NCBI RefSeq assembly: GCF_001886715.1
Contig: NZ_CP018082.1
Location: 5,332,001 to 5,396,000 of the forward strand
Source: Nocardia mangyaensis
GTDB lineage: Bacteria > Actinomycetota > Actinomycetes > Mycobacteriales > Mycobacteriaceae
Length of the DNA: 64,000 nucleotides
Reading direction: 5' to 3'
Positions 1 through 64,000 of the stretch are shown piece after piece. How positions within the stretch are numbered: position 1 is the stretch's first letter; each line of letters opens with the position of its first letter. A model generated the notes under the pieces. It was not told the DNA's origin and ran no database searches. It saw nothing but the letters and a program-made list of their open reading frames with translations. The translations under genes were made by a program, and so were the position numbers.

Positions 1-446
1 CGGCGGTGGCGATCGGCTTCGCCTTCATCTACCTGGGCCTGGGGGCGATCGCGGCGCTGGGTACCGACATCGTCGTCGGTGCGGCGCCTGCGTCGAAGTC
101 GGGTTCGGCGGCGTCGATGTCGGAGACCGTTCAGGAACTGGGCATCGCCGTCGGCGTCGCGTTGCTCGGCAGCCTCACCACCGCGATCTATCGCAACCAG
201 GTCAGCGTGCCCGAGGGGCTCTCGCCGGAATCGGCGGCCGCGCTCGAGGACAGCCTCGGCGCGGCGCTGGCCGGTGATCTACCTGCCGGAACCGTGGAGT
301 CGGCGCGGGTGGCCTTCACCACCGGCCTGAACGCGGCCGCCCTGGTCGCGGGTCTCGCCATCGCCGCCGCTACCGTGCTGTGCTTGCGCATGCTTCGCAG
401 CGTCCCCCGGCTCGGCCAGGATCAGGGCGACAAGGTCAACGTTTGA
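1..446 (+). CDS. MFS drug exporter, DHA2 type (3' end only)
   Basis: This is the C-terminal part of a membrane transporter whose start lies before the window. The visible ~148 residues hold three hydrophobic segments, near the start, around residues 45-60 and around 110-130, separated by a loop. The stretch MSETVQELGIAVGVALLGS is typical of the penultimate helices of 14-helix EmrB/QacA-type proton-driven multidrug exporters. A TetR gene begins 14 bp after the stop, the common arrangement of exporter and local repressor, so the two are probably co-transcribed. The substrate cannot be told from this fragment. Confidence 0.75.
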   Translation, partial: AVAIGFAFIYLGLGAIAALGTDIVVGAAPASKSGSAASMSETVQELGIAVGVALLGSLTTAIYRNQVSVPEGLSPESAAALEDSLGAALAGDLPAGTVESARVAFTTGLNAAALVAGLAIAAATVLCLRMLRSVPRLGQDQGDKVNV

Positions 447-460
447 GCAAGGAGGGGCGC

Positions 461-1027
461 ATGGTCGACGACGACCTCGATGAGCACGTCGACGGACGCC
501 GGGTACGCGGTGAGAAGCGGCGGGCGGAGATCATCGACGCGACCCTCGCCGTGGTCACGCGCGATGGCGCGGCGGGCGTCACCCATCGCACCGTCGCGAA
601 GCAGGCGGGCATCACCACGTCGCTGAGCACCTACTACTTCACCACGCTCGACGATCTGCTGATCGCCGCCCTGACCAGCGTCGCCGATGGGTACACCGCC
701 CGAATCCGGGGCCTCATCGACGGCGACGGCGACAAGCTGACCGGCCTGGCCGAACTGATCGCCGAGAGCGGTGGGCCCGGCCGGGATCGCGCCCTCGCCG
801 AACGTGAACTGGCGACCATGGCGGCCCGCCGACCCGCCCTGCGCCCGGTCGCGCGGCGCTGGCGCGACAACATCGCCGAGCTGGGGGCCACCCTCACCGA
901 CGACCCGCAGGCGGTCGCGGCGCTGGTCGCCGCCTCCGATGGCCTGTGCACCGCGATCCTGCTCGACAACGGTCCCGCCGGTATCGACCATCTGCGCGCG
1001 GTTCTGCACCGGGCCATCGCGAGCTGA
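461..1027 (+). CDS. TetR-family transcriptional regulator
   Basis: A 188-residue one-component repressor with an N-terminal DNA-binding domain. The helix-turn-helix region reads GAAGVTHRTVAKQAGITTS followed by LSTYYFTTLDDLL, the usual TetR recognition helix and YYF..K/DDL signature. The rest is an all-helical ligand domain of no recognisable subclass. ATG 461 is chosen because an AGGAGG-like site (GCAAGGAGGGGCGC) lies just before it; an in-frame start at 380 would run deep into the MFS gene. It is probably the local regulator of the exporter upstream. It is followed by a strong terminator. Confidence 0.85.
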   Translation: MVDDDLDEHVDGRRVRGEKRRAEIIDATLAVVTRDGAAGVTHRTVAKQAGITTSLSTYYFTTLDDLLIAALTSVADGYTARIRGLIDGDGDKLTGLAELIAESGGPGRDRALAERELATMAARRPALRPVARRWRDNIAELGATLTDDPQAVAALVAASDGLCTAILLDNGPAGIDHLRAVLHRAIAS

Positions 1028-1045
1028 TCGGACCAGACAACGCGA

Positions 1046-1075
1046 AAGGCCCGGAACCTGATGGTTCCGGGCCTT
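1046..1075. terminator. Bidirectional intrinsic terminator
   Basis: Perfect 13-bp inverted repeat AAGGCCCGGAACC / GGTTCCGGGCCTT with a TGAT loop, followed by CGTTTGT. It lies between the tetR stop and the 3' end of the opposing tRNA gene, so it can end transcription from both sides. Confidence 0.8.
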
Positions 1076-1081
1076 CGTTTG

Positions 1082-1155
1082 TAGCGGGGACAGGATTTGA
1101 ACCTGCGACCTCTGGGTTATGAGCCCAGCGAGCTACCGAGCTGCTCCACCCCGCG
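1082..1155 (-). tRNA. Initiator tRNA-fMet (CAT anticodon)
   Basis: A 74-nt cloverleaf on the minus strand that starts CGCGGGGTGGAGCAG and has anticodon CAT in the loop GGGCTCATAACCC. The three consecutive G-C pairs in the anticodon stem and an unpaired first base (C1 opposite U72) mark the initiator rather than the elongator tRNA. The T arm reads GGTTCAAATCC. No CCA is encoded; the transcript continues CAAAC. The 3' end meets the bidirectional terminator. Confidence 0.95.
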
Positions 1156-2047
<892 letters not shown>

Positions 2048-2065
2048 ACCACCCCTCCCCCTGCA

Positions 2066-2101
2066 CACGAAAGGCCCCGCCGACCGGCGGGGCCTTTCGT
2101 G
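2066..2101. terminator. Bidirectional intrinsic terminator between convergent genes
   Basis: Perfect 17-bp stem (left arm CACGAAAGGCCCCGCCG, right arm its complement) around a 2-nt centre. It lies between the rpf stop and the stop of the opposing UPF0182 gene and can end both transcripts. Confidence 0.85.
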
Positions 2102-2120
2102 TTGTCCTCGGGTGTCCGGG

Positions 2121-5117
2121 TTACCGGCCGCCCGCGTCCTGGTACGCCTTCACCGCGGCGTCCAGTTCGTCGAGCGCCCTACCGAATTCGGTGAAGTTGC
2201 CCGACTGCATCGCCGTGCGCACCGCCTCGATCTTGCGGTCGAGCTCAGCGGCCGCCGCATCCTGGCCGGTCCCACCGGTCGGTGGCGGCGTCACTCCCGG
2301 CCGACCGGTCCCGTCGTCCGGCGGAGTGGTCGTGGCAGCGCCCTGATCCACCGGCGGAGTAGGTCCGCCGCCTGGCTCCGGTTTCACCGCCGGATTCCCA
2401 CCGGACGGCGTCGCCAGCGCACCCGCACCCGGAATCACCTGGTTGAGCGCTTCGGCCAGGGTCGGCGCGTAGCCGACCTTCACACTGCCCGCGGCGTCGC
2501 GGTAACTCACCAGCACACGCAGCAGCTGCGGGAACGTCGAGGAACCCGTGTTGCGCTCGTTGTAGAACGGCTCGACGTAGAGGATGCCGCCATCGGCCAC
2601 CGGCAGGGTGAGCAGATTGCCGTAGCGGATCTTGTTCGAGTTCGAGAGCAGGGTTTTCTCGCGGGACACCGCGTCGGCGGTGGTCATCGAGTTCTGGGTC
2701 TGCTGCGGACCCTGTGTCTGCGTCTCGACCGGCAGCTGCTTCACGGTGAACTTGCCGTACCCGTCCGGGTCGGAGCGCACCGAGATGTAGGCGGAGAGGA
2801 ACTGCCTGTTGTAGCCGACCATCGCCGAGGTCAGGTTGAACACCGGCTCGTTCGTCTCCGGATCACCCAGCAGCACGTAGTACGGCGGCTGATTGAACGT
2901 GCCGCCCTCGATCGTCGGATCGCTGGGCACCGACCAGAACGCGTTGTTGGTGAAGAACTCACGCGGGTTGTCCACGTGGTACTTGGTGAGCATGTCGCGC
3001 TGCACCTTGAACAGGTCCTCCGGGTAGCGGAAGTGCGACCGCAGCTCGTCGGAGATCTCGCTCTCGTCCTTCACCGCGTCCGGGAAAACCCCGCGCCAGG
3101 CCTTGAGCACCGGGTCGGTGGTGTCGGTCTCGTACAGGGTGACGGTGCCGTCGTAGGCGTCGACGGTGGCCTTCACCGAGTTACGGATGTAGCTGACCTC
3201 CTTGCGGGGGATCACCCGGCCGGTCCGCTGATCGATGCTGTCCTCGACCGCGCCGTCGAGCGAGGTCCGCTGCGCGTAGGGGTACTTCTCCAGCGTGGTG
3301 TAGGCATCGACGATCCAGACGATCCGCTGGTCGACGACCGCCGGGTAGGCGTTGCCATCGGCGGTCAGCCAGGGCGCGACCTTCTGCACCCGGTCGCGCG
3401 GGCCACGGTTGAACAGGATCTTGGAGTCCGCGCTGATCGCCGAGGAGAACAGGATGTTGCGCTCGGCGTACTTGGCCGCGAAGGCCAACCGGTTGAACCA
3501 GTTGCCGATCGGCACACCGCCGCTGCCGCTGTAGGTGTACTGCGCGGTGTCGGAGTCGTATTCGCGCGGCGCCTGGCCCTCGGCGGTGCCGACGATCGCG
3601 TAGTCGGGATCGGTCTGCGCGATCAGCTCACCGAAGTAGATGCGCGGCTGCTCGACCTTGATCTGCTGGTCGTCGATGTCGGTGAACAGATCGCTCACCA
3701 TGAACAGCGGATAACCCGAGTCACTGCCGCCCGCGGCGCTCTGCGCGTCGGACTGCGGCTTGTTCACCCGGTTGGCGGGCGCGGCGACGAAGCCGTTGCC
3801 GTGGGTGTAGACGGTGTGCTGGTTGATCCAGTCCCGCTGGTTGCCCGAGAGCGCGGCCGGCTGCAGCTCACGCGCGGCGACGATGTAGTCCTGGACATCG
3901 CCGTTGAGGTTGTAGCGGTCGATGTCGAGGGCCTCGGGGAAGCCGTAGAAGTTCTTGCGCTGCTGGAGCTGGGTGAACGTGGCCGAGAGGATGTTCGGGT
4001 CGAGCAGTCGGGCATTGCCGATGGTGGCCGCGTCCGCGGGCACGTCGAGCGGGCTCTTGCTGCTCTCGCCCTTGTAGGGCTCGTATTCGACCTTGTCGTC
4101 GGTTATCCCGAACGCCTGTCGGGTCGCCAGGATGTTGCGTTCGATGTATGGACTCTCCTTCTCGGCGGCGTTGGGACGCACCGAGAACTGCTCGACCACC
4201 ATCGGCCACACCGCGCCGACCAGGATCGACGACAGCACCAGCAGCGCCGCCGCCATCGCGGGCACCCGCAGATCGCGCAACACGATCCCGGCGAAGAACG
4301 CGACAGCGCAGATCACCGCGATCGCGAGCAGGATCAGCTTGGCCGGCAGCACCGCGTTGATGTCGGTGAACGACGGACCGCCGAAGGTGGGCTCCTTGCG
4401 GGTGCTCGACAGCAGGTCGTACCGGTCGAACCAGTAGGCCACCGCCTTGAGCAGCACGAAGACACCGGCCAAGATCGCGAGCTGAACACGGGCGGCCCGG
4501 GTCAGTGTGCCCTCGCGCCCGGCGAGGCGCAGGCCGCCGAATACGTAGTGGGTCACCATGTTCGCGAAGAACGCGATCACCACGGCGACGAACAGCCAGG
4601 TCAGCACCATCCGGTAGAACGGCAGGTCGAAGGCGTAGAAGCCGACGTCGAGGTTGAACTGCGGGTCCCTCTCGCCGAACTCACCGCCGTGCAGGAACAT
4701 CTGCAGAGTCGCCCAATTCGACTGCGCGACGAGCCCGGACAGCAGGCCCAGCAGCACCGGGATACCGATGCCGAACACGCGCAGCTTGCTCATCACGGTG
4801 GTGCGATAGCGCGCGATCGGATCGTTGGGCCCGGCGACGGGCACGAACACCGGCCGCGACCGGTAGGCCAGCAGCAGCGCCGCCCACACGACCAGGCCGA
4901 TGAACAGCGCCACGACGACGAACAGGATCAGCCGCGTGCGCAACACTCCCAGATACACACTGCGGTAACCGACCTCGCCGAACCACAACCAGTTCGTGTA
5001 CGCGTCGGTGAATCGGGGCCCGAGCAGCAACAGCGCCGCGAGGACGACTGATGCCACCAGCAGCACACGGCTGCGTCGGGACAACGAAGGTAAGCCGGTG
5101 GGGGGCCGCATGCCCAC
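2121..5117 (-). CDS. UPF0182 family large membrane protein (Rv3193c-like)
   Basis: About 998 residues. The N-terminal third has around seven transmembrane segments, beginning LLVASVVLAALLLLGPRF, then a large extracytoplasmic domain with the family stretch YIERNILATRQAFGI, and a Pro/Gly/Thr-rich tail ending in a short charged helix. The function of UPF0182 is unknown; it is conserved across Actinobacteria and is found beside the PDZ-Lon protease as here. GTG 5117 is preferred because GGGAGAG lies 7 nt before it; ATG 5111 is the alternative. The start is far from the neighbouring PPA1309 gene, which is transcribed divergently. Confidence 0.9.
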   Translation of the reverse strand: MGMRPPTGLPSLSRRSRVLLVASVVLAALLLLGPRFTDAYTNWLWFGEVGYRSVYLGVLRTRLILFVVVALFIGLVVWAALLLAYRSRPVFVPVAGPNDPIARYRTTVMSKLRVFGIGIPVLLGLLSGLVAQSNWATLQMFLHGGEFGERDPQFNLDVGFYAFDLPFYRMVLTWLFVAVVIAFFANMVTHYVFGGLRLAGREGTLTRAARVQLAILAGVFVLLKAVAYWFDRYDLLSSTRKEPTFGGPSFTDINAVLPAKLILLAIAVICAVAFFAGIVLRDLRVPAMAAALLVLSSILVGAVWPMVVEQFSVRPNAAEKESPYIERNILATRQAFGITDDKVEYEPYKGESSKSPLDVPADAATIGNARLLDPNILSATFTQLQQRKNFYGFPEALDIDRYNLNGDVQDYIVAARELQPAALSGNQRDWINQHTVYTHGNGFVAAPANRVNKPQSDAQSAAGGSDSGYPLFMVSDLFTDIDDQQIKVEQPRIYFGELIAQTDPDYAIVGTAEGQAPREYDSDTAQYTYSGSGGVPIGNWFNRLAFAAKYAERNILFSSAISADSKILFNRGPRDRVQKVAPWLTADGNAYPAVVDQRIVWIVDAYTTLEKYPYAQRTSLDGAVEDSIDQRTGRVIPRKEVSYIRNSVKATVDAYDGTVTLYETDTTDPVLKAWRGVFPDAVKDESEISDELRSHFRYPEDLFKVQRDMLTKYHVDNPREFFTNNAFWSVPSDPTIEGGTFNQPPYYVLLGDPETNEPVFNLTSAMVGYNRQFLSAYISVRSDPDGYGKFTVKQLPVETQTQGPQQTQNSMTTADAVSREKTLLSNSNKIRYGNLLTLPVADGGILYVEPFYNERNTGSSTFPQLLRVLVSYRDAAGSVKVGYAPTLAEALNQVIPGAGALATPSGGNPAVKPEPGGGPTPPVDQGAATTTPPDDGTGRPGVTPPPTGGTGQDAAAAELDRKIEAVRTAMQSGNFTEFGRALDELDAAVKAYQDAGGR

Positions 5118-5275
5118 GGTGCCACTCTCCCAGAGTCCAGCGGCAACCACGCCGGTGATCGGCGCAACGACCGCAGTCGAATGTTGCGGTAGGTCCGGAA
5201 TCGGACCGTTGGCGCCCACTCTACGGAAATCGGACACTGCGCAAGCGGCGGGGCCGAAAATGATTGGATGGAGGG

Positions 5276-5854
5276 GTGACCGATGACCAGCACGCCGAAG
5301 TCGTCCTCGCCCGCTGTGTGCGCGAGGTCGTCGAGTTCGCCGACGCCGACGGGTGGGGCAATCCGCCACAGATGTTCGCGTTGGTTCCGACCGCCGACCT
5401 GGTCGCGGCCGAACCCGGTCTGCTCGATCAACTCGACGACGGCAGCGAACTCACCCCCATCGCCCAGGACGCCTTCCCCGACGACATCGCGGGGGGTTCG
5501 ATGGCGATGGACGAGTTCCTCGCCACCACCACCTGGCCGCCCGCGGTGCAGGGGTGCGTACTGGTCCAGGAGATCGTGGTGCTGCCGCCCGACGCCGAGA
5601 GCGATCTGGACGAGGCCCTGGTTCCGTTGCTCGCCGACGACGATGCCGCCGACGCGGCCGGGCGCGCGGCGGCCCATGCCCACCCCGGCCGCCGCGACGC
5701 CCGGCTCATCGCGGGCGTGCTGCGCCACGGCACGTCGCTGTGCCTGCTGCAGATCCGGCCCGAGGACGACGACGGTTTCGGTGAGCTGGACCTGCGCACC
5801 TACCCCAACCTGGCGCCCGGCCTGGTCGAGGCCCTGCACCACACGCTGGAGTGA
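5276..5854 (+). CDS. PPA1309 family protein, function unknown
   Basis: An acidic cytosolic protein of 192 residues. It is recognised by its position (between UPF0182 and the PDZ-Lon protease) and by conserved stretches: NPPQMFALVPTADL, PAVQGCVLVQEIVVLPP and HPGRRDARLIAGVLRHG. No catalytic motif, signal peptide or membrane segment is visible. The start is unsure: GTG 5276 has GGAGG almost touching it, and TTG 5264 is the alternative. It ends 9 bp before the stop of the convergent PDZ-Lon gene, with no clear terminator between them. Confidence 0.8.
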   Translation: MTDDQHAEVVLARCVREVVEFADADGWGNPPQMFALVPTADLVAAEPGLLDQLDDGSELTPIAQDAFPDDIAGGSMAMDEFLATTTWPPAVQGCVLVQEIVVLPPDAESDLDEALVPLLADDDAADAAGRAAAHAHPGRRDARLIAGVLRHGTSLCLLQIRPEDDDGFGELDLRTYPNLAPGLVEALHHTLE

Positions 5855-5863
5855 CTGGAGTGA

Positions 5864-6889
5864 TCAGCCGCAGCTGACAGCCTCGCGGCCGGCGTCGATG
5901 TCGGCCAGCGCGGTGATGGCGCTGTCGAGGGTGTCGACCTTCACCAACCGCAGGCCCTCCGGCGCGCGCTGACGGGCCTCGTTGCAGTTGTCCGCGGGGA
6001 CCAGGAAGGTCTCCGCGCCCGCCTCGCGCGCGGCGATCATCTTGTACTGGATGCCGCCGATCGGGCCGACCTTGCCCTCCTGGTCGATGGTGCCGGTACC
6101 GGCGACGAACCGGCCGCCGTTGAGTTCGCCGGGCGAGAGCTTGTCGATCAGCGCGAGGCTGAACATCAGCCCGGCCGACGGTCCGCCGATGTCGGCGAGG
6201 TTGAACTCGACCTGCAGCGGCGGTCGGCCGCCCTCGCCCGGGGTGAGGCCGAGGTAGCCCTTGGCCGGGTCGTCCGGGCGGGCGGCGAGGGTGATCGGGG
6301 CGGTCTGCTCGGCGTCCCCGCGGCGGTAGCCGACCGAGATGGTGGTACCGGGGCTCTTGGTGGCCACGAGGTCGACGACGTCCTTGGGCGTGGTGATCGG
6401 CGTGCCATCGATGCTGATCAGCTCGTCGCCCTCGGCCAGGACGTCCTTGGCCGGGCCCTCGTCCCCGAGGCCGCGGACCAGCACCACGGTCGGCAGCTTC
6501 AGGAAGTGCAGCGCGGCGACCTCGGCGTCGCTCTCGGAGTCCTTGAATTCCTGCTGATTGGACTTGTCGACCTCCTCGCGCGACACGCCGGGCGGGTACA
6601 CCTCGGCGCGCGGCACGAGGCCGTGCTCGCCGCTGACCCAGAACCCGAAAGCCTCGAACAGATTCAGCCCGTCGCGCACCGACACGGTGGTCATGTTGAG
6701 CTGTCCGGTCGTCGGATCCACCGGCGCTCCGGTGACATCGACCACCTCCTTGCCATCGACCTGACCGAGGGTGTCGAAGGTCGGGCCGGGCCCGAGCGCG
6801 ACGAACGGCACAGTGACCACGCTGCCGACCACGCCGAGCACGAGCACGGGAACCAGGGCGACGATCAGGGTGAGGATCCGACGATTCAC
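5864..6889 (-). CDS. Membrane-anchored PDZ-Lon (S16) serine protease, Rv3194c-like
   Basis: A 341-residue protein. An N-terminal signal anchor (about residues 4-32) puts the rest outside the membrane. A PDZ domain covers about 135-200 (GDELISIDGTPITTPKDVV), and a Lon-type proteolytic domain about 225-340. The Ser-Lys dyad is visible: Ser238 in GGPSAGLMF and Lys283 in GGIQYKMIAA. There is no ATPase domain, so unlike cytosolic Lon it needs no ATP. The substrate is unknown. GTG 6889 gives VNRRILTLIVALVP, which matches the start usual in the family; GTG 6898 is also possible. Confidence 0.9.
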   Translation of the reverse strand: MNRRILTLIVALVPVLVLGVVGSVVTVPFVALGPGPTFDTLGQVDGKEVVDVTGAPVDPTTGQLNMTTVSVRDGLNLFEAFGFWVSGEHGLVPRAEVYPPGVSREEVDKSNQQEFKDSESDAEVAALHFLKLPTVVLVRGLGDEGPAKDVLAEGDELISIDGTPITTPKDVVDLVATKSPGTTISVGYRRGDAEQTAPITLAARPDDPAKGYLGLTPGEGGRPPLQVEFNLADIGGPSAGLMFSLALIDKLSPGELNGGRFVAGTGTIDQEGKVGPIGGIQYKMIAAREAGAETFLVPADNCNEARQRAPEGLRLVKVDTLDSAITALADIDAGREAVSCG

Positions 6890-7016
6890 TCGGACCACAG
6901 TAGTGATCAGGTGCCGTGACCGACCGCAGTGGCACGCATTTGCGCCGCGCGTGCTGTCGGCGATTTCGCGATGCGCGAACACCGTCGACCCGGCGGTCCC
7001 GCGTAACGTAAGAGGT

Positions 7017-8432
7017 ATGAGCGATCTCCCCTTCGGCTTCTCGAACCGCGACGACGACGAGTCCGGCAAGCGTCGCGACGAGGCGAACGGACCCGGCGGA
7101 ACCGATCCGTTCGGTTTCGGAACGGGCGGCGCGGGCGGTTTCGATCCCTCGCAGCTCGGTCAGATGCTGACTCAGCTCGGGCAGATGATCAGTGGGATGG
7201 GTCAGGGCATGGGTCCGGGCGGCGCGCAGGCGGGCCCGGTCAACTATGACGTGGCCAAGCGGCTGGCCCGCCAGCAGCTCGGCGCGACGGTCGCCCCGAT
7301 CACGGCGCGTACGACCACCGCGGTGACCGATGCCGCGCACCTGGCCGAACTGTGGCTCGATGGCGCCACCGTGCTGCCCGCCGGCGCCACCAGGACGGTC
7401 GCCTGGACTCCCAACGACTGGATCGAAGAGACCCTGCCCACCTGGAAGCGGCTCTGTGATCCGGTGGCCGAGCAGATCTCGGGCATGTGGACCGCGCAGT
7501 TGCCCGAGGAGGCCAAGCAGTTCGCCGGGCCGATGGTCGGCATGCTCGGGCAGATGGGCGGACTCGCCTTCGGTTCCCAGCTCGGCCAGGCGCTCGGACA
7601 GCTGGCCAAAGAGGTCCTGACCTCCACCGATATCGGTCTGCCACTGGGCCCGGCCGGTACCGCCGCGCTGCTGCCGACCGCCATCTCGGCCTTCAGCGAG
7701 GGACTCGAGCAGCCCGAGAGCGAGATCATGGTGTTCCTCGCGGCCCGTGAGGCCGCCCACCAGCGCCTGTTCGCGCACGTCCCGTGGCTGCGGCAGCAGG
7801 TGCTCGGCGCGGTCGAGGATTACGCTCGCGGGATCAAGATGGACTTCTCCGCGCTGGAGGAAGCCGCGCAGAACATCGACCCGATGTCGCTGAGCGATCC
7901 GTCCAAGCTGGAGGAACTGCTCTCGCAGGGCACCTTCGAACCGCAGACCACGCCCGAGCAGAAGGCCGCGCTCGAGCGGCTCGAGACCCTGCTCGCGCTG
8001 ATCGAGGGCTGGGTCGACGTCGTGGTCAGCGATGCTGTCGGCGAGCGGCTGCCCGGCGCCAGCGCGCTGTCGGAGACGCTGCGCCGCCGCCGCGCGACCG
8101 GCGGACCGGCCGAGCAGACCTTCGCGACCCTGGTCGGTCTGGAACTGCGGCCGCGCAAGGTCCGCGAAGCCTCGGCACTGTGGCGGCGACTGAGCACCGA
8201 CGCGGGGATGGACCGGCGCGACGGCATCTGGGCGCACCCGGACCTGCTGCCCGATTCCAGCGACCTCGACTCCCCCGCCGGGTTCATCGACTCCGTGATC
8301 GGCGGTGGCACCGGCGCTTTCGACGATCCGATGGCCCAACTCGCCGAGACCGAGGCCCGCGAACGCGACGAGCGCGGCACGTCGGATTCCGACTCCGATA
8401 CCGACCCGGACAGCGGCACCGACCGCCCCTGA
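7017..8432 (+). CDS. Zincin-like DUF2342 protein (Rv3195-like)
   Basis: A 471-residue cytosolic protein. A Gly/Gln-rich N-terminal part (GQMLTQLGQMISGMGQGMG) precedes the DUF2342 'Zincin_2' domain. The putative metal site is the helix LAAREAAHQRLFAHVPWL, which carries E-A-A-H rather than a classical HExxH, so protease activity is a family assumption. The C-terminus is acidic and Asp/Ser-rich. A TAACGT box at 7004-7009 close to ATG 7017 suggests a nearly leaderless transcript. It runs divergently from the PDZ-Lon gene and co-directionally with the next two genes, as in Rv3195-Rv3197. Confidence 0.85.
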   Translation: MSDLPFGFSNRDDDESGKRRDEANGPGGTDPFGFGTGGAGGFDPSQLGQMLTQLGQMISGMGQGMGPGGAQAGPVNYDVAKRLARQQLGATVAPITARTTTAVTDAAHLAELWLDGATVLPAGATRTVAWTPNDWIEETLPTWKRLCDPVAEQISGMWTAQLPEEAKQFAGPMVGMLGQMGGLAFGSQLGQALGQLAKEVLTSTDIGLPLGPAGTAALLPTAISAFSEGLEQPESEIMVFLAAREAAHQRLFAHVPWLRQQVLGAVEDYARGIKMDFSALEEAAQNIDPMSLSDPSKLEELLSQGTFEPQTTPEQKAALERLETLLALIEGWVDVVVSDAVGERLPGASALSETLRRRRATGGPAEQTFATLVGLELRPRKVREASALWRRLSTDAGMDRRDGIWAHPDLLPDSSDLDSPAGFIDSVIGGGTGAFDDPMAQLAETEARERDERGTSDSDSDTDPDSGTDRP

Positions 8433-8571
8433 TCCAGCCTGTCCACCCCGGTCCGCGAGAAATCGCGGTTCGTGGTGCGCGACACGCCGACACGGCTCGA
8501 ATCCCGGCAAGGAATGTGGCGACGACGGGCGGTACACCGGCTGTTCACAGTTCGACCTCACCTCGCCGACA

Positions 8572-8605
8572 CGCCGAAAGCCTGTGGACAACCAGCCTTT
8601 CGGCG
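8572..8605 (+). repeat. Hairpin upstream of the cyclodehydratase-like gene
   Basis: Near-perfect 13-bp inverted repeat (CGCCGAAAGCCTG with CAGCCTTTCGGCG, one mismatch) around an 8-nt loop in the 209-bp gap after the zincin-like gene. There is no T tract, so it may be a weak terminator of the upstream transcript or a structure in the gap. Confidence 0.45.
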
Positions 8606-8629
8606 GACGTCCCGGTAGCACTCACTGCC

Positions 8630-8635
8630 GATACT
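8630..8635 (+). promoter_or_regulatory. Candidate -10 box for a leaderless transcript
   Basis: GATACT ends 6 bp before ATG 8642, so transcription would start at or next to the A of the ATG. No Shine-Dalgarno site is visible, which fits leaderless initiation, common in Actinobacteria. No convincing -35 is seen. Confidence 0.35.
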
Positions 8636-8641
8636 TCAGGC

Positions 8642-9526
8642 ATGACGACCACGACGCCGCTCCGCGGCCCGATGCTCCATCCGCGGGTGATCACCTTGGT
8701 TCGCCCGTCGGGCACGGTCCAGCTGGGCTGGGACCCCGAACGCGCGCTCCTGCTCGAAACCCACGAACTCGACACGCGCACGGTGCTCGCGTTCCTGCGG
8801 CTGCTCGACGGACTACAGTCGCGACCGCAGATCATCTGGCGGGCGGGCGAATTCGGGATCACTCCCGAGCGCACCGGCACCCTGCTCGCCGCGATCGAGG
8901 CGGCGGGCCTGCTGCTCGAACCCGAACGCGGGCACGGCCGGATCCGGGCGATCACGGTGCACGGCCTCGGCCCGCTCTCGGACGCGGTGTCGATCGGCCT
9001 GCGACGCATGGGCCTTCGGCCCGCGCGTTCCCGTCCGCATCGCCGGGATGCGCTGGTGGCCGCCACGAAGTGCGATCTGATCGTGCTCGCCGACGCGCTG
9101 ATGATCGATCCACGACTCTCGGTGGACCTGGTGTTGCGCCGGATTCCGCATCTACCCGTCCGGGTGCGTGACGGTGTGGGGGTGGTCGGGCCCCTCGTCC
9201 TGCCGGGCGAGACCAGCTGTCTGCGCTGTGCCGACCTGACCCGCGCCGGATTCGACGCCGACTGGCCACACCTGGCGGCACAGCTGCTCGGACGCACCGG
9301 GCACGCGTCCCCGGCGGGTGTCGCGGCCACGGCGGCGCTGGCCATGGGCGAGTTGGAGGCGATCGTCGCGTGCTCCCCGCGCCGGCGCCCCGGCACGCTC
9401 GACGCCACCGTGGAATTGGACCTCGACACCCATCAGGTGCAGCGGCGACCCTGGCCGCCACACCCGGAGTGCGGGTGCCGCACGCTGACTCCGCGGGCCT
9501 CGCAGACCTCGGAGGCGGCCGGATGA
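8642..9526 (+). CDS. Cyclodehydratase/TOMM leader-binding type protein (Rv3196-like)
   Basis: A 294-residue cytosolic protein related to the C/ocin-ThiF-like partner proteins of thiazole/oxazole-modified microcin (TOMM) synthetases. The N-terminal ~90 residues may form a small winged-helix leader-binding fold. A Rossmann-like ThiF remnant follows. The family signature is VGVVGPLVLPGETSCLRCADL, with a first CxxC, and a late RRPWPPHPECGC with a CxC, probably a structural zinc. There is no nearby YcaO gene or evident precursor peptide, so its real partner is unknown. It lies between the zincin-like and ABC1 kinase genes, an order kept in mycobacteria, which argues for a housekeeping rather than a peptide-antibiotic role. 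Confidence 0.7.
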   Translation: MTTTTPLRGPMLHPRVITLVRPSGTVQLGWDPERALLLETHELDTRTVLAFLRLLDGLQSRPQIIWRAGEFGITPERTGTLLAAIEAAGLLLEPERGHGRIRAITVHGLGPLSDAVSIGLRRMGLRPARSRPHRRDALVAATKCDLIVLADALMIDPRLSVDLVLRRIPHLPVRVRDGVGVVGPLVLPGETSCLRCADLTRAGFDADWPHLAAQLLGRTGHASPAGVAATAALAMGELEAIVACSPRRRPGTLDATVELDLDTHQVQRRPWPPHPECGCRTLTPRASQTSEAAG

Positions 9527-9585
9527 GCGCCCGGTGTGAGCATTCCCATGGCACACAGGCCCCTGATTCGGCCATGATGGGTAAC

Positions 9586-10926
9586 GTGTCCGAGATCGTG
9601 CGCCGCAGTTCCAGCCGCAATGCCAAGTTGGCCAAAATTCCACTCGGCATCGCGGGTCGAGCCGCCGTCGGGTTCGGCAAGAAGCTCGTCGGTGGTGACA
9701 AGCAGGAGATCAACGCGACGCTGAACCAGAAGGCCGCCGAGCAGTTGTTCACCGTGCTCGGCGAGCTCAAGGGCGGGGCGATGAAGTTCGGCCAGGCCCT
9801 GAGTGTGATGGAGGCCGCCGTCCCGGAGGAGTTCGGCGAGCACTACCGCGAGGCGCTGACCAAGCTGCAGGCCGCCGCACCGCCGATGCCCGCCGAGACC
9901 GTGCACCGGGTGCTCGACCAGCAGCTCGGCACCAAGTGGCGCGAGCGCTTCGAGTCCTTCGACGACACCCCCGCCGCCTCGGCCAGTATCGGCCAGGTGC
10001 ACCGGGCGGTGTGGTCGGACGGGCGCGCGGTGGCGGTGAAGGTCCAGTACCCGGGTGCCGACGAGGCCCTGCGGGCCGACTTGAAGACGCTGTCGCGGAT
10101 GACCGGACTGCTGTCGTCGGTGATTCCCGGCGCCGATGTGAAGCCGCTGCTGGCCGAGATCACCGAACGCACCGAGGAGGAGCTCGACTACCGCATCGAG
10201 GCCGCCAATCAGCGCCGTTTCGCCGCGGCGTTCGACGGGCATCCGCAGATCACCGTGCCGAAGGTGGTGGCCGGTGCACCGAAGGTGATCGTCACCGAAT
10301 GGCTCGAGGGCACCCCGGTCTCGGCGCTGATCAAGGCGGGCGCCGAGGACCCCGAGGGCACCCGAGCCCAGCGCAATCGGATCGCCGAGCTGATGGGCAC
10401 CTTCCACTTCTGCTCTCCCGAGCTGGTCGGCCTGCTGCACAGCGACCCGCACCCCGGCAATTTCCTGGTGCAGGCCGACGGCAAACTGGCCGTGCTCGAC
10501 TTCGGCGCCTGCGCGCCGATGCCCGACGGTTTCCCCGAGGTCCTCGGCCGGATGCTCGCTCTCGCCGTCGCCGAGGACCACGCCGCGCTCACCGAGTTGC
10601 TCTACGAACACAACTGGGTCATCCCGGGCCGCACGGTCACCCACGAGGAGATCGAGGCCTACCTCCTCCCCTTCAGCGACCCCATCCGCACCGACACCTT
10701 CCACTTCACCCGCACCTGGATGCAGCGGGTCGCGGGCACCGCCTCGGAGTTCTCCAGCCCGGAGATGAAAACCGCCCGCGCCCTGCAACTTCCGGCCGAA
10801 TACCTGATGATCTTCCGCGTCCTCGGCGGCTCGGTCGGCATCCTGGCCCAACTCGACGCCGAACTGGGCTTCATGAGCTTGGTCCGCACCTGGGTCCCCG
10901 GCTTCCGCACCGAACGCGCCTCCTAG
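9586..10926 (+). CDS. ABC1/AarF (UbiB-like) atypical kinase, Rv3197-like
   Basis: A 446-residue protein of the ABC1/AarF/UbiB atypical kinase family. Features from GTG 9586: the family KxGQ element (K67-F-G-Q70, in LKGGAMKFGQALSVMEAA), an Ala-rich nucleotide loop (AASASIGQVH), Lys152 in AVAVKVQYPG, then HSDPHPGNF and the metal-binding DFG in VLDFGACAPMP. The mycobacterial orthologue sits next to whiB7 and has been linked to macrolide tolerance; that role here is inference. Starts at ATG 9574 or 9577 are equally possible, because no site has a strong Shine-Dalgarno. It converges on whiB7. Confidence 0.88.
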   Translation: MSEIVRRSSSRNAKLAKIPLGIAGRAAVGFGKKLVGGDKQEINATLNQKAAEQLFTVLGELKGGAMKFGQALSVMEAAVPEEFGEHYREALTKLQAAAPPMPAETVHRVLDQQLGTKWRERFESFDDTPAASASIGQVHRAVWSDGRAVAVKVQYPGADEALRADLKTLSRMTGLLSSVIPGADVKPLLAEITERTEEELDYRIEAANQRRFAAAFDGHPQITVPKVVAGAPKVIVTEWLEGTPVSALIKAGAEDPEGTRAQRNRIAELMGTFHFCSPELVGLLHSDPHPGNFLVQADGKLAVLDFGACAPMPDGFPEVLGRMLALAVAEDHAALTELLYEHNWVIPGRTVTHEEIEAYLLPFSDPIRTDTFHFTRTWMQRVAGTASEFSSPEMKTARALQLPAEYLMIFRVLGGSVGILAQLDAELGFMSLVRTWVPGFRTERAS

Positions 10927-11079
10927 GCGGACCGACCGCACCGGCTCCACTCGTCCAGGCCACCGACGGCACCTACTCCTGCCAGACGGCCGCAACACCG
11001 ATGGTGGGCGTACACCCCGGACACCACCACCTGGCCGTCGCCGACGACCACACCGTCACACGCGACGCGCGGAAACGAC

Positions 11080-11118
11080 AAGCGAACCGCCCACCAGAAC
11101 GCGGTGAGCGGTTCGCTT
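11080..11118 (-). terminator. Intrinsic terminator of whiB7
   Basis: Perfect 11-bp stem (AAGCGAACCGC and its complement) with a 17-nt loop, followed on the minus strand by GTCGTTTCC. It lies 24 bp after the whiB7 stop and may also act on the opposing kinase transcript. The rest of the 215-bp gap shows no gene. Confidence 0.65.
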
Positions 11119-11141
11119 GCGGTACAACCCTTTTCCCGGGT

Positions 11142-11465
11142 TCATGCCGAGATCGCGACCTTGCGCGGACGACCACGGGGGCGCTTGCGGGCGATCACGA
11201 CACCCTGGTCGAAGATCTCACCGCCCCACACACCCCACGGCTCGGCGCGGTCGATGGCCGCGGTCAGGCAGCCCTTGCGGATCGGGCAGGCAGCGCACAA
11301 CTGCTTGGCCTGCTCGAGATCGGTGGGGCTCTCGGCGAACCACAGATCGGGGTTTCCGGCCCGGCAGGGCAGGGTCCTGGTGACCTCACGGACGCGAGGG
11401 CTCTGCGCCACGGTTCGGCATGTCACGTCAGTAGTGGCCGACGGCCAGTCCTGGGCGGTGAACAC
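11142..11465 (-). CDS. whiB7: WhiB7, redox-sensing regulator of intrinsic antibiotic resistance
   Basis: A 107-residue WhiB protein. Four Cys that bind the [4Fe-4S] cluster are visible: LPC, then CAACPIRKGC (C-x2-C-x5-C). The EPWGVWGGEIF turn contacts the sigma factor, and the C-terminal RGRPRK AT-hook is specific to WhiB7 and binds A/T-rich DNA next to -35 boxes. GTG 11465 is chosen because AAGGAG lies 6 nt before it. The longer in-frame start at 11555 sits inside the attenuator hairpin and would not be a natural start. Known role: with the primary sigma factor it activates its own promoter and resistance genes when ribosomes are inhibited. Confidence 0.95.
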   Translation of the reverse strand: MFTAQDWPSATTDVTCRTVAQSPRVREVTRTLPCRAGNPDLWFAESPTDLEQAKQLCAACPIRKGCLTAAIDRAEPWGVWGGEIFDQGVVIARKRPRGRPRKVAISA

Positions 11466-11548
11466 GTCGTTCTCCTTCAGCTCGTTTGCAGCGGTCGTGG
11501 TGTTCGTGTGCGAACCCGGTGCCAACGGCTGAGGAGCCGAAATAACAA

Positions 11549-11583
11549 TGGCCACGGAATTCGCTTCTCGCGATCCGTGGCCA
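11549..11583 (-). terminator. Attenuator hairpin in the whiB7 leader
   Basis: On the minus strand a 10-bp stem (TGGCCACGGA / TCCGTGGCCA) with an inner TCGC/GCGA stem is followed by TTGTTATTTC, the form of an intrinsic terminator. It lies about 84 nt before the whiB7 start and 19 nt after the stop codon of an upstream ORF. This arrangement is that of the ribosome-controlled transcription attenuators known for whiB7/wblC leaders: antibiotic-stalled translation upstream should favour read-through. Confidence 0.8.
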
Positions 11584-11602
11584 GGAGGTCGGGGAGTGTT
11601 CC

Positions 11603-11926
11603 CTACCTAGTTCGACATCTGTGTCGAGACCTGTTCACGGTCGCTGGGTGGACGCGGAGGCGGGTTGCGCCGACGAAAGCCGGTGCGTATCCGGCTTCCT
11701 CGGCGGGTGCTGCCGGTGCCGAAACGGCGGCCGGCTGCCAACCCACGCTGGGCTTGTCCTGGAGACGAATCGGGGTGTGCTGATGCATGACAGTCATCGG
11801 CACAGCGGTGGTATCGACGCCGGACAGACCGGTCCCCTGCAGAGCGAGGACCCCCCGGGAGGCGGACACCATGAATTCGTTCACCAGGACGCGATTGCCC
11901 GCGTCGAACGTGGTGTTGCTGTTCAT
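11603..11926 (-). CDS. Upstream ORF in the whiB7 leader (107 codons), probable regulatory ORF
   Basis: The first ATG of the predicted whiB7 transcript, preceded by a very strong Shine-Dalgarno site (AGGAGGGAGGC, about 8 nt away). The predicted product of 107 residues has no recognised domain: a polar N-terminal half, an Ala/Pro stretch (AAVSAPAAPAEEAG), and an Arg-rich end (NRSRHRCRTR). Its stop lies 19 nt before the attenuator. It may be the regulatory uORF of whiB7, unusually long for that role, or a small protein in its own right. The strong ribosome site argues that it is translated; function is not known. Confidence 0.55.
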   Translation of the reverse strand: MNSNTTFDAGNRVLVNEFMVSASRGVLALQGTGLSGVDTTAVPMTVMHQHTPIRLQDKPSVGWQPAAVSAPAAPAEEAGYAPAFVGATRLRVHPATVNRSRHRCRTR

Positions 11927-11967
11927 CTGACTGCCTCCCTCCTGAACTCGTGTGCTGACAATTACCG

Positions 11968-11991
11968 CGCACCGAGATCACTCTCGGTGCG
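11968..11991 (-). other. 5' hairpin of the whiB7 leader RNA
   Basis: Perfect 9-bp inverted repeat (CGCACCGAG / CTCGGTGCG) with a 6-nt loop. From the predicted start site near 11993 it would form at the extreme 5' end of the leader, where it could stabilise the RNA or take part in the switch. Confidence 0.5.
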
Positions 11992-11999
11992 TGTTCTCC

Positions 12000-12036
12000 A
12001 CCATAGGCAATGATCGAGAACCGAACAACCTATTTT
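12000..12036 (-). promoter_or_regulatory. WhiB7-dependent promoter of whiB7
   Basis: On the minus strand: AAAAT (12036-12032), 3 nt, -35 TTGTTC (12028-12023), 17-nt spacer, -10 TATGGT (12005-12000). An A/T-rich element 3 nt before the -35 is the known binding site of the WhiB7 AT-hook, so this is an autoregulated promoter. It lies just after the uvrD2 stop codon, and the predicted leader to the whiB7 start is about 525 nt. Confidence 0.8.
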
Positions 12037-14193
12037 CTACCTGCGGTTTTGTGTCGTGGCCCGCATCCGAGACGCGACGATGGCGAGCACGTCGGCGCCG
12101 TACTGTTCGATCTTCTTCGGACCGACGCCCGCGATGGCCGCCAGCGCCGTGTCGTCGGCGGGCAACTGCTCGGCGATGGCGGTGAGGGTGGTGTCGGTGA
12201 AGACGACGAAGTCGCGCACCCGCAGCACCTCGGCCTTCTCGGCCCGCCATTCCTGCAGTGCCTCGAGCAGAGCCGGGTCGTGCTCACCGGGACAGCGGCG
12301 ACAGCGGCCGAGCATGGTCGCATAGGTGCCGATCAGCGGTTTCGCGCACACCCGGCACAGCGGGCGCTTGCCGTCGGCGTCCTTGGGGCCGGTCGCGGTG
12401 GCGGCGATCCGGGAGGCGGGCGAGTCGTCGGGAACCAGGCCGTTGAGGAAGCGCGAACGTCTGCGCACGCGTCGACCGCCCTCGGTCCTGGCCAGCGACC
12501 AGGACACCGCGAGGTGTTCGCGCGCCCTGGTGACGCCGACGTAGAGCAACCGGCGCTCCTCTTCCAGCCCCGCCTGGTCCGATGGACTGCCGTCATCGCC
12601 GAGCACGTGCTGAATGGGCAGGGTGCCGTCGCTGACGCCGACCAGGAACACCGCGTCCCATTCCAGCCCTTTGGCCGCGTGCAGCGAGGCCAGGGTGACG
12701 CCGTCGACGGTCGGCGGATGCTTGGCCTCGGCCCGGATGGCGAGCTCGCGCAGCAGCCCGGTGAGATCGATCTCGGCATCGTGGCCGACCAGTTCCTCGG
12801 TGAGCTGGACCAGCGCGAGCAGCGAGGACCACCGCTCCTTGGCCTGCGCACCCGCCGGTTCCTCCGCGGTGAGCCCGACCGGCGCCAACACGGCCCTGAC
12901 CAGGGTGATCAGTTCGGCGCCGCTGCGCGACTCGTCGGGTAGATCGTCACGCGCGTCGGCTTGGCGCAGGGCCTGTACCGCCTGGCGGACCTCCTGCCGC
13001 TGGAAGAACCCCTCGCCGCCGCGCACCTGGAAAGGGATGTCGCGGTCGTTGAGCGCCTGCTCGAACGGCTCGGATTGGGCGTTGATCCGGTAGAGCACCG
13101 CGATCTCGGCGGCCGGTGTGCCCGCGGCGATCAGCTTCTTGATCCGGCCCGCGACGGCGGCGGCCTCGGCGGGCACATCGGGATACTCGGCGAACTCCGG
13201 TTCCGGACCGTCCGCGCGCTGGCCGATCAGTGCCAGCCGGGTGCCCGCGATGCGGCCGCGCGCGGCGCCGATCACCCGGTTGGCCAGCGAGACCACCTGC
13301 GGGGTCGAGCGGTAGTCGCGCTCGAGCCGGATCACCGTGGCGTCGGGGAAGCGCCGGGAGAAGTCGAGCAGGTAGTTGGGGGTGGCGCCGGTGAAGGAGT
13401 AGATCGTCTGGTTGGCGTCGCCGACGACAGTGAGGTCGTCGCGCTCGCCCAGCCACGCGTCGAGCACCCGTTGCTGCAGGGGTGTGACGTCCTGATATTC
13501 GTCGACGACGAAGCTGCGATAACGACCGCGGAACTCGTCGGCGACGGCCGGATAGTCCTCGAGCGCCGCGGCGGTGTGCAGCAGCAGGTCGTCGAAGTCG
13601 AGCAGTAGACCGTCGGCGGAGGTCTTCAACGATTCGTAGCCCGCGTAGACCTGGGCGACCCTGGCCACATCGACCGGCGCGTCGCGGTGATGCCTGGCGG
13701 CGGCGGCCGGATAGTCCTCCGGTGCGATCAGCGAGGCCTTGGACCATTCGATCTCGCTGAGCAGGTCGCGCACCAGTTCGGTGGAGTTGCCCAGGCCCGC
13801 GCGGTTCGCCGCCTGGGCGACCACCGGGAACTTGCTGTCGAGCAATCGCCACGGCACGTCACCGACGACCTGCGGCCAGAAATAGCGCAGCTGCCGCAGG
13901 GCCGCGGCGTGGAAGGTGCGCGCCTGCACCTGACCGGCCTCGCCGCCGAGGCCCATCGAGCGCAGGCGATTGCGCATCTCCCCCGCCGCACGCGCGGTGA
14001 ACGTCACCGCGAGCACCTGATCGGCCTTGACGTGTCCGCCCGCGATCAGATGCGCGATCCGATGCGTGATCGTCCTGGTCTTGCCGGTCCCGGCACCGGC
14101 GAGCACACACACCGGCCCCCGTGGTGCCCGCACCGCGGCGGCCTGTTCCGGGTCGAGGGCGGTGAGATCGAGTGCTGGCACGCGCACCATCAT
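12037..14193 (-). CDS. uvrD2: UvrD2, superfamily-1 DNA helicase with tetracysteine and HRDC domains
   Basis: A 718-residue ATP-dependent 3'-5' DNA helicase of the UvrD/PcrA/Rep group. Walker A is GAGTGKT (33-39), motif [14 protein letters not shown], motif [18 protein letters not shown], motif [18 protein letters not shown] zinc-type tetracysteine module (CRVC...CRRC) and a C-terminal HRDC domain ([21 protein letters not shown]) make it the actinobacterial UvrD2 form rather than UvrD1. Known role: DNA unwinding in repair and replication. Two adjacent ATGs (14193, 14190) with GGGGG upstream are the likely starts. Same strand and order upstream of whiB7 as in mycobacteria. Confidence 0.93.
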
Positions 14194-14300
14194 GACAGCG
14201 ACCCCCGACAATCGCGCCCACGCCCGCGCACCGGACCCGCCCCACGCGGTGACCGGGCGGGGCGCGGAACACCACGGGCCCTCGCGACGTTGCACAACGC

Positions 14301-14558
14301 GTGACTGAAGCAACCCCTGATCTGACGATGTACTCGACCACCTGGTGCGGCTACTGCCGCCGTCTCAGGACCCAGCTCGACGAGGCGGGCATCACCTACA
14401 CGGTGATCGACATCGAGGACGACCCCGCTTCGGCCGAGTTCGTCGGCAGTGTCAACAACGGCAACCACGTCGTCCCGACCATCAAGTTCCGCGACGGCTC
14501 CACCGCCACCAACCCGTCCCTGGCCGCGGTCAAGAAGGCGCTGGCAGCCCAAGCCTGA
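14301..14558 (+). CDS. mrx1: Mycoredoxin (glutaredoxin-like, mycothiol-dependent)
   Basis: An 85-residue thioredoxin-fold protein with active site CGYC (Cys16, Cys19) in [13 protein letters not shown], a cis-proline VVPTIKF loop and [11 protein letters not shown]. Mycoredoxin-1 reduces mycothiol-mixed disulfides, and mycothiol is the thiol of this lineage. GTG 14301 is the start. It is transcribed divergently from uvrD2 and convergently with nudC, as Rv3198A in M. tuberculosis. Confidence 0.93.
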
Positions 14559-14578
14559 TCCGGGCCGACGACTTGCCC

Positions 14579-15472
14579 CTACAACTCAGCCCAGGATTCG
14601 ATGATCGTTCGCGCGATCGAAATGGATCCTGGGACCAGGAGTCGGGCGCCGGTTTCCCGGGCAGTCCAGTCGCCTAGTCGCAGGGCCGCGCGGACCTCGT
14701 CGCGGGTGAACCAGTGCGCTTCGGCGATCTCGCCGTCGGAGAACACCAGTTCCTGGGAGGGGTCGCCGACAGCGGCGAAGCCGAGCATGAGCGAGCGCGG
14801 AAACGGCCAGGGCTGGCTGCCGAGGTAGTGGATGTCGCGCAGGTCGACGCCGACCTCTTCGCGGACCTCGCGCTCCACGCAGTGCTCGAGCGATTCGCCC
14901 GCCTCCACGAAACCGGCCAACAGCGAGAACATCGTCGCGGGCCACGCCTGCTGACGGGCCAGCAGCACCCGGTCGGCGCCGTCGTGGACCAGGCAGATCA
15001 CGGCGGGGTCGATCCGCGGGAACTCCTCGTCACCGGTCGCTGTCCGCCGCGACCAACCGCCGCGCGCGGTGGTGGTCGTGGTGCCGTCGCCGCCGTGATA
15101 GCCGGCGCGGTCGTGCCAGTTGAGCAGCGCGTACGCGGTGGCGAGCAGATCGGCGGTGAAATCGTCGACGCCGCCGAGCGTGCGCAGGTCCTTCAGCGTG
15201 CCGTCCAGCTCTGGAGTTCGCACCGCCCACAGGTGACTCTCCTCGGCGACACCGACGAAAACCGCGCCCTCACCAGGCTGTTCGGCGATGGTGACCGCCG
15301 CATCGAGAACGACGCCGCTCTCGGTGACCCGGACCCGTCCGCGCGCGTCGACGCGCAGGATCTTCGCCTTGCTCCACCCTTCGCGCAGGGCGTCGGGATC
15401 GAGCCGGACGTGCTCGGCGCGATCGATGATGGAACGTGACAGCAGCGGTACGTCTTTCAGCCGGAAGGACAC
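14579..15472 (-). CDS. nudC: NudC NAD+ diphosphatase, with zinc-ribbon cysteines missing
   Basis: A 297-residue Nudix hydrolase. The Nudix box is complete (GFVEAGESLEHCVEREVREE, from Gly187), and SQPWPFP at 219-225 is the motif that specifies NAD(H)-type substrates. Known reactions: cleaving NADH to NMNH and AMP, and removing NAD caps from RNA. The usual four-Cys zinc ribbon should lie between the two domains (around 121-150), but here that stretch reads YHGGDGTTTTTARGGW and has no Cys, so the zinc site is lost. The enzyme should still be active through the intact Nudix box; this needs testing. Confidence 0.92.
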   Translation of the reverse strand: MSFRLKDVPLLSRSIIDRAEHVRLDPDALREGWSKAKILRVDARGRVRVTESGVVLDAAVTIAEQPGEGAVFVGVAEESHLWAVRTPELDGTLKDLRTLGGVDDFTADLLATAYALLNWHDRAGYHGGDGTTTTTARGGWSRRTATGDEEFPRIDPAVICLVHDGADRVLLARQQAWPATMFSLLAGFVEAGESLEHCVEREVREEVGVDLRDIHYLGSQPWPFPRSLMLGFAAVGDPSQELVFSDGEIAEAHWFTRDEVRAALRLGDWTARETGARLLVPGSISIARTIIESWAEL

Positions 15473-15513
15473 CTCCCGAGCCTAACCGGTCCACTGTGCG
15501 CGCGAACCGCCGA

Positions 15514-16569
15514 TCACTTGCCGGTGCGCCGGATGTAGAGCAGTTTGTCGCCGGATTCGAGCGCGTCGACCGAGGGTTCACCGACTCGGATCAGTTCACC
15601 GGCGCGCACCACTCCCAAGACGATTTCCCGGAGATGCCGCGGCGAACCGCCGATCTCGCCCGGCTCGACCTCGCGTTCGGCGACGGCGAAGCCCTGCTCA
15701 GGGGTGAGCAGGTCCTCCATCATCTCCACGACTGTCGGCGTGGTGGTGGCGATGCCCAGCAGTCTGCCCGCGGTCTCCGAGGAAACGACCACCGAATCGG
15801 CGCCGGACTGCCGGACCAGGTGGGTGTTCTCCGACTCCCGGATGGCGACGACGATCTTGGCCGACTTGTTGAGTTCGCGCGCGGTGAGGGTCACCAGCAC
15901 CGCGGTATCGTCGCGATTGGTGGCCACGACCACCGAGGCCGCGCGCTGCACGCCGGTCAGTCGCAGCACATCGGACTTGGTCGCCGAGCCGTGCACGGTG
16001 ACCAGCCCGGCGGCCTCGGCGGCCTCCAGGGCGAGTTGGTCGGTGTCGACGACGACGATGTCGGACTGCTTCACTCCGTCGCCGATCATGGCGTCGATCG
16101 CGGTGCGTCCCTTGGTGCCGTAGCCGACGACGACGGTGTGATTGCGCACGGTGTGCCTCCATCGCTGAATCTTGAACGCCTGCCGGGACCGTTCGGTGAG
16201 CACGCTGAGAGTGGTGCCGACGAGCACGATCAGGAACAGAATGCGCAGGGGAGTGATGATGATGGTGTTCGCCAGCCGCGCGGACGGCGTCAGCGGGGCG
16301 ATGTCGCCGTAGCCGGTGGTCGAGAGCGAGACCGTGGCGTAGTAGAGCGCGTCGAGGTAGGTCAACTCGGCATCGGTGGAGTTGCTGTATCCGTCGCGGC
16401 CGATGTAGACCACGGTCGCCGCGGTGAACAACAGCGCCGTCGCGAACAGGACGCGGCGAGCGAGTGAGATCCACGGACTGGTTTGCACCACGGGGATCCG
16501 CAGCAGCCCGACCAGCGAGTAGTCGGGCCTGGTGTTCAGCCCGACCGGGCTACGCGGGTCACCGAACAT
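15514..16569 (-). CDS. Two-TM potassium channel with RCK (TrkA-N) domain, Rv3200c-like
   Basis: A 351-residue membrane protein. There are two TM segments around a pore loop with the K+ selectivity filter TTGYGD, then a cytosolic TrkA-N/RCK domain with the NAD-binding fold VVVGYGTKGRTAIDAM and a TrkA-C-like end (LIRVGEPSVDALESGDKLL). It is a MthK/Kch-type channel that conducts K+ and is gated by ligand. ATG 16569 has AGGAGAGG 4 nt upstream. It lies between nudC and adnB as in mycobacteria. Confidence 0.92.
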   Translation of the reverse strand: MFGDPRSPVGLNTRPDYSLVGLLRIPVVQTSPWISLARRVLFATALLFTAATVVYIGRDGYSNSTDAELTYLDALYYATVSLSTTGYGDIAPLTPSARLANTIIITPLRILFLIVLVGTTLSVLTERSRQAFKIQRWRHTVRNHTVVVGYGTKGRTAIDAMIGDGVKQSDIVVVDTDQLALEAAEAAGLVTVHGSATKSDVLRLTGVQRAASVVVATNRDDTAVLVTLTARELNKSAKIVVAIRESENTHLVRQSGADSVVVSSETAGRLLGIATTTPTVVEMMEDLLTPEQGFAVAEREVEPGEIGGSPRHLREIVLGVVRAGELIRVGEPSVDALESGDKLLYIRRTGK

Positions 16570-16767
16570 CGCCCTCTCCTGTGTTGTTCTGGCGGCTGGC
16601 GCCGCGGGTTCTCGGCCTGTTCCCTCGATCTCCCTCCCGGCGGGCACTCCTTCGCCGCACCCGGAAGGTCAGTTCGGATCGAGGCGGCCGAGAACCGTGG
16701 GGACCGTCGACTTCGTGCCGTCGGCGCATTGAGGTTACCGGCCGTTTCGGGTTGGGGTGGTGTCGGC

Positions 16768-19700
16768 TCATCGAACATCCGGTGGTGTCGTTTCCTCGTT
16801 TTCCGGGGCGGCGTCACGGATGAGGTCGGCCAGCTCGTCGGGACCTGCCAGGTCGGTGGGGGCGATGGTGCGACCGGAGCGGATGTAGTGGAAGGCGGCG
16901 CCCACTCTGCGCAGCACCCGGTCCTCGGGTTCGCCGGTGTGGGCCGCCATCAGGCGGGCCCAGGCGAGGCGGTAGACGGCGAGCTGGACGGCGACGGCGG
17001 GTTCGTCGGCGGGGCCGGGTTCGGCGCCGGTCTTCCAGTCGACCACGATCCAGCGGCCACCGGGTTCGGCGAACACGGCGTCCATGCGGCCGCGAATCAC
17101 GGTGCCGGCGATGGTGGTCTCGAACGGGACCTCGACATCGATGGGGTTGCGATGTGCCCACGGCGAGCGCCGGAACGCCGTCTGCATGGCGGCCAGTTCC
17201 TGATCGGCGCGGCCCAGCTCGGCGGTGCTGTCGGCGGCGCCGGGCAGTTCGTCGAGGCCGAGCAGCCGGTCGGTGCCGAACCAGGACTGCACCCAGGCGT
17301 GGAAGGCGGTGCCGCGCCGGGCCATCGGATTCGGTGGGTACGGCAGCGGGCGGCGCAGACGCGCGGCCAGGCGGGTGGGATCGGCGCGCAGCTCGACCAG
17401 GGCGGTGGCGGGGAGCTGGCCGGGCAGTTCCACCTGCTGTTCGGCGAGTTCGGCGGCGGTGAACTCGGCGAGCAGGGCGTCGACGTCGTTCGCCCAGCCC
17501 TCGGGGTCTTCGTCCTCGTCGTCCGCAGCCGGATCGGCTGGGCCACCGCGCAATTGTTCGAGCGCCTCGCGAACCAGCGCGGCACCCTGTTCGATGGGAT
17601 CGCGACGGCCACCGAGCGGGTCCCGAGGCCACTGGGCGGTCGGCGGATTGTCGGCGAAGGGGTTCACGGCGTCCGGTGGCGGCGTGTCGTCCCAGCGGGC
17701 GATGGTGGCGACGCCGTAGGCGTCGCTGCCGGGGTCCTCGTTCGCCTGCTTCAGTTCGAGCAGGAATTCCGACGGACCCTTCGGCGAGGTCCCGGTCTCG
17801 GGCCAGTGGTAGGCCGACACCAGCAGTACCCGTTCGGTTCTGGTGAGCGCCACGTAGAACAGCCGTCGTTCCTCGTCGAGCCTGCGGCTCTTGAGCGCGT
17901 TCTTGTGCTCGGCGAGCGCGTGTTCGAGTTCGGCGCGATCGCCGACGTGGGTGAGGTCGAGCACCGGAACACCCTCGGCGGCGTCGGGTTGGGCACGGTC
18001 GCCGCGCAGAGTGGTCGGCAGTTCGGCGAGCGCGCCGAGCCAGGTGCTCAGCGCGGTGGTCGAGGGGAACACCGTCGCGCTCACGTGCGGGACCGCGACG
18101 ACCTCCCATTCCAGCCCCTTGGCGGCATGCACGGTGAGCACCTGCACGCGGTCGCGCGCGACCTCGACTTCGCCTGGCTCCAAACCGTTCTCCACGGATT
18201 CGGCGGCGGTGAAGAAGGCGAGCAGACCGCTCAGCGAAGCACGGGAATCGGCCGCGTAGCCGGCCACCACCTCGGCGAAGGCGTCGAGGTGTTCGCGCCC
18301 GGCGCCGCCGCCCGCGATGGCCCGACGAGTCTGGGTTTCCACGCCGACCCCGATGGTGCGCTCGACATCGGCGACGAGTTCGACCAACGGCTGACCACTG
18401 CGTTCCCGCAGTGCGGCCAGCTCCGCGCTCAGCGCGACGATGCGCGCGTATCCGGCCTCCGAATACTGTTCCGGCGCACCGGGATCGGCGATGGCGTCGG
18501 CCAGCCCCGCCCGCTCGGTGGGTTCGGGCGCGACCTCCCGTAGCGCACTCGCCAGGCCCGCGGCGTCGGTGATCGCGGCCGAGGCGTCCCCGGACACACT
18601 CCCGATCGACAGCATTCGCGCCCGCTTGGCCAGCGCCGCCAGATCCGCCACCCCGATCCGCCACCGCGCCCCGGTGAGAATCCGCACCGCGGCGCTACCG
18701 GTCCCCGGTTCGGCGATCAGCCGCAACGTGGCGACGACATCGGCCACCTCCGGCGTCGCCAACAGCCCACCGAGCCCGACGATCTCCACCGGCAGCCCCT
18801 GCTCACGCAGCGCCTCGGCCAGGGGCGCGGCATCGGCATTGCGCCGGATCAGCACCGCGGAGGTGGGCGGCGGATTCTCCTCTTCCCGCGCGAGCGCCCA
18901 CTCCCGCGCGATCCGCTCCGCGATCCAGTCCCGCTCCTGCGCAACGGTCTCGGTGAGCGCGAACTCCACGACTCCGGCATGCGCCTCGGGTTTCGCCCGC
19001 AAGGCGTCCACGGTCGCACCACCCGCGGCCCGTGCACGCAGACGCAGAGGATCGGCCACCAGATTCGCCAGTGCCAACGCTTCCGGCGGATTCCGCCAGC
19101 TGGTCAGCAGCGGCAAGATCGGCGCGGGAACGCCTGGGGCGGTCGGGAAATCGGTGGCGAAGCGCGGCAGATTCGCCGCGGATGCCCCCCGCCATCCGTA
19201 GATGGACTGCATCGGATCGCCGACCGCGGTCACTGCCAACGCGGTGGCACCACCGCCTGCTTCAGCGCGTTCACCGCCGCCCATGTCGCCGCCACCATGC
19301 TCCTCGCCCCGGCTACCGTCGCGGGCGGCCGCCGCATCGTCGGACCGTCCCGCGACCGCACCACCTCCGGCGCGATGTCCGACGGTGCGCTCCCGACGGT
19401 CGGCAACACCATGTCCCAGCACGAGCTCCGACTCCGCGGCAGAACCCGATTGTCGTTCTTCCTCCAGCGCCCAGAGCGCGTCCGCCTGAGACGCCGGAGT
19501 GGTCGGCGCGGTGACTCGAACCCGGACCGGGGGGCGGGGGCCGGCCTGATGGACCGCGTCGGCGTCGCCGAACAAGGCCGACAGCAGGACGCGTTGGGCG
19601 TGGCCGGTGTCCTGGTATTCGTCGAGGAGGACCAGCGTGAAGCGGGCGCGTTCGGCGGCGGCGACTTCGGGGTGGTCGACGGCCAGGCGGGCGGCCAGCG

Positions 19701-20475
19701 ACATCTGGGAGCCGAAATCCAGCGCGCCACGGCGGTTCAGGGCTTCGGCGAGTTGGTGGACCAGGGGTAGCAGCGCCACACGCTCGCGCTGCGCGGCCAC
19801 TACGTTCTGCAGGGCCTGGCTGGGCCCACCACGCTGACGTGGCCCGGCGGGCAGCGTGTACACCAGTTTCTCCAGCTCGGCGTGCGCCTCGGCCAGCTGT
19901 TCGGGCTCCACCAGGTGTTCGGCGAGCTGTCCGGCCAGGGCGAGCACCGCTTCGGTCACCGAGACGGGGGTGCGGTCGGTGTCGAGGTCGCCGTCCCAGG
20001 AGCGCACCACCTCGTGCGCGAGCTGCCACAGCTGGGTCTGGGTGAGCAGCGCCGCCGAGGGTTCGACCGGCAGTAGCAGCCCGTGCGCGGTGAGCAGTCG
20101 GCCCGCGTAGGAGTGATAGGTGCTGATCTCGGGTTCGGCACCCACGATCAGCGTCCGCAGCGCGCCGCTCGGGTCGACCTCGCGCAGCAGCGGCGCACCG
20201 GCCAGCCGGGCGAGGCGGGTGCGGATGCGGGCGGTCAGCTGCTGGGCGGCCTTGCGCGTGAAGGTGAGGCCGAGGACCTCGTCGGGGGCGACGAGCTGAT
20301 TGGCCACCATCCACACCACACGCGCGGCCATGGTCTCGGTCTTTCCCGCGCCCGCACCCGCGACCACCAGGGTCGGTCCGGGCGGCGCCGCGATGACGGC
20401 CGCCTGCTCATCGGTCGGTGGGGGCAGACCGAGCGCGTCGGCCAACCGTTGCGGGGTGACGCGCACGCCGCTCAC
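16768..20475 (-). CDS. adnB: AdnB, UvrD-like helicase-nuclease subunit of the AdnAB end-resection machine
   Basis: A 1235-residue protein. It has an N-terminal SF1 helicase (Walker A GAGAGKT at 40-46, motif II LLDEYQDTGHAQ, motif III AVGDPMQSIYGWRGA, late motif YVALTRTERVLLVSAY) and a C-terminal RecB-like PD-(D/E)XK nuclease with GRMDAVF...VVDWKTG. Known role: ATP-driven resection of double-strand breaks, in a heterodimer with AdnA. A Gly/Ala/Arg-rich segment of about 109 residues (positions 19243-19566) sits between helicase motifs II and III, where the mycobacterial protein, as recalled, has only a short loop. GTG 20475 overlaps the adnA stop by GTGA, so the two are translationally coupled. 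Confidence 0.93.
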   Translation of the reverse strand: MSGVRVTPQRLADALGLPPPTDEQAAVIAAPPGPTLVVAGAGAGKTETMAARVVWMVANQLVAPDEVLGLTFTRKAAQQLTARIRTRLARLAGAPLLREVDPSGALRTLIVGAEPEISTYHSYAGRLLTAHGLLLPVEPSAALLTQTQLWQLAHEVVRSWDGDLDTDRTPVSVTEAVLALAGQLAEHLVEPEQLAEAHAELEKLVYTLPAGPRQRGGPSQALQNVVAAQRERVALLPLVHQLAEALNRRGALDFGSQMSLAARLAVDHPEVAAAERARFTLVLLDEYQDTGHAQRVLLSALFGDADAVHQAGPRPPVRVRVTAPTTPASQADALWALEEERQSGSAAESELVLGHGVADRRERTVGHRAGGGAVAGRSDDAAAARDGSRGEEHGGGDMGGGERAEAGGGATALAVTAVGDPMQSIYGWRGASAANLPRFATDFPTAPGVPAPILPLLTSWRNPPEALALANLVADPLRLRARAAGGATVDALRAKPEAHAGVVEFALTETVAQERDWIAERIAREWALAREEENPPPTSAVLIRRNADAAPLAEALREQGLPVEIVGLGGLLATPEVADVVATLRLIAEPGTGSAAVRILTGARWRIGVADLAALAKRARMLSIGSVSGDASAAITDAAGLASALREVAPEPTERAGLADAIADPGAPEQYSEAGYARIVALSAELAALRERSGQPLVELVADVERTIGVGVETQTRRAIAGGGAGREHLDAFAEVVAGYAADSRASLSGLLAFFTAAESVENGLEPGEVEVARDRVQVLTVHAAKGLEWEVVAVPHVSATVFPSTTALSTWLGALAELPTTLRGDRAQPDAAEGVPVLDLTHVGDRAELEHALAEHKNALKSRRLDEERRLFYVALTRTERVLLVSAYHWPETGTSPKGPSEFLLELKQANEDPGSDAYGVATIARWDDTPPPDAVNPFADNPPTAQWPRDPLGGRRDPIEQGAALVREALEQLRGGPADPAADDEDEDPEGWANDVDALLAEFTAAELAEQQVELPGQLPATALVELRADPTRLAARLRRPLPYPPNPMARRGTAFHAWVQSWFGTDRLLGLDELPGAADSTAELGRADQELAAMQTAFRRSPWAHRNPIDVEVPFETTIAGTVIRGRMDAVFAEPGGRWIVVDWKTGAEPGPADEPAVAVQLAVYRLAWARLMAAHTGEPEDRVLRRVGAAFHYIRSGRTIAPTDLAGPDELADLIRDAAPENEETTPPDVR

Positions 20476-23400
20476 TCGTCGGTCACCTGCCGTCCGGTGT
20501 CGCGCACCGGGCAACTGCCCGCGACCGGACAGTGCCTGCACCCGTCGTTACGCACGGCCAGATAGCCGGGCCCCTTGGTCGCGTCGGCGGCATCGTGGAT
20601 CGTCTCGCGCCACTGCTCGAGCCCTTCGTCGTCGAGCGGGGTCTGGGCACGTTCGGTGGCGCCGGTCTTGTTGTGCGGCTTGGCGACATACACCAGTCGC
20701 GCCCCACCGGGATCGGCCACCGGCGTCGCGTCGTCGGCTTCCTCGTCGAGGGCGCCGTGGGCGGCCGCCACCTGGTAGGTCGCCAGCTGGGCGTGGTCGT
20801 CGACGGCCTTCGCGGCGACCGGCGTCTTGCCGGTCTTCACGTCGACGATCACGAACCGCCCCCGCGCATCCCGCTCGAGCCGGTCGATCCGCCCTCGGAT
20901 GCGCACGCCGCGCGCACCCTCGGATCGCGGCGGCAACACACAGTCCACCGGCACCTCGACGCCGGCCTGGGTGAGTTCACCGCGGGTCGTGCGCACCCAC
21001 GCGAGAAAGGTCTCCAGCATGGTCTCGGTGCGCCGCAGTTCCTGGCGCGAATGCCAGCCGGTGGCCGGATCGACGGTCTTCCAGGCTTGATCGAGCGCGG
21101 CGCGCACCTGCGCCTCGGGCACATCACCCGCGAGCGCCTGCACCAGCGTGTGCACGAGATTGCCCTTCACCGCATGCGGATTGTCGCCGTCGGTGCCACC
21201 GTGCCGTTCCAGCGCCCAGCGCAGCGGACAGGTGCGCAGCAGCTCGACCGTCGACGGGGACAGCCCGATCGGGGAATCGTCGTCGTCCCACAGTTCCCGC
21301 TCCGAGCTGAGCGCGGCGGTGCCGTACCAGTCGCCGGGGTCGGTACCGGGCACGCCCGCCTCGGCGAGCCGGGCCAGCTGACGCGCCGCCCGGTCGCGCC
21401 GCCGCGGATCGGTGCCGGGATCGCAGACCACACCGCGCAATTCGGCGACCAGCGCGTGCATCACCAGCGCGCGACCGGGATCGGCGACCGGCAGTGCCCC
21501 CGGTTCACCGGTGTCGTCGTCGCCCAGCAGTTCGGTGAGGAATCGCGAGGGCACCAGATCCTGGTCACCCGCGGCCGATTCCACGGCGGTGACCAGCAGC
21601 GAGCGCCGCGCCCGGCTGCAGGCGACGAGCAGCAGCCTGCGTTCCTCGGCCAGGATCGGCGCGGCCCGGCTCGTCGTCGCTCCCGGATCGACCCCGGCGA
21701 CCAGGTCGACGAGCTCCTCGGTGTGCAGCAGGGTTCCCCTGGCGCGCGGGTTGGGCCAGATGCCCTCCTGGACGGCGGCCACCGCCACCACATCCCATTC
21801 CCGGCCCGCCGCCGCGTGCGCGCTGAGCAGCGACACCGCCTCGCCCTCGGCGGTCAGCGGCCTGCCCTGCTGCGGAATCTGCTGGTGCAGCAGGTACTCG
21901 ACGAAACCCTCGATACTCGCCTTCGGCAACCGGTCGACATATCCCGCTGCGGCGTCGAACAATTCGACCGCCGCGTCGAGATCGCGATCGGCCTGCATTC
22001 CCGCCGCACCCCCGCGCCGCGACTGCCGGAACCAGCGCCGTTCCAGCCGGGAACTCGTCCACAACGTCCACAGCACGTCCTCGAGCCCCTGCCCTCTGGA
22101 CTGGGTCTGACGCGCCTTCTCCACCGCGCGCAGCACGCGTCGCAGTGGCGCGGCCTCGATCTCGGTGAGCCCGTCGAGCAGCCGGTCCTCACCGATGCCG
22201 ACGATCAGATCGCGCAGGACCTCGGCCGAGGACTGGTCGATCAGCGGCACCGCGGGTGGTTCCGGCTCGAAACGCATCGGTTCGGCGACAAGCGCCGCCG
22301 CGGCGGGTATCTCGGTGTCGAGGAGCTCGACATCGTCCGGGATGCGTTCGGCGACATCCCAATCGGGTTCGGGCTCCGGGCGCAGCGGGTCCGGAGGCAG
22401 CCACTCGTCCTGGATCGGTTCCGGTTCCAGCTCCAGCGTTTCCGGCGGCGACTCCCCCCACAGCAGGAACTGGTCGGTGCCGTCGGCAGACGGATCGGCG
22501 GCGGCCAGCGCACCAGTGCGTTCCAGATCCAGCACGCTGCGGCGCACGCCGCGACGCAGGCGGCGCAAGGCGATCTGATCGGCACCACCGAGCGGCCCGG
22601 CCAGCAGATCCATCGCATCATCCGGCGAGAACACCGCGTCGATCGCCCGCCGCGACCCCGGCCGCGACGGATCCCCCGCCAGCAACACCCGCAGCGCGAG
22701 CACCATCCACGCCGCCCCCCGCCGCCGCGCCAGCGGTTCGGCCACCGCGGGCCTGCGCACCGGCACCCCGGCCGCCAGCAACGCCCGCCGCAACGGCGCC
22801 AACGACAACGGCACCGACCGCACGATCACCGCCATCGCCGCCCACGGCACCCCGTCGGTGAGATGCGCCCGCCGCAGATGATCAGCGATCAGCGCCGCCT
22901 CTTTGGCCGGTGTCGACAGCACCCGAACCCGCACACTCGCTTCGTCACCGCGATCACTCGACTCGGCAGTGGTTGCGTCAGTGGACAACTCGTCGCCGGA
23001 GCGATCGGAGGACGGCGACCGGAGTTCGCCGGGCCCCTCGGCTGCGCGATCGGAGGCCGCGGAGCCCGAGCCGAACAGGGAATGCTCGTCGTCGGGAGAG
23101 ATTGCCGGCACCGCGCCCACCCCGCGGGAACCTGCGAAGTCCACCACCTCGGCGGGTTCCGGCGAACGATTCTGCTGGCCTGGCAGCACCCGATGACGCG
23201 CACTACCGGGCAGCCGAGCGGCGATGCGAGCGGTGGTGAGGCGGATCGGCGCACCACCGCGGTGGTTGTGGCGCAGGATGATCCGGCGTTGCGGCACCGT
23301 GTCGAGATCGGTGAGGAAGTGGGTGTCGGCGCCACGGAAGGTGAACACCGCCTGGTCGGGGTCGCCGGTGATCACGGCGCTCGCGCTGCCGCTGCCGATG

Positions 23401-24314
23401 GCGCGGACCAGGATGGCGGCCTGCGGGTCCAGGTGTTGGGCGTCGTCGACCAGCAGGTAGCGAATGCGGTCGCGCTCGGCGGCGAGCAGGTTGCGGTCAC
23501 CGGCGAGCGCGTCCAGGGCGGCACCGACGAGTTCGGCGGCGTCGAGCGCGGGCGCGGTGGCCTCGGGCGCGGTGACACCGACCGACCAGCGCAGCATCGA
23601 TGCCTCTTCATAGCGCTGGAAGAACCGGCCCGCCGCCACCCAGGCGTCGTTGTCGTGTTCGCGCCCGAGCGCCATCAGATCCTCGGGCCCGAGACCGCGT
23701 TCGGTGGCGCGCAGCATCAGGTCGCGCAGTTGTTCGGCGAACCCGCCCAGCGCCAGCGCGGGCTGTAGTCGAGGTGGCCACAGGCCGCGCGCGCCCGCCT
23801 CGATGTCGGCGAGGTCGCCGCGCAGCATCTCGCGCAGCACCGCGTCCTGTTCGGCGCCGGTGAGCAGGCGTGGAGGCGGGTTGCCGTGCAGCTCGGCATG
23901 ACGGCGCAGCACCGAGAACGCGTAGGAGTGCAGGGTGCGCACCATGGGTTCGCGACTCGCGCCGGGGATACCACCGGAGCGCGGACCGAGCTGGTGGGTG
24001 ATCGCGTCGCGCAGCGCGGCGGCGGCGTGCTTGGTGTGGGTGAGGACCAGGACCGAGGCGGGGTCGGCACCGCCGGCCACCCGCGCGCAGACCAGGTCGA
24101 CGAGCAGCGCGGTCTTACCGGTGCCGGGCCCGCCGAGCACCTGCCAGGGCAGCCAGCCGGGCCGAGGCGGCGCGGGCTGGGCCTGCTCGGCGAACAGGGC
24201 GCGAACAGCAGCGCCCCAGGCCCGCGGCCGGGGCGCCCGCGTCGTCCGGCGCACGAGTCGCACCGAGCTATCCGATCGCACCACATCGGCTATTGCAACA
24301 GACCAGTACGACAC
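20472..24314 (-). CDS. adnA: AdnA, helicase-like nuclease subunit of AdnAB
   Basis: A 1280-residue protein: N-terminal UvrD/AddB-like helicase fold with Walker A GGPGTGKT (Lys67) and a C-terminal RecB-family nuclease (GRIDRLERDARGRFVIVDVK). Cys residues in RTCPLRW and CRHCPVAGSCP are placed as in the iron-sulfur staple of AddB-type nucleases. It is longer than the ~1055 residues recalled for M. tuberculosis AdnA, through two low-complexity inserts: a Ser/Asp/Glu-rich one near residues 400-465 and an acidic Pro-rich one (ELEPEPIQDEWLPPDPLRP) near 620-690. GTG 24314 has GGGGAG 7 nt upstream. adnA comes first in the pair. Confidence 0.93.
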   Translation of the reverse strand: MSYWSVAIADVVRSDSSVRLVRRTTRAPRPRAWGAAVRALFAEQAQPAPPRPGWLPWQVLGGPGTGKTALLVDLVCARVAGGADPASVLVLTHTKHAAAALRDAITHQLGPRSGGIPGASREPMVRTLHSYAFSVLRRHAELHGNPPPRLLTGAEQDAVLREMLRGDLADIEAGARGLWPPRLQPALALGGFAEQLRDLMLRATERGLGPEDLMALGREHDNDAWVAAGRFFQRYEEASMLRWSVGVTAPEATAPALDAAELVGAALDALAGDRNLLAAERDRIRYLLVDDAQHLDPQAAILVRAIGSGSASAVITGDPDQAVFTFRGADTHFLTDLDTVPQRRIILRHNHRGGAPIRLTTARIAARLPGSARHRVLPGQQNRSPEPAEVVDFAGSRGVGAVPAISPDDEHSLFGSGSAASDRAAEGPGELRSPSSDRSGDELSTDATTAESSDRGDEASVRVRVLSTPAKEAALIADHLRRAHLTDGVPWAAMAVIVRSVPLSLAPLRRALLAAGVPVRRPAVAEPLARRRGAAWMVLALRVLLAGDPSRPGSRRAIDAVFSPDDAMDLLAGPLGGADQIALRRLRRGVRRSVLDLERTGALAAADPSADGTDQFLLWGESPPETLELEPEPIQDEWLPPDPLRPEPEPDWDVAERIPDDVELLDTEIPAAAALVAEPMRFEPEPPAVPLIDQSSAEVLRDLIVGIGEDRLLDGLTEIEAAPLRRVLRAVEKARQTQSRGQGLEDVLWTLWTSSRLERRWFRQSRRGGAAGMQADRDLDAAVELFDAAAGYVDRLPKASIEGFVEYLLHQQIPQQGRPLTAEGEAVSLLSAHAAAGREWDVVAVAAVQEGIWPNPRARGTLLHTEELVDLVAGVDPGATTSRAAPILAEERRLLLVACSRARRSLLVTAVESAAGDQDLVPSRFLTELLGDDDTGEPGALPVADPGRALVMHALVAELRGVVCDPGTDPRRRDRAARQLARLAEAGVPGTDPGDWYGTAALSSERELWDDDDSPIGLSPSTVELLRTCPLRWALERHGGTDGDNPHAVKGNLVHTLVQALAGDVPEAQVRAALDQAWKTVDPATGWHSRQELRRTETMLETFLAWVRTTRGELTQAGVEVPVDCVLPPRSEGARGVRIRGRIDRLERDARGRFVIVDVKTGKTPVAAKAVDDHAQLATYQVAAAHGALDEEADDATPVADPGGARLVYVAKPHNKTGATERAQTPLDDEGLEQWRETIHDAADATKGPGYLAVRNDGCRHCPVAGSCPVRDTGRQVTDE

Positions 24315-24368
24315 CCCGGCGCTCCCCTACCGGGCCGCGCGCTGCGCGACCCCGCGCGACCGGCCACA

Positions 24369-25160
24369 ATGACAGGTGTGTCGTCGCTTCATGTGCACCG
24401 GTTCGGCCCCGCCGACGGTCCCGTCGTCCTCGCCCTGCACGGTCTGACCGGCCACGGCAACCGGTGGGAGAACCTCGCCACCGAGCACCTGCCGCAGGCC
24501 CACGTGCTCGCCCCCGACCTGCGCGGACACGGCCGTTCCCCCGCACTGCCGCCGTGGGATCTCGAGACGATCGCCGAGGATCTGGCCGAGCTGTTGCGCA
24601 CCGAGACCGCGGGCCCGGTCGTGGTGGCCGGACACTCCTTCGGCGGCGCCGCGGGCATCCACCTCGCCCGGCGGAATCCGGAGCTGGTGCGGGCACTGGT
24701 GCTGCTCGATCCCGCGATCGGCATCGACGCGAAGCTGATCGAGCAGATCGCCATCGCCAATCTCGCCTCCCCCGACTACACCGATCTCGCCGAAGCCAGG
24801 TCCGACAAGCAGGCCAGCGCGTGGGGCCCTGGCGAGGTGGACCCCGCGATCCTGGAACGCGAACTCGCCGAGCACCTCGTACCCACCGAAGGCGGCCGGG
24901 TCGGCTGGCGGATCTTCCAGCCCGCGATCACCTCCTACTGGGGTCAGCTGGCGCGCCCGTTCGTCCTGCCGCCCGCCGACCTGCCGACCGTGCTCGTGCG
25001 GGCCGCCAAGGTACAGCCGCCGTACGTGACCGCCGAGTTCCGCGCCGCGCTCGCCGAACACCTCGGCGACCGGTTCACAGCCCACGACTGGGACTGCGAC
25101 CACATGGTCGCCCAGGCCCGCCCGGCCGAGACCGCCGCCCTGATCGCGGCGGTGCTGTAG
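24369..25160 (+). CDS. lipV: Alpha/beta-hydrolase, LipV-like esterase
   Basis: About 263 residues of the alpha/beta-hydrolase fold: oxyanion HGLTGHGNRW, nucleophile elbow GHSFGGAAG (Ser), acidic-strand LLDPAIGID, and the catalytic His in WDCDHMVAQ. It is cytosolic with no signal peptide. The name rests on position, divergent from adnA and followed by an alkyltransferase-like gene as Rv3203-Rv3204. The substrate is unknown; LipV of M. tuberculosis hydrolyses short acyl esters. ATG 24369 or GTG 24378 may start it; neither has a strong Shine-Dalgarno. Confidence 0.85.
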   Translation: MTGVSSLHVHRFGPADGPVVLALHGLTGHGNRWENLATEHLPQAHVLAPDLRGHGRSPALPPWDLETIAEDLAELLRTETAGPVVVAGHSFGGAAGIHLARRNPELVRALVLLDPAIGIDAKLIEQIAIANLASPDYTDLAEARSDKQASAWGPGEVDPAILERELAEHLVPTEGGRVGWRIFQPAITSYWGQLARPFVLPPADLPTVLVRAAKVQPPYVTAEFRAALAEHLGDRFTAHDWDCDHMVAQARPAETAALIAAVL

Positions 25161-25164
25161 GCCG

Positions 25165-25455
25165 ATGGCGGCGACCACGGAGGAACAGGTCGAGCGGGTC
25201 CGCGCGCTGGTGGCCGCCATTCCGCCCGGTCGCGTCGCCACCTACGGCGACATCGCCGCCGCCGCGGGGCTGTCCTCCCCGCGCACCGTCGGCTGGATCA
25301 TGCGTACCGACTCCGCCGATCTCCCCTGGCACCGCGTCCTCGGCGCCTCGGGCCGCCCCGCCGCCCACCTCGCCACCCGCCAACTCCGGCTCCTCACCGA
25401 GGAAGGCGTCCCGATCATCGACGGCCGCGTAGACCTCCGCACCGCCCGCCTCTGA
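25165..25455 (+). CDS. Alkyltransferase-like protein (ATL), MGMT family, Rv3204-like
   Basis: A 96-residue DNA-binding domain of the O6-alkylguanine transferase family. The active site PCHRV of true transferases is PWHRV here (Trp55 in place of the Cys), which defines alkyltransferase-like proteins: they bind O6-alkylguanine without removing it and flag it for nucleotide excision repair. The helix-turn-helix (TYGDIAAAAGLSSPRTVG) is intact. It starts 4 bp after lipV and is probably co-transcribed with it. Confidence 0.9.
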   Translation: MAATTEEQVERVRALVAAIPPGRVATYGDIAAAAGLSSPRTVGWIMRTDSADLPWHRVLGASGRPAAHLATRQLRLLTEEGVPIIDGRVDLRTARL

Positions 25456-25631
25456 CCTGCCACATCGCACCGGCAAACACGTCTCGACTCCGCCCCTGCT
25501 TTCCGGAGGGTCTGGTGATCAACCCTGCCACCAGGAGCAACGCCGGCTCTGTACCGACCGGGTGCCCGAGCATCCGCGTCACGTCCCACTAGCATGACTT
25601 TCGTGTCAGCTACCGTGCGCCGAATCAGCCG

Positions 25632-27377
25632 ATGACCACCGTCGACGCGATCGTGCTCGCGGGGGGTCGAGCGAGCCGGATGGGCGGGGTGGACAAGCCC
25701 GCGATCATGGTCGGGGGTCGGTCGATGCTCGACGCGGCGCTGGCCGCGGTGGGTGACTGCGCGCGAATCGTGGTCGTCGGACCGCGTCGGCCAGAGCTGG
25801 ACGCCCGGATCGAGCAGGTCCGCGAGGTGCCGCCGGGGTCTGGCCCGGTAGCCGCGATCGGCAGCGGTCTGCGCGCGCTCGGCCCGAACGCGGCGCCGTG
25901 GATCGTGGTGCTCGCCGCCGACCTGCCGTTCCTCACCGAGGACACCGTCGGCGAATTGTCCCGGCACGCCACCGAATCCACGGCGGACGCGGTGTTCGCG
26001 ATCGACGCGTCGGGACGCCCACAATACCTGGTCGGCATCTGGCGTCGCGCCGCACTCGAAAGCGCACTGGGACAATTGGATTCGCTGGTCAATCAGCCGA
26101 TGAAGGCGATCATGCCCACCGAGACCGCCGTGCTCGAACTACCGGGCACCAGCGACTGCGACACCGAGGAACAGGTCCACTCGGCCCGCGTCACGATGGC
26201 CGCCGACCGCACCGCCGCGCGCCTGAACCTCACCGAGGCAAGAGAACTCATCGTTTCCGGCCTCACCCCGCTGGCAGCCCACGACGCCGAGTTCGGCGAG
26301 GTCACCGGTGCCGCCTTGGCCGCGCCGATCCACGCCGCGGGCGCGCTGCCCCGCTTCGACGTCTCGGCCATGGACGGTTACGCCGTCCGCGGTGACGGCC
26401 CGTGGCGGCTGCGGCGCGACATCGGCTTCGCGGGCGGGGCGCGCCCGGCCGGCCTACTCTCCGGCGAGGCGGTGCGGATCGCCACCGGCGCGCACGTCCC
26501 CGACGGCACCACCTCGGTCCTGCGTGACGAGTTCGCCGCCATCACCGGCGACGAACTCTCCCGCCGCCCCGACACTCCGATTCGCGGCGATGTCCGCCGC
26601 AGCGGCGAGGACCGCCGCGTCGGTGACCTCATCGCCCCCGCGGGCACGCCGGTCACCGCGGCGCTGCGCTCGGCCGCCGCCTCGGTGGAGGTCACCGCGG
26701 GACTGGTCCGCGGTCCGGTGCGAGCCCGCATCGTGATGACCGGCGACGAGATCCGCAGCACCGGCCCCCTGCAGGCCGGCCAGACCCGCGACTCGATCGG
26801 CCCCGTCCTGCCCGATCTGCTCACCCGCCTCGGCGTGCAGATCCTCGACACCGTCCACCTGCGCGACTCCGCCCACGGGTTCGACGACATGCTCACCGCC
26901 ACCGATGGTTTCGACCTGCTGGTCGTCGTCGGCGCGACCGGTGGCGGGGCGGCCGACCAGTTGCGCACCGCCCTGGCCCGCACCGAAGCCCGCGTCCTGG
27001 TCCCCAGACTCGCACTGCGTCCGGGAGGTTCGACAATCGTCGCCGAACTCCCCACCAGCCCAACAGTTCTCGGACTACCGGGGAACCCTTTCGCCGCGAT
27101 CGCGGTACTCCTGGCCCTCACCCCCGCCATCGTCGCCGGACGCACCGCGGCGCCCGCACCGCGTCGCGTCCTCGGCCCCCTGCACAACGCGGCCGAGATC
27201 GCGGGGCCGGTCCAGCGGATCACCCCGGCTCGCTACGCCCCCGAGGGCGGCTGGCTCGGCGACGCCGTGGTGCGCACCGCCCACCTGGCCGGTCTCATCG
27301 ACCGTGACGGCCTGGTGATCGTCCCGGCCGACGCCACCGACGCGACCATCGTCGAATTCCTGCCGCTACCGGCCTGA
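25632..27377 (+). CDS. Fused MobA-like guanylyltransferase and MoeA molybdopterin molybdotransferase
   Basis: A 581-residue two-domain molybdenum cofactor enzyme. Residues ~1-190 are MobA-like (LAGGRASRMGGVDKPAI, DLPFL), which attaches GMP to molybdopterin. From ~195 it is MoeA-like (SAMDGYAV near 246, then IRIATGA-type loop, MTGDE, and a C-terminal MoeA domain), which inserts molybdate. The usual MoeA loop TTGGVSVGDYD reads GATGGGAADQL, so that site is atypical. The fusion joins two successive steps of the pathway. It probably supplies the bis-MGD cofactor of NarG, 6 kb downstream. MoeA and MobA are usually separate genes. Confidence 0.88.
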   Translation: MTTVDAIVLAGGRASRMGGVDKPAIMVGGRSMLDAALAAVGDCARIVVVGPRRPELDARIEQVREVPPGSGPVAAIGSGLRALGPNAAPWIVVLAADLPFLTEDTVGELSRHATESTADAVFAIDASGRPQYLVGIWRRAALESALGQLDSLVNQPMKAIMPTETAVLELPGTSDCDTEEQVHSARVTMAADRTAARLNLTEARELIVSGLTPLAAHDAEFGEVTGAALAAPIHAAGALPRFDVSAMDGYAVRGDGPWRLRRDIGFAGGARPAGLLSGEAVRIATGAHVPDGTTSVLRDEFAAITGDELSRRPDTPIRGDVRRSGEDRRVGDLIAPAGTPVTAALRSAAASVEVTAGLVRGPVRARIVMTGDEIRSTGPLQAGQTRDSIGPVLPDLLTRLGVQILDTVHLRDSAHGFDDMLTATDGFDLLVVVGATGGGAADQLRTALARTEARVLVPRLALRPGGSTIVAELPTSPTVLGLPGNPFAAIAVLLALTPAIVAGRTAAPAPRRVLGPLHNAAEIAGPVQRITPARYAPEGGWLGDAVVRTAHLAGLIDRDGLVIVPADATDATIVEFLPLPA

Positions 27378-27565
27378 ATTGCCAATTTCTCCGACAATTC
27401 ACGCTCGGGAAAAACCTGCCCGCGAATTCATCGAATCATTGTGGACACGCCGTTGCGCGGCCGGTCGGCACATTATTTTCGCCGACCCTCTTCCCGAGCG
27501 CATTCGCGCTGGTTATCGTTGGCGCGTTAGGCGAATCACTATCCCTCGGAAAGGACCGTGTGGAG

Positions 27566-27721
27566 ATGGCTGACAAGTCGAAGAAGACGCCTAAGAAAAT
27601 GCCCAAGCAGATGCCGCGCCAGCAACAGGAACAGCGGCAGCAGCAGGGCGAGGAATCGCCAGGAATGCCGCGAGCGGGCCAGGACGATCGGCGCGAACCA
27701 CGCCGACCCGGCCATCACTGA
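27566..27721 (+). CDS. Small basic Lys/Gln/Arg-rich protein (51 residues)
   Basis: A short ORF, missed by length-based tracks, that starts MADKSKKTPKKMPKQMPRQQ and ends with an Arg-rich GQDDRREPRRPGHH. It is very basic and polar, with no Cys or hydrophobic core, so probably disordered and nucleic-acid- or membrane-binding. AAAGGA lies 10 nt before ATG 27566 (GTG 27560 is an alternative start). A strong hairpin terminator follows 12 bp after the stop, consistent with a single-gene transcript. Function is not known. Confidence 0.6.
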   Translation: MADKSKKTPKKMPKQMPRQQQEQRQQQGEESPGMPRAGQDDRREPRRPGHH

Positions 27722-27733
27722 TCCACGCGTGTC

Positions 27734-27767
27734 GACGAGCCGCCGGTACCCCTACCGGCGGCTCGTC
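27734..27767 (+). terminator. Intrinsic terminator after the small basic gene
   Basis: Perfect 15-bp stem (GACGAGCCGCCGGTA and its complement) with a CCCC loop, followed by CACGTTGTG. The T tract is weak, but the stem is long and stable. The remaining gap to mtnA (27768-28005) holds an imperfect repeat (GATCGGGAGC / GCTCCCCGATC) and no gene. Confidence 0.7.
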
Positions 27768-28005
27768 CACGTTGTGCCCCGACTGTCCGCAGCGCGTTCG
27801 CCACGGTTTCGGCCCGTCCCCGGCGAGCCGTCGTCGGATCGGGAGCGGATACCGCGTCGAGCAGGCCAGCTGCTCCCCGATCGCGGCGGCGACATCGCGC
27901 CGTGGATCGGCCGACGCGCTCACACCCTGACGCACCAGCGCGACACTCCTTGTGCGGGTCCGATACCGTTTACCAGCCACAAACCCCCGCAAGAAGGACA
28001 CGCTC

Positions 28006-29718
28006 ATGGACGACAGCTCCCTGATCTGGGACGACGGTGCGCTGGTCACCATCGACCAGCGCGAGCTGCCGCACGAGGTGCGTGAGCTGCGGCTGCACAC
28101 TGTCGACGAGATCATCGACGCCATCGCGACCCTGGCCATCCGTGGTGCGCCGGCGATCGGGATCGCGGGGGCCTTCGGTGTGGTCATCGCGACCAGGGCG
28201 CACACGGTTGACGGTGTGGTCGACGAAGCCGCCGTGGGGGCCGAGGCGGACCGGATCGCGGCAGCCCGGCCGACCGCGGTCAACCTGGCCTGGGCGGTGC
28301 AGCGGGTGCGCGGGCGCATCGCCGACGGTGCGGACGCGGTACTGGCCGAGACCCTGGACATGCTCGCCGAGGACGGCCGGGTCAACCGCGCCGCCGCCAC
28401 CCACGCCGCCGACCTGGTGCAGCGACTGTGCGGCGACCGGCCGCTGCGCCTGCTCACGCACTGCAACACCGGCCGCCTGGCCACCAGCGCGTTCGGGACG
28501 GCGATCGGGACGCTGCGGGTGCTGCACGAGCGTGGTGTGGTCACCGATGCGCTCGTCGGCGAGACCCGTCCGCTGCTGCAGGGTGCCCGGTTGACGGCGT
28601 GGGAGCTGGCCGAGGCGGGTATCCCGCACCGCCTGACCATCGATTCCGCCGCCGCCTGGGCGATGGCCACCGGCCAGGTCGACGCCGTCCTGGTCGGCGC
28701 CGACCGCATCACCGCCAACGGCGATGTCGCCAACAAGATCGGCACTTTCCCCCTGGCCCTGGCCGCCCGCCACCATGGCATCCCGTTCATCGTGGTGGCC
28801 CCGGAATCCACCCGCGACGCCGCGATGGCGACCGGCGCGCAGATCGTGGTGGAACAGCGGCCCGCCGCCGAGGTCACCGGATTCGGCACCGTCTCGACCG
28901 CACCCGCGGGCACTCCGGTGTTCAACCCCGCCTTCGACGTGACACCCGCCGACCTGGTCACTGCGGTGGTCACGGAAAACGGTGTGGCCTACCGGAATTC
29001 GGACGAATTCACCGAGCACGGCCGCTTCGCTCGGGCGGACCCGGCCGAGGCCACCGACCCCAGGGGCTCGACGGGGCCGCCCGAGCAGGGGCGGGCGATC
29101 GCCGCGGTGGCCCGCCAGCTCTACGGGCGGGGGTGGATGCCGGGGACCGCGGGCAACATCTCGATGCGAAGGGGCGCGGATGCGCTGATCACCGCCAGCG
29201 GGCTCTCCAAAGGTGAACTGAGCGGGCACGATACGGTGCTCGTCACCGTAGCCGGCACGGTGACTCATCCTGGCCAGAGCCGTAAGCCCTCCGCGGAGGC
29301 CAGCATTCACACCGCCGTCTACCGCACCACCGGTGCGGGCGCGGTGGTGCACGTCCACTCACCGTTCGCGACGGCCCTCGCCACCACCGCCGACCAGCCC
29401 GGCGAGACCGTGACCACGCTGCGGATCAGCGGTTACGAACTGCTCAAAGGCTTCGGCCTGGCCGACCCGTCGTCGGTCCAGGTCCCCCGCTTCCCGAACT
29501 GGCCCGACGTCGCGCGCATCGGCACCGACATCGAGACCCACCTGCGCGAGAACCCCACCGCCCCACCGATTCTGTTCATCACCGGACACGGCATCACCAC
29601 CTGGGGCGACACGCTGTCCCAGGCGCGGGATCGCGCCGAATGCCTGGAAGCCCTGTGCGAGTTGATCACCCGTACCGGACGCACCGATGCCACGCCCCTC
29701 GAGATCGGACCGACATGA
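28006..29718 (+). CDS. Fused MtnA-MtnB: methylthioribose-1-P isomerase and methylthioribulose-1-P dehydratase
   Basis: A 570-residue bifunctional methionine-salvage enzyme. Residues ~1-330 are MtnA (RGAPAIGIAGAFG, catalytic Cys153 in LLTHCNTG, GADRITANGDVANKIGT), which turns 5-methylthioribose-1-P into methylthioribulose-1-P. From ~355 it is MtnB (GRGWMPGTAGNISMR, zinc His in VHVHSPFATALATT), which dehydrates that product. A linker of about 25 residues (FARADPAEATDPRGSTG) joins them, so the intermediate could pass directly. ATG 28006 has AAGGA 6 nt upstream; its stop overlaps mtnD (ATGA). First gene of mtnAB-mtnD-mtnC. Confidence 0.9.
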   Translation: MDDSSLIWDDGALVTIDQRELPHEVRELRLHTVDEIIDAIATLAIRGAPAIGIAGAFGVVIATRAHTVDGVVDEAAVGAEADRIAAARPTAVNLAWAVQRVRGRIADGADAVLAETLDMLAEDGRVNRAAATHAADLVQRLCGDRPLRLLTHCNTGRLATSAFGTAIGTLRVLHERGVVTDALVGETRPLLQGARLTAWELAEAGIPHRLTIDSAAAWAMATGQVDAVLVGADRITANGDVANKIGTFPLALAARHHGIPFIVVAPESTRDAAMATGAQIVVEQRPAAEVTGFGTVSTAPAGTPVFNPAFDVTPADLVTAVVTENGVAYRNSDEFTEHGRFARADPAEATDPRGSTGPPEQGRAIAAVARQLYGRGWMPGTAGNISMRRGADALITASGLSKGELSGHDTVLVTVAGTVTHPGQSRKPSAEASIHTAVYRTTGAGAVVHVHSPFATALATTADQPGETVTTLRISGYELLKGFGLADPSSVQVPRFPNWPDVARIGTDIETHLRENPTAPPILFITGHGITTWGDTLSQARDRAECLEALCELITRTGRTDATPLEIGPT

Positions 29719-30287
29719 CCCTGCTGCAAGTGATGGCCGCCGACAATGCCGCCGAGGTCCGGGTACGGACCACCGACCCCGCCGAGATCGGCGCCGAGCT
29801 GGCCAGACACGGCATCGAGTTCTCCCGCTGGGACGTCCGCACCGACGCCGCCACGGATTCGGCGACCCTGCTGGCCCACTACGGCCCGCAGATCGCCGAG
29901 CTCAACGCCTCGGGCCGCTACGAACACATCGACGTCGCCCGCATCCACCCCGACGACGACAACCCGGACTGGCCCGCCACCGCCGCGGGCGCGCGGGCCA
30001 AGTTCCTCGACGAGCACCGCCACGCCGAGGACGAGGTACGCTTCTTCGCCGCCGGGCGCGGCTGCTTCTATCTGCACCTCGACGATGCCGTGCTGGCCAC
30101 GGTCTGCGAGGCGGGCGATCTGCTCTCGGTGCCCGCGGGCACCCTGCACTGGTTCGACATGGGCACCCGCCCCGATTTCATCGCCATCCGCTTCTTCGAG
30201 GAGGCCGACGGCTGGATCGGCGACTTCACCGGCGACAAGATCAGCGCGGGCTTCCCCACCCTGGACGAACTGCTCACCGCCTCGTGA
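29715..30287 (+). CDS. mtnD: Acireductone dioxygenase
   Basis: A 190-residue cupin that splits the acireductone of methionine salvage, giving formate and the keto acid precursor of methionine. The metal ligands are visible: His101, His103 and Glu107 in EHRHAEDEVRFF, and His145 in GTLHWFDMG. ATG 29715 overlaps the mtnAB stop, and its own stop overlaps mtnC by GTGA. The metal (Fe or Ni) decides the product and cannot be read from sequence. Confidence 0.93.
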   Translation: MTLLQVMAADNAAEVRVRTTDPAEIGAELARHGIEFSRWDVRTDAATDSATLLAHYGPQIAELNASGRYEHIDVARIHPDDDNPDWPATAAGARAKFLDEHRHAEDEVRFFAAGRGCFYLHLDDAVLATVCEAGDLLSVPAGTLHWFDMGTRPDFIAIRFFEEADGWIGDFTGDKISAGFPTLDELLTAS

Positions 30288-30970
30288 CCCGCGCGATCGT
30301 CCTCGACATCGAGGGCACCACCAGCCCCACCGACGCGGTGCGCACCGATCTGTACGGCTACACCTCGGCGCACCTGCCCGCCTGGCTCGCCGAGAACACC
30401 GGCGGCGCGGCCGATTCCGTCCTCGCGGCCACCCGCGAACTCGCCGGGGAGCCCGACGCGGGCCCCGACCGTGTCGCCGAGATCCTGCGCGGCTGGCTGG
30501 AATCCGACGTGAAGGCCGAACCCCTCAAGGCCGCCCAGGGCGCGATCTGCGCCCAGGGTTTCCGCGCGGGCGCCCTGCACGGCCGCTTCTTCGACGATGT
30601 GGCGCCGGCCCTGACGACCTGGCACAAGGCCGGGTTCGGGCTCTACGTCTATTCCTCGGGATCCGAACGCAACCAACGCGATTGGTTCACCTTCGCCGAG
30701 CACGGCGACCTCTCCGGGCTGATCACCGAACACTTCGACCTGGTCACCGCGGGCCCCAAGCGCGAGGCCGCCTCCTACGACCTCATCGCCGACCGTATCG
30801 GCCTGCCCGCCGCGCAGATCCTGTTCCTGTCCGACCACCCGGACGAACTCGATGCGGCCGGGGCGGCGGGCTGGCGGGCAGTCGGTGTGCACCGCCCGGG
30901 GGAACCGCAGTCGCCACGGCCACCGCACCGATGGATCAGCTCGTTCGCGCAGCTAGAGCTCGAGCGCTGA
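30284..30970 (+). CDS. mtnC: Enolase-phosphatase MtnC (HAD family)
   Basis: A 228-residue HAD-family enzyme that enolises and dephosphorylates diketo-methylthiopentyl-1-phosphate to the acireductone used by MtnD. Motif I is LDIEGTT (Asp8, Glu10), motif II YSSGSERNQ, and the late motif is FLSDHPDELDAA. GTG 30284 overlaps the mtnD stop. There is no mtnK or mtnP in the operon, so the methylthioribose-1-P it feeds on must come from an MTA phosphorylase elsewhere. Ends 30 bp before the stop of the convergent transporter gene. Confidence 0.93.
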   Translation: MTRAIVLDIEGTTSPTDAVRTDLYGYTSAHLPAWLAENTGGAADSVLAATRELAGEPDAGPDRVAEILRGWLESDVKAEPLKAAQGAICAQGFRAGALHGRFFDDVAPALTTWHKAGFGLYVYSSGSERNQRDWFTFAEHGDLSGLITEHFDLVTAGPKREAASYDLIADRIGLPAAQILFLSDHPDELDAAGAAGWRAVGVHRPGEPQSPRPPHRWISSFAQLELER

Positions 30971-31000
30971 TCCGCCGATGCGGTGCCGCGTCGGCTCGGG

Positions 31001-32545
31001 TCAGGAGCTGACCGAAGCCTTTTCGCGCTCGGACTGTGGCTCGTAGGTCTCCCAGAACGTGGCGTTGACGATCCCGAGCTCCTTCGGATCGAAGACCGGG
31101 TCCTTGCCCGCCTTCTTCTGCCGCTCGTAGTCGCGCAGCGCCTTGAAGGCGGGCTGCTGGATGATCAGGATGCCGAGGATGTTGAGCCAGGCCATCAGAC
31201 CGACCCCGATATCGCCCAGCGTCCACGCATCGCTCGCGGTCGAGACCGCGCCCATCGCGACCGAGACCAGGATGAGTGCCTGCAGGACCAGGGTGGTGTT
31301 GCTACCGACCGTGCCGCGAATCACCGGCACCTGCACGGGCGCGTACTTGCCGATCAGGAAACGCAGGTTCGTGTCCGCCATGTAGTAGTAGGCGATGATC
31401 GTGGTCAAGCAGAAGAAGCCCAGCGAGACCGCGACGAACGACGAACCGAATCCACCCCAGAGGGTGTCGACCGCGTGCTGCGCGTACGCGGGGCCGACCA
31501 CGACGTCCGAGGGCAGCATGCCGCCGTCGGACAGGACAGCACCGGAGGCCGACTCGCCCTCGAAGACGCGGTAGGCGCCGGTCGACAGGATCAGGAAACC
31601 GGTCGCGGTGCAGATGAACAGCGTGTCGATGTACACCGCGAAGGCCTGGACGAGGCCCTGCTTGGCCGGGTGGGAGACCTCGGCCGCGGCGGCCGCGTGC
31701 GGGCCGGTGCCCTGTCCGGCCTCATTGGAGTAGACGCCGCGTTTGACGCCCCACATGACGGCCGCGCCGATGATGGCGCCGAAAGCGGCGTCGGCGCCGA
31801 CCGCGCTGCGCATGATCAGCGCGAACGTGTCGGGCAGCTGGGACGCGTTCGCGAAAACGATGACCAGGGCGAGCAGAATGTAGACGACCGCCATGAAGGG
31901 GACGACGACCGACGCGAACGCCGCGATGCGCTTGACCCCGCCGATGATCACGAACGCGAGCACGATCACCGCGCCGAGAGCCACCGCCCATTCCTGGACT
32001 CCCCAGGCCTGGTGCATCGCCGCGGCCATCGAGTTGGCCTGGACACTGGGCATCAGCAGGCCGCAGGCCAGCACGGTGACCGCGGCGAAGAGGACGCCAT
32101 AGACCTTGAACAGCGGCGCGGCCTTGGTGTGCGCCATCGCCGTGCTGAAGTAGTAGGCGGGGCCGCCTCGATACTCACCGGTGAGGCGATCGCGAGTCTT
32201 GTAGACCTGGCCGAGCGTGCATTCGACAAAGGAGGTCGACGCACCGAGGAAGGCGACGACCCACATCCAGAACAGCGCGCCCGGCCCGCCGAACGCGATC
32301 GCGGTGGCGACGCCGGCGATATTGCCGGTGCCGACGCGGCCCGACAGCGACATGGCCAGGGCCTGGAACGACGAGACACCCGCCGCTGACTTCTGACCGC
32401 GCAGCAGCAGCCGGACCATCTCCGGGACCTGTCGGATCTGGACGAACCTCGACCGGATCGAGAAGTAGAGCCCCGCGGCCAAACACAGATAGATCAACGA
32501 GTTACTCCAGATGTAACCGTTGATCGTGGTCAAGAAGTCAGCCAC
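31001..32545 (-). CDS. Sodium:alanine/glycine symporter, AGCS family
   Basis: A 514-residue membrane transporter with about 11 TM segments. AGCS signatures are GRVGTGNIAGVATAI, FVECTLGQVYKTRD, and the long loop WGVKRGVYSNEAGQGTGPHA. Known role: Na+-coupled uptake of alanine, glycine or similar amino acids. The C-tail is charged and cytosolic. GTG 32545 has GGGAG upstream; an ATG 48 bp further out is less likely. An XRE/MmyB-type regulator lies upstream in the same direction, 123 bp away. Confidence 0.88.
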   Translation of the reverse strand: MADFLTTINGYIWSNSLIYLCLAAGLYFSIRSRFVQIRQVPEMVRLLLRGQKSAAGVSSFQALAMSLSGRVGTGNIAGVATAIAFGGPGALFWMWVVAFLGASTSFVECTLGQVYKTRDRLTGEYRGGPAYYFSTAMAHTKAAPLFKVYGVLFAAVTVLACGLLMPSVQANSMAAAMHQAWGVQEWAVALGAVIVLAFVIIGGVKRIAAFASVVVPFMAVVYILLALVIVFANASQLPDTFALIMRSAVGADAAFGAIIGAAVMWGVKRGVYSNEAGQGTGPHAAAAAEVSHPAKQGLVQAFAVYIDTLFICTATGFLILSTGAYRVFEGESASGAVLSDGGMLPSDVVVGPAYAQHAVDTLWGGFGSSFVAVSLGFFCLTTIIAYYYMADTNLRFLIGKYAPVQVPVIRGTVGSNTTLVLQALILVSVAMGAVSTASDAWTLGDIGVGLMAWLNILGILIIQQPAFKALRDYERQKKAGKDPVFDPKELGIVNATFWETYEPQSEREKASVSS

Positions 32546-32668
32546 CGCTCGTGCTCCCTCATTCCAGGTCGATGTCGGCAGCCATGCTCTCACGCTCGAT
32601 AACCGTCGGATAACTGATTGCGTAACGTTCTTGTTAGCTGCGGTAACAGATCGCGGCGCGCCGACGAG

Positions 32669-33496
32669 CTAGTCCTCACGGACCCCCAGGTAGTACTGGA
32701 TGTGCCCCGGGTGGATGACGGAGTCGAGCCGGAAGAGCTGGACATCGACGGTGTAGTGCTCGCCGGTGCGCAGGTCACACAGGCGCATGGCGGTGTGGTC
32801 ACGGCCATAGACGGTGTCGCCGTCGTCCCAGATGCGGCGGAAATCGGGGTACTCGGCGAGTTCGGCCAAGAGCTCGGTGGCCCAGGTACCGCCGCCCTGC
32901 TGGCCGATCAGCCCGCGCAGCCAGTGCACGGTGAGCGCGGATTCGCGCTCCCATTCCACCATCACCTTGCGCGAGAGCGGATTGCCGAAGAACCAGCGCA
33001 GGATGTTGACGTCGTCGATCAGGCCGGGAAAAGCGAGGTGATACGACTCGTTGCCCGCGAGCACGTTCCAGCGGATGTCGACATAGGCGGCCAGATCGGG
33101 TTCCTGCAGGGTGAGGGTGCGCCGCATCTCGTCGGTGATCTCGGCCCGCAGGTCCTCGACGGTCGGGTTGTCGGCGGGGGCGAGCCCGGCCAGATCGAAC
33201 AGGTGTCGGCGCTCGATCTCGGTCACCGGGCCGATCCGGTCGAGATAGCGCACGAGCGCCTCGACGACGGCCAGGGTCGGGCGGTCCCGGTCTCCGCTTT
33301 CCAGGTGGGTGATGTAGCTCGTGCTGACCCCGGCCGCGAAGGCCAGCTTCTCGCGCGAGATCCGCCGGTCGTCACGCAGCCGCCGCAGCAACCCGCCGAG
33401 CGTCGGCGGTCGCGGTGGCCCGTCGGCCCCGTCCGGCGATGACTTCGGTGGCAACCCAACCCCTCCCTGTCTGCAGGGCACCATCTTCGGTGACAT
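32669..33496 (-). CDS. XRE-family regulator with MmyB-like ligand domain
   Basis: A 275-residue protein. An N-terminal helix-turn-helix (ISREKLAFAAGVSTSYITHL, about 43-65) follows a Pro-rich leader; the rest is the MmyB-like domain (DIRWNVLAGNESYHLAF, WERESALTVHWLRGLIG, HYTVDVQLFRLDS), which in related proteins binds a small hydrophobic ligand. ATG 33496 is chosen; ATG 33484 is possible. It may control the AGCS transporter downstream or the divergent narG, but no target can be shown. Confidence 0.85.
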   Translation of the reverse strand: MSPKMVPCRQGGVGLPPKSSPDGADGPPRPPTLGGLLRRLRDDRRISREKLAFAAGVSTSYITHLESGDRDRPTLAVVEALVRYLDRIGPVTEIERRHLFDLAGLAPADNPTVEDLRAEITDEMRRTLTLQEPDLAAYVDIRWNVLAGNESYHLAFPGLIDDVNILRWFFGNPLSRKVMVEWERESALTVHWLRGLIGQQGGGTWATELLAELAEYPDFRRIWDDGDTVYGRDHTAMRLCDLRTGEHYTVDVQLFRLDSVIHPGHIQYYLGVRED

Positions 33497-33927
33497 TTCC
33501 GTATCGAACGCGACGCCGACCGGAAAAGATGCGGTTTCTTTATCTTGACACCACGACATGCGCATCGGTTAACGACAGGCAAACAATGGATCGTCGGAGA
33601 CTGCGCGAACCGCCACAATGTCACCGAAAGGGTGCGCCGGGCCTGTTAACAAATGTAAACCGCCCGAGAACCCCCCATTTCCGAAGGATCACCGCGGCCC
33701 GCTTCCGCGGTGTGGACCGATGGCGTCCGGCCAGTTCGCGAACCCATCGTCGCTGGTCGCGCTCCAGCTCGGTCCCGCGCCCTCGGCCGATCCGGTGACT
33801 ACCAGATTTCGACCGGCTCACAGCTCACAGCGACCCGAATAGGGATGTGAAAAGTTCGTTTTGCGGGATGCGTCCGCCTCCTTACAGTTGCGCCAACAGC
33901 CCGATTTCACAGCTCGAAGGGGGCGTC
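33497..33927. other. Non-coding region between the XRE gene and narG
   Basis: A 431-bp divergent intergenic region. It contains a -35-like TTGACA at 33545-33550 on the plus strand without a convincing -10, an imperfect palindrome at 33645-33660, and a tandem CTCACAG repeat near 33821. GAAGGGGG at 33916-33923 is the ribosome site of narG. The regulation of nar by nitrate or oxygen should act here, but no FNR- or Crp-type box could be read. Confidence 0.5.
33645..33660. promoter_or_regulatory. Candidate operator palindrome upstream of narG
   Basis: GTTAACAAATGTAAAC is an imperfect palindrome (GTTnAC-AAAT-GTnAAC, one mismatch pair). It resembles an actinobacterial GlnR-type AC-rich site but with a spacing that is one base short, so the protein that reads it is not assigned. 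Confidence 0.35.
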
Positions 33928-37596
<3,669 letters not shown>

Positions 37597-37597
37597 C

Positions 37598-37759
37598 ATG
37601 GACCACTCTGTTCGACCGCCGAGGCGACGACTGATCTCGAACCGTCCGGGTACCTCGTCGGGCACGCCCGGAACCGGATCGACACCCGACCGCACGGCCG
37701 CGGGCAGGACGCTCGGCGGCTCCCGAGCCGTGCGCAAGAATCGCGGAGAGGCGGAATAA
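37598..37759 (+). CDS. Small ORF fitting exactly between narG and narH (53 residues)
   Basis: This ORF starts 1 bp after the narG stop (TGA-C-ATG) and its TAA ends 2 bp before narH, filling the whole 165-bp gap. The product starts MDHSVRPPRRRLISNRPG and is Arg/Ser/Gly/Thr-rich with no Cys or hydrophobic segment. A weak AGGAAG lies about 13 nt before the start, so translation would depend on termination at narG. narG and narH are adjacent without a gap in most operons. It may be a real small protein or a leftover that keeps translation coupled. Confidence 0.4.
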   Translation: MDHSVRPPRRRLISNRPGTSSGTPGTGSTPDRTAAGRTLGGSRAVRKNRGEAE

Positions 37760-37761
37760 CC

Positions 37762-39462
37762 ATGCGCGTCATGGCTCAGCTCGCCATGGTCATGAACCTC
37801 GACAAGTGCATCGGCTGCCATACCTGCAGCGTCACTTGCAAGCAGGCGTGGACCAATCGGGGTGGCACCGAGTACGTCTGGTTCAACAATGTGGAAACCC
37901 GTCCGGGACAGGGGTATCCGCGTCAGTACCAGGATCAGGAGAAGTGGAAGGGCGGCTGGACGCTCAACAAGCGCGGCAAGCTCTCGCTCAAGTCGGGTTC
38001 GCGGTTCAAGCGGCTGATGAACATCTTCGCCAACCCGGATCTGCCCACGGTCGAGGACTACTACGAACCGTGGAGCTACGACTACGACAACCTGCTCTCC
38101 TCGCCGCCGATGGACACCACCCCGGTGGCCCGGCCGAAATCGCTGATCACCGGCGAGGACACCACGGTCACCTGGGGCGCGAACTGGGACGACGACCTGG
38201 GCTCGGGTCCCGAGGCAGTCGGCAAGGACCCTTTGCTCGGCAAGCTCGAGGACAAGGTGAAACTGGAGTTCGAAGAGACCTTCATGTTCTACCTGCCGCG
38301 CATCTGCGAGCACTGCCTCAACCCCTCCTGCGCCGCCTCGTGCCCCTCGGGCGCGATCTACAAGCGCGAGGAAGACGGCATCGTGCTCGTCGACCAGGAC
38401 AAGTGCCGTGGCTGGCGCCAGTGCATCACCGGCTGCCCGTACAAGAAGATCTACTTCAACCACAAGACGGGCAAGGCGGAGAAGTGCACCTTCTGCTACC
38501 CGCGCGTGGAGGTCGGCATCCCGACCGTGTGCTCGGAGACCTGCGTCGGGCGGCTGCGCTACATCGGCGTGATGCTCTACGACGCCGACGCGGTGCTCGA
38601 GGCGGCGTCGGTGACCGAGGACAAGGATCTGTACCCGTCCCAGCTCGGTGTCTTCCTCAATCCGCACGACCCGCGCGTGATCGCCGAGGCCGAGGCGGCG
38701 GGCATCTCCACGGAATGGATCACCGCCGCGCAGGATTCACCGGTCTACAAGTTGATCGTGGACTACCAGCTGGCCCTGCCGCTGCATCCGGAATACCGCA
38801 CCATGCCGATGGTCTGGTACGTGCCGCCGCTCTCGCCGGTGGTGGACGTGCTCACCGAGACCGGTCACGATGGCGAGAACGCCGACAACCTGTTCGGTGC
38901 CATCGACGCGCTGCGGATTCCGGTGGAGTACCTGGCCGAGCTGTTCACCGCGGGTGAGGTCGGGCCGGTGCGCGCGTCGCTGCAACGCCTGGCCGGAATG
39001 CGCGCGTTCATGCGCTCGGTGAACCTCGGCGAGGAGCCCGATCCCGGGATCGCGCCGTCGATCCGGCTCGAGCCCGAGGAGATCGAGGCCATGTACCGGC
39101 TGCTGGCCATCGCCAAGTACGAGCACCGGTACGTGATCCCCTCCGGCGCGACCTCCCGCGCGCACGAACTGGATTCGCTGGCCACCGGCTGCAGTCTCGA
39201 CACCGACGGCGGCCCCGGCATGACCGCGTTCGACCAGATGGTCGAGAAGTTCTCGCTGACCGACACGAATCAGGCCGCGCCGGAAGAGAAGTCGGGCCGG
39301 ATCAACCTGCTCAACTGGGACGGCCGCGACACCAGCGGTCTGGTGCCGAGCAGCGACACGCTTGCCCCCGCCACGAACGGCAATGGCGCCGTGGGGAGCA
39401 ACGGCCACGGAAGCAACGGCGCTGCCGTGGTCGACCCACCCGTGAGCGGAGTGACGCGATGA
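37762..39462 (+). CDS. narH: Respiratory nitrate reductase beta subunit NarH
   Basis: A 566-residue iron-sulfur protein that carries electrons from NarI to NarG. Cluster motifs in order: CIGCHTCSVTC (from Cys16), CEHCLNPSCAASC, CRGWRQCITGC, and CTFC with CSETC. The Trp in CRGWRQC replaces a Cys, as expected for the [3Fe-4S] cluster. The C-terminus is a Gly/Asn/Ser-rich tail. ATG 37762 has GGAGAGGCGGAA upstream. The stop overlaps narJ by ATGA. Confidence 0.95.
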   Translation: MRVMAQLAMVMNLDKCIGCHTCSVTCKQAWTNRGGTEYVWFNNVETRPGQGYPRQYQDQEKWKGGWTLNKRGKLSLKSGSRFKRLMNIFANPDLPTVEDYYEPWSYDYDNLLSSPPMDTTPVARPKSLITGEDTTVTWGANWDDDLGSGPEAVGKDPLLGKLEDKVKLEFEETFMFYLPRICEHCLNPSCAASCPSGAIYKREEDGIVLVDQDKCRGWRQCITGCPYKKIYFNHKTGKAEKCTFCYPRVEVGIPTVCSETCVGRLRYIGVMLYDADAVLEAASVTEDKDLYPSQLGVFLNPHDPRVIAEAEAAGISTEWITAAQDSPVYKLIVDYQLALPLHPEYRTMPMVWYVPPLSPVVDVLTETGHDGENADNLFGAIDALRIPVEYLAELFTAGEVGPVRASLQRLAGMRAFMRSVNLGEEPDPGIAPSIRLEPEEIEAMYRLLAIAKYEHRYVIPSGATSRAHELDSLATGCSLDTDGGPGMTAFDQMVEKFSLTDTNQAAPEEKSGRINLLNWDGRDTSGLVPSSDTLAPATNGNGAVGSNGHGSNGAAVVDPPVSGVTR

Positions 39463-40139
39463 GTCTGCTCTCGATCCGTCGGCGACCGCAGCCGGTCACC
39501 GTCATGAGTGAGCACGACCGCCGGTTGGTGTGGCGGCTGGCCGCGCTGCTGCTCGACTACCCGGGCGAGAAGACCCTGGCGCTACTCGACGAGATGACCG
39601 GTGCCGCGGCGGAATTGCCGGCGCAGGTGCGCGCGCATTTCACCGGCCTGCTCGGCTACCTGCGGGACACCCCGGCCATCGAGTCCGCGCAGAGCTATGT
39701 CGAGACCTTCGACATGCGCCGCCGTGCCAGCCTGCACCTGACCTTCTACGCCTACGGCGACACCCGCAAACGGGGCATGGCGCTGCTGCGGTTCAAGCAC
39801 GCCTACCGTCAGGCCGGGGTGGAACTCGGCGACGAGGAACTGCCCGACCACCTGCCGGTGCTGCTCGAATTCGCCGCCACCATCGACCCGATCGGCGGCG
39901 AACGCCTGCTCGGCGAACATGTGCCGGTGCTCGAACTGCTGCGACTGTCACTGGGCGACAACAACTCTCCCTACGCCGGTGCGCTCGGCGCGGTGCTGTC
40001 GACCCTGCCGCCGGTGACCACCGCCGATCGTCGCCGCATCGCCGAACTCGCCGCCCAGGGCCCGCCCGAGGAAGAGGTCGGTCTGGAACCCTTCGCCATG
40101 GACCCCGCCCTGTTAGACGCCGAGGAAGGCCGCCGATGA
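39459..40139 (+). CDS. narJ: Nitrate reductase assembly chaperone NarJ
   Basis: A 226-residue all-helical chaperone that inserts the molybdenum cofactor into NarG and holds NarGH until it joins NarI. The conserved NarJ stretches are LLLDYPGEKTL, YVETFDMRRRASLHLTFYAYGDTRKRGMALLRF and the DELPDHLPVLLEFAA helix. Its start overlaps the narH stop and its stop overlaps narI. Confidence 0.93.
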   Translation: MSLLSIRRRPQPVTVMSEHDRRLVWRLAALLLDYPGEKTLALLDEMTGAAAELPAQVRAHFTGLLGYLRDTPAIESAQSYVETFDMRRRASLHLTFYAYGDTRKRGMALLRFKHAYRQAGVELGDEELPDHLPVLLEFAATIDPIGGERLLGEHVPVLELLRLSLGDNNSPYAGALGAVLSTLPPVTTADRRRIAELAAQGPPEEEVGLEPFAMDPALLDAEEGRR

Positions 40140-40891
40140 ACGCCACCATCCCCGTTCCCGAAGGTGTGTGGCTGATCCTGCCCTACATCGCGGCGACTTC
40201 CTTTGTGCTCGGCCATGTCTGGCGCTACCGGTTCGACCAGTTCGGCTGGACCACCCGCTCCTCGCAGATCTACGAGTCCAAGCTGCTGCAACTGGGCAGT
40301 CCGCTGTTCCACTTCGGCATGCTCGGCGTGTTCGGCGGGCATGTGATGGGCCTGCTGATCCCGCAGTCGTGGACCGCGGCCGTCGGCATCTCCCAGCACA
40401 CCTACCACCTGATCGCGGTCGGCGCGGGCTCGGTCGCGGGGCTGATGGTTGTCGCCGGTGTCGCGATCCTGTGCTACCGCCGCATCGTGGTCCCGGCTGT
40501 GCGCAAGGCGACCAGCCGCAACGACGTGCTCATGTACACCCTGCTGACCCTGGCGCTGGTCACCGGTCTGCTCAACACCTGGGGTTCCAACCTGGCGTGG
40601 GGCACCTACAACTATCGCGACACCGTCTCGCCCTGGTTCCGCGGCCTGTTCACCATCCACCCCGAGCCCGGCCTGATGGTCGGGGTCCCGTGGACCTTCC
40701 AGCTGCACGGCCTCGTCGTCCTGGTCCTGGTCGCCGCCTGGCCCTACACCCGCCTCGTCCACATGTTCAGCGCCCCCATCGGCTATCTCACCCGCCCCTA
40801 CATCGTCTATCGCCGCAAGGAGGTCAAGGCCAGGGACAAGACCCGCTTCGCCAAGGCCTGGGACGCCCCGGTGACCCCCGACCGCTGGTAG
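40136..40891 (+). CDS. narI: Respiratory nitrate reductase gamma subunit NarI
   Basis: A 251-residue membrane cytochrome b with five TM segments that takes electrons from quinol and holds NarGH at the membrane. Probable heme-ligand His lie in SPLFHFGMLGVFGGHVMGL and in FQLHGLVVLVLVAAWPYTRLVHMF, as in E. coli NarI. ATG 40136 overlaps the narJ stop. It is the last gene of narGHJI; no narK transporter lies in this window. Confidence 0.95.
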   Translation: MNATIPVPEGVWLILPYIAATSFVLGHVWRYRFDQFGWTTRSSQIYESKLLQLGSPLFHFGMLGVFGGHVMGLLIPQSWTAAVGISQHTYHLIAVGAGSVAGLMVVAGVAILCYRRIVVPAVRKATSRNDVLMYTLLTLALVTGLLNTWGSNLAWGTYNYRDTVSPWFRGLFTIHPEPGLMVGVPWTFQLHGLVVLVLVAAWPYTRLVHMFSAPIGYLTRPYIVYRRKEVKARDKTRFAKAWDAPVTPDRW

Positions 40892-40925
40892 CCACTGAGT
40901 GGGACGCTCCCATTGCCACAAAAAC

Positions 40926-40939
40926 TGTAACGTGTTTCA
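40926..40939 (+). promoter_or_regulatory. TetR-type operator upstream of the Old Yellow Enzyme gene
   Basis: TGTAACGTGTTTCA fits the palindromic consensus TnnAACnnGTTnnA reported for the TetR-family cholesterol regulator KstR and similar proteins. It ends 8 bp before ATG 40948, where a bound repressor would block initiation. The motif is short, so it may also be read by another TetR protein. Confidence 0.5.
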
Positions 40940-40947
40940 CTTCTGGC

Positions 40948-42120
40948 ATGAGCGATGTCCTCGCACCAGCCCGCCTCGGACCACTCACCCTGCGTAATCG
41001 GGTGATCAAGGCGGCCACGTTCGAGGGGCGAACACCCGAGGCGCTGGCGACCGATGAGCTGGTGGAATTCCACCGGGAGGTCGCCGCGGGCGGGGTGGGA
41101 ATGACGACGGTGGCCTATTGCGCGGTGGCGCCGGGTGGGCGCACGGATCGGCATCAGATCTGGATGCGGCCCGAGGCGGTGCCGGGGTTGCGGCGGCTCA
41201 CCGACGCCGTGCACGCCGAGGGGGCGGCGATCAGCGCGCAGCTCGGGCACGCCGGACCGGTGGCCAACGCGAAATCCAATCGGGCGCCCGCGCTGGCCCC
41301 GAGCCGGATGTTCAATCCGCTGGGGATGCGGTTCACGAAGGTGCCCGACGCGCTCGGGATCGCCGAGGTGGTCGCCGCGCACGCCAGGGCGGCGCGACTC
41401 GCGCGAGAGGCCGGGTTCGACGCGGTGGAGATCCATCTCGGGCACAACTATCTGGCCAGCGCGTTCCTGAGTCCGATCCTGAATCGGCGCAAGGACGACT
41501 ACGGCGGGGCGCTGGTCAATCGCGCGCGCGTGGCCAGGGAACTGGCGCGGGCGGTACGCGACGCGGTCGGTGACACGATGGCGGTGACCGCCAAGCTCAC
41601 CATGGAAGACGGTGTGCGCGGCGGATTCTCGGTCGAGGAATCGCTCCAGGTGGCGAGCTGGCTGCAGGACGACGGCGCCCTCGACGCCCTCGAATTGACC
41701 GCGGGCAGCTCACTGCTCAATCCGATGGCGATCTTCCGCGGTGACGCGCCGCGCAAGAACTTCGCGAAGGTGCTGCCGATCCCCGTGCGCTGGGGCTTCC
41801 AGCTCGTCGGCAAGCAGTTCCTGCGCGAATACCCTTATCGCCCGGCCTATCTGCTCGACAAAGCACGCCGGTTCCGGCAGGAATTGTCGATGCCGCTGGT
41901 CCTGCTCGGCGGCATCACCGATCTGGCCACCGCCGAGCAGGCGAGGGCCGAGGGCTTCGACTTCGTCGCCATGGGCCGCGCCCTGCTCCGCGAACCGGAC
42001 CTGATCAACCGCTGGCACACCGACGCGACCACCCGCTCACTCTGCACCCACTGCAACGAATGCATGCCGAGCATCTACACGACCACCCACTGCATCCTCC
42101 GCACTCGAGCCACCACCTGA
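40948..42120 (+). CDS. Old Yellow Enzyme / 2,4-dienoyl-CoA reductase-like NADH:flavin oxidoreductase
   Basis: A 390-residue FMN TIM-barrel. The N-terminus LAPARLGPLTLRNRV, the substrate-site HLGHNYLASAFLSPILNRR and the FMN site ITDLATAEQARAEGFDFVAM are clear. A Cys-rich end, C-x2-C-x2-C-x9-C (CTHCNECMPSIYTTTHC), differs in spacing from the C-x2-C-x3-C-x11-C recalled for dienoyl-CoA reductases, and the protein lacks their C-terminal FAD domain. A likely role is reduction of a conjugated enone or enoyl substrate. It follows narI but has its own operator, so is probably a separate unit. Confidence 0.82.
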   Translation: MSDVLAPARLGPLTLRNRVIKAATFEGRTPEALATDELVEFHREVAAGGVGMTTVAYCAVAPGGRTDRHQIWMRPEAVPGLRRLTDAVHAEGAAISAQLGHAGPVANAKSNRAPALAPSRMFNPLGMRFTKVPDALGIAEVVAAHARAARLAREAGFDAVEIHLGHNYLASAFLSPILNRRKDDYGGALVNRARVARELARAVRDAVGDTMAVTAKLTMEDGVRGGFSVEESLQVASWLQDDGALDALELTAGSSLLNPMAIFRGDAPRKNFAKVLPIPVRWGFQLVGKQFLREYPYRPAYLLDKARRFRQELSMPLVLLGGITDLATAEQARAEGFDFVAMGRALLREPDLINRWHTDATTRSLCTHCNECMPSIYTTTHCILRTRATT

Positions 42121-42213
42121 GCCCCGAGTCGGACAGTTGATCACCAGGCTCTCAGGCGAGTATGGCCCGAGAAGCCGACGCCACCAGATCCTGATGATCG
42201 GTCGTCCAGGTGA

Positions 42214-42546
42214 TCAGAGGGATGCGCGGACGGTGTCGAACCAGGTTTGGGTCGCGGTGAGGCCCTTTTCGACGTCTTTGCGGCCGTCGAGGAAGCCGAA
42301 GAGGTCAGCGGCGTAGCGAGTGAGGACCGTGCCTTCGGTCTCCTCGAGGTCGGCGAGGACCTCGGCGTCGCCGAGCAGGTAGGCGACGACGGCGAGCTGG
42401 CCGGGGGACCATTCGGCGCGATAGGGCGCCCACCCGGCGGCGCGGACCGCGCGAGCACGGGTGAGCAGGTCGTCCCGGAGCGCGTCGCGGTCGGCGTCGC
42501 TGGGACGGCGCGGCTTACCCCAGCTGATCCGTTTCGCATCCGACAT
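42214..42546 (-). CDS. Conserved hypothetical protein (110 residues)
   Basis: A small soluble helical protein starting MSDAKRISWGKPRRPSDADR, then an Arg/Asp-rich helix and the stretch WAPYRAEWSPGQLAVVAYLLGD. No recognised domain, signal or membrane segment. It lies on the same strand as the catabolic operon, about 209 bp beyond it, and may be read separately. The same-frame ORF upstream of ATG 42546 is not supported. Confidence 0.65.
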   Translation of the reverse strand: MSDAKRISWGKPRRPSDADRDALRDDLLTRARAVRAAGWAPYRAEWSPGQLAVVAYLLGDAEVLADLEETEGTVLTRYAADLFGFLDGRKDVEKGLTATQTWFDTVRASL

Positions 42547-42662
42547 CTCGAATCCTCTCGCTGACGTGGGGCGGTGGACCGGGCGAGGTCCGCGCGGCCA
42601 TGAGGTGACTGTCCCAGATCGACACCGGGCCCGCGCGCGCCAGCCCCGGAACACGCGCTCAT

Positions 42663-42749
42663 CCGCAGGCCGAGGTGGCGGACCGCGGACGGGGCGCCGG
42701 TGCCGTCGAACCACCGGCCGCCCTTGATGATGCAGTCGAACGTTGCCGA
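42663..42749 (-). pseudogene. Truncated remnant of an amidohydrolase (D-aminoacylase-like)
   Basis: Just after the fadD stop, the minus strand reads ATFDCIIKGGRWFDGTGAPS then AVRHLGLR, which matches the conserved N-terminus of the N-acyl-D-amino-acid deacylase/amidohydrolase family. No start codon is in place (TCG where ATG would be), although AAGG-type bases precede it, and the homology ends after ~28 residues. The rest of the gene is gone, and the neighbour 42214-42546 is intact. This suggests a deletion at the end of the operon. Confidence 0.7.
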
Positions 42750-42755
42750 CCCTTC

Positions 42756-44417
42756 CTACAACGCGAGCCGACGCCGGGTGACCTTGCCGGTCGCGTTGCG
42801 CGGCAACTCTTCCGAGGTGATCCGCCAGCGGACGGGCACCTTGAAATAGGCCAGCCGCGCGGCCAGGTAGGCGCGCAGTTCCTCCGGGTCGACCGCGCCC
42901 GGCTCGGCGACGACCACGGCCGCCACCTCCTGGCCGAGATCGGGATGGTCGACGCCGAACACCGCGCACTCACTGACCGCCGGGTGTTCGGCGAGCACAT
43001 TCTCGATCTCGGTGGGGTACACGTTCTCCCCGCCGCGCAGGATCAGGTCGGTGCGCCTGCCCGCGACCGTGAGCCTGCCGTCGGTGAGCGCTCCGAAATC
43101 GCCGGAGCGCAACCAACGTTCGCCATCGATGGCGGCGGCCGTGGCATCCTCGTCGTTCCAGTAGCCGAGCATGACGTACGGGCTGCGGATACAGATCTCG
43201 CCTTCCGCGCCGTCGGGGACCACCGCGCCCTCGGGATCGCGGATCTCGACGGCGACGCCGATGATGGGCCTGCCCACCGATTCCGGGTCGACCGCGAGGT
43301 CGAGCGGCGTCGCCACCGTCGCCGCGGTGCCGCTCTCGGTGAGACCGTAGCTGGTGGTCAGCGCGAGTTGGGCACCGGCGAGGTGGGTGCGCAATCGGTC
43401 GAGCAGCGCAGGTGAGGACGGCGCGGAGTTCAGGGACAGGGCGCTCAGCGAGGACAGGTCGTAGCGCGACACATCATGGTCGAGCAGTCTGCTCGCCATG
43501 GTCGGCACGGCCGCCCAGTTGGTGACACGTTCGCGTTCGACCAGGCGCAGCACCCGGTCCACCGCGAACGCGCCGTCCGGGAACACCACCGAGGCGCCGG
43601 TGGCCAGGCGCGGTATGACCAGGTTGTGCAGGCTGGCGATGTGGAACAGCGGCGCGGTGACCAGGTAGCGCCGCTCGCTCGGTCCGTCGCCCAGCGGCTG
43701 CCCGGTGAAGGCGGCCATCATCGCGTCGGTGAAGCGGTGATAGTCACTGACGGCCACCAGGTTTCGTTGCGAGTGCACCACGCCCTTGGGGCGGCCGCTG
43801 GTGCCACTGGTGTAGAGAATCACGGCCGGATCGTCCTCGCCCACCGGGGTATTCGGGATCTCGCCGCCGAATTCGGCGATCAGCGCGGGCAGATCGTCCT
43901 CGAAAGTGAGAACCGGCACGTCGCTACCCGATTCTGCTAGGCGCGCAGCTCTTTTCGCGTCGGCGAGCACCACGGTCGGGCTGGTGTGGCCGAGACCGTA
44001 GGCGATCTCCGGTGGCGCCCACCAGGCGTTGTAGCCGACCGGGATCGCGCCGAGACACTGCGCCGCCCAGAACGCGATCACCCAGTCGGGGCCGTTGGCG
44101 GCCAGGATGCCGACCCTGTCGCCCTTACCGACGCCGTGGCGGGTGGCCAGTGCCGTGGCCAGCGCACCGGCAGCGGCAGCGTGCTCGGCGAAGGAGATTC
44201 GGCGGTCGTCGGTGACGAGATAGTCGCGCTCACCCCAGGTCAGCGAGTGCTCGAGGAGTTCGCGCAGGTTGCGGCGGCGGTGTGCCAGCACCGGAATCTC
44301 GGCGCCGAGCACCGACTCGACGGTCATCTCGAAGGGGGCGCCGGGCGCGGTGAGGCCCGCGGCGACCTGCGCCACGAAGGTCTGGGGGTCTGTTTGGGGG
44401 GATACTGCTTCGGTCAT
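42756..44417 (-). CDS. Acyl-CoA synthetase / AMP-dependent ligase (FadD-like)
   Basis: A 553-residue ANL-family enzyme that adenylates a carboxylic acid and joins it to CoA. Motifs: [16 protein letters not shown] (P-loop-like), [13 protein letters not shown] (A5), and the catalytic Lys545 in [12 protein letters not shown]. The N-terminal helical part ([15 protein letters not shown]) is that of a medium/long-chain or aromatic acyl ligase. ATG 44417 has GGAGGAAG upstream; the longer ORF is spurious. Last gene of the FMO operon, 11 bp after the dehydrogenase. Confidence 0.9.
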
Positions 44418-44428
44418 GTCTTCCTCCA

Positions 44429-45478
44429 TCAGGGAATGAGCACGGCGCGTCCGCGGATCGCGCCTGCGTCGAGTCGGTCGAAGGCGGTGCGGGCGGCGGC
44501 GAGGTCGAAGCATTCGACCTCCACGCGCAGCGCGCCCTCGGCCGCCAGCGCGACCACCGCCGTCAGGTCGTTTCTGGTGCCGCCGTAAGACTTGCGCACC
44601 GTGGCGCCCCAGGGCAGGCCGGGCCCACCCGCCGGGCCGGAGTCGATGCCGGGGACACCGCCCGCGAGTCCCACCATGCGGTAGGCGCCGTTGGGGGCCA
44701 CGGTCTCGACGGCCAGCTTCGCGGTGACGTCGGAGCCGACGAAGTCGAACACCGCCTCCGCGCCACGGCCATCGGTGAGTTCGAGGATCGTGGCGGCCGT
44801 GTCGGGACCGGCCAGCAGGGTGATGTCGGCGCCGCAGGCGGTGGCCAGGTCCAGTTTCTCGGCGCTCACGTCGACCGCGATCACCCTGGTCTCGGTGGTG
44901 GACTTCAGCAATTGGATCGCGACGTGGCCGAGGCCCCCGATGCCGATGGCGACCGCGGTGGCGCCCGGCCAGAGCTGGTCGGTGGCGCCACGGATGGCGT
45001 GCATCGGGGTGAGCGCGGCATCGGCGAGCGGGGCGGCCTGGGCGAAGCTCAACTCGGCGCCGATCGGGACGAACGCGCTCGCCGGGATGCGCACGTACTC
45101 GGCCATTCCACCGTCGGGGCCGAGGCCGGGACACGGCGGCATCGCGCCGCGCCCGGCGGCCAGACAGACATTCTCGTTGCCGCGCAAGCATTCTCGACAG
45201 TCCCCGCAGGACCAGCACAGGTAGACGATCCCGCGCTCCCCCACCGCGCGCCCGACCACCTCGGCGCCGATCGCCTCGATGGTTCCCGCGATCTCGTGGC
45301 CGAGGGTGAGCGGATCTTCGCGCAGCGGGAACGGCAGTCCGAGGACGAAGGAGTCCGAATGGCAGATCCCGGCGGCCCCGACCCGCACCAGCAGGTCGCC
45401 GGGGCCGATCTCGGGCACGGGGATGGTCCGCAGTTCGAGGGTTCCCGGTGCGGTCAACTGCATCGCGCGCATGGTCAT
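44429..45478 (-). CDS. Zinc-dependent alcohol dehydrogenase (MDR family)
   Basis: A 349-residue medium-chain dehydrogenase. Catalytic zinc ligands lie in [11 protein letters not shown] and GHEIAG; the structural zinc has four Cys ([18 protein letters not shown]). The NAD fold is [16 protein letters not shown]. It oxidises alcohols to aldehydes or the reverse with NAD(P). ATG 45478 overlaps the upstream gene's stop by ATGA. It forms an operon with the FMO, serine hydrolase and acyl-CoA ligase, so the substrate is likely an intermediate of that pathway. Confidence 0.92.
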
Positions 45479-46614
45479 CGCTGCCCCACCGCGTCGAAGA
45501 CCGCCTTCAGGTACAGGTCGCAGCGATCGGACCCGATCAGGCCGGTGGCCATCCGATTCATGGTGTAGGCGAAGGTGACTCGACGATCCACATCGTTGAC
45601 GACCATCGAGCCGCCGTACCCCGCCCACCAGCAGACCCGGCCGTCGGGGATGTGTGGGAAGGTCTGTGGGCGGGGCAGACCGTAGCCGATGCCGAAGCGC
45701 AACGGGGTCAGCAGGGCCAAATCGATGCCGTCGGCTTGCTCCCGGAAGATCAGGTCGATGGTGGCGGGCGAGAGGAATCGCCTGCCGCTCAGCTCACCGC
45801 CGCAGGCGATCAGCGATTGCACGCGGGCCACCGAGCGGGCATTGCCGTGGCCGTTGACCGCACCGTTCTCGGCCTCGCGCCACCCCGCGGAGGCGGTTTC
45901 GGCGATGTCGAGCAGCGGGCTGGTGAGCGTCTTGACGAGCACGCTGTCCTGGTCCAGGGTCGACAAGTCGAATTCGGGCATCTCCGGCGGGATCAGGGTG
46001 GCGATCCGGTCGGCGTGCTCGGGACCGGTGCCGATGTGAAAGTCCGCGCCCAGGGGGCCCGCGAGTTCGTCGGCGAAGAACCGGCCGAGCGTGCGGCCGG
46101 TGATCCGGCGGACCAGTTCGCCGATGAGGTGGCCGTAGTTGAGCGCGTGATAACCCGAGGCCGCGCCGGGTTCCCACCACGGAGCCTGGGCTGCCAGGCG
46201 GGCGGCGGCGGACTCGGTGTCGTAGATGTCGGTCAGTTCGATCGGGCGGTCCCAGCCCGAGACGCCCGAGGTGTGCGCGAGCAGCTGCCTGACCTCGATC
46301 CCGCCCTTGCCCGCGGCCGCGAATTCGGGCCAGTAGTGCGCCACGCGTTCGTCGACCTCGAGTTCGCCCGCCTCGACGAGCAACAGGGCGCACAGCGCGG
46401 TCATCGTCTTGGTGACCGAGAAGACGTTGACCAGGGTGTCGGCGCCCCAGGCGGTGGCGCGTTCCGGGTCGGCGTGACCGCCCCACAGGTCGAGGACCGG
46501 CTCGCCGTCCACGGTGACACACAGCGCGGCACCGAGTTCGGCGCCGGAGACGAGTTGTTCGTCGAACACCTGACGGACACCGGCGAATTCGTCGCTACAG
46601 AAGCCGCCGCTCAT
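45475..46614 (-). CDS. Serine hydrolase, class C beta-lactamase/esterase (EstB-like)
   Basis: A 379-residue serine hydrolase of the beta-lactamase-related family. Active-site SxxK is SVTK (Ser66-Lys69), with YHALNYG as the YxN element and a late WWAGYGGS. There is no signal peptide, so it is likely an intracellular esterase rather than a resistance enzyme. ATG 46614 overlaps the FMO stop, and its stop overlaps the dehydrogenase start. With a monooxygenase upstream it may split an ester made by Baeyer-Villiger oxidation, which is inference. Confidence 0.88.
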
Positions 46615-47984
46615 CGCCGCACCCCGGCCGTCGCGCGAGCCGGCACCGGCAACGTGTTGCCCGCCGCGGCAGCGCGCTTGGCGCCGCGCGCCATTTCCTT
46701 GCGCAATCGGCGCACATAGGGCTCGAATTCGAGCTGGATCGTGTGGCGTGGCGAATCATAGTAGCGGCCGGTGCGCGCGGTTTCCTGTTCGCGCACGGCG
46801 GCATCGATCTGATCGCGTGGCGGCAGGTGGTAGCGGCCGGTCAGATAGGCGGCCACCAGCTTGCTCTGCTGCTCGGCGAAGTTGACCAGGGTGGGCAGGG
46901 GCTGGGCCAGGCCGAGATGGAACAGATTGTCCACGCCGGGCTTCATCATCATCGCGAACAGCGGGAGCCGGTTGGCGGCATCGGGGACCAGTGCCGGGTC
47001 GGTGAAGAACGGGAAGCTGATGTGATAGCCGGTGGCACACAGCACCACATCGACCTGTTCGCTGCTGCCGTCGGCGAAATGGACGGTGTCGCCATCCAAT
47101 CGGGTGATCGCGGGCTTGCACTCCACATCACCACAGCCGGCCCGGTGCAGGAATTCCTCGCTCGCCGACGGGTGCGCCTCGAACGGTTCGTGATCGGGCG
47201 CGGGCAGGCCGTAGTTCGGCATCTCGCCACGGTTCTTGCGGACGAACCGCTGCTTCAGCTTGAGGGCGACCCTCGGCGGAATCCACGAGGGCATCGAACG
47301 CCGGTCCCCCACTTGACCGTTGACGTATTTCGGCAGCACCCAGACACCACGGCGGGCCGAGACGAACAGTTTCTCGGCGAGAAATCGCTGGGACAGCTCC
47401 GAGGCGATGTCGAGGCCGGAATTGCCCATCCCGACGACCACGATCCGCTTGCCGCGCATGTCGATCGGATCGAAGGGGTCGTTGTAGGCGTGACTGTGCA
47501 TGAGCACACCGTCGAATTCGCCCGGGTAGTCGGGGAATCGCGGGTTCCAGTGGTGGCCGTTGCAGACGATGAGGGCGTCGAAGATCTCGGTGTCGCCCGT
47601 ACTGGTCGTGACCCGCCACAGGCCCTCGTCATCGCGTTCGGCGGCGGTGACCAAGGTGTCGAAGCGGATGCGGGACCGCAGGTCGAAATGGTCGACGTAA
47701 TCCTTGAAGTACTGCAGCAATTGGGAGTGATGCGGGAAATCCGGCCAGTCATCGGGCGCGGGAAAGTCCTCGAACTGCAGGCGGTACTTGGAGGTATCGA
47801 TGTGCAGGCTCTGATAGCAGGCCGACATGCCGTTGGGATTCTTGAAGTACCAGTTGCCGCCCACCTCGTCGGAGGCTTCGTAGCAGACGAACGGAATACC
47901 GTGTTCGGCAAGACGTTTGGCGGCAGTGATGCCCGACGGCCCGGCGCCGATGACGCACACCGTGGGCAATTCACGTGTATTCAT
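46611..47984 (-). CDS. Flavin-containing (Baeyer-Villiger-type) monooxygenase
   Basis: A 457-residue FAD/NADPH monooxygenase. The FAD fold is VIGAGPSG (Gly13, 15, 18), then YEASDEVGGNWYFKNPNG; the NADPH fold is VVVGMGNSG; and YHISFPFF marks the late conserved ATGYH box. It belongs with FMO/Baeyer-Villiger enzymes (N-, S- or ketone oxidation). The nearest named relative may be MymA (Rv3083), whose operon also holds a hydrolase, an alcohol dehydrogenase and FadD13; the match is only by layout. ATG 47984 has AGGAG 6 nt upstream. Confidence 0.88.
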   Translation of the reverse strand: MNTRELPTVCVIGAGPSGITAAKRLAEHGIPFVCYEASDEVGGNWYFKNPNGMSACYQSLHIDTSKYRLQFEDFPAPDDWPDFPHHSQLLQYFKDYVDHFDLRSRIRFDTLVTAAERDDEGLWRVTTSTGDTEIFDALIVCNGHHWNPRFPDYPGEFDGVLMHSHAYNDPFDPIDMRGKRIVVVGMGNSGLDIASELSQRFLAEKLFVSARRGVWVLPKYVNGQVGDRRSMPSWIPPRVALKLKQRFVRKNRGEMPNYGLPAPDHEPFEAHPSASEEFLHRAGCGDVECKPAITRLDGDTVHFADGSSEQVDVVLCATGYHISFPFFTDPALVPDAANRLPLFAMMMKPGVDNLFHLGLAQPLPTLVNFAEQQSKLVAAYLTGRYHLPPRDQIDAAVREQETARTGRYYDSPRHTIQLEFEPYVRRLRKEMARGAKRAAAAGNTLPVPARATAGVRR

Positions 47985-48050
47985 GCACAACTCCTGAGCG
48001 GCGGGTCGACGATGACCCGGCCGAAGTGACGTGAACCACACGATAGCGGC

Positions 48051-48073
48051 TCACTGGACATCATGTCCAGTGA
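48051..48073. promoter_or_regulatory. TetR operator, perfect 23-bp palindrome
   Basis: Two 11-bp arms, TCACTGGACAT and ATGTCCAGTGA, are perfect complements around one central base. It lies between the divergent FMO operon (start 47984) and the tetR gene (48100), the classic site for repression of both. A possible tetR -10 box (TAGGAT, 48088-48093) ends 6 bp before the tetR ATG, which suggests a leaderless transcript. Confidence 0.85.
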
Positions 48074-48099
48074 ATGAGCGGATCGTCTAGGATGGGGGC

Positions 48100-48723
48100 A
48101 TGTCGTCCGAACCGCCCGCCCGCCGCGGCTCCCTGCGCGAGGAACAGAAACGCCTGACCAGGGCCCGGATCGTCGAGACCGCCCGCCAGCTGTTCGAGAC
48201 CCAGGGCTATTCCGATGTCCGGGTCGACGACATCGCCGCGGCGGTCGGCTGCAGCAGAGCCACCTTCTATCTGCACTTCACCGGCAAACCCGAGGTGCTG
48301 CGCGCCATCGCGAACGAGGGCACGCTCACCAGCGTCCGGCTGTTCTACGCCGACCTGGACCGAGTGCTCACGACCGGTTCACGCGAGGCGTTCGCCGGCT
48401 GGATGGCCCGGGCGATCGACTGGTTCCTGGTCAACAAGGACATGCTCCCGGCCTGGGACGAGGCCACCGCGGTGGAACCCGGATTCCGCGCGGTGGCGCG
48501 CGAAGGCATCATGACGCTGGCCGACAGCATGCCCGCCTATCTCGAACGCTGGCCCGAGAGACGCCGCGATGAGGCCCGGCTGCGGATCGAACTGCTCGTC
48601 GCCCAGCTCGAACGGTTCTTCACCCGCTGGGCCATGCACGGCACCATCGAGGTCACCGCCGAACAGGCCGCCGCCGTGCTCACCGACGTCTGGTTCCCCG
48701 CCCTGCAGGCACCGGCCGACTGA
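48100..48723 (+). CDS. TetR-family repressor of the FMO operon
   Basis: A 207-residue protein with an N-terminal helix-turn-helix: FETQGYSDVRVDDIAAAVGC then SRATFYLHFTGKPEVL (the TetR YLHF signature). The C-terminal ligand domain has several Trp/Phe. ATG 48100 lies next to the palindrome and a -10-like box. It is divergent from the four-gene catabolic operon; the ligand is probably its substrate. Its stop lies 2 bp before the stop of the convergent LuxR gene. Confidence 0.9.
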   Translation: MSSEPPARRGSLREEQKRLTRARIVETARQLFETQGYSDVRVDDIAAAVGCSRATFYLHFTGKPEVLRAIANEGTLTSVRLFYADLDRVLTTGSREAFAGWMARAIDWFLVNKDMLPAWDEATAVEPGFRAVAREGIMTLADSMPAYLERWPERRRDEARLRIELLVAQLERFFTRWAMHGTIEVTAEQAAAVLTDVWFPALQAPAD

Positions 48724-48725
48724 GC

Positions 48726-51353
48726 TCAGAGCAGGCCGAGACCGCGGGCCTGCGCGATGGCCTCGGCGCGGGCGTTCACGCCGAGCTTCTGATAGATGCC
48801 GCGCAGGTGGGTCTTCACGGTGTTCACCGAGATACCGAGGTCGCCGGCGATACTGATCGCCGTCATCCCCGACGGAAGTTGGCGCAGCACAACGAGTTCG
48901 GTGTCGGTGAGCTGTGGCGCGCCCACCGCCGCGCCGCGGTGGGCGCGGATCCGGTCGACGAAGGTGTCGAAGCGGCCGAAGCGGCCACCCAGCCGGTCGA
49001 GCAGTTCGGCCGCGCCCGGCACGTCGAGGAACGGGCGGATCAGCTGCTCGTCGTCGGCGTGGGCGAGCGCCTGTTCGATCGCGTCGTCGACCTTGCGGGG
49101 GCGATCGAGCCGGTCGGCGGCCACCGCGACCAGCAGCCAGGCCGTCACCACCGCGGCGGGCCCGAGCCTCGGGGCACCGGTCAGCAGCGGCTCGAGCAGG
49201 GTCACGGCGGCGGCGGGACGATGGGTGTAGATGGCCAAGCCCGCCTCGGCGACCGCCAGTTCCGGCGCCGGGCCGAGCGTGCGCGCCGCGTGATCGACCA
49301 GCTGCTGGGCATCGGTGCGCGCCTGCAGCCGCAGCAGCAGCCACAGCACGTCGATGACCTGCGCGCCCAGCCCGAGCAGCATCGGCGACTCGTCGAGCAG
49401 CCGGTGCACCTGCTTGCTCATCGTGGTCGCCGCGGCCGCGCGGTCGGCGGCCTCGGCGAAACTCAGCAGACCGAGCGCGATCGCGGCCTGGCGCAGCGGC
49501 GCGGGCACCATCGACTCGTGCGCGGTCGTCCCCGGCAGACTCGGCAGCGGACGTTCGAACTCCCTCCCCTGCCGATAGGCGCCATCGGCCGCGATCAACC
49601 GGGCCAGCGCCGCCTCGGTGGACCCGGCGAGCTCGAAGCGTTGCGCGCAGTCGACGGCCTGCGCGGCCAGGGTACGCAACTCCCCCACCCGGCCCGCGAC
49701 GCCCGCCGCCATGGCCGAGGCGGTGCGCGCGCGGACCGCCACGCGCCCGAGGCCGGCTTCCTCGGCGTGCACGATGGCGTGGCGCAGCGCCGTCGCCCCG
49801 GTCTCGGCGTCACCACCGAAGACCTCGGCGGCACCGCACTGCAGCGCCGCATAGCAGTCGAGGTCGTGTTGACCGGTCAGCGTGGGCAGTGGCCACCGCG
49901 TCGAGGCCGAATCACCTACCAGCACAGCAACTCCCGCGCTGACCGCCTGATCGAGCGCGTGCACCCAGTCGGCGGGCGCCAGCCGCGAGAGTCCGGCAGC
50001 GCCGACATGGGCGGCTTCCAGGTAGACCTCGGCGGCGGCGATATCGCCTTCCTCCACGGCGACGGCCGCGCGCAGCAGGCGCACGAAGGTGTCCTCGGCC
50101 AGCTCGGGCACGTGCTCGACGGCCGCGAGCAGGGTGTGCCCCGTGCCATCGAGCACCATCCGTGGGCCCCAGTCCCGCAGGAAAGCCGCCAGGCCGGGCG
50201 TGCCCGGCTCGGCCAGCACGTGCTCCAGCGCGGGAGCGGGCATGGCAGCGGCGGTGAACCACTCGGCGACCCGGCGATGACCGGCGGACAGCCGTTCCGG
50301 CCTGGTGTGCACGGCCTCGGCGAGCAGGTAGGCGCGCAGCAGCGGATGGTAGGTGTGCCAGAGTTCGCCCGCGTGCGCGACGGTGTGCAGGGGGAAGTTG
50401 GCACGCAGGAGTTCGTCGATGATCCGGGCGGCGTCCTCGCCGGCCAGTTCCTCGGCCAGCGGCAGGCAGAACTGCGCGGGGACCGCAGTGGCGAGCAGGA
50501 AGTCGAGGGTCGGCGCGGGCAGCGAGTCGAGGAGCTCGGCCACCAGGAAGTCGGCGACCGCGTGCGAGGGCCGCGCCAGCGCGGTGAGCGCGGTGTCACG
50601 GTCGGCCGCGTTGGTGGACAGGTAGATGGCCGCGATCCGGACCAGCGCGGCCCAGCCACGGGTGAGGTTCTGCACCACGGTGAGTTCGGCGTCGTCGAGG
50701 CGGCAGCCGTGCTGGGCCAGCAACTGGGCGACGCGGTCCGGCGAGAGCGCCAGCTCGGTGGCGCCGACCCGGGTGAGCCGAGCGGCCAGGTCGAGGGTGT
50801 GCCAGCGTAGTGGTGGATCGAAGCGGCCCGCGATCAGCACGGTGAACTGGGTCGGCAGGTGGGTCAGCAGGAATTCCAGACCGGCCAGTTGCAGCGGATC
50901 GGTGAGCAGGTGGGCGTCATCGATCACCAGGACCGTCGGCTCGTGCTCGGCCAGCACCGCGATCAGGTCGGCGGCGCGATCCACCGGCGTGCGCAGCAGT
51001 CCGTCGGAGCCCAGATCGGGGGCGGGATCGAGCGTCCGGGTCAGCATGCCGAGCAGGTCACCGCCCTCGGCGAGCTGTTCGGTGACGGTCGACCAGACCA
51101 CGCGCGGTCCGCGCTTGCGGTGCAGCCGGGTCACCCAGTCGACCAGCACCACGGTCTTGCCGCTGCCCGCCGGGCCGCACAGCAGGACCGTGTGCCCGTC
51201 GGCCGCCAGTGCCCGGTCGAACCGGGCGAACGCCGCACCGCAGCGCACTGGCGCGAAGGACAGATCCGGGATCGGGCTGTCCACACCATGGCCGGCGACA
51301 GCAACCACCGGGCTGTCACCATGGAAGTCCAGCGAACTCGACGACGAAGCCAT
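48726..51353 (-). CDS. LuxR-family regulator with STAND ATPase domain (MalT-like)
   Basis: An 875-residue regulator. An N-terminal NTPase domain has Walker A GPAGSGKT (60-67) and Walker B VLVIDDAH; a helical TPR-like sensor covers ~400-780; the C-terminal LuxR helix-turn-helix reads LPSGMTAISIAGDLGISVNT then VKTHLRGIYQKLGV. Such proteins act as inducer- and ATP-dependent activators. ATG 51353 is preferred because AGGAGG lies 6 nt before it; GTG 51359 and ATG 51356 are too close to it. The target genes are unknown. Confidence 0.9.
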   Translation of the reverse strand: MASSSSSLDFHGDSPVVAVAGHGVDSPIPDLSFAPVRCGAAFARFDRALAADGHTVLLCGPAGSGKTVVLVDWVTRLHRKRGPRVVWSTVTEQLAEGGDLLGMLTRTLDPAPDLGSDGLLRTPVDRAADLIAVLAEHEPTVLVIDDAHLLTDPLQLAGLEFLLTHLPTQFTVLIAGRFDPPLRWHTLDLAARLTRVGATELALSPDRVAQLLAQHGCRLDDAELTVVQNLTRGWAALVRIAAIYLSTNAADRDTALTALARPSHAVADFLVAELLDSLPAPTLDFLLATAVPAQFCLPLAEELAGEDAARIIDELLRANFPLHTVAHAGELWHTYHPLLRAYLLAEAVHTRPERLSAGHRRVAEWFTAAAMPAPALEHVLAEPGTPGLAAFLRDWGPRMVLDGTGHTLLAAVEHVPELAEDTFVRLLRAAVAVEEGDIAAAEVYLEAAHVGAAGLSRLAPADWVHALDQAVSAGVAVLVGDSASTRWPLPTLTGQHDLDCYAALQCGAAEVFGGDAETGATALRHAIVHAEEAGLGRVAVRARTASAMAAGVAGRVGELRTLAAQAVDCAQRFELAGSTEAALARLIAADGAYRQGREFERPLPSLPGTTAHESMVPAPLRQAAIALGLLSFAEAADRAAAATTMSKQVHRLLDESPMLLGLGAQVIDVLWLLLRLQARTDAQQLVDHAARTLGPAPELAVAEAGLAIYTHRPAAAVTLLEPLLTGAPRLGPAAVVTAWLLVAVAADRLDRPRKVDDAIEQALAHADDEQLIRPFLDVPGAAELLDRLGGRFGRFDTFVDRIRAHRGAAVGAPQLTDTELVVLRQLPSGMTAISIAGDLGISVNTVKTHLRGIYQKLGVNARAEAIAQARGLGLL

Positions 51354-51499
51354 CATCACCCTCCTGAACTCGCAGTTTCACCGCGCGGCGGTGAGATCCG
51401 CAGAGCTCGACGGTAGGTGAATCGGCGGCTGCGCGTTTGCCGGTGGCGGGCAGACAGGCCGCTCGTTATCAGATCGACGTCATCGCGAAGGTGTGGCGA

Positions 51500-51721
51500 T
51501 CAGTCGGGAAGCTGGGACATGCCCAGCAGGGTGAGACCGAGGGTGTCGATGCGGGCGAGGACGCCACGCATGGCCGTGTTGTCGGCGATGACGCCGTAGA
51601 GGGTGGTGGTCCCGGTCGGCGAATGCGCGCTGGGGCGCAGCTCCGGAAATGCCGCGAGGACGCGCTCGGTCAGCTCGCCCTCGATGACGAACTGATAGCG
51701 GCGGGGCCCGGACGTCGACAT
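51500..51721 (-). CDS. Conserved hypothetical protein (73 residues)
   Basis: A small soluble protein starting MSTSGPRRYQFVIEGELTER, with a helix LTERVLAAFPEL and a strand pair (TTTLYGVIADNT, GLTLLGMSQLPD), like a small alpha/beta ACT-like fold. Similar short proteins occur in Nocardia and mycobacteria, but no function is known. It lies between the LuxR gene and tfoX-like gene on the same strand. Confidence 0.6.
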   Translation of the reverse strand: MSTSGPRRYQFVIEGELTERVLAAFPELRPSAHSPTGTTTLYGVIADNTAMRGVLARIDTLGLTLLGMSQLPD

Positions 51722-51945
51722 GGGACAAGTGTCACGGCCGGTCGTCGCGACCACCTCATCCCCTGCGGGTGATTTTCGGGGGTCACCGGCGACGCAGCGT
51801 CGACAGGCCACCACCCCGCTCGATGGTTGGCGGCACAGGTTCGGCCGGTCTGGGCGGTCTGCTGGCGCCTCGGCGGGCTGGTTCGTCCCGGCGGCCGCCG
51901 CGATGCCGCGCTCGGCGACCGTTGCCGTACCGGGGTCGGCGCGAT

Positions 51946-52281
51946 CTAGCGTTTTCGCGGCAGGGTTCTGGCGTAGGACACCCCGCGCCCGACCCATTCC
52001 CGCAGGACCGCGGCGTCGTCGAGGGCCGCGGTCGTGACCAGGATCCAGCCGGTCATCTCCCGTGCGCCCATCATCATCGGCGTCGCGGTGGGCGCGTCCA
52101 GCAGCGCATCGAACTCGGCGCGCTCGACCCGCACCATCAGCCCGTCCTCGCCGGTGACGGCGACGGCCATGTTGCCGCCGATCAGGAAGGCCAGTCCGCC
52201 GAACATCTTCTTCTCGACGAAATCCGGCGCCGGGTCCAGGCACTCCCGGATCCGCTCGGCGAGTTCCTCGTCGTATGCCAT
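51946..52281 (-). CDS. TfoX/Sxy N-terminal domain protein
   Basis: A 111-residue soluble protein. The signature KKMFGGLAFLIGGNMAVAV is that of the TfoX N-terminal domain. In Gammaproteobacteria full-length TfoX controls competence, but this single-domain form is common in Actinobacteria, where its role is not known. The start ATG 52281 is clear. A 34-bp gap separates it from the mycolyltransferase-like gene upstream. Confidence 0.8.
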   Translation of the reverse strand: MAYDEELAERIRECLDPAPDFVEKKMFGGLAFLIGGNMAVAVTGEDGLMVRVERAEFDALLDAPTATPMMMGAREMTGWILVTTAALDDAAVLREWVGRGVSYARTLPRKR

Positions 52282-52315
52282 CGGCCCAGTGTGCGCCCGG
52301 GCACCGACAGGTTTC

Positions 52316-53281
52316 TCAGGCGCCGAGGGCAGCCGCGAACATCGGCCAGGAGTCGTGGATGTCGTCCTGCCAGTAGGGCCAGGCGTGGGTGCCCGCGGCC
52401 CGGAAGCGGACGTCGGCGGGGATGCCGAGTTCGGCCAGGCGCCCGGCCAGCGGGCTCGAGCAGCTGCCGACGACGGCTTCCATGGTGCCGCCGACCAGCA
52501 GACGATCGAGCAGGACGCCGACATTGCCCGCGATGCTCGGGGCGTTGATCGCCTCGTGCGGGCCCGGCAGGCCATTGCCCGAGGACAGGTAGATGGCGGT
52601 GCCGCGCAGCCGCTCCGCGTGCACGACCGGATCGTTCGCCACCCAGGCCGGGTCACCGGGGCCGCCCCACATATTGGAGGCGTCGGCGCCGAAGGTGGCC
52701 AACTGGGCGCGAATCAAGGTCTGGGCCAGCGCGCTGGCCGTCTGGGTGCAGCCACTGAACGCGCCGACGGCACGGTAGAGACCCGGTGCGGCGATGGCGA
52801 GGTTCAGCGCGGAGGTGGCCGACATCGAGAGTCCCGCGATGCCGTTGGCGCCACTCATGCCGAAGCGCTCGTTGAGCAGCGGCGGCAGTTCGGCGGTGAG
52901 GAAGGTGGCCCACTTGTTGCGGCCCAGCGCCGCGTCGTCACGCTGCCAGTCGGTGTACATACTGGCGCGGCCACCGATCGGGACGATCACATTGACCGGC
53001 TTGTCGGCGAAGAAGTCCACGACATCGGTACGCCGCATCCACGGCCCGCCGCTCTCGCCACCGTCGACGGCGTTGAGCAGATACAGCGCGGGCGCGCCGG
53101 CGCCGGGATGCGACATCCACACCGTCACCGAACGATTCATCGCCGCCGAGTACACGACCACTTCGAGCTGTCTGCCGCCGAGCGGGCGGACTTCCAGGAT
53201 TCCCGGAGCGGCCGAGGCCACGGGCGAGGCCACGACACCGCAGCCGAACAGGACGAGCAGGCAGCACAGGAGCCGACGCAT
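52316..53281 (-). CDS. Secreted mycolyltransferase-like esterase (antigen 85 family)
   Basis: A 321-residue secreted protein with a signal peptide (MRRLLCCLLVLFGCGVVASPVASA). The antigen-85 fold is clear: WMRRTDVVDFFADKPVNVIV, nucleophile GLSMSATSAL (Ser), and the catalytic His in THAWPYWQDDI, matching the antigen-85 GTHSWEYW. Known role: transferring mycolic acids to trehalose or arabinogalactan in the cell envelope. This supports a mycolate-containing host. It lies after the DUF6875 gene on the same strand and may be read on its own. Confidence 0.9.
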   Translation of the reverse strand: MRRLLCCLLVLFGCGVVASPVASAAPGILEVRPLGGRQLEVVVYSAAMNRSVTVWMSHPGAGAPALYLLNAVDGGESGGPWMRRTDVVDFFADKPVNVIVPIGGRASMYTDWQRDDAALGRNKWATFLTAELPPLLNERFGMSGANGIAGLSMSATSALNLAIAAPGLYRAVGAFSGCTQTASALAQTLIRAQLATFGADASNMWGGPGDPAWVANDPVVHAERLRGTAIYLSSGNGLPGPHEAINAPSIAGNVGVLLDRLLVGGTMEAVVGSCSSPLAGRLAELGIPADVRFRAAGTHAWPYWQDDIHDSWPMFAAALGA

Positions 53282-53307
53282 GGCGTCGAGTGTGCCGCAC
53301 CGACCGG

Positions 53308-54030
53308 CTAATGTCCGGCATTGCCCCGTTCGTGTCCGGGTTGTGCGTGTTCGTCCGGAAAATGCGCCCGCAGTTCGGTGATCGATCCCGCGCCGGAGTC
53401 GGGGACGTGCATCCGCTGAGCAATCGCGGCGCGCAGCTTGCGCGGCAGGCCCGGGGCGTGCACGGCCAGGTAGGCCGAGAGCCATTCCGGTTCGCCGACC
53501 AGGAACGGGAAGTCGGTGTTCATCATCGGGCGGATCACCAGCATCGGCAGTGGCGCGTCGAGTGGGCGGTAGTCGCGATTCCACAGCCCGGCGACCGGGC
53601 ATCCCGGGTAGAACTGGCCCAGCATCGCACCCGTGCCGACGATCTCGGTCTTGCGGGCGGCATGGGCGTCATCGATGCGGGCGGTGTGGGTGAGGCCGGG
53701 GAAGACGGTGAGGACCGCGCAGGGGCCGTCGGTGGGCAATGCGCGGTAGAGGGTGAACGCGTCGTCGGCGGCGGTCGCGATGTCGGCGGCGGTGAGGGTG
53801 TCGCCGCCGGGGTGTTCGGCGATCCACAGGGCGTGATGGGCGGCAGCGGGTTTGACGAAGGGGCAGACCGGGCCCGGCCTGCCCTGCGCGGGGTCGGGGC
53901 GGGTCAGATCGGCGAACCAGTCGAGGAGGGTGGCGGTGCCGGGGTGTTCGGCGCGCCAGCGCGCGGGGTCGTCGTGGACGCACCACCAGGTGGCGCCGGT
54001 GCGCGGACCGGTGACCGAGCGCATCGTCAC
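53308..54030 (-). CDS. DUF6875 protein coupled to the NRPS gene
   Basis: A 240-residue soluble protein. The conserved region VCPFVKPAAAHHALWIAEH, a late GCPVAG and RMHVPD are those of DUF6875, found near NRPS and other biosynthetic genes. It has few Cys and no known catalytic motif. GTG 54030 (or ATG 54024) starts it; GTG overlaps the NRPS stop by GTGA, so the two are coupled. A tailoring or release role with the NRPS is inference. Confidence 0.72.
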   Translation of the reverse strand: MTMRSVTGPRTGATWWCVHDDPARWRAEHPGTATLLDWFADLTRPDPAQGRPGPVCPFVKPAAAHHALWIAEHPGGDTLTAADIATAADDAFTLYRALPTDGPCAVLTVFPGLTHTARIDDAHAARKTEIVGTGAMLGQFYPGCPVAGLWNRDYRPLDAPLPMLVIRPMMNTDFPFLVGEPEWLSAYLAVHAPGLPRKLRAAIAQRMHVPDSGAGSITELRAHFPDEHAQPGHERGNAGH

Positions 54031-57000
54031 CGCACCTCCCGCGCGGCCGCGTTGTCCACGGTGCGCAGGTGCTGGTCGATGATCGGGCCGATCCGGGCGA
54101 CCACGTCGGCGTTGGTGAGCTGGGCGTGGGTCGTCGCGACCGGATGCTCGATCAGCCGACCGGTGACATGGGGACGCCACATCCGCGCATCGAGGAAGCC
54201 GGTCATGCCCTCGGTCGCGCAGAAATAGAGCAGGTCGCCGTCGAAGACACCGGGGCGGTATCCGTGGGAGAGGCGGACACCGTCGGCATAGGCGGCGTGC
54301 AGCGTTGTCAGCTGTGCCGCGGACAAGCCCGATCCGAGACTGGCTCCGGTGGTGGCCAATTCGCTCGCCGCCTGTTCCGCGGACAGATCCGCGAGGGTGT
54401 CGGCGTCGGCGGGCTCATCGCCGAGCAGGTGGGTGAGCAGGTCACGCATCCTGGGCCGAGGCGGCGGTTCGGCACCGTCGGGGATCACCACGCTGTCGAG
54501 CATGGTGAGGCTGGCGACGGCGCGTCCCTGCTCGTGCAACCGAATGGCGACAGCGTGGGCCAGCTGCCCGCCCAGTGACCAGCCGAGCAGGTGGATCGGG
54601 CCGTCGGGATGCACGCGACCGATCTCGGCGGCGTACGTCTCGGCGAGACCGGCGATGGTGAGGGCGTCTGTGCTCGCCGGGGCGGAGAGGGCGGGGCGGC
54701 CTGTCGTGCGGATGTCATCCGGGTCGAGCATGGGCAGGCCGGAAAGGACGGGGGCTTGCAGGCCGTAGACGGGGCGGTCGGTGATCTGGTGAGACAGGCC
54801 CGCGTAGCACCAGGCCAGCGGGACGGCGGAGTGGATGCAGAACAGAGGCGGGCGAGCACCGCCTCGGCGCAGCGGCAGGACCGTGGCGAGGGCATCGGTG
54901 CCGGGATCGGAGTCGGCGCCGTAACCGGTGATTCGGGCCGCCAGGGCGGACGGGGTAGGGGCGGTGTAGAGCCAGCGAACAGTGATCGGGAGCCCTGTCG
55001 ACCCGGCGAGTTCGGCGGCGACTTGGACGCCGAGCAGGGAATTGCCACCGAGGGCGAAGAAGTCGTCGTCGGCGCCGACCTGGTCGGTGGCACACGCGGT
55101 GGCGAAGCGTGTGGCGATCAGCTGTTGGAGTGGGGTTTCCGGTGCCCGGTAGTGGGTGGCGGGCGGTGTCGGGAGCGCGTCTCGGTCGAGTTTTCCGTTG
55201 CCGGTCAAGGGGAGCTGGTCCAGGACGACAAGGGCGGCCGGGACCAGGGCGGCGGGAAGGGTGGTGCGCAGGCGAGCCAGGGCGGCCGAGCCGTCGAACG
55301 GGATACCCGGTGCGGCGACGACATAGCCGATGAGGCGGGCGGTCGGGGTCCCCGGGTTCGCGAAGTCGACGGCGGCGTGGGTGATGGCGGGGTCGGCGAG
55401 AAGAGCGGCTTCGACTTCGGCCGGTTCCACGCGGCGGCCACGCAGGCAGACCTGGGCGTCGATCCGGCCGAGGAATTCGAAGCCGCCGTCCGCACGTGGG
55501 CCGACCAGGTCGCCCGTGCGGTAGATCCGCTGCCCGGTTCCACTCGGGTCGGCCACGAATCTCGCGGCGGTGCCTGCCGGATCGCCCACATAGCCTGCCG
55601 CGACGCCGGGACCTGCGAGATACAGTTCCGCCCGCGCACCCGCTGGGGCCGGGCGAAGACGCGAATCCAGCAGCAGTGCGCGCGTTCCCGGCAGCGAAGC
55701 ACCGATCGTCACCGGCTCCCCCGCCACTAGGGCCGCCGACTGGGTCGCCATCACCGTGGCCTCGGTCGGTCCGTAGCCGTTGTGCAGACGGACCCGCGGT
55801 GCCCACAGCGCGACCAGTTCGGCGGGGCAGGTCTCACCGCCGACCACCACGGTCTCGAGGCTCGGTACCGCCTCGGGCGCCAGGGTCGCCAGCACGGCGG
55901 GCGTCGTGAGCAGGTGAGTCACCGTGTGCGCGTCGATCAGCCGCGCCAGCTCGACACCGGCGACCACCTCGGGCGGCTCGACCACCAGGCGGGCCCCGGC
56001 GGCGAACGCGGCGAGGAGTTCGAGCAGATGTGCGTCGAATGCGGGTGAATGCGCGTGCAGCACTGTCGAATTGGGTGTCGTGCGATAGCGGTCGAGCAGA
56101 TGGTCGGTGAGCGGTCCGAGCCCACGGTGGGTGACCTCGACGCCTTTGGGCGCACCGGTGGTGCCGGAGGTGTGGATCAGGTAGGCGGGGTGGTCCGGCG
56201 ACAGCCGACGGTCGCGGTCCACCTCCGAGATCGGCTCCACCGAGAAGTCACCGAGCCGCGCCGCGGTGTCGGGGTCGTCGACCACGAGCCAGGTGATCCC
56301 GTTCCCGCGCAGCCGCGCCTGTGGTTCCCACGGTGCCTGCGGTGGCGGCTTCGCCCCCTGGACCGACCGCGCTCCCGGCTGACCTTTTCGCCGCAACGCC
56401 GGTGCGGCCTGCGACGGCGTTGCCTGGTTGGTCGAGGTCCGCTGTTCACCCGCGTGATCCCCGTCGACGATCGCCCGCACGCCGAGGCGGTGGGCGACCG
56501 CCATGGTCGTCAGGCCCAGCACCGCACCGGAACTGGTGATGATCCGATGCAGTCGTTCACCAGGGTCGGTCGTGTCCACCGGTGCCAGGCAGGCACCCGC
56601 GGCGGCGATCGCCCGCACCGCGAGCACCGACTCCAGCGATCGCGGAATCGCCATCACCACCGGTTCACCAGGGGCCGCGCCGTGGGCCAGCAGAATTCTC
56701 GCCCACTGAGCCGCTGACTCGGCCAGCTCCCGATAGGTCATCGACCGTGCGTCGTCGACCACGGCGACAGCGTCGGAATCATCGAAGGCACTGAACAATT
56801 CACCAAGCACACGATGCGTGCCATCACCGGTGCCGCCGAGCCGAAAGGCACCGTGATCACCGGAGAAGGGGGTACCACGCGGGCACTCGTTCGCTGGGCC
56901 ACGCTCCGCACCATCGGTGTTCGAGCCCGCAGGTGGACTGACGCAGGGGGCGGTCGCGCCGCCGGCACTGAGCCGACGGGTCCGCACGGAGAGCGGCGGT

Positions 57001-58319
57001 GTGCTCGGTGACAGGTCGCGGAGTCGGGTGCTGGAGTCGGCGGCGAGGAAAGTATCGAGCCAGGTCAGGAAGAGACGGTGGTACCAGGCGAGGGTGGCGG
57101 GGTCGTAGCGGGCGGGGTTGGCTTGGAAGTCGATGGTGGTGTCGGGGCCCAGTTGGTAGGCGTTGACCAGGAGGTCTTCCACCGGGCCGAGGCTCAGGAG
57201 GTGGGCGTGCCCGGTGACCGGGCCGAGGGTGAGCGCAGTGGTCGCGCCGAGGAGATTGAGCACCGGGCCGAATCCGCCTCGGAGGACGTGGGTTTCGCCG
57301 CGCGCGCGTTGGATGTCCTCGTAGCCACAGCGTTGGTGGCGGAGTGCCCCGATCACGCGCAGGCGCACCTGGGTGATCAGGTCGCCGACGGTGGCGGTGG
57401 CGAGGCCGCGCACCCGCAGCGGCACGACGTTGGACACCGACCCCGCCGAACGGCGCAGCGCCGCTGTGGGACGGGCGGCGACCGGCAGCGAGACCGTGAT
57501 GGCATCGGTGTCGGCCATCCGGGCGAGGAAGGCGGTGAAAGCGGCTGCGCTCAGTTCGGGAAAGGTGGCGTCGTGTCTGGTCATGGCGCGGGCGAGCAGT
57601 GCGGCGGTGCGCTCGTCGAGGCAGGCCGACACCCGGTGCGGACGGGCCGACGCGGGGGCGGGCACACCCGCCAAACCGACCGGATCGACCGGTCCCGCGA
57701 CCTCGTTCGCCCAGTACGATCGATCGATCTCGGCACGCGACGAACGGCGGTACCGCTGCTCTTGTTCGACCAGTTCTCGGATCGACAGTGGCGCCCGGTC
57801 GCCGCCTGCCCGCGCCCGGCCCGACCGTGGTCCCCGGCCGATGTCCGTTCCTCGCGAATAGATGTCGGCCGTCCGTCGCAGCAGCGCCGCCGCGCCGACA
57901 CCGTCGAGAACCAGGTGATGGCTGCGCAGGTACAGCAACCATCGCCCGGCCGCCACCCGGTACAGCGACGCGACGGTGATGGGATCGGCGCACAGGTCCA
58001 GCGGGGCGAGCCGGTCTGCTTCCATCCGCCGCAGCGCCTCGTCGACGGGATCGGCGCGGCCGGTGAGGTCGATTTCGCGTGGCGCGGTGAACACCTCGGG
58101 GTCGAGGTATTGCCCGGGTTGCCCGTCGCGCACGCACAGGCGCACCTGTGGCGACTGCAGGGCCACCGCCGCCGAGACGGTGGCGGCGGCGAGTTTCACG
58201 GGGTCGAGCGGTCCACGCAGATCCAGATACATGGCGATGGTCGCGGGGACCTCGGGTGCGAGCTGAGCCGCCACCCACCAGCGCAATTGCCCGGGCGACA
58301 ACGGGATCGGCGCCGCCAT
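54027..58319 (-). CDS. Single-module non-ribosomal peptide synthetase (C-A-T-TE)
   Basis: A 1430-residue synthetase. Condensation domain (~1-450) with HHLVLDG (134-140); adenylation domain (~510-1040) with LIHTSGTTGAPKG (~715), NGYGPTEATVMA and the A10 Lys in TGNGKLDRD; carrier domain with Ser1094 in LGGNSLLG; thioesterase with Ser1248 in GWSLGGQ. The order is like EntF. Two long linkers rich in Pro/Arg/Gly (near residues 450-510 and 650-700) are unusual. A single C domain means it takes an acyl or aminoacyl group made elsewhere. The amino acid is not predicted. ATG 58319 is chosen; GTG 58349 is possible. Confidence 0.9.
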   Translation of the reverse strand: MAAPIPLSPGQLRWWVAAQLAPEVPATIAMYLDLRGPLDPVKLAAATVSAAVALQSPQVRLCVRDGQPGQYLDPEVFTAPREIDLTGRADPVDEALRRMEADRLAPLDLCADPITVASLYRVAAGRWLLYLRSHHLVLDGVGAAALLRRTADIYSRGTDIGRGPRSGRARAGGDRAPLSIRELVEQEQRYRRSSRAEIDRSYWANEVAGPVDPVGLAGVPAPASARPHRVSACLDERTAALLARAMTRHDATFPELSAAAFTAFLARMADTDAITVSLPVAARPTAALRRSAGSVSNVVPLRVRGLATATVGDLITQVRLRVIGALRHQRCGYEDIQRARGETHVLRGGFGPVLNLLGATTALTLGPVTGHAHLLSLGPVEDLLVNAYQLGPDTTIDFQANPARYDPATLAWYHRLFLTWLDTFLAADSSTRLRDLSPSTPPLSVRTRRLSAGGATAPCVSPPAGSNTDGAERGPANECPRGTPFSGDHGAFRLGGTGDGTHRVLGELFSAFDDSDAVAVVDDARSMTYRELAESAAQWARILLAHGAAPGEPVVMAIPRSLESVLAVRAIAAAGACLAPVDTTDPGERLHRIITSSGAVLGLTTMAVAHRLGVRAIVDGDHAGEQRTSTNQATPSQAAPALRRKGQPGARSVQGAKPPPQAPWEPQARLRGNGITWLVVDDPDTAARLGDFSVEPISEVDRDRRLSPDHPAYLIHTSGTTGAPKGVEVTHRGLGPLTDHLLDRYRTTPNSTVLHAHSPAFDAHLLELLAAFAAGARLVVEPPEVVAGVELARLIDAHTVTHLLTTPAVLATLAPEAVPSLETVVVGGETCPAELVALWAPRVRLHNGYGPTEATVMATQSAALVAGEPVTIGASLPGTRALLLDSRLRPAPAGARAELYLAGPGVAAGYVGDPAGTAARFVADPSGTGQRIYRTGDLVGPRADGGFEFLGRIDAQVCLRGRRVEPAEVEAALLADPAITHAAVDFANPGTPTARLIGYVVAAPGIPFDGSAALARLRTTLPAALVPAALVVLDQLPLTGNGKLDRDALPTPPATHYRAPETPLQQLIATRFATACATDQVGADDDFFALGGNSLLGVQVAAELAGSTGLPITVRWLYTAPTPSALAARITGYGADSDPGTDALATVLPLRRGGARPPLFCIHSAVPLAWCYAGLSHQITDRPVYGLQAPVLSGLPMLDPDDIRTTGRPALSAPASTDALTIAGLAETYAAEIGRVHPDGPIHLLGWSLGGQLAHAVAIRLHEQGRAVASLTMLDSVVIPDGAEPPPRPRMRDLLTHLLGDEPADADTLADLSAEQAASELATTGASLGSGLSAAQLTTLHAAYADGVRLSHGYRPGVFDGDLLYFCATEGMTGFLDARMWRPHVTGRLIEHPVATTHAQLTNADVVARIGPIIDQHLRTVDNAAAREVR

Positions 58320-58522
58320 GTCCTGCTCGGCGGCCACCGCCGTACCGACACCACCCTCGCCTCGCCGCACCGGGCCTCCCGAGATTCGGAGCAACCGTTG
58401 ACTGGTCCTGCGGCAAACCTACGGCATCGGACCCGCGGCGGTCACCGACACCCGCGCGGCCGCGTCGGCATCGAGGACAGCGGCGAGCACGGTATCGAGT
58501 GCCTATCGAGCGAACTCCACCA

Positions 58523-59440
58523 CTACGCGTTGGGCGGGTAGCCTGGGTAGGGCAGGTAGCCGATCGGCGGCGGCGGGGCGAAATACCACGCGGACTTGCG
58601 ATTCCACAGCAGGACCAGCGCGGCGATGCCGATCGCCAGGATGACGGTGCTGAACAGCACCGGGATGAGCTGGCCTTCGACTCCGGTGAACAAGCTCACC
58701 AGGCCGAAGAGATAGAACAGCACATTGATGCCGAAGAACACGGTGCTGGTGATCCTGGCCCAGTTCTTACCCGACCGGTTGGCGAAGGCCATCCACACCC
58801 ACAGACCGGCCGTGATCAGCGCGCCGATGACGGCGCCGCCGAGGGCGCCGTAGACGATCATGTCGATCCCGGACTCACTGAGCTCGCCCTCGGACGACCG
58901 TTCCGCCTCCGCCCTGATGTCGGAGATGGTGGTGAGCGAGTACAGCGCGCTGAGCACGGTGACGATCGCGCCCGCCAGCATCACGTAGAACGCGGTCTGG
59001 ATGTTCTGCGGCACCACGCGCGGACCGGCCGGGCCCGCCTGCGGGGCGCCGGGATACGCCCCCGGCGGGCCGCCCGGATACGGGGGTGCGGGATACGGCG
59101 TCTGCGCCGAGCCGGGCTGCGCACCGGGGTACTGCGGCTGCGCGGCGGAGTACTGCGCACCTGGGTATTGCGGCTGCTGCGCACCCGGGTTCTGCGGCTG
59201 CGCACCGGGGAACTGCGGCTGCGCGGCAGGGTACGCGGGCTGCGCGCCCGGGTACTGCGGCTGAGCCGCCTCCGGTGCCTGCGCGCCCGGGTAGGCGGTG
59301 CCCTGCGGGGTCGGTGGCTGCGGGATCGGCCCGCCCTGCGGCGGCGCGGGCGCCGACCACGGGCTCACCACGGTCTCGTCGGGATACGACGTCGGCTCGT
59401 CCTGTGACGACTTTCCCTGACCTGCGGACGGGTCTGTCAT
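58523..59440 (-). CDS. Pro/Ala/Gln-repeat membrane protein, function unknown
   Basis: A 305-residue protein. The N-terminal ~130 residues are a disordered Pro/Gly/Ala/Gln tail with repeated PQYPGAQ-type units (about 8 copies). The C-terminal part has four TM segments (AFYVMLAGAIVTVLSALYSL, MIVYGALGGAVIGALITAGL, VFFGINVLFYLFGLVSL, LIPVLFSTVILAIGIAALVL). Such proteins are common in Actinobacteria; a role at the cell envelope is likely but not shown. ATG 59440 has GGGGGAG 6 nt upstream. Confidence 0.8.
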   Translation of the reverse strand: MTDPSAGQGKSSQDEPTSYPDETVVSPWSAPAPPQGGPIPQPPTPQGTAYPGAQAPEAAQPQYPGAQPAYPAAQPQFPGAQPQNPGAQQPQYPGAQYSAAQPQYPGAQPGSAQTPYPAPPYPGGPPGAYPGAPQAGPAGPRVVPQNIQTAFYVMLAGAIVTVLSALYSLTTISDIRAEAERSSEGELSESGIDMIVYGALGGAVIGALITAGLWVWMAFANRSGKNWARITSTVFFGINVLFYLFGLVSLFTGVEGQLIPVLFSTVILAIGIAALVLLWNRKSAWYFAPPPPIGYLPYPGYPPNA

Positions 59441-59573
59441 GGCTGCTCCCCCTTCGAACGGAATCAGGTCAACCTTATCCGCAGCGGCCGGCATCGATGA
59501 TTCCTGGGCAAGCGTCCGGCTGCAACCGCCCCAGTGACCCCGAGCCCAGTGACGACCTGACCCCGCGAGCAGC

Positions 59574-60341
59574 TCAGCGCACGCGCGCGCGAACCAGCTC
59601 CCGGGCCGCGCTGCGGTAACGATCGGCGATCAAGCGCACCACCGCGGGGTGCACGCCGATCGGTTCGGCCACCCCGTCGGCACCGGCATCGTGCAGGCGT
59701 TGATGGAACAGGCCGTGCGCCAGCAGATAGGAGGCGATGAACACCCGCTCGGCGCCCGCGGCACGCAGGCCCGCGACGGTCTCGGGAACGCGGGGAGCAC
59801 CAGTTGCCACGTAGGCGATGCGCACCGGTGCGCCGAGCTGTTCGGCGAGCATGCCAGCCGCGCGTCGAACATCTTGGCGCGCACGCGAATCCGAGGAACC
59901 GGCGGCGGCGAAGACCACCGCGTCGCCGGGGCGCCAGCCCGCGGCCCGCAACCGCATCGCCATCACCCTGGTCAGTGCCGGGTCAGGGCCCATGGCCGCG
60001 GTCACCGCGACCGCGATGTGGCCGCTCTCGACAACCTCACGCGGAACGTCCTGGTAGACGTGATATCCCGAGGCGAGGAACGCCGGGACCAGTACGGCGG
60101 GACCGTCGAGGTCGCGCAGGACCTCCGAGGGCGAGGGGCCGAGGACGTCGACGAAGGCCGTGCGCAGCGCCGCGTTGGGCGCCGCGCCCTCCGCCGGCTC
60201 GGCGCCGCGCCCCGAAACCGCGGCGCCGAGTTCGGTGGCCACCGCGTCGGCGAGCGCGGCGATCATCTCCACGCCGCGCGCGCTGCGGGTACCGTGCGCG
60301 ACGAGCACCAGGGCCGGATCACCCGGCCGCGCGGTACTCAC
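59574..60341 (-). CDS. Sirohydrochlorin ferrochelatase/cobaltochelatase-like (CbiX)
   Basis: A 255-residue chelatase of the CbiX family. It has the two halves of the family: LVLVAHGTRSARGVEMI with the N-terminal metal-site His, then VFIASYLLAHGLFHQRLHDA in the second half. It inserts Fe (or Co) into sirohydrochlorin for siroheme, the cofactor of NirB. GTG 60341 overlaps the HemD-like stop. The order matches Rv0259c-Rv0260c. The metal cannot be told from sequence. Confidence 0.85.
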   Translation of the reverse strand: MSTARPGDPALVLVAHGTRSARGVEMIAALADAVATELGAAVSGRGAEPAEGAAPNAALRTAFVDVLGPSPSEVLRDLDGPAVLVPAFLASGYHVYQDVPREVVESGHIAVAVTAAMGPDPALTRVMAMRLRAAGWRPGDAVVFAAAGSSDSRARQDVRRAAGMLAEQLGAPVRIAYVATGAPRVPETVAGLRAAGAERVFIASYLLAHGLFHQRLHDAGADGVAEPIGVHPAVVRLIADRYRSAARELVRARVR

Positions 60342-61579
60342 CACGCCCCGATCGGTTGCGTCGGCCGCGGCGACCTGGCCGGGGTGCCGATGCCGGCGGG
60401 GTGCGGCGGCTGCACGGGTGCACGCACCGGGGTGTCGGAGCAGTCGGCCGCGTCGAGGGCCAGCCGGTAGCCGCGCTTGACCACGGTCTGGATGGCCTTG
60501 GGTGTGCCGAGTCCGGCCCGCAGACGGGCGATGGCGGTCTCCACCGCGTGGGTGTCGTCACCGCCGCCGGGCAGCGCGGCGAGCAGATCCTCGCGCGAGA
60601 CCACTCGGCCGGGCTGGCGGGCCAGCGAACGCATCAGTGCCATCGGCGCGGGCGCCAGCTGGCGTACCGAACCGTCGACGACCACGCAGCCGCCGCGCAC
60701 GCTGATCAGATGACCGGCCGCGTAGATGCGGCTGGCCCGGCGCGGCAGTTCCTCGGCCACGTGCCGGGCCAGCGCGCCGAGGCGGGCACGACCGGGCATG
60801 GTGGTCGGCACGCCGAGTTCCTCCAGCGGTGCCGCGGTGATCGGGCCGACACAGGCGGCCAGCACCCGGCCGCGCAGCGCGTGCAGCACCGATTCGAGCG
60901 AGCCGGTCTCCTTGGCGCGCATCAGCATCGAAGCCACGGCGGGCGCGCTGGTGAAGGTGACGCAGTCGAGGCTGCCGGAGACGATCGAGTCGATCATGGC
61001 GTCCATCGGGCCACGATCGGCGGGCGGTTCCCAGCGGTAGACCGGCACCGGAACGACGTCGGCGCCCGCGCAGCGCAGCACCTCGCAGAAGTCGGGAACC
61101 GGCTCCCACTCGGTGGTCGCGCCGTGCAGCTGCACCGCGATCCGCACACCTTCCACGCCTTCGGCGAGCAGGTGGTCGAGCACCTCGGCCGAGGACTCGG
61201 ACGCGGGCGACCACTCCTCGCGCAGTTCGGCGGCGCGGATCGCGCCCTTGGCCTTGGGGCCGCGAGCCAGCATCCGGGTCGAGCCGAGGGTGTCTCGCAG
61301 CACCTCGGCCAGGCCCCAGCCCTCGGCGGCCTCCATCCAGCCGCGGAAACCGATGCCGGTGGTGGCGACGGTGATCTGCGGTGGGTCGGCGATCAGCTGC
61401 TCGGTGACCCGTTCGAGCTCGGTGTCATCGGCCAGCGGGATGATGCGGATGGCGGGGGCCGAGACCACGGTCGCGCCCTTGCGGGTGAGCAGCGTGCCGA
61501 ATTCCTCGGCACGGCGGGCGGCGGTGATGCCGATGGTGAACCCGGCCAGACCAGGAGCGGCTTCGGTCGGTGAGGTCAT
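60338..61579 (-). CDS. HemD-like uroporphyrinogen-III synthase fused to a winged-helix regulator
   Basis: A 413-residue protein. Its N-terminal ~270 residues are of the HemD fold (TIGITAARRAEEFGTLLTRK, FTSAPAVASMLMRAK, AACVGPITAAPLEELG). The C-terminal ~100 residues form an OmpR/PhoB-type winged helix (MALMRSLARQPGRVVSREDL, IQTVVKRGYRL). It is probably a regulator that senses a tetrapyrrole rather than a synthase, as its actinobacterial relatives near nitrite reductase (Rv0260c) are annotated. ATG 61579 overlaps the nirD stop. Confidence 0.85.
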   Translation of the reverse strand: MTSPTEAAPGLAGFTIGITAARRAEEFGTLLTRKGATVVSAPAIRIIPLADDTELERVTEQLIADPPQITVATTGIGFRGWMEAAEGWGLAEVLRDTLGSTRMLARGPKAKGAIRAAELREEWSPASESSAEVLDHLLAEGVEGVRIAVQLHGATTEWEPVPDFCEVLRCAGADVVPVPVYRWEPPADRGPMDAMIDSIVSGSLDCVTFTSAPAVASMLMRAKETGSLESVLHALRGRVLAACVGPITAAPLEELGVPTTMPGRARLGALARHVAEELPRRASRIYAAGHLISVRGGCVVVDGSVRQLAPAPMALMRSLARQPGRVVSREDLLAALPGGGDDTHAVETAIARLRAGLGTPKAIQTVVKRGYRLALDAADCSDTPVRAPVQPPHPAGIGTPARSPRPTQPIGAW

Positions 61580-61956
61580 GAAGTCACCGGTTCGTTGGAC
61601 ACCGAGACGACGCCACCGTCGAGCTGCACGGCATGAACCGGCAACGACTGGGACTCGTCGTCGAGACAACGCCCGTCGACGAGCGAGAACGCCTGCTTGA
61701 GCAGCGGCGACGCGACGACGGGAACGCCACCGCGATCACCGATGATGCCGCGCGACATCACCGCGGCCCGACCGATCGGGTCGATGTTGCCGACGGCGGC
61801 GAGTGTGCCGTCCGCGAGTAGGAACAAGGCGGCCTGCCGGCCGCCTTTCAGCAGGACAGCAACGCCGCGGCCCGGGATCAGGAAGTCGAGCCGACAGGCC
61901 TGGGTCCAGCCGGTCGTCGTCTCCGTGGTGATGGTGGGTGTGTCGATAACGGTCAT
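61576..61956 (-). CDS. nirD: Nitrite reductase small subunit NirD
   Basis: A 126-residue Rieske-fold protein lacking the iron-sulfur ligands, as is usual for NirD; it pairs with NirB. Landmarks are GRGVAVLLKGGRQAALFLL, NIDPIGRAAVMSRGIIGDRG and SPLLKQAFSLVDGRCL. ATG 61956 has GGAGGAACCG upstream. A 155-bp gap separates it from nirB, longer than usual, and it holds only a weak 26-codon ORF. Confidence 0.92.
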   Translation of the reverse strand: MTVIDTPTITTETTTGWTQACRLDFLIPGRGVAVLLKGGRQAALFLLADGTLAAVGNIDPIGRAAVMSRGIIGDRGGVPVVASPLLKQAFSLVDGRCLDDESQSLPVHAVQLDGGVVSVSNEPVTS

Positions 61957-62111
61957 CGGTTCCTCCTCCGAGCGCCCTACCTATTGGTACAGGCGCCCTG
62001 TTTCCGCAGGGTTAAGCGCCTATTTCCCGGGCTGCCGCTGTGTCCGAGCCAACACCGGCGCCGACCTGCGGCAGCTGTATCGACACGGACTTCCCGTCAT
62101 CCCCTCCGTGG

Positions 62112-64000
62112 CTACGCATCACTGCCGCCTGCGGGGATGCCGGGAAGTCCGAGAAGCACCGGCACCTTGCGTTCACCGCTGTCGTCGAACGAGATCGTGG
62201 GATCGGCCTCGTCAGGGGCATTGACGAAGGAGACGAAGCGCGACAGCTTGTTCTCGTCCTCGAGCACGGCGGCCCACTCGTCCTTGTAGCCCTCGACATG
62301 GGAGTCCATGGCCGCCTCCAGGTCCCCGGCGATGCCGAGGCTGTCCTCGCAGACGACGGCCTTGAGGTAGTCCATGCCGCCTTCCAGCGCCTCCTGCCAG
62401 GGTGCGGTGCGCTGCAGGCGGTCGGCCGTGCGGATGTAGAACATGAGGTAGCGGTCGATGTAGCGGATCAGGGTCTCGTCGTCGAGTTCACCGGCCAGCA
62501 GCACCGCGTGCTTGGGGGTCAGGCCGCCGTTGCCGCCGACGTAGAGGTTCCAGCCGTTCTCGGTGGCGATCACGCCGACGTCCTTGCCTCGGGCTTCGGC
62601 GCACTCCCGCGCGCAGCCCGACACGGCCAGCTTGATCTTGTGCGGCGAGCGCAGGCCACGGTAGCGCTTCTCCAGCAGCACCGCCATGCCGACCGAGTCC
62701 TGCTGGCCGTAACGGCACCAGGTGGACCCGACGCAGCTCTTGACCGTGCGCAGCGACTTGCCGTACGCGTGCCCGGACTCCATGCCCGCGTCGACCAGGC
62801 GCTTCCAGATCAGCGGCAACTGCTCGACGCGCGCGCCGAACAGGTCGATGCGCTGACCACCGGTGACCTTGACGTAGAGGCCGAACTCCTTGGCCACCTC
62901 ACCGATCACGATCAGCTGCTCGGCGGTGACCTCGCCGCCGGGCATCCGCGGCACCACCGAGTAGGTGCCGTTCTTCTGCAGGTTGGCCAGGAAGTGGTCG
63001 TTGGTGTCCTGCAGCGCGGCCTGCTCGCCCTCGAGAATGTGGTCGCTCGAGGTCGAGGCCAGGATCGAGGCCACCGTCGGCTTGCAGATGTCGCAGCCGG
63101 TGCCCTTGCCGTGCTTGGCGATCAGCTCGGAGAAGGTGCGGATGCCGGTGACGTTGACGATGTCGAACAGTTCGGCGCGCGACTGACCGAAGTGCTCGCA
63201 CAGCGCCTTCGACATGGTCACGCCGGACTGCTCGAGCAGCTTCTTGACCATCGGCACACAGCCGCCACAGGAGGTGCCCGCGTTGGTGCAGCTCTTGACG
63301 GCGGGAATGTCGCAGGCGCCCTCGGCGATCGCCCCGCAGATCGCGCCCTTGCTGACGTTGTTGCACGAGCAGATCTGCGCGTCGTCGGGCAGCGCGTCGG
63401 CGCCCAGTTCGGCACCGGCCGGGGAGATGAGCGTGGCCGGGTCGGCGGGCAGCGGGCGACCGACCAGCGGGCGCAGCGCCGAGTAGGCCGAGGCGTCACC
63501 GACCAGGATGCCGCCGAGCAGGGTCTCGGCGTCGTCGGAGACGACCAGCTTGGCGTAGGTGCCCTTGGCCGCGTCGTGCAGGACCACCGACAGCGCGCCC
63601 TCGGTGGTGGCGTGCGCGTCGCCGAAGGAGGCGACGTCGACGCCCATCAGCTTGAGCTTGGTCGACATGTCCGCGCCGGGGAATTCACCCGCGCCGCCCA
63701 GCAGGCGGTCGGCGACGATCTCGGCGGTGGTGTAACCGGGAGCGACGAGCCCGTAACAGACCCCTTCGACCGCCGCGCACTCGCCGATCGCGTAGATGTT
63801 CGGGTCCGAGGTCTGCAGCCCGAGGTCGGTGAGGATGCCGCCGCGCGTGCCGGTCTCGATGCCCGCGTCCTTGGCCAACTGGTCGTGCGGGCGGATGCCG
63901 GCCGAGAACACCACCAGCGAGGCCTTGATCTCGGACTCGTCGGACAGGTGCAGGGTGACCTTGTTCGCCCCGTCTTCCTCGAGCGAGACGATCTTCGCCG
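62112..64000 (-). CDS. nirB: Assimilatory nitrite reductase large subunit NirB (3' part, start outside window)
   Basis: The last ~629 residues of the NADH-dependent nitrite reductase that makes ammonium from nitrite. Visible from the start of the window: the end of the FAD/NAD domain (GIRPHDQLAKDAGIET), a BFD-type [2Fe-2S] domain (CSCNNVSKGAICGAI, CGGCVPMV), and the siroheme/[4Fe-4S] domain with CVGSTWCRYG and GCARECAEARGK. The N-terminus continues beyond 64000. nirD, the HemD-like regulator and CbiX follow on the same strand. Confidence 0.93.
   Translation of the reverse strand, partial: AKIVSLEEDGANKVTLHLSDESEIKASLVVFSAGIRPHDQLAKDAGIETGTRGGILTDLGLQTSDPNIYAIGECAAVEGVCYGLVAPGYTTAEIVADRLLGGAGEFPGADMSTKLKLMGVDVASFGDAHATTEGALSVVLHDAAKGTYAKLVVSDDAETLLGGILVGDASAYSALRPLVGRPLPADPATLISPAGAELGADALPDDAQICSCNNVSKGAICGAIAEGACDIPAVKSCTNAGTSCGGCVPMVKKLLEQSGVTMSKALCEHFGQSRAELFDIVNVTGIRTFSELIAKHGKGTGCDICKPTVASILASTSSDHILEGEQAALQDTNDHFLANLQKNGTYSVVPRMPGGEVTAEQLIVIGEVAKEFGLYVKVTGGQRIDLFGARVEQLPLIWKRLVDAGMESGHAYGKSLRTVKSCVGSTWCRYGQQDSVGMAVLLEKRYRGLRSPHKIKLAVSGCARECAEARGKDVGVIATENGWNLYVGGNGGLTPKHAVLLAGELDDETLIRYIDRYLMFYIRTADRLQRTAPWQEALEGGMDYLKAVVCEDSLGIAGDLEAAMDSHVEGYKDEWAAVLEDENKLSRFVSFVNAPDEADPTISFDDSGERKVPVLLGLPGIPAGGSDA

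What the first reader, a model, noticed from the sequence alone, without database searches (positions are those of the whole stretch)
11466..12036. Complete readable whiB7 control leader: autoregulated promoter, long uORF and attenuator
Seen in the sequence: AAAAT next to -35 TTGTTC, 17-nt spacer, -10 TATGGT; a 5' hairpin; an ORF with a very strong ribosome site; then a 10-bp stem followed by a U-rich tract 19 nt after the ORF stop; and whiB7 at GTG 11465. Known: WhiB7 activates its own promoter, and whiB7/wblC leaders attenuate transcription until ribosomes stall on an upstream ORF. The long leader (about 525 nt) predicts induction by ribosome-targeting antibiotics in this host.
Basis: partly seen in the sequence, partly recalled or inferred. 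Interest (0 to 1): 0.72.

Follow-up and report, generated by a model that had tools for sequence, protein, structure and literature searches.

The report
Gated RNA leader controlling whiB7
Upstream of a Nocardia antibiotic-response gene lies the known kind of ribosome-sensing RNA switch, and comparison of relatives suggests that it carries two further gates, one on each ribosome-binding site, that have not been tested.

Summary
WhiB7 (11142-11465, -) has a promoter abutting the upstream helicase gene, a 5' hairpin, a strong-SD 107-codon uORF (11926-11603) and a terminator 19 nt after its stop. The class of mechanism is known: whiB7/wblC uORF attenuation.

Added here: (1) The antiterminator arm is GCGACCGUGAACAGG (uORF codons 95-99); across other genera this arm follows the terminator (42 agree, 1 disagrees, 12 lack the motif, of 55). 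(2) The uORF, present in 117 of 117 Nocardia leaders, is conserved partly as RNA: branch tests support a helix hiding the uORF's own SD (P2), a hairpin (P3) and a hairpin at its end (P6). (3) The terminator's 3' arm has a downstream partner (P9) whose sequence changes with it between genera. In Nocardia it competes with a helix hiding whiB7's SD (P11): modelled opening costs 3.8 kcal with the antiterminator, 9.5 with the terminator.

Best reading: a three-gate leader (uORF initiation, uORF elongation, whiB7 translation). The elongation gate is nearly certain; the others are predictions, and the SD gate failed in Mycobacterium. A new variant of a known kind; the two central papers (Lee 2022; Burian and Thompson 2018) were not read.

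The parts
12000..12036 (-). Predicted WhiB7-type promoter: AAAAT 12032-12036, -35 TTGTTC 12023-12028, -10 TATGGT 12000-12005
   Evidence: sequence; AAAATAGGTTGT, each base in at least 75% of 117 Nocardia leaders; strict pattern once in this genome
11968..11991 (-). 5' hairpin, 10 bp with a 4-nt loop
   Evidence: fold; hairpin also in RNAalifold of 117 leaders; covariation not tested
11933..11943 (-). uORF Shine-Dalgarno AGGAGGGAGGC; 11933-11939 is the 5' strand of helix P2
11603..11926 (-). uORF, 107 codons, ATG to TAG
   Evidence: found in 117 of 117 Nocardia leaders; named homologues mostly called hypothetical protein; no Pfam match
11857..11863 (-). P2 3' strand GCCUCCC (about uORF codons 22-24), complementary to the uORF SD
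   Evidence: 111-117 of 117 paired at each of 7 pairs; 4 same-branch double changes, all 4 kept pairing, null P 0.0015
11831..11852 (-). P3 hairpin inside the uORF
   Evidence: 11851:11832 (A-U 60, G-C 42) scores highest among the base-pair-compatible pairs listed in the whole-leader scan; 7 double changes, 6 kept, null 0 of 2000
11751..11830 (-). Possible P4, 11822-11830 with 11751-11759
   Evidence: conserved, but not supported by covariation (P 0.11)
11630..11644 (-). Antiterminator (AT) 5' arm, codons 95-99
   Evidence: pairs 11570-11585; covaries between genera
11612..11627 (-). P6 hairpin at the uORF end, inside the AT loop; overlaps the rare arginine codons
   Evidence: 5 double changes, 4 kept, null 0 of 2000; codons
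11586..11608 (-). P7 hairpin containing the uORF stop
   Evidence: RNAalifold; covariation not significant (P 0.70)
11570..11585 (-). AT 3' strand, overlapping the terminator 5' arm
11549..11583 (-). Intrinsic terminator hairpin T
   Evidence: 12 pairs, each kept in 108-117 of 117 Nocardia; core also in 40 of 42 class-level leaders
11540..11548 (-). U-rich tract
   Evidence: sequence
11510..11564 (-). P9: terminator 3' half 11555-11564 with 11510-11518
   Evidence: 9 pairs, each kept in 108-117 of 117; 102 of 102 in the best 5% of shuffles; partner changes with the terminator between genera
11472..11536 (-). P11: 11528-11536 with the whiB7 SD region 11472-11481
   Evidence: no informative double changes within Nocardia
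11142..11465 (-). whiB7 (107 aa, GTG start)
   Evidence: Pfam PF02467, E 1.2e-14

Best explanation
This is the whiB7 ribosome-sensing attenuator of a Nocardia, built as an RNA with three serial gates. Gate 2 (known kind): a ribosome in about the last 17 uORF codons covers the antiterminator arm (codons 95-99) or sits in the 44-nt loop that the antiterminator must close; the terminator then forms and transcription stops. A ribosome held upstream of about codon 89, or no ribosome at all, lets the antiterminator capture the terminator's 5' arm before its 3' arm is made, and whiB7 is transcribed. Gate 1 (new, inferred): the uORF SD is open only until RNA polymerase makes codons 22-24, which pair with it (P2), followed by hairpin P3; slow initiation closes the SD and pushes the leader towards ON. 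Gate 3 (new, inferred): with the antiterminator formed, the freed terminator 3' arm pairs downstream (P9), which competes with the helix hiding whiB7's SD (P11); leaked transcripts with the terminator formed keep that SD hidden. Shown by computation: the pairings, their conservation, part of their covariation, and energies. Inferred: ribosome footprints (size recalled), kinetics, induction, effect on protein output.
For: Many synonymous sites in the conserved uORF blocks are fixed, e.g. TCC 116/116, GGG 110/110, CTC 111/111, GTG 117/117; the commonest codon holds 0.88 at 27 conserved uORF codons against 0.77 at 69 whiB7 codons (one-sided P 0.007). Helix-level branch tests: P2 4 double changes, 4 kept (P 0.0015); P3 7 and 6, P6 5 and 4 (both 0 of 2000); slid partners keep 0-2. 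AT across other genera: 36 C:G and 6 T:A agree, 1 exception, 12 without motif, of 55 (37, 1 and 11 of 49 distinct sequences). Before the terminator 3' arm is made its 5' arm is held upstream with probability 0.79 against 0.50 with a shuffled tail (37 Nocardia, about a third of 117). P9: mean -22.1 against -11.9 kcal shuffled, 102 of 102 in the best 5%; Rhodococcus 13 of 16; own partner better than other genera's in all three groups. whiB7 SD opening 3.8 (AT) against 9.5 kcal (T), higher with T in 105 of 106; shuffled control 7.3 (53 of the 106). uORF SD opening 3.3 before and 7.6 kcal after about codons 21-36 are made, up by more than 1 kcal in 104 of 117; shuffled 5.0.
Against: Duplex energy does not single out the AT arm: 8 of 102 Nocardia, 3 of 16 Rhodococcus and 0 of 19 Mycobacterium in the best 5% of shuffles, and in the swap control the Nocardia terminator arm pairs no better with its own leaders than with the other two genera (which left out the bases 5' of GGCC that belong to AT). 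At equilibrium the terminator wins (mean P(T) 0.72, this window 1.00), so AT must act by timing; in the window P(AT) before the 3' arm is only 0.52. The SD gate is not supported in Mycobacterium (6 for, 8 against, of 19), and P11 beats shuffles in only 65 of 102 Nocardia, 4 of 16 Rhodococcus and 5 of 19 Mycobacterium. With a wider SD window and longer 3' end, SD openness differed little (0.16 against 0.23 in Nocardia; 0.13 in both states for this window). Shuffles close the uORF SD as much in 21% of cases. P11 has no informative changes; slid P3 partners also show 2-6 double changes; P4, P7 and AT fail the within-genus test. P9 and P11 might coexist as a pseudoknot.
Confidence: 0.7

Rival explanations
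1. A plain whiB7/wblC attenuator: only the uORF, AT and T matter; P2, P9 and P11 are by-products of GC-rich sequence and shared ancestry.
For: Published accounts need only uORF, terminator and antiterminator (passages). P11 shows no informative changes and the SD gate is not seen in Mycobacterium.
Against: P2 and P3 have compensating changes beyond the branch null, and slid partners keep few; the P9 partner changes with the terminator between genera.
Confidence: 0.4
2. The uORF encodes a conserved functional or arrest peptide, and codon conservation is secondary.
For: Peptide blocks like ASRGILALQGIGLS, QDKPxxGWHP and ATVIRSRHR recur in most of the 117 Nocardia uORFs; homologues are annotated as proteins.
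Against: Fixed synonymous sites within the blocks and covariation that crosses codons: 11851:11832 pairs codon 26 base 1 with codon 32 base 2; no Pfam match. Some block codons do vary, e.g. Ala 28 and Leu 29, in or near the P3 loop.
Confidence: 0.1
3. The rare arginine codons at the uORF end are the main device: they hold the ribosome over the AT loop and set the default OFF state.
For: Rare codons make 47% of the last 10 against 9% in the rest of the uORF and 4% in 25 window genes; AGA/AGG/CGA are 504 of 548 Arg codons there in Nocardia and 32 of 51 in Rhodococcus.
Against: The same bases build P6, P7 and the AT end, so codon choice may be forced by pairing; only 8 of 23 Arg codons in Mycobacterium.
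Confidence: 0.35

Closest known systems
whiB7/wblC uORF attenuators (Lee, Lee and Roe 2022; Burian and Thompson 2018; Dinan 2014)
   Same: long leader, strong-SD uORF, Rho-independent terminator after it, antiterminator shared between uORF and terminator, whiB7 downstream
   Different: here the arm is placed and shown to follow the terminator across genera, and helices on the uORF SD (P2) and on the terminator 3' arm and whiB7 SD (P9, P11) are proposed; the Lee and Burian papers were not read, so overlap with them cannot be excluded
Antibiotic-resistance leaders with both transcription and translation attenuation (vmlR of Bacillus subtilis)
   Same: two layers of control in one leader (seen only as a title in the reference list of PMC12421871)
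   Different: another gene in another phylum; not compared by sequence here
ilvB1 attenuator of Mycobacterium tuberculosis (PMC13236596, passages)
   Same: ribosome position selects terminator or antiterminator
   Different: control codons are for branched-chain amino acids in a short uORF; here, by inference, stalls over most of a 107-codon uORF count

Membership tests
whiB7/wblC uORF attenuator | downstream gene is WhiB7 | tested here: met
   PF02467; EPWGVWGGE and RKRPRGRP present
whiB7/wblC uORF attenuator | strong-SD uORF in a long leader | tested here: met
whiB7/wblC uORF attenuator | intrinsic terminator between uORF and gene | tested here: met
   (sequence and fold; termination not measured)
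whiB7/wblC uORF attenuator | antiterminator joining uORF and terminator 5' arm | tested here: met
   duplex energy alone not above shuffles
[quoted passage not shown]
   no expression data
whiB7/wblC uORF attenuator | promoter activated by WhiB7 | not testable with these tools
   motif only
Rfam families (release 15) | match to a described RNA family | tested here: not met
   window 10000-14000: five matches at E up to 5, none at its gathering score, best E 0.13
leader with combined translation attenuation of whiB7 | whiB7 SD sequestration that changes with the AT/T state | tested here: inconclusive
   supported by energies in Nocardia and Rhodococcus, not in Mycobacterium

The most novel reading that the evidence does not exclude
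The whiB7 leader is a concerted three-gate RNA: it senses failure of initiation on the uORF (P2/P3), failure of elongation (AT/T), and carries the decision forward to whiB7 translation through P9/P11, so that existing whiB7 mRNA can be silenced again once uORF ribosomes run to the end. This would make the leader a reversible stress monitor, not a one-time switch.
Probability: 0.3. Interest if true: 0.78.

Novelty: new variant of a known kind. Interest (0 to 1): 0.52.

Why it matters
WhiB7 sets intrinsic resistance to ribosome-targeting drugs in many actinomycetes. A 2025 paper states that it had not been tested whether antibiotics stall ribosomes in the whiB7 uORF (PMC12121999, passage). Placing the antiterminator arm predicts which stalls count (codons up to about 89 give ON; stalls in about the last 17 codons, rich in rare arginine codons, give OFF), and the SD helices add two predictions that a reporter or probing experiment can decide.

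Tried and rejected
P4 (11822-11830 with 11751-11759) and an alternative pairing of 11824-11831 with the terminator 5' arm: conserved, no convincing covariation. P7: not significant. AT by duplex energy or swapped partners: no better than controls. AT by pairing-based search: helices of 7 or more bp in 72 of 97 leaders with a core, 25 shorter, and outside Mycobacteriales often not at the expected place; the three-way tally (95 of 108 with a paired partner) chose the partner by pairing and is not used as a test. SD gate in Mycobacterium: not supported. Peptide-level conservation as sole cause: disfavoured by synonymous fixation. Unbiased covariation scan: only 9.5% of the top 400 pairs are base-pair-compatible, below the 16.7% background, so most high scores there are phylogenetic noise; the listing showed compatible pairs only. 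I rely on named helices with branch tests; the helices were proposed from the same sequences, so these tests are not fully independent. Regulon search by promoter pattern: only the whiB7 promoter matched, so it says nothing about other targets.

Rows dropped: the genus genome without a match (G054); six Nocardia leaders without the exact whiB7 SD motif and five more (identical, or no usable terminator core), leaving 106 of 117; leaders were examined (12 Nocardia, one of them a second fetch of G003, and 114 others), 3 gave no uORF and 11 no terminator core. Named Nocardia loci L172-L190 were left out of the comparisons. One search took 20 genomes of my choosing; with the 22 loci they make the 42, out of 103 class-level genomes with a match.

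Full report
Observation. The promoter abuts the stop of a UvrD-type helicase gene with an HRDC domain (uvrD2 is a recalled name). By WhiB7 identity the nearest named relatives listed are Nocardia caishijiensis and N. coubleae, 94%, so the host is a Nocardia.

Conservation. 117 of 118 sampled genomes of the genus carry whiB7, and a strong-SD uORF was extracted from all 117 leaders. The recurrent peptide blocks are shared by most; block 1 is degraded in a few (L066, L071, L079, L081). Within the blocks many synonymous sites are fixed: TCC in 116 of 116, GGG 110 of 110, CTC 111 of 111; others vary, such as Ala 28. At 27 conserved uORF codons the commonest codon holds 0.88, against 0.77 at 69 conserved whiB7 codons (one-sided P 0.007). 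The uORF is therefore conserved partly as RNA. Of 41 homologous proteins found, those with a name are called hypothetical or uncharacterized, one with a second name. No Rfam family reaches its gathering score in 10000-14000.

Antiterminator. RNAalifold on leaders cut before the terminator 3' arm gives a long helix between uORF codons 95-99 (11644-11630) and the terminator 5' arm (11585-11570), enclosing hairpins P6 and P7; with the 3' arm present it gives the terminator. AT pairs are kept in 93-117 of 117 Nocardia apart from one constant mismatch, so they are hardly testable within the genus. Among 114 other leaders, 55 have GGCCACGGAx...CCGTGGCC. I looked 35-80 nt upstream for NTCCGTG, whose core is by design the complement of the terminator, without using N to choose: N matches x in 42 (36 C:G, 6 T:A), mismatches in 1, and the motif is missing in 12; for 49 distinct sequences 37, 1 and 11. 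The species are related, so these are not independent events. Duplex energy and swapped partners do not favour the AT arm. Before the 3' arm is made, the 5' arm is held upstream with probability 0.79 in 37 sampled Nocardia leaders against 0.50 with a shuffled tail, and 0.82 against 0.61 in 97 others, where a quarter of shuffles do as well. At equilibrium the terminator wins, so the choice must be kinetic.

Deep conservation of the terminator. The core GGCC[A/G]CGG...CCG[T/C]GGCC, or a close variant, is found in 112 of the 126 leaders examined (12 of 12 Nocardia, 100 of 114 others) and in 40 of 42 further class-level leaders, including 7 of 7 of one genus of 7-to-10-Mb genomes, Streptomyces-like by my inference.

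Helices inside the uORF. On a tree built from flanking sequence only, branch tests give P2 (uORF SD with codons 22-24) 4 double changes, 4 kept, P 0.0015; P3 7 and 6, 0 of 2000; P6 5 and 4, 0 of 2000. Partners slid by 1-3 nt keep 0-2, although slid P3 still shows 2-6 double changes. P4, P7 and, within the genus, AT fail. The pair 11851:11832 (A-U 60, G-C 42) scores highest among the compatible pairs listed in the whole-leader scan, which is noisy. The 28-base element around P3 is found once in each of 47 of 59 genus genomes at up to one mismatch, with none for the reversed control. The modelled cost of opening the uORF SD rises from 3.3 to 7.6 kcal once about codons 21-36 are made (117 leaders; 1.7 to 8.1 in the window), against 5.0 with that stretch shuffled; 21% of shuffles close it as much.

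Downstream of the terminator. The terminator 3' half (11564-11555) can pair with 11518-11510 (P9), each pair kept in 108-117 of 117 Nocardia, where GCGAAA faces TTTCGC. In the 55 other leaders the four bases 5' of CCGTGGCC are GGAT in 21, CGGA in 24, CGAA in 6 and other in 4; downstream, CGGATC is found in 14 of the 21, [C/A]GGTTCG in 16 of the 24 and CGGTTCG in 5 of the 6, and in the motifs listed (up to six per leader) neither class shows the other's partner. P9 is in the best 5% of shuffles for 102 of 102 Nocardia, 13 of 16 Rhodococcus and 8 of 19 Mycobacterium leaders; within Nocardia it has 2 double changes, 1 kept. In Nocardia 11536-11528 can pair with the whiB7 SD (P11; best 5% in 65 of 102; Rhodococcus 4 of 16, Mycobacterium 5 of 19). 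P9 and P11 interleave and so compete unless they form a pseudoknot.

Gate 3 energies. Opening the SD core costs 3.8 kcal in the AT state and 9.5 in the T state in Nocardia (T higher by more than 0.5 in 105 of 106); Rhodococcus 2.9 and 5.1 (13 for, 1 against, of 16); other Mycobacteriales 4.1 and 5.4 (10 for, 3 against, of 19); Mycobacterium 3.8 and 3.4 (6 for, 8 against, of 19). With the terminator loop and 3' arm shuffled, the AT value is 7.3 in 53 Nocardia; the share of shuffles that open as easily is 0.09 in Nocardia, 0.17 in Rhodococcus, 0.33 in other Mycobacteriales and 0.42 in Mycobacterium. With a wider SD window and a longer 3' end the difference in openness was small. Gate 3 is thus a prediction that depends on the model.

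Ribosome logic (inferred). With a footprint of about 15 nt either side of the P site (recalled), ribosomes up to about codon 89 leave the AT arm free; those from codon 90 to the stop cover it or sit in the 44-nt AT loop. The last 10 codons hold 47% rare codons against 9% in the rest of the uORF, and 504 of 548 Arg codons there are AGA, AGG or CGA. These bases also build P6, P7 and the AT end, so cause is unresolved. From codon 51 to the 14th before the end, 22% of residues are alanine (10 of 44 in the window's codons 51-94); whiB7 induction by alanine starvation in mycobacteria is reported by Poulton 2024, which I know only through other papers.

Known and new. Passages read in PMC10727445, PMC9618640, PMC11550727, PMC4128351, PMC13236596, PMC13393426, PMC12421871 and PMC12121999 describe the uORF alone or with terminator and antiterminator for whiB7/wblC. 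In the searches made (listings) and in these passages I saw no account of P2, P9 or P11; Lee 2022 and Burian and Thompson 2018 were seen only as references and not read. I file this as a whiB7/wblC attenuator with proposed extra gates.

Noticed in passing
G000:C1:288115-288141 (locus L295): A second place in the genome matches the terminator-core pattern, a 27-base inverted repeat not linked to whiB7.
   Followed up: no
uORF 11603-11926; P0041: One distant uORF homologue (Nocardia kruczakiae) carries in one source a name beginning Excreted virulence factor EspC, probably a misannotation of a regulatory uORF.
   Followed up: no
L161, L166, L171, L239: Distant, non-Nocardia leaders carry [C/A]AGGGGA(CC/TT)GGT in the uORF, like the P3 3' strand of Nocardia.
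   Followed up: partly
G119-G121, G130, G149-G151, G157, G169, G170, G175; G054: Eleven of 61 sampled genomes of the family lack a WhiB7 match, all in four genera; one of 118 genomes of the genus also lacks it.
   Followed up: no
L034: A Nocardia leader in which the uORF stops early, 6 nt before the terminator core, yet keeps the antiterminator codons.
   Followed up: no
9370-10926 (+): An ABC1-type kinase gene runs convergently towards whiB7 and ends 215 bases from it.
   Followed up: no
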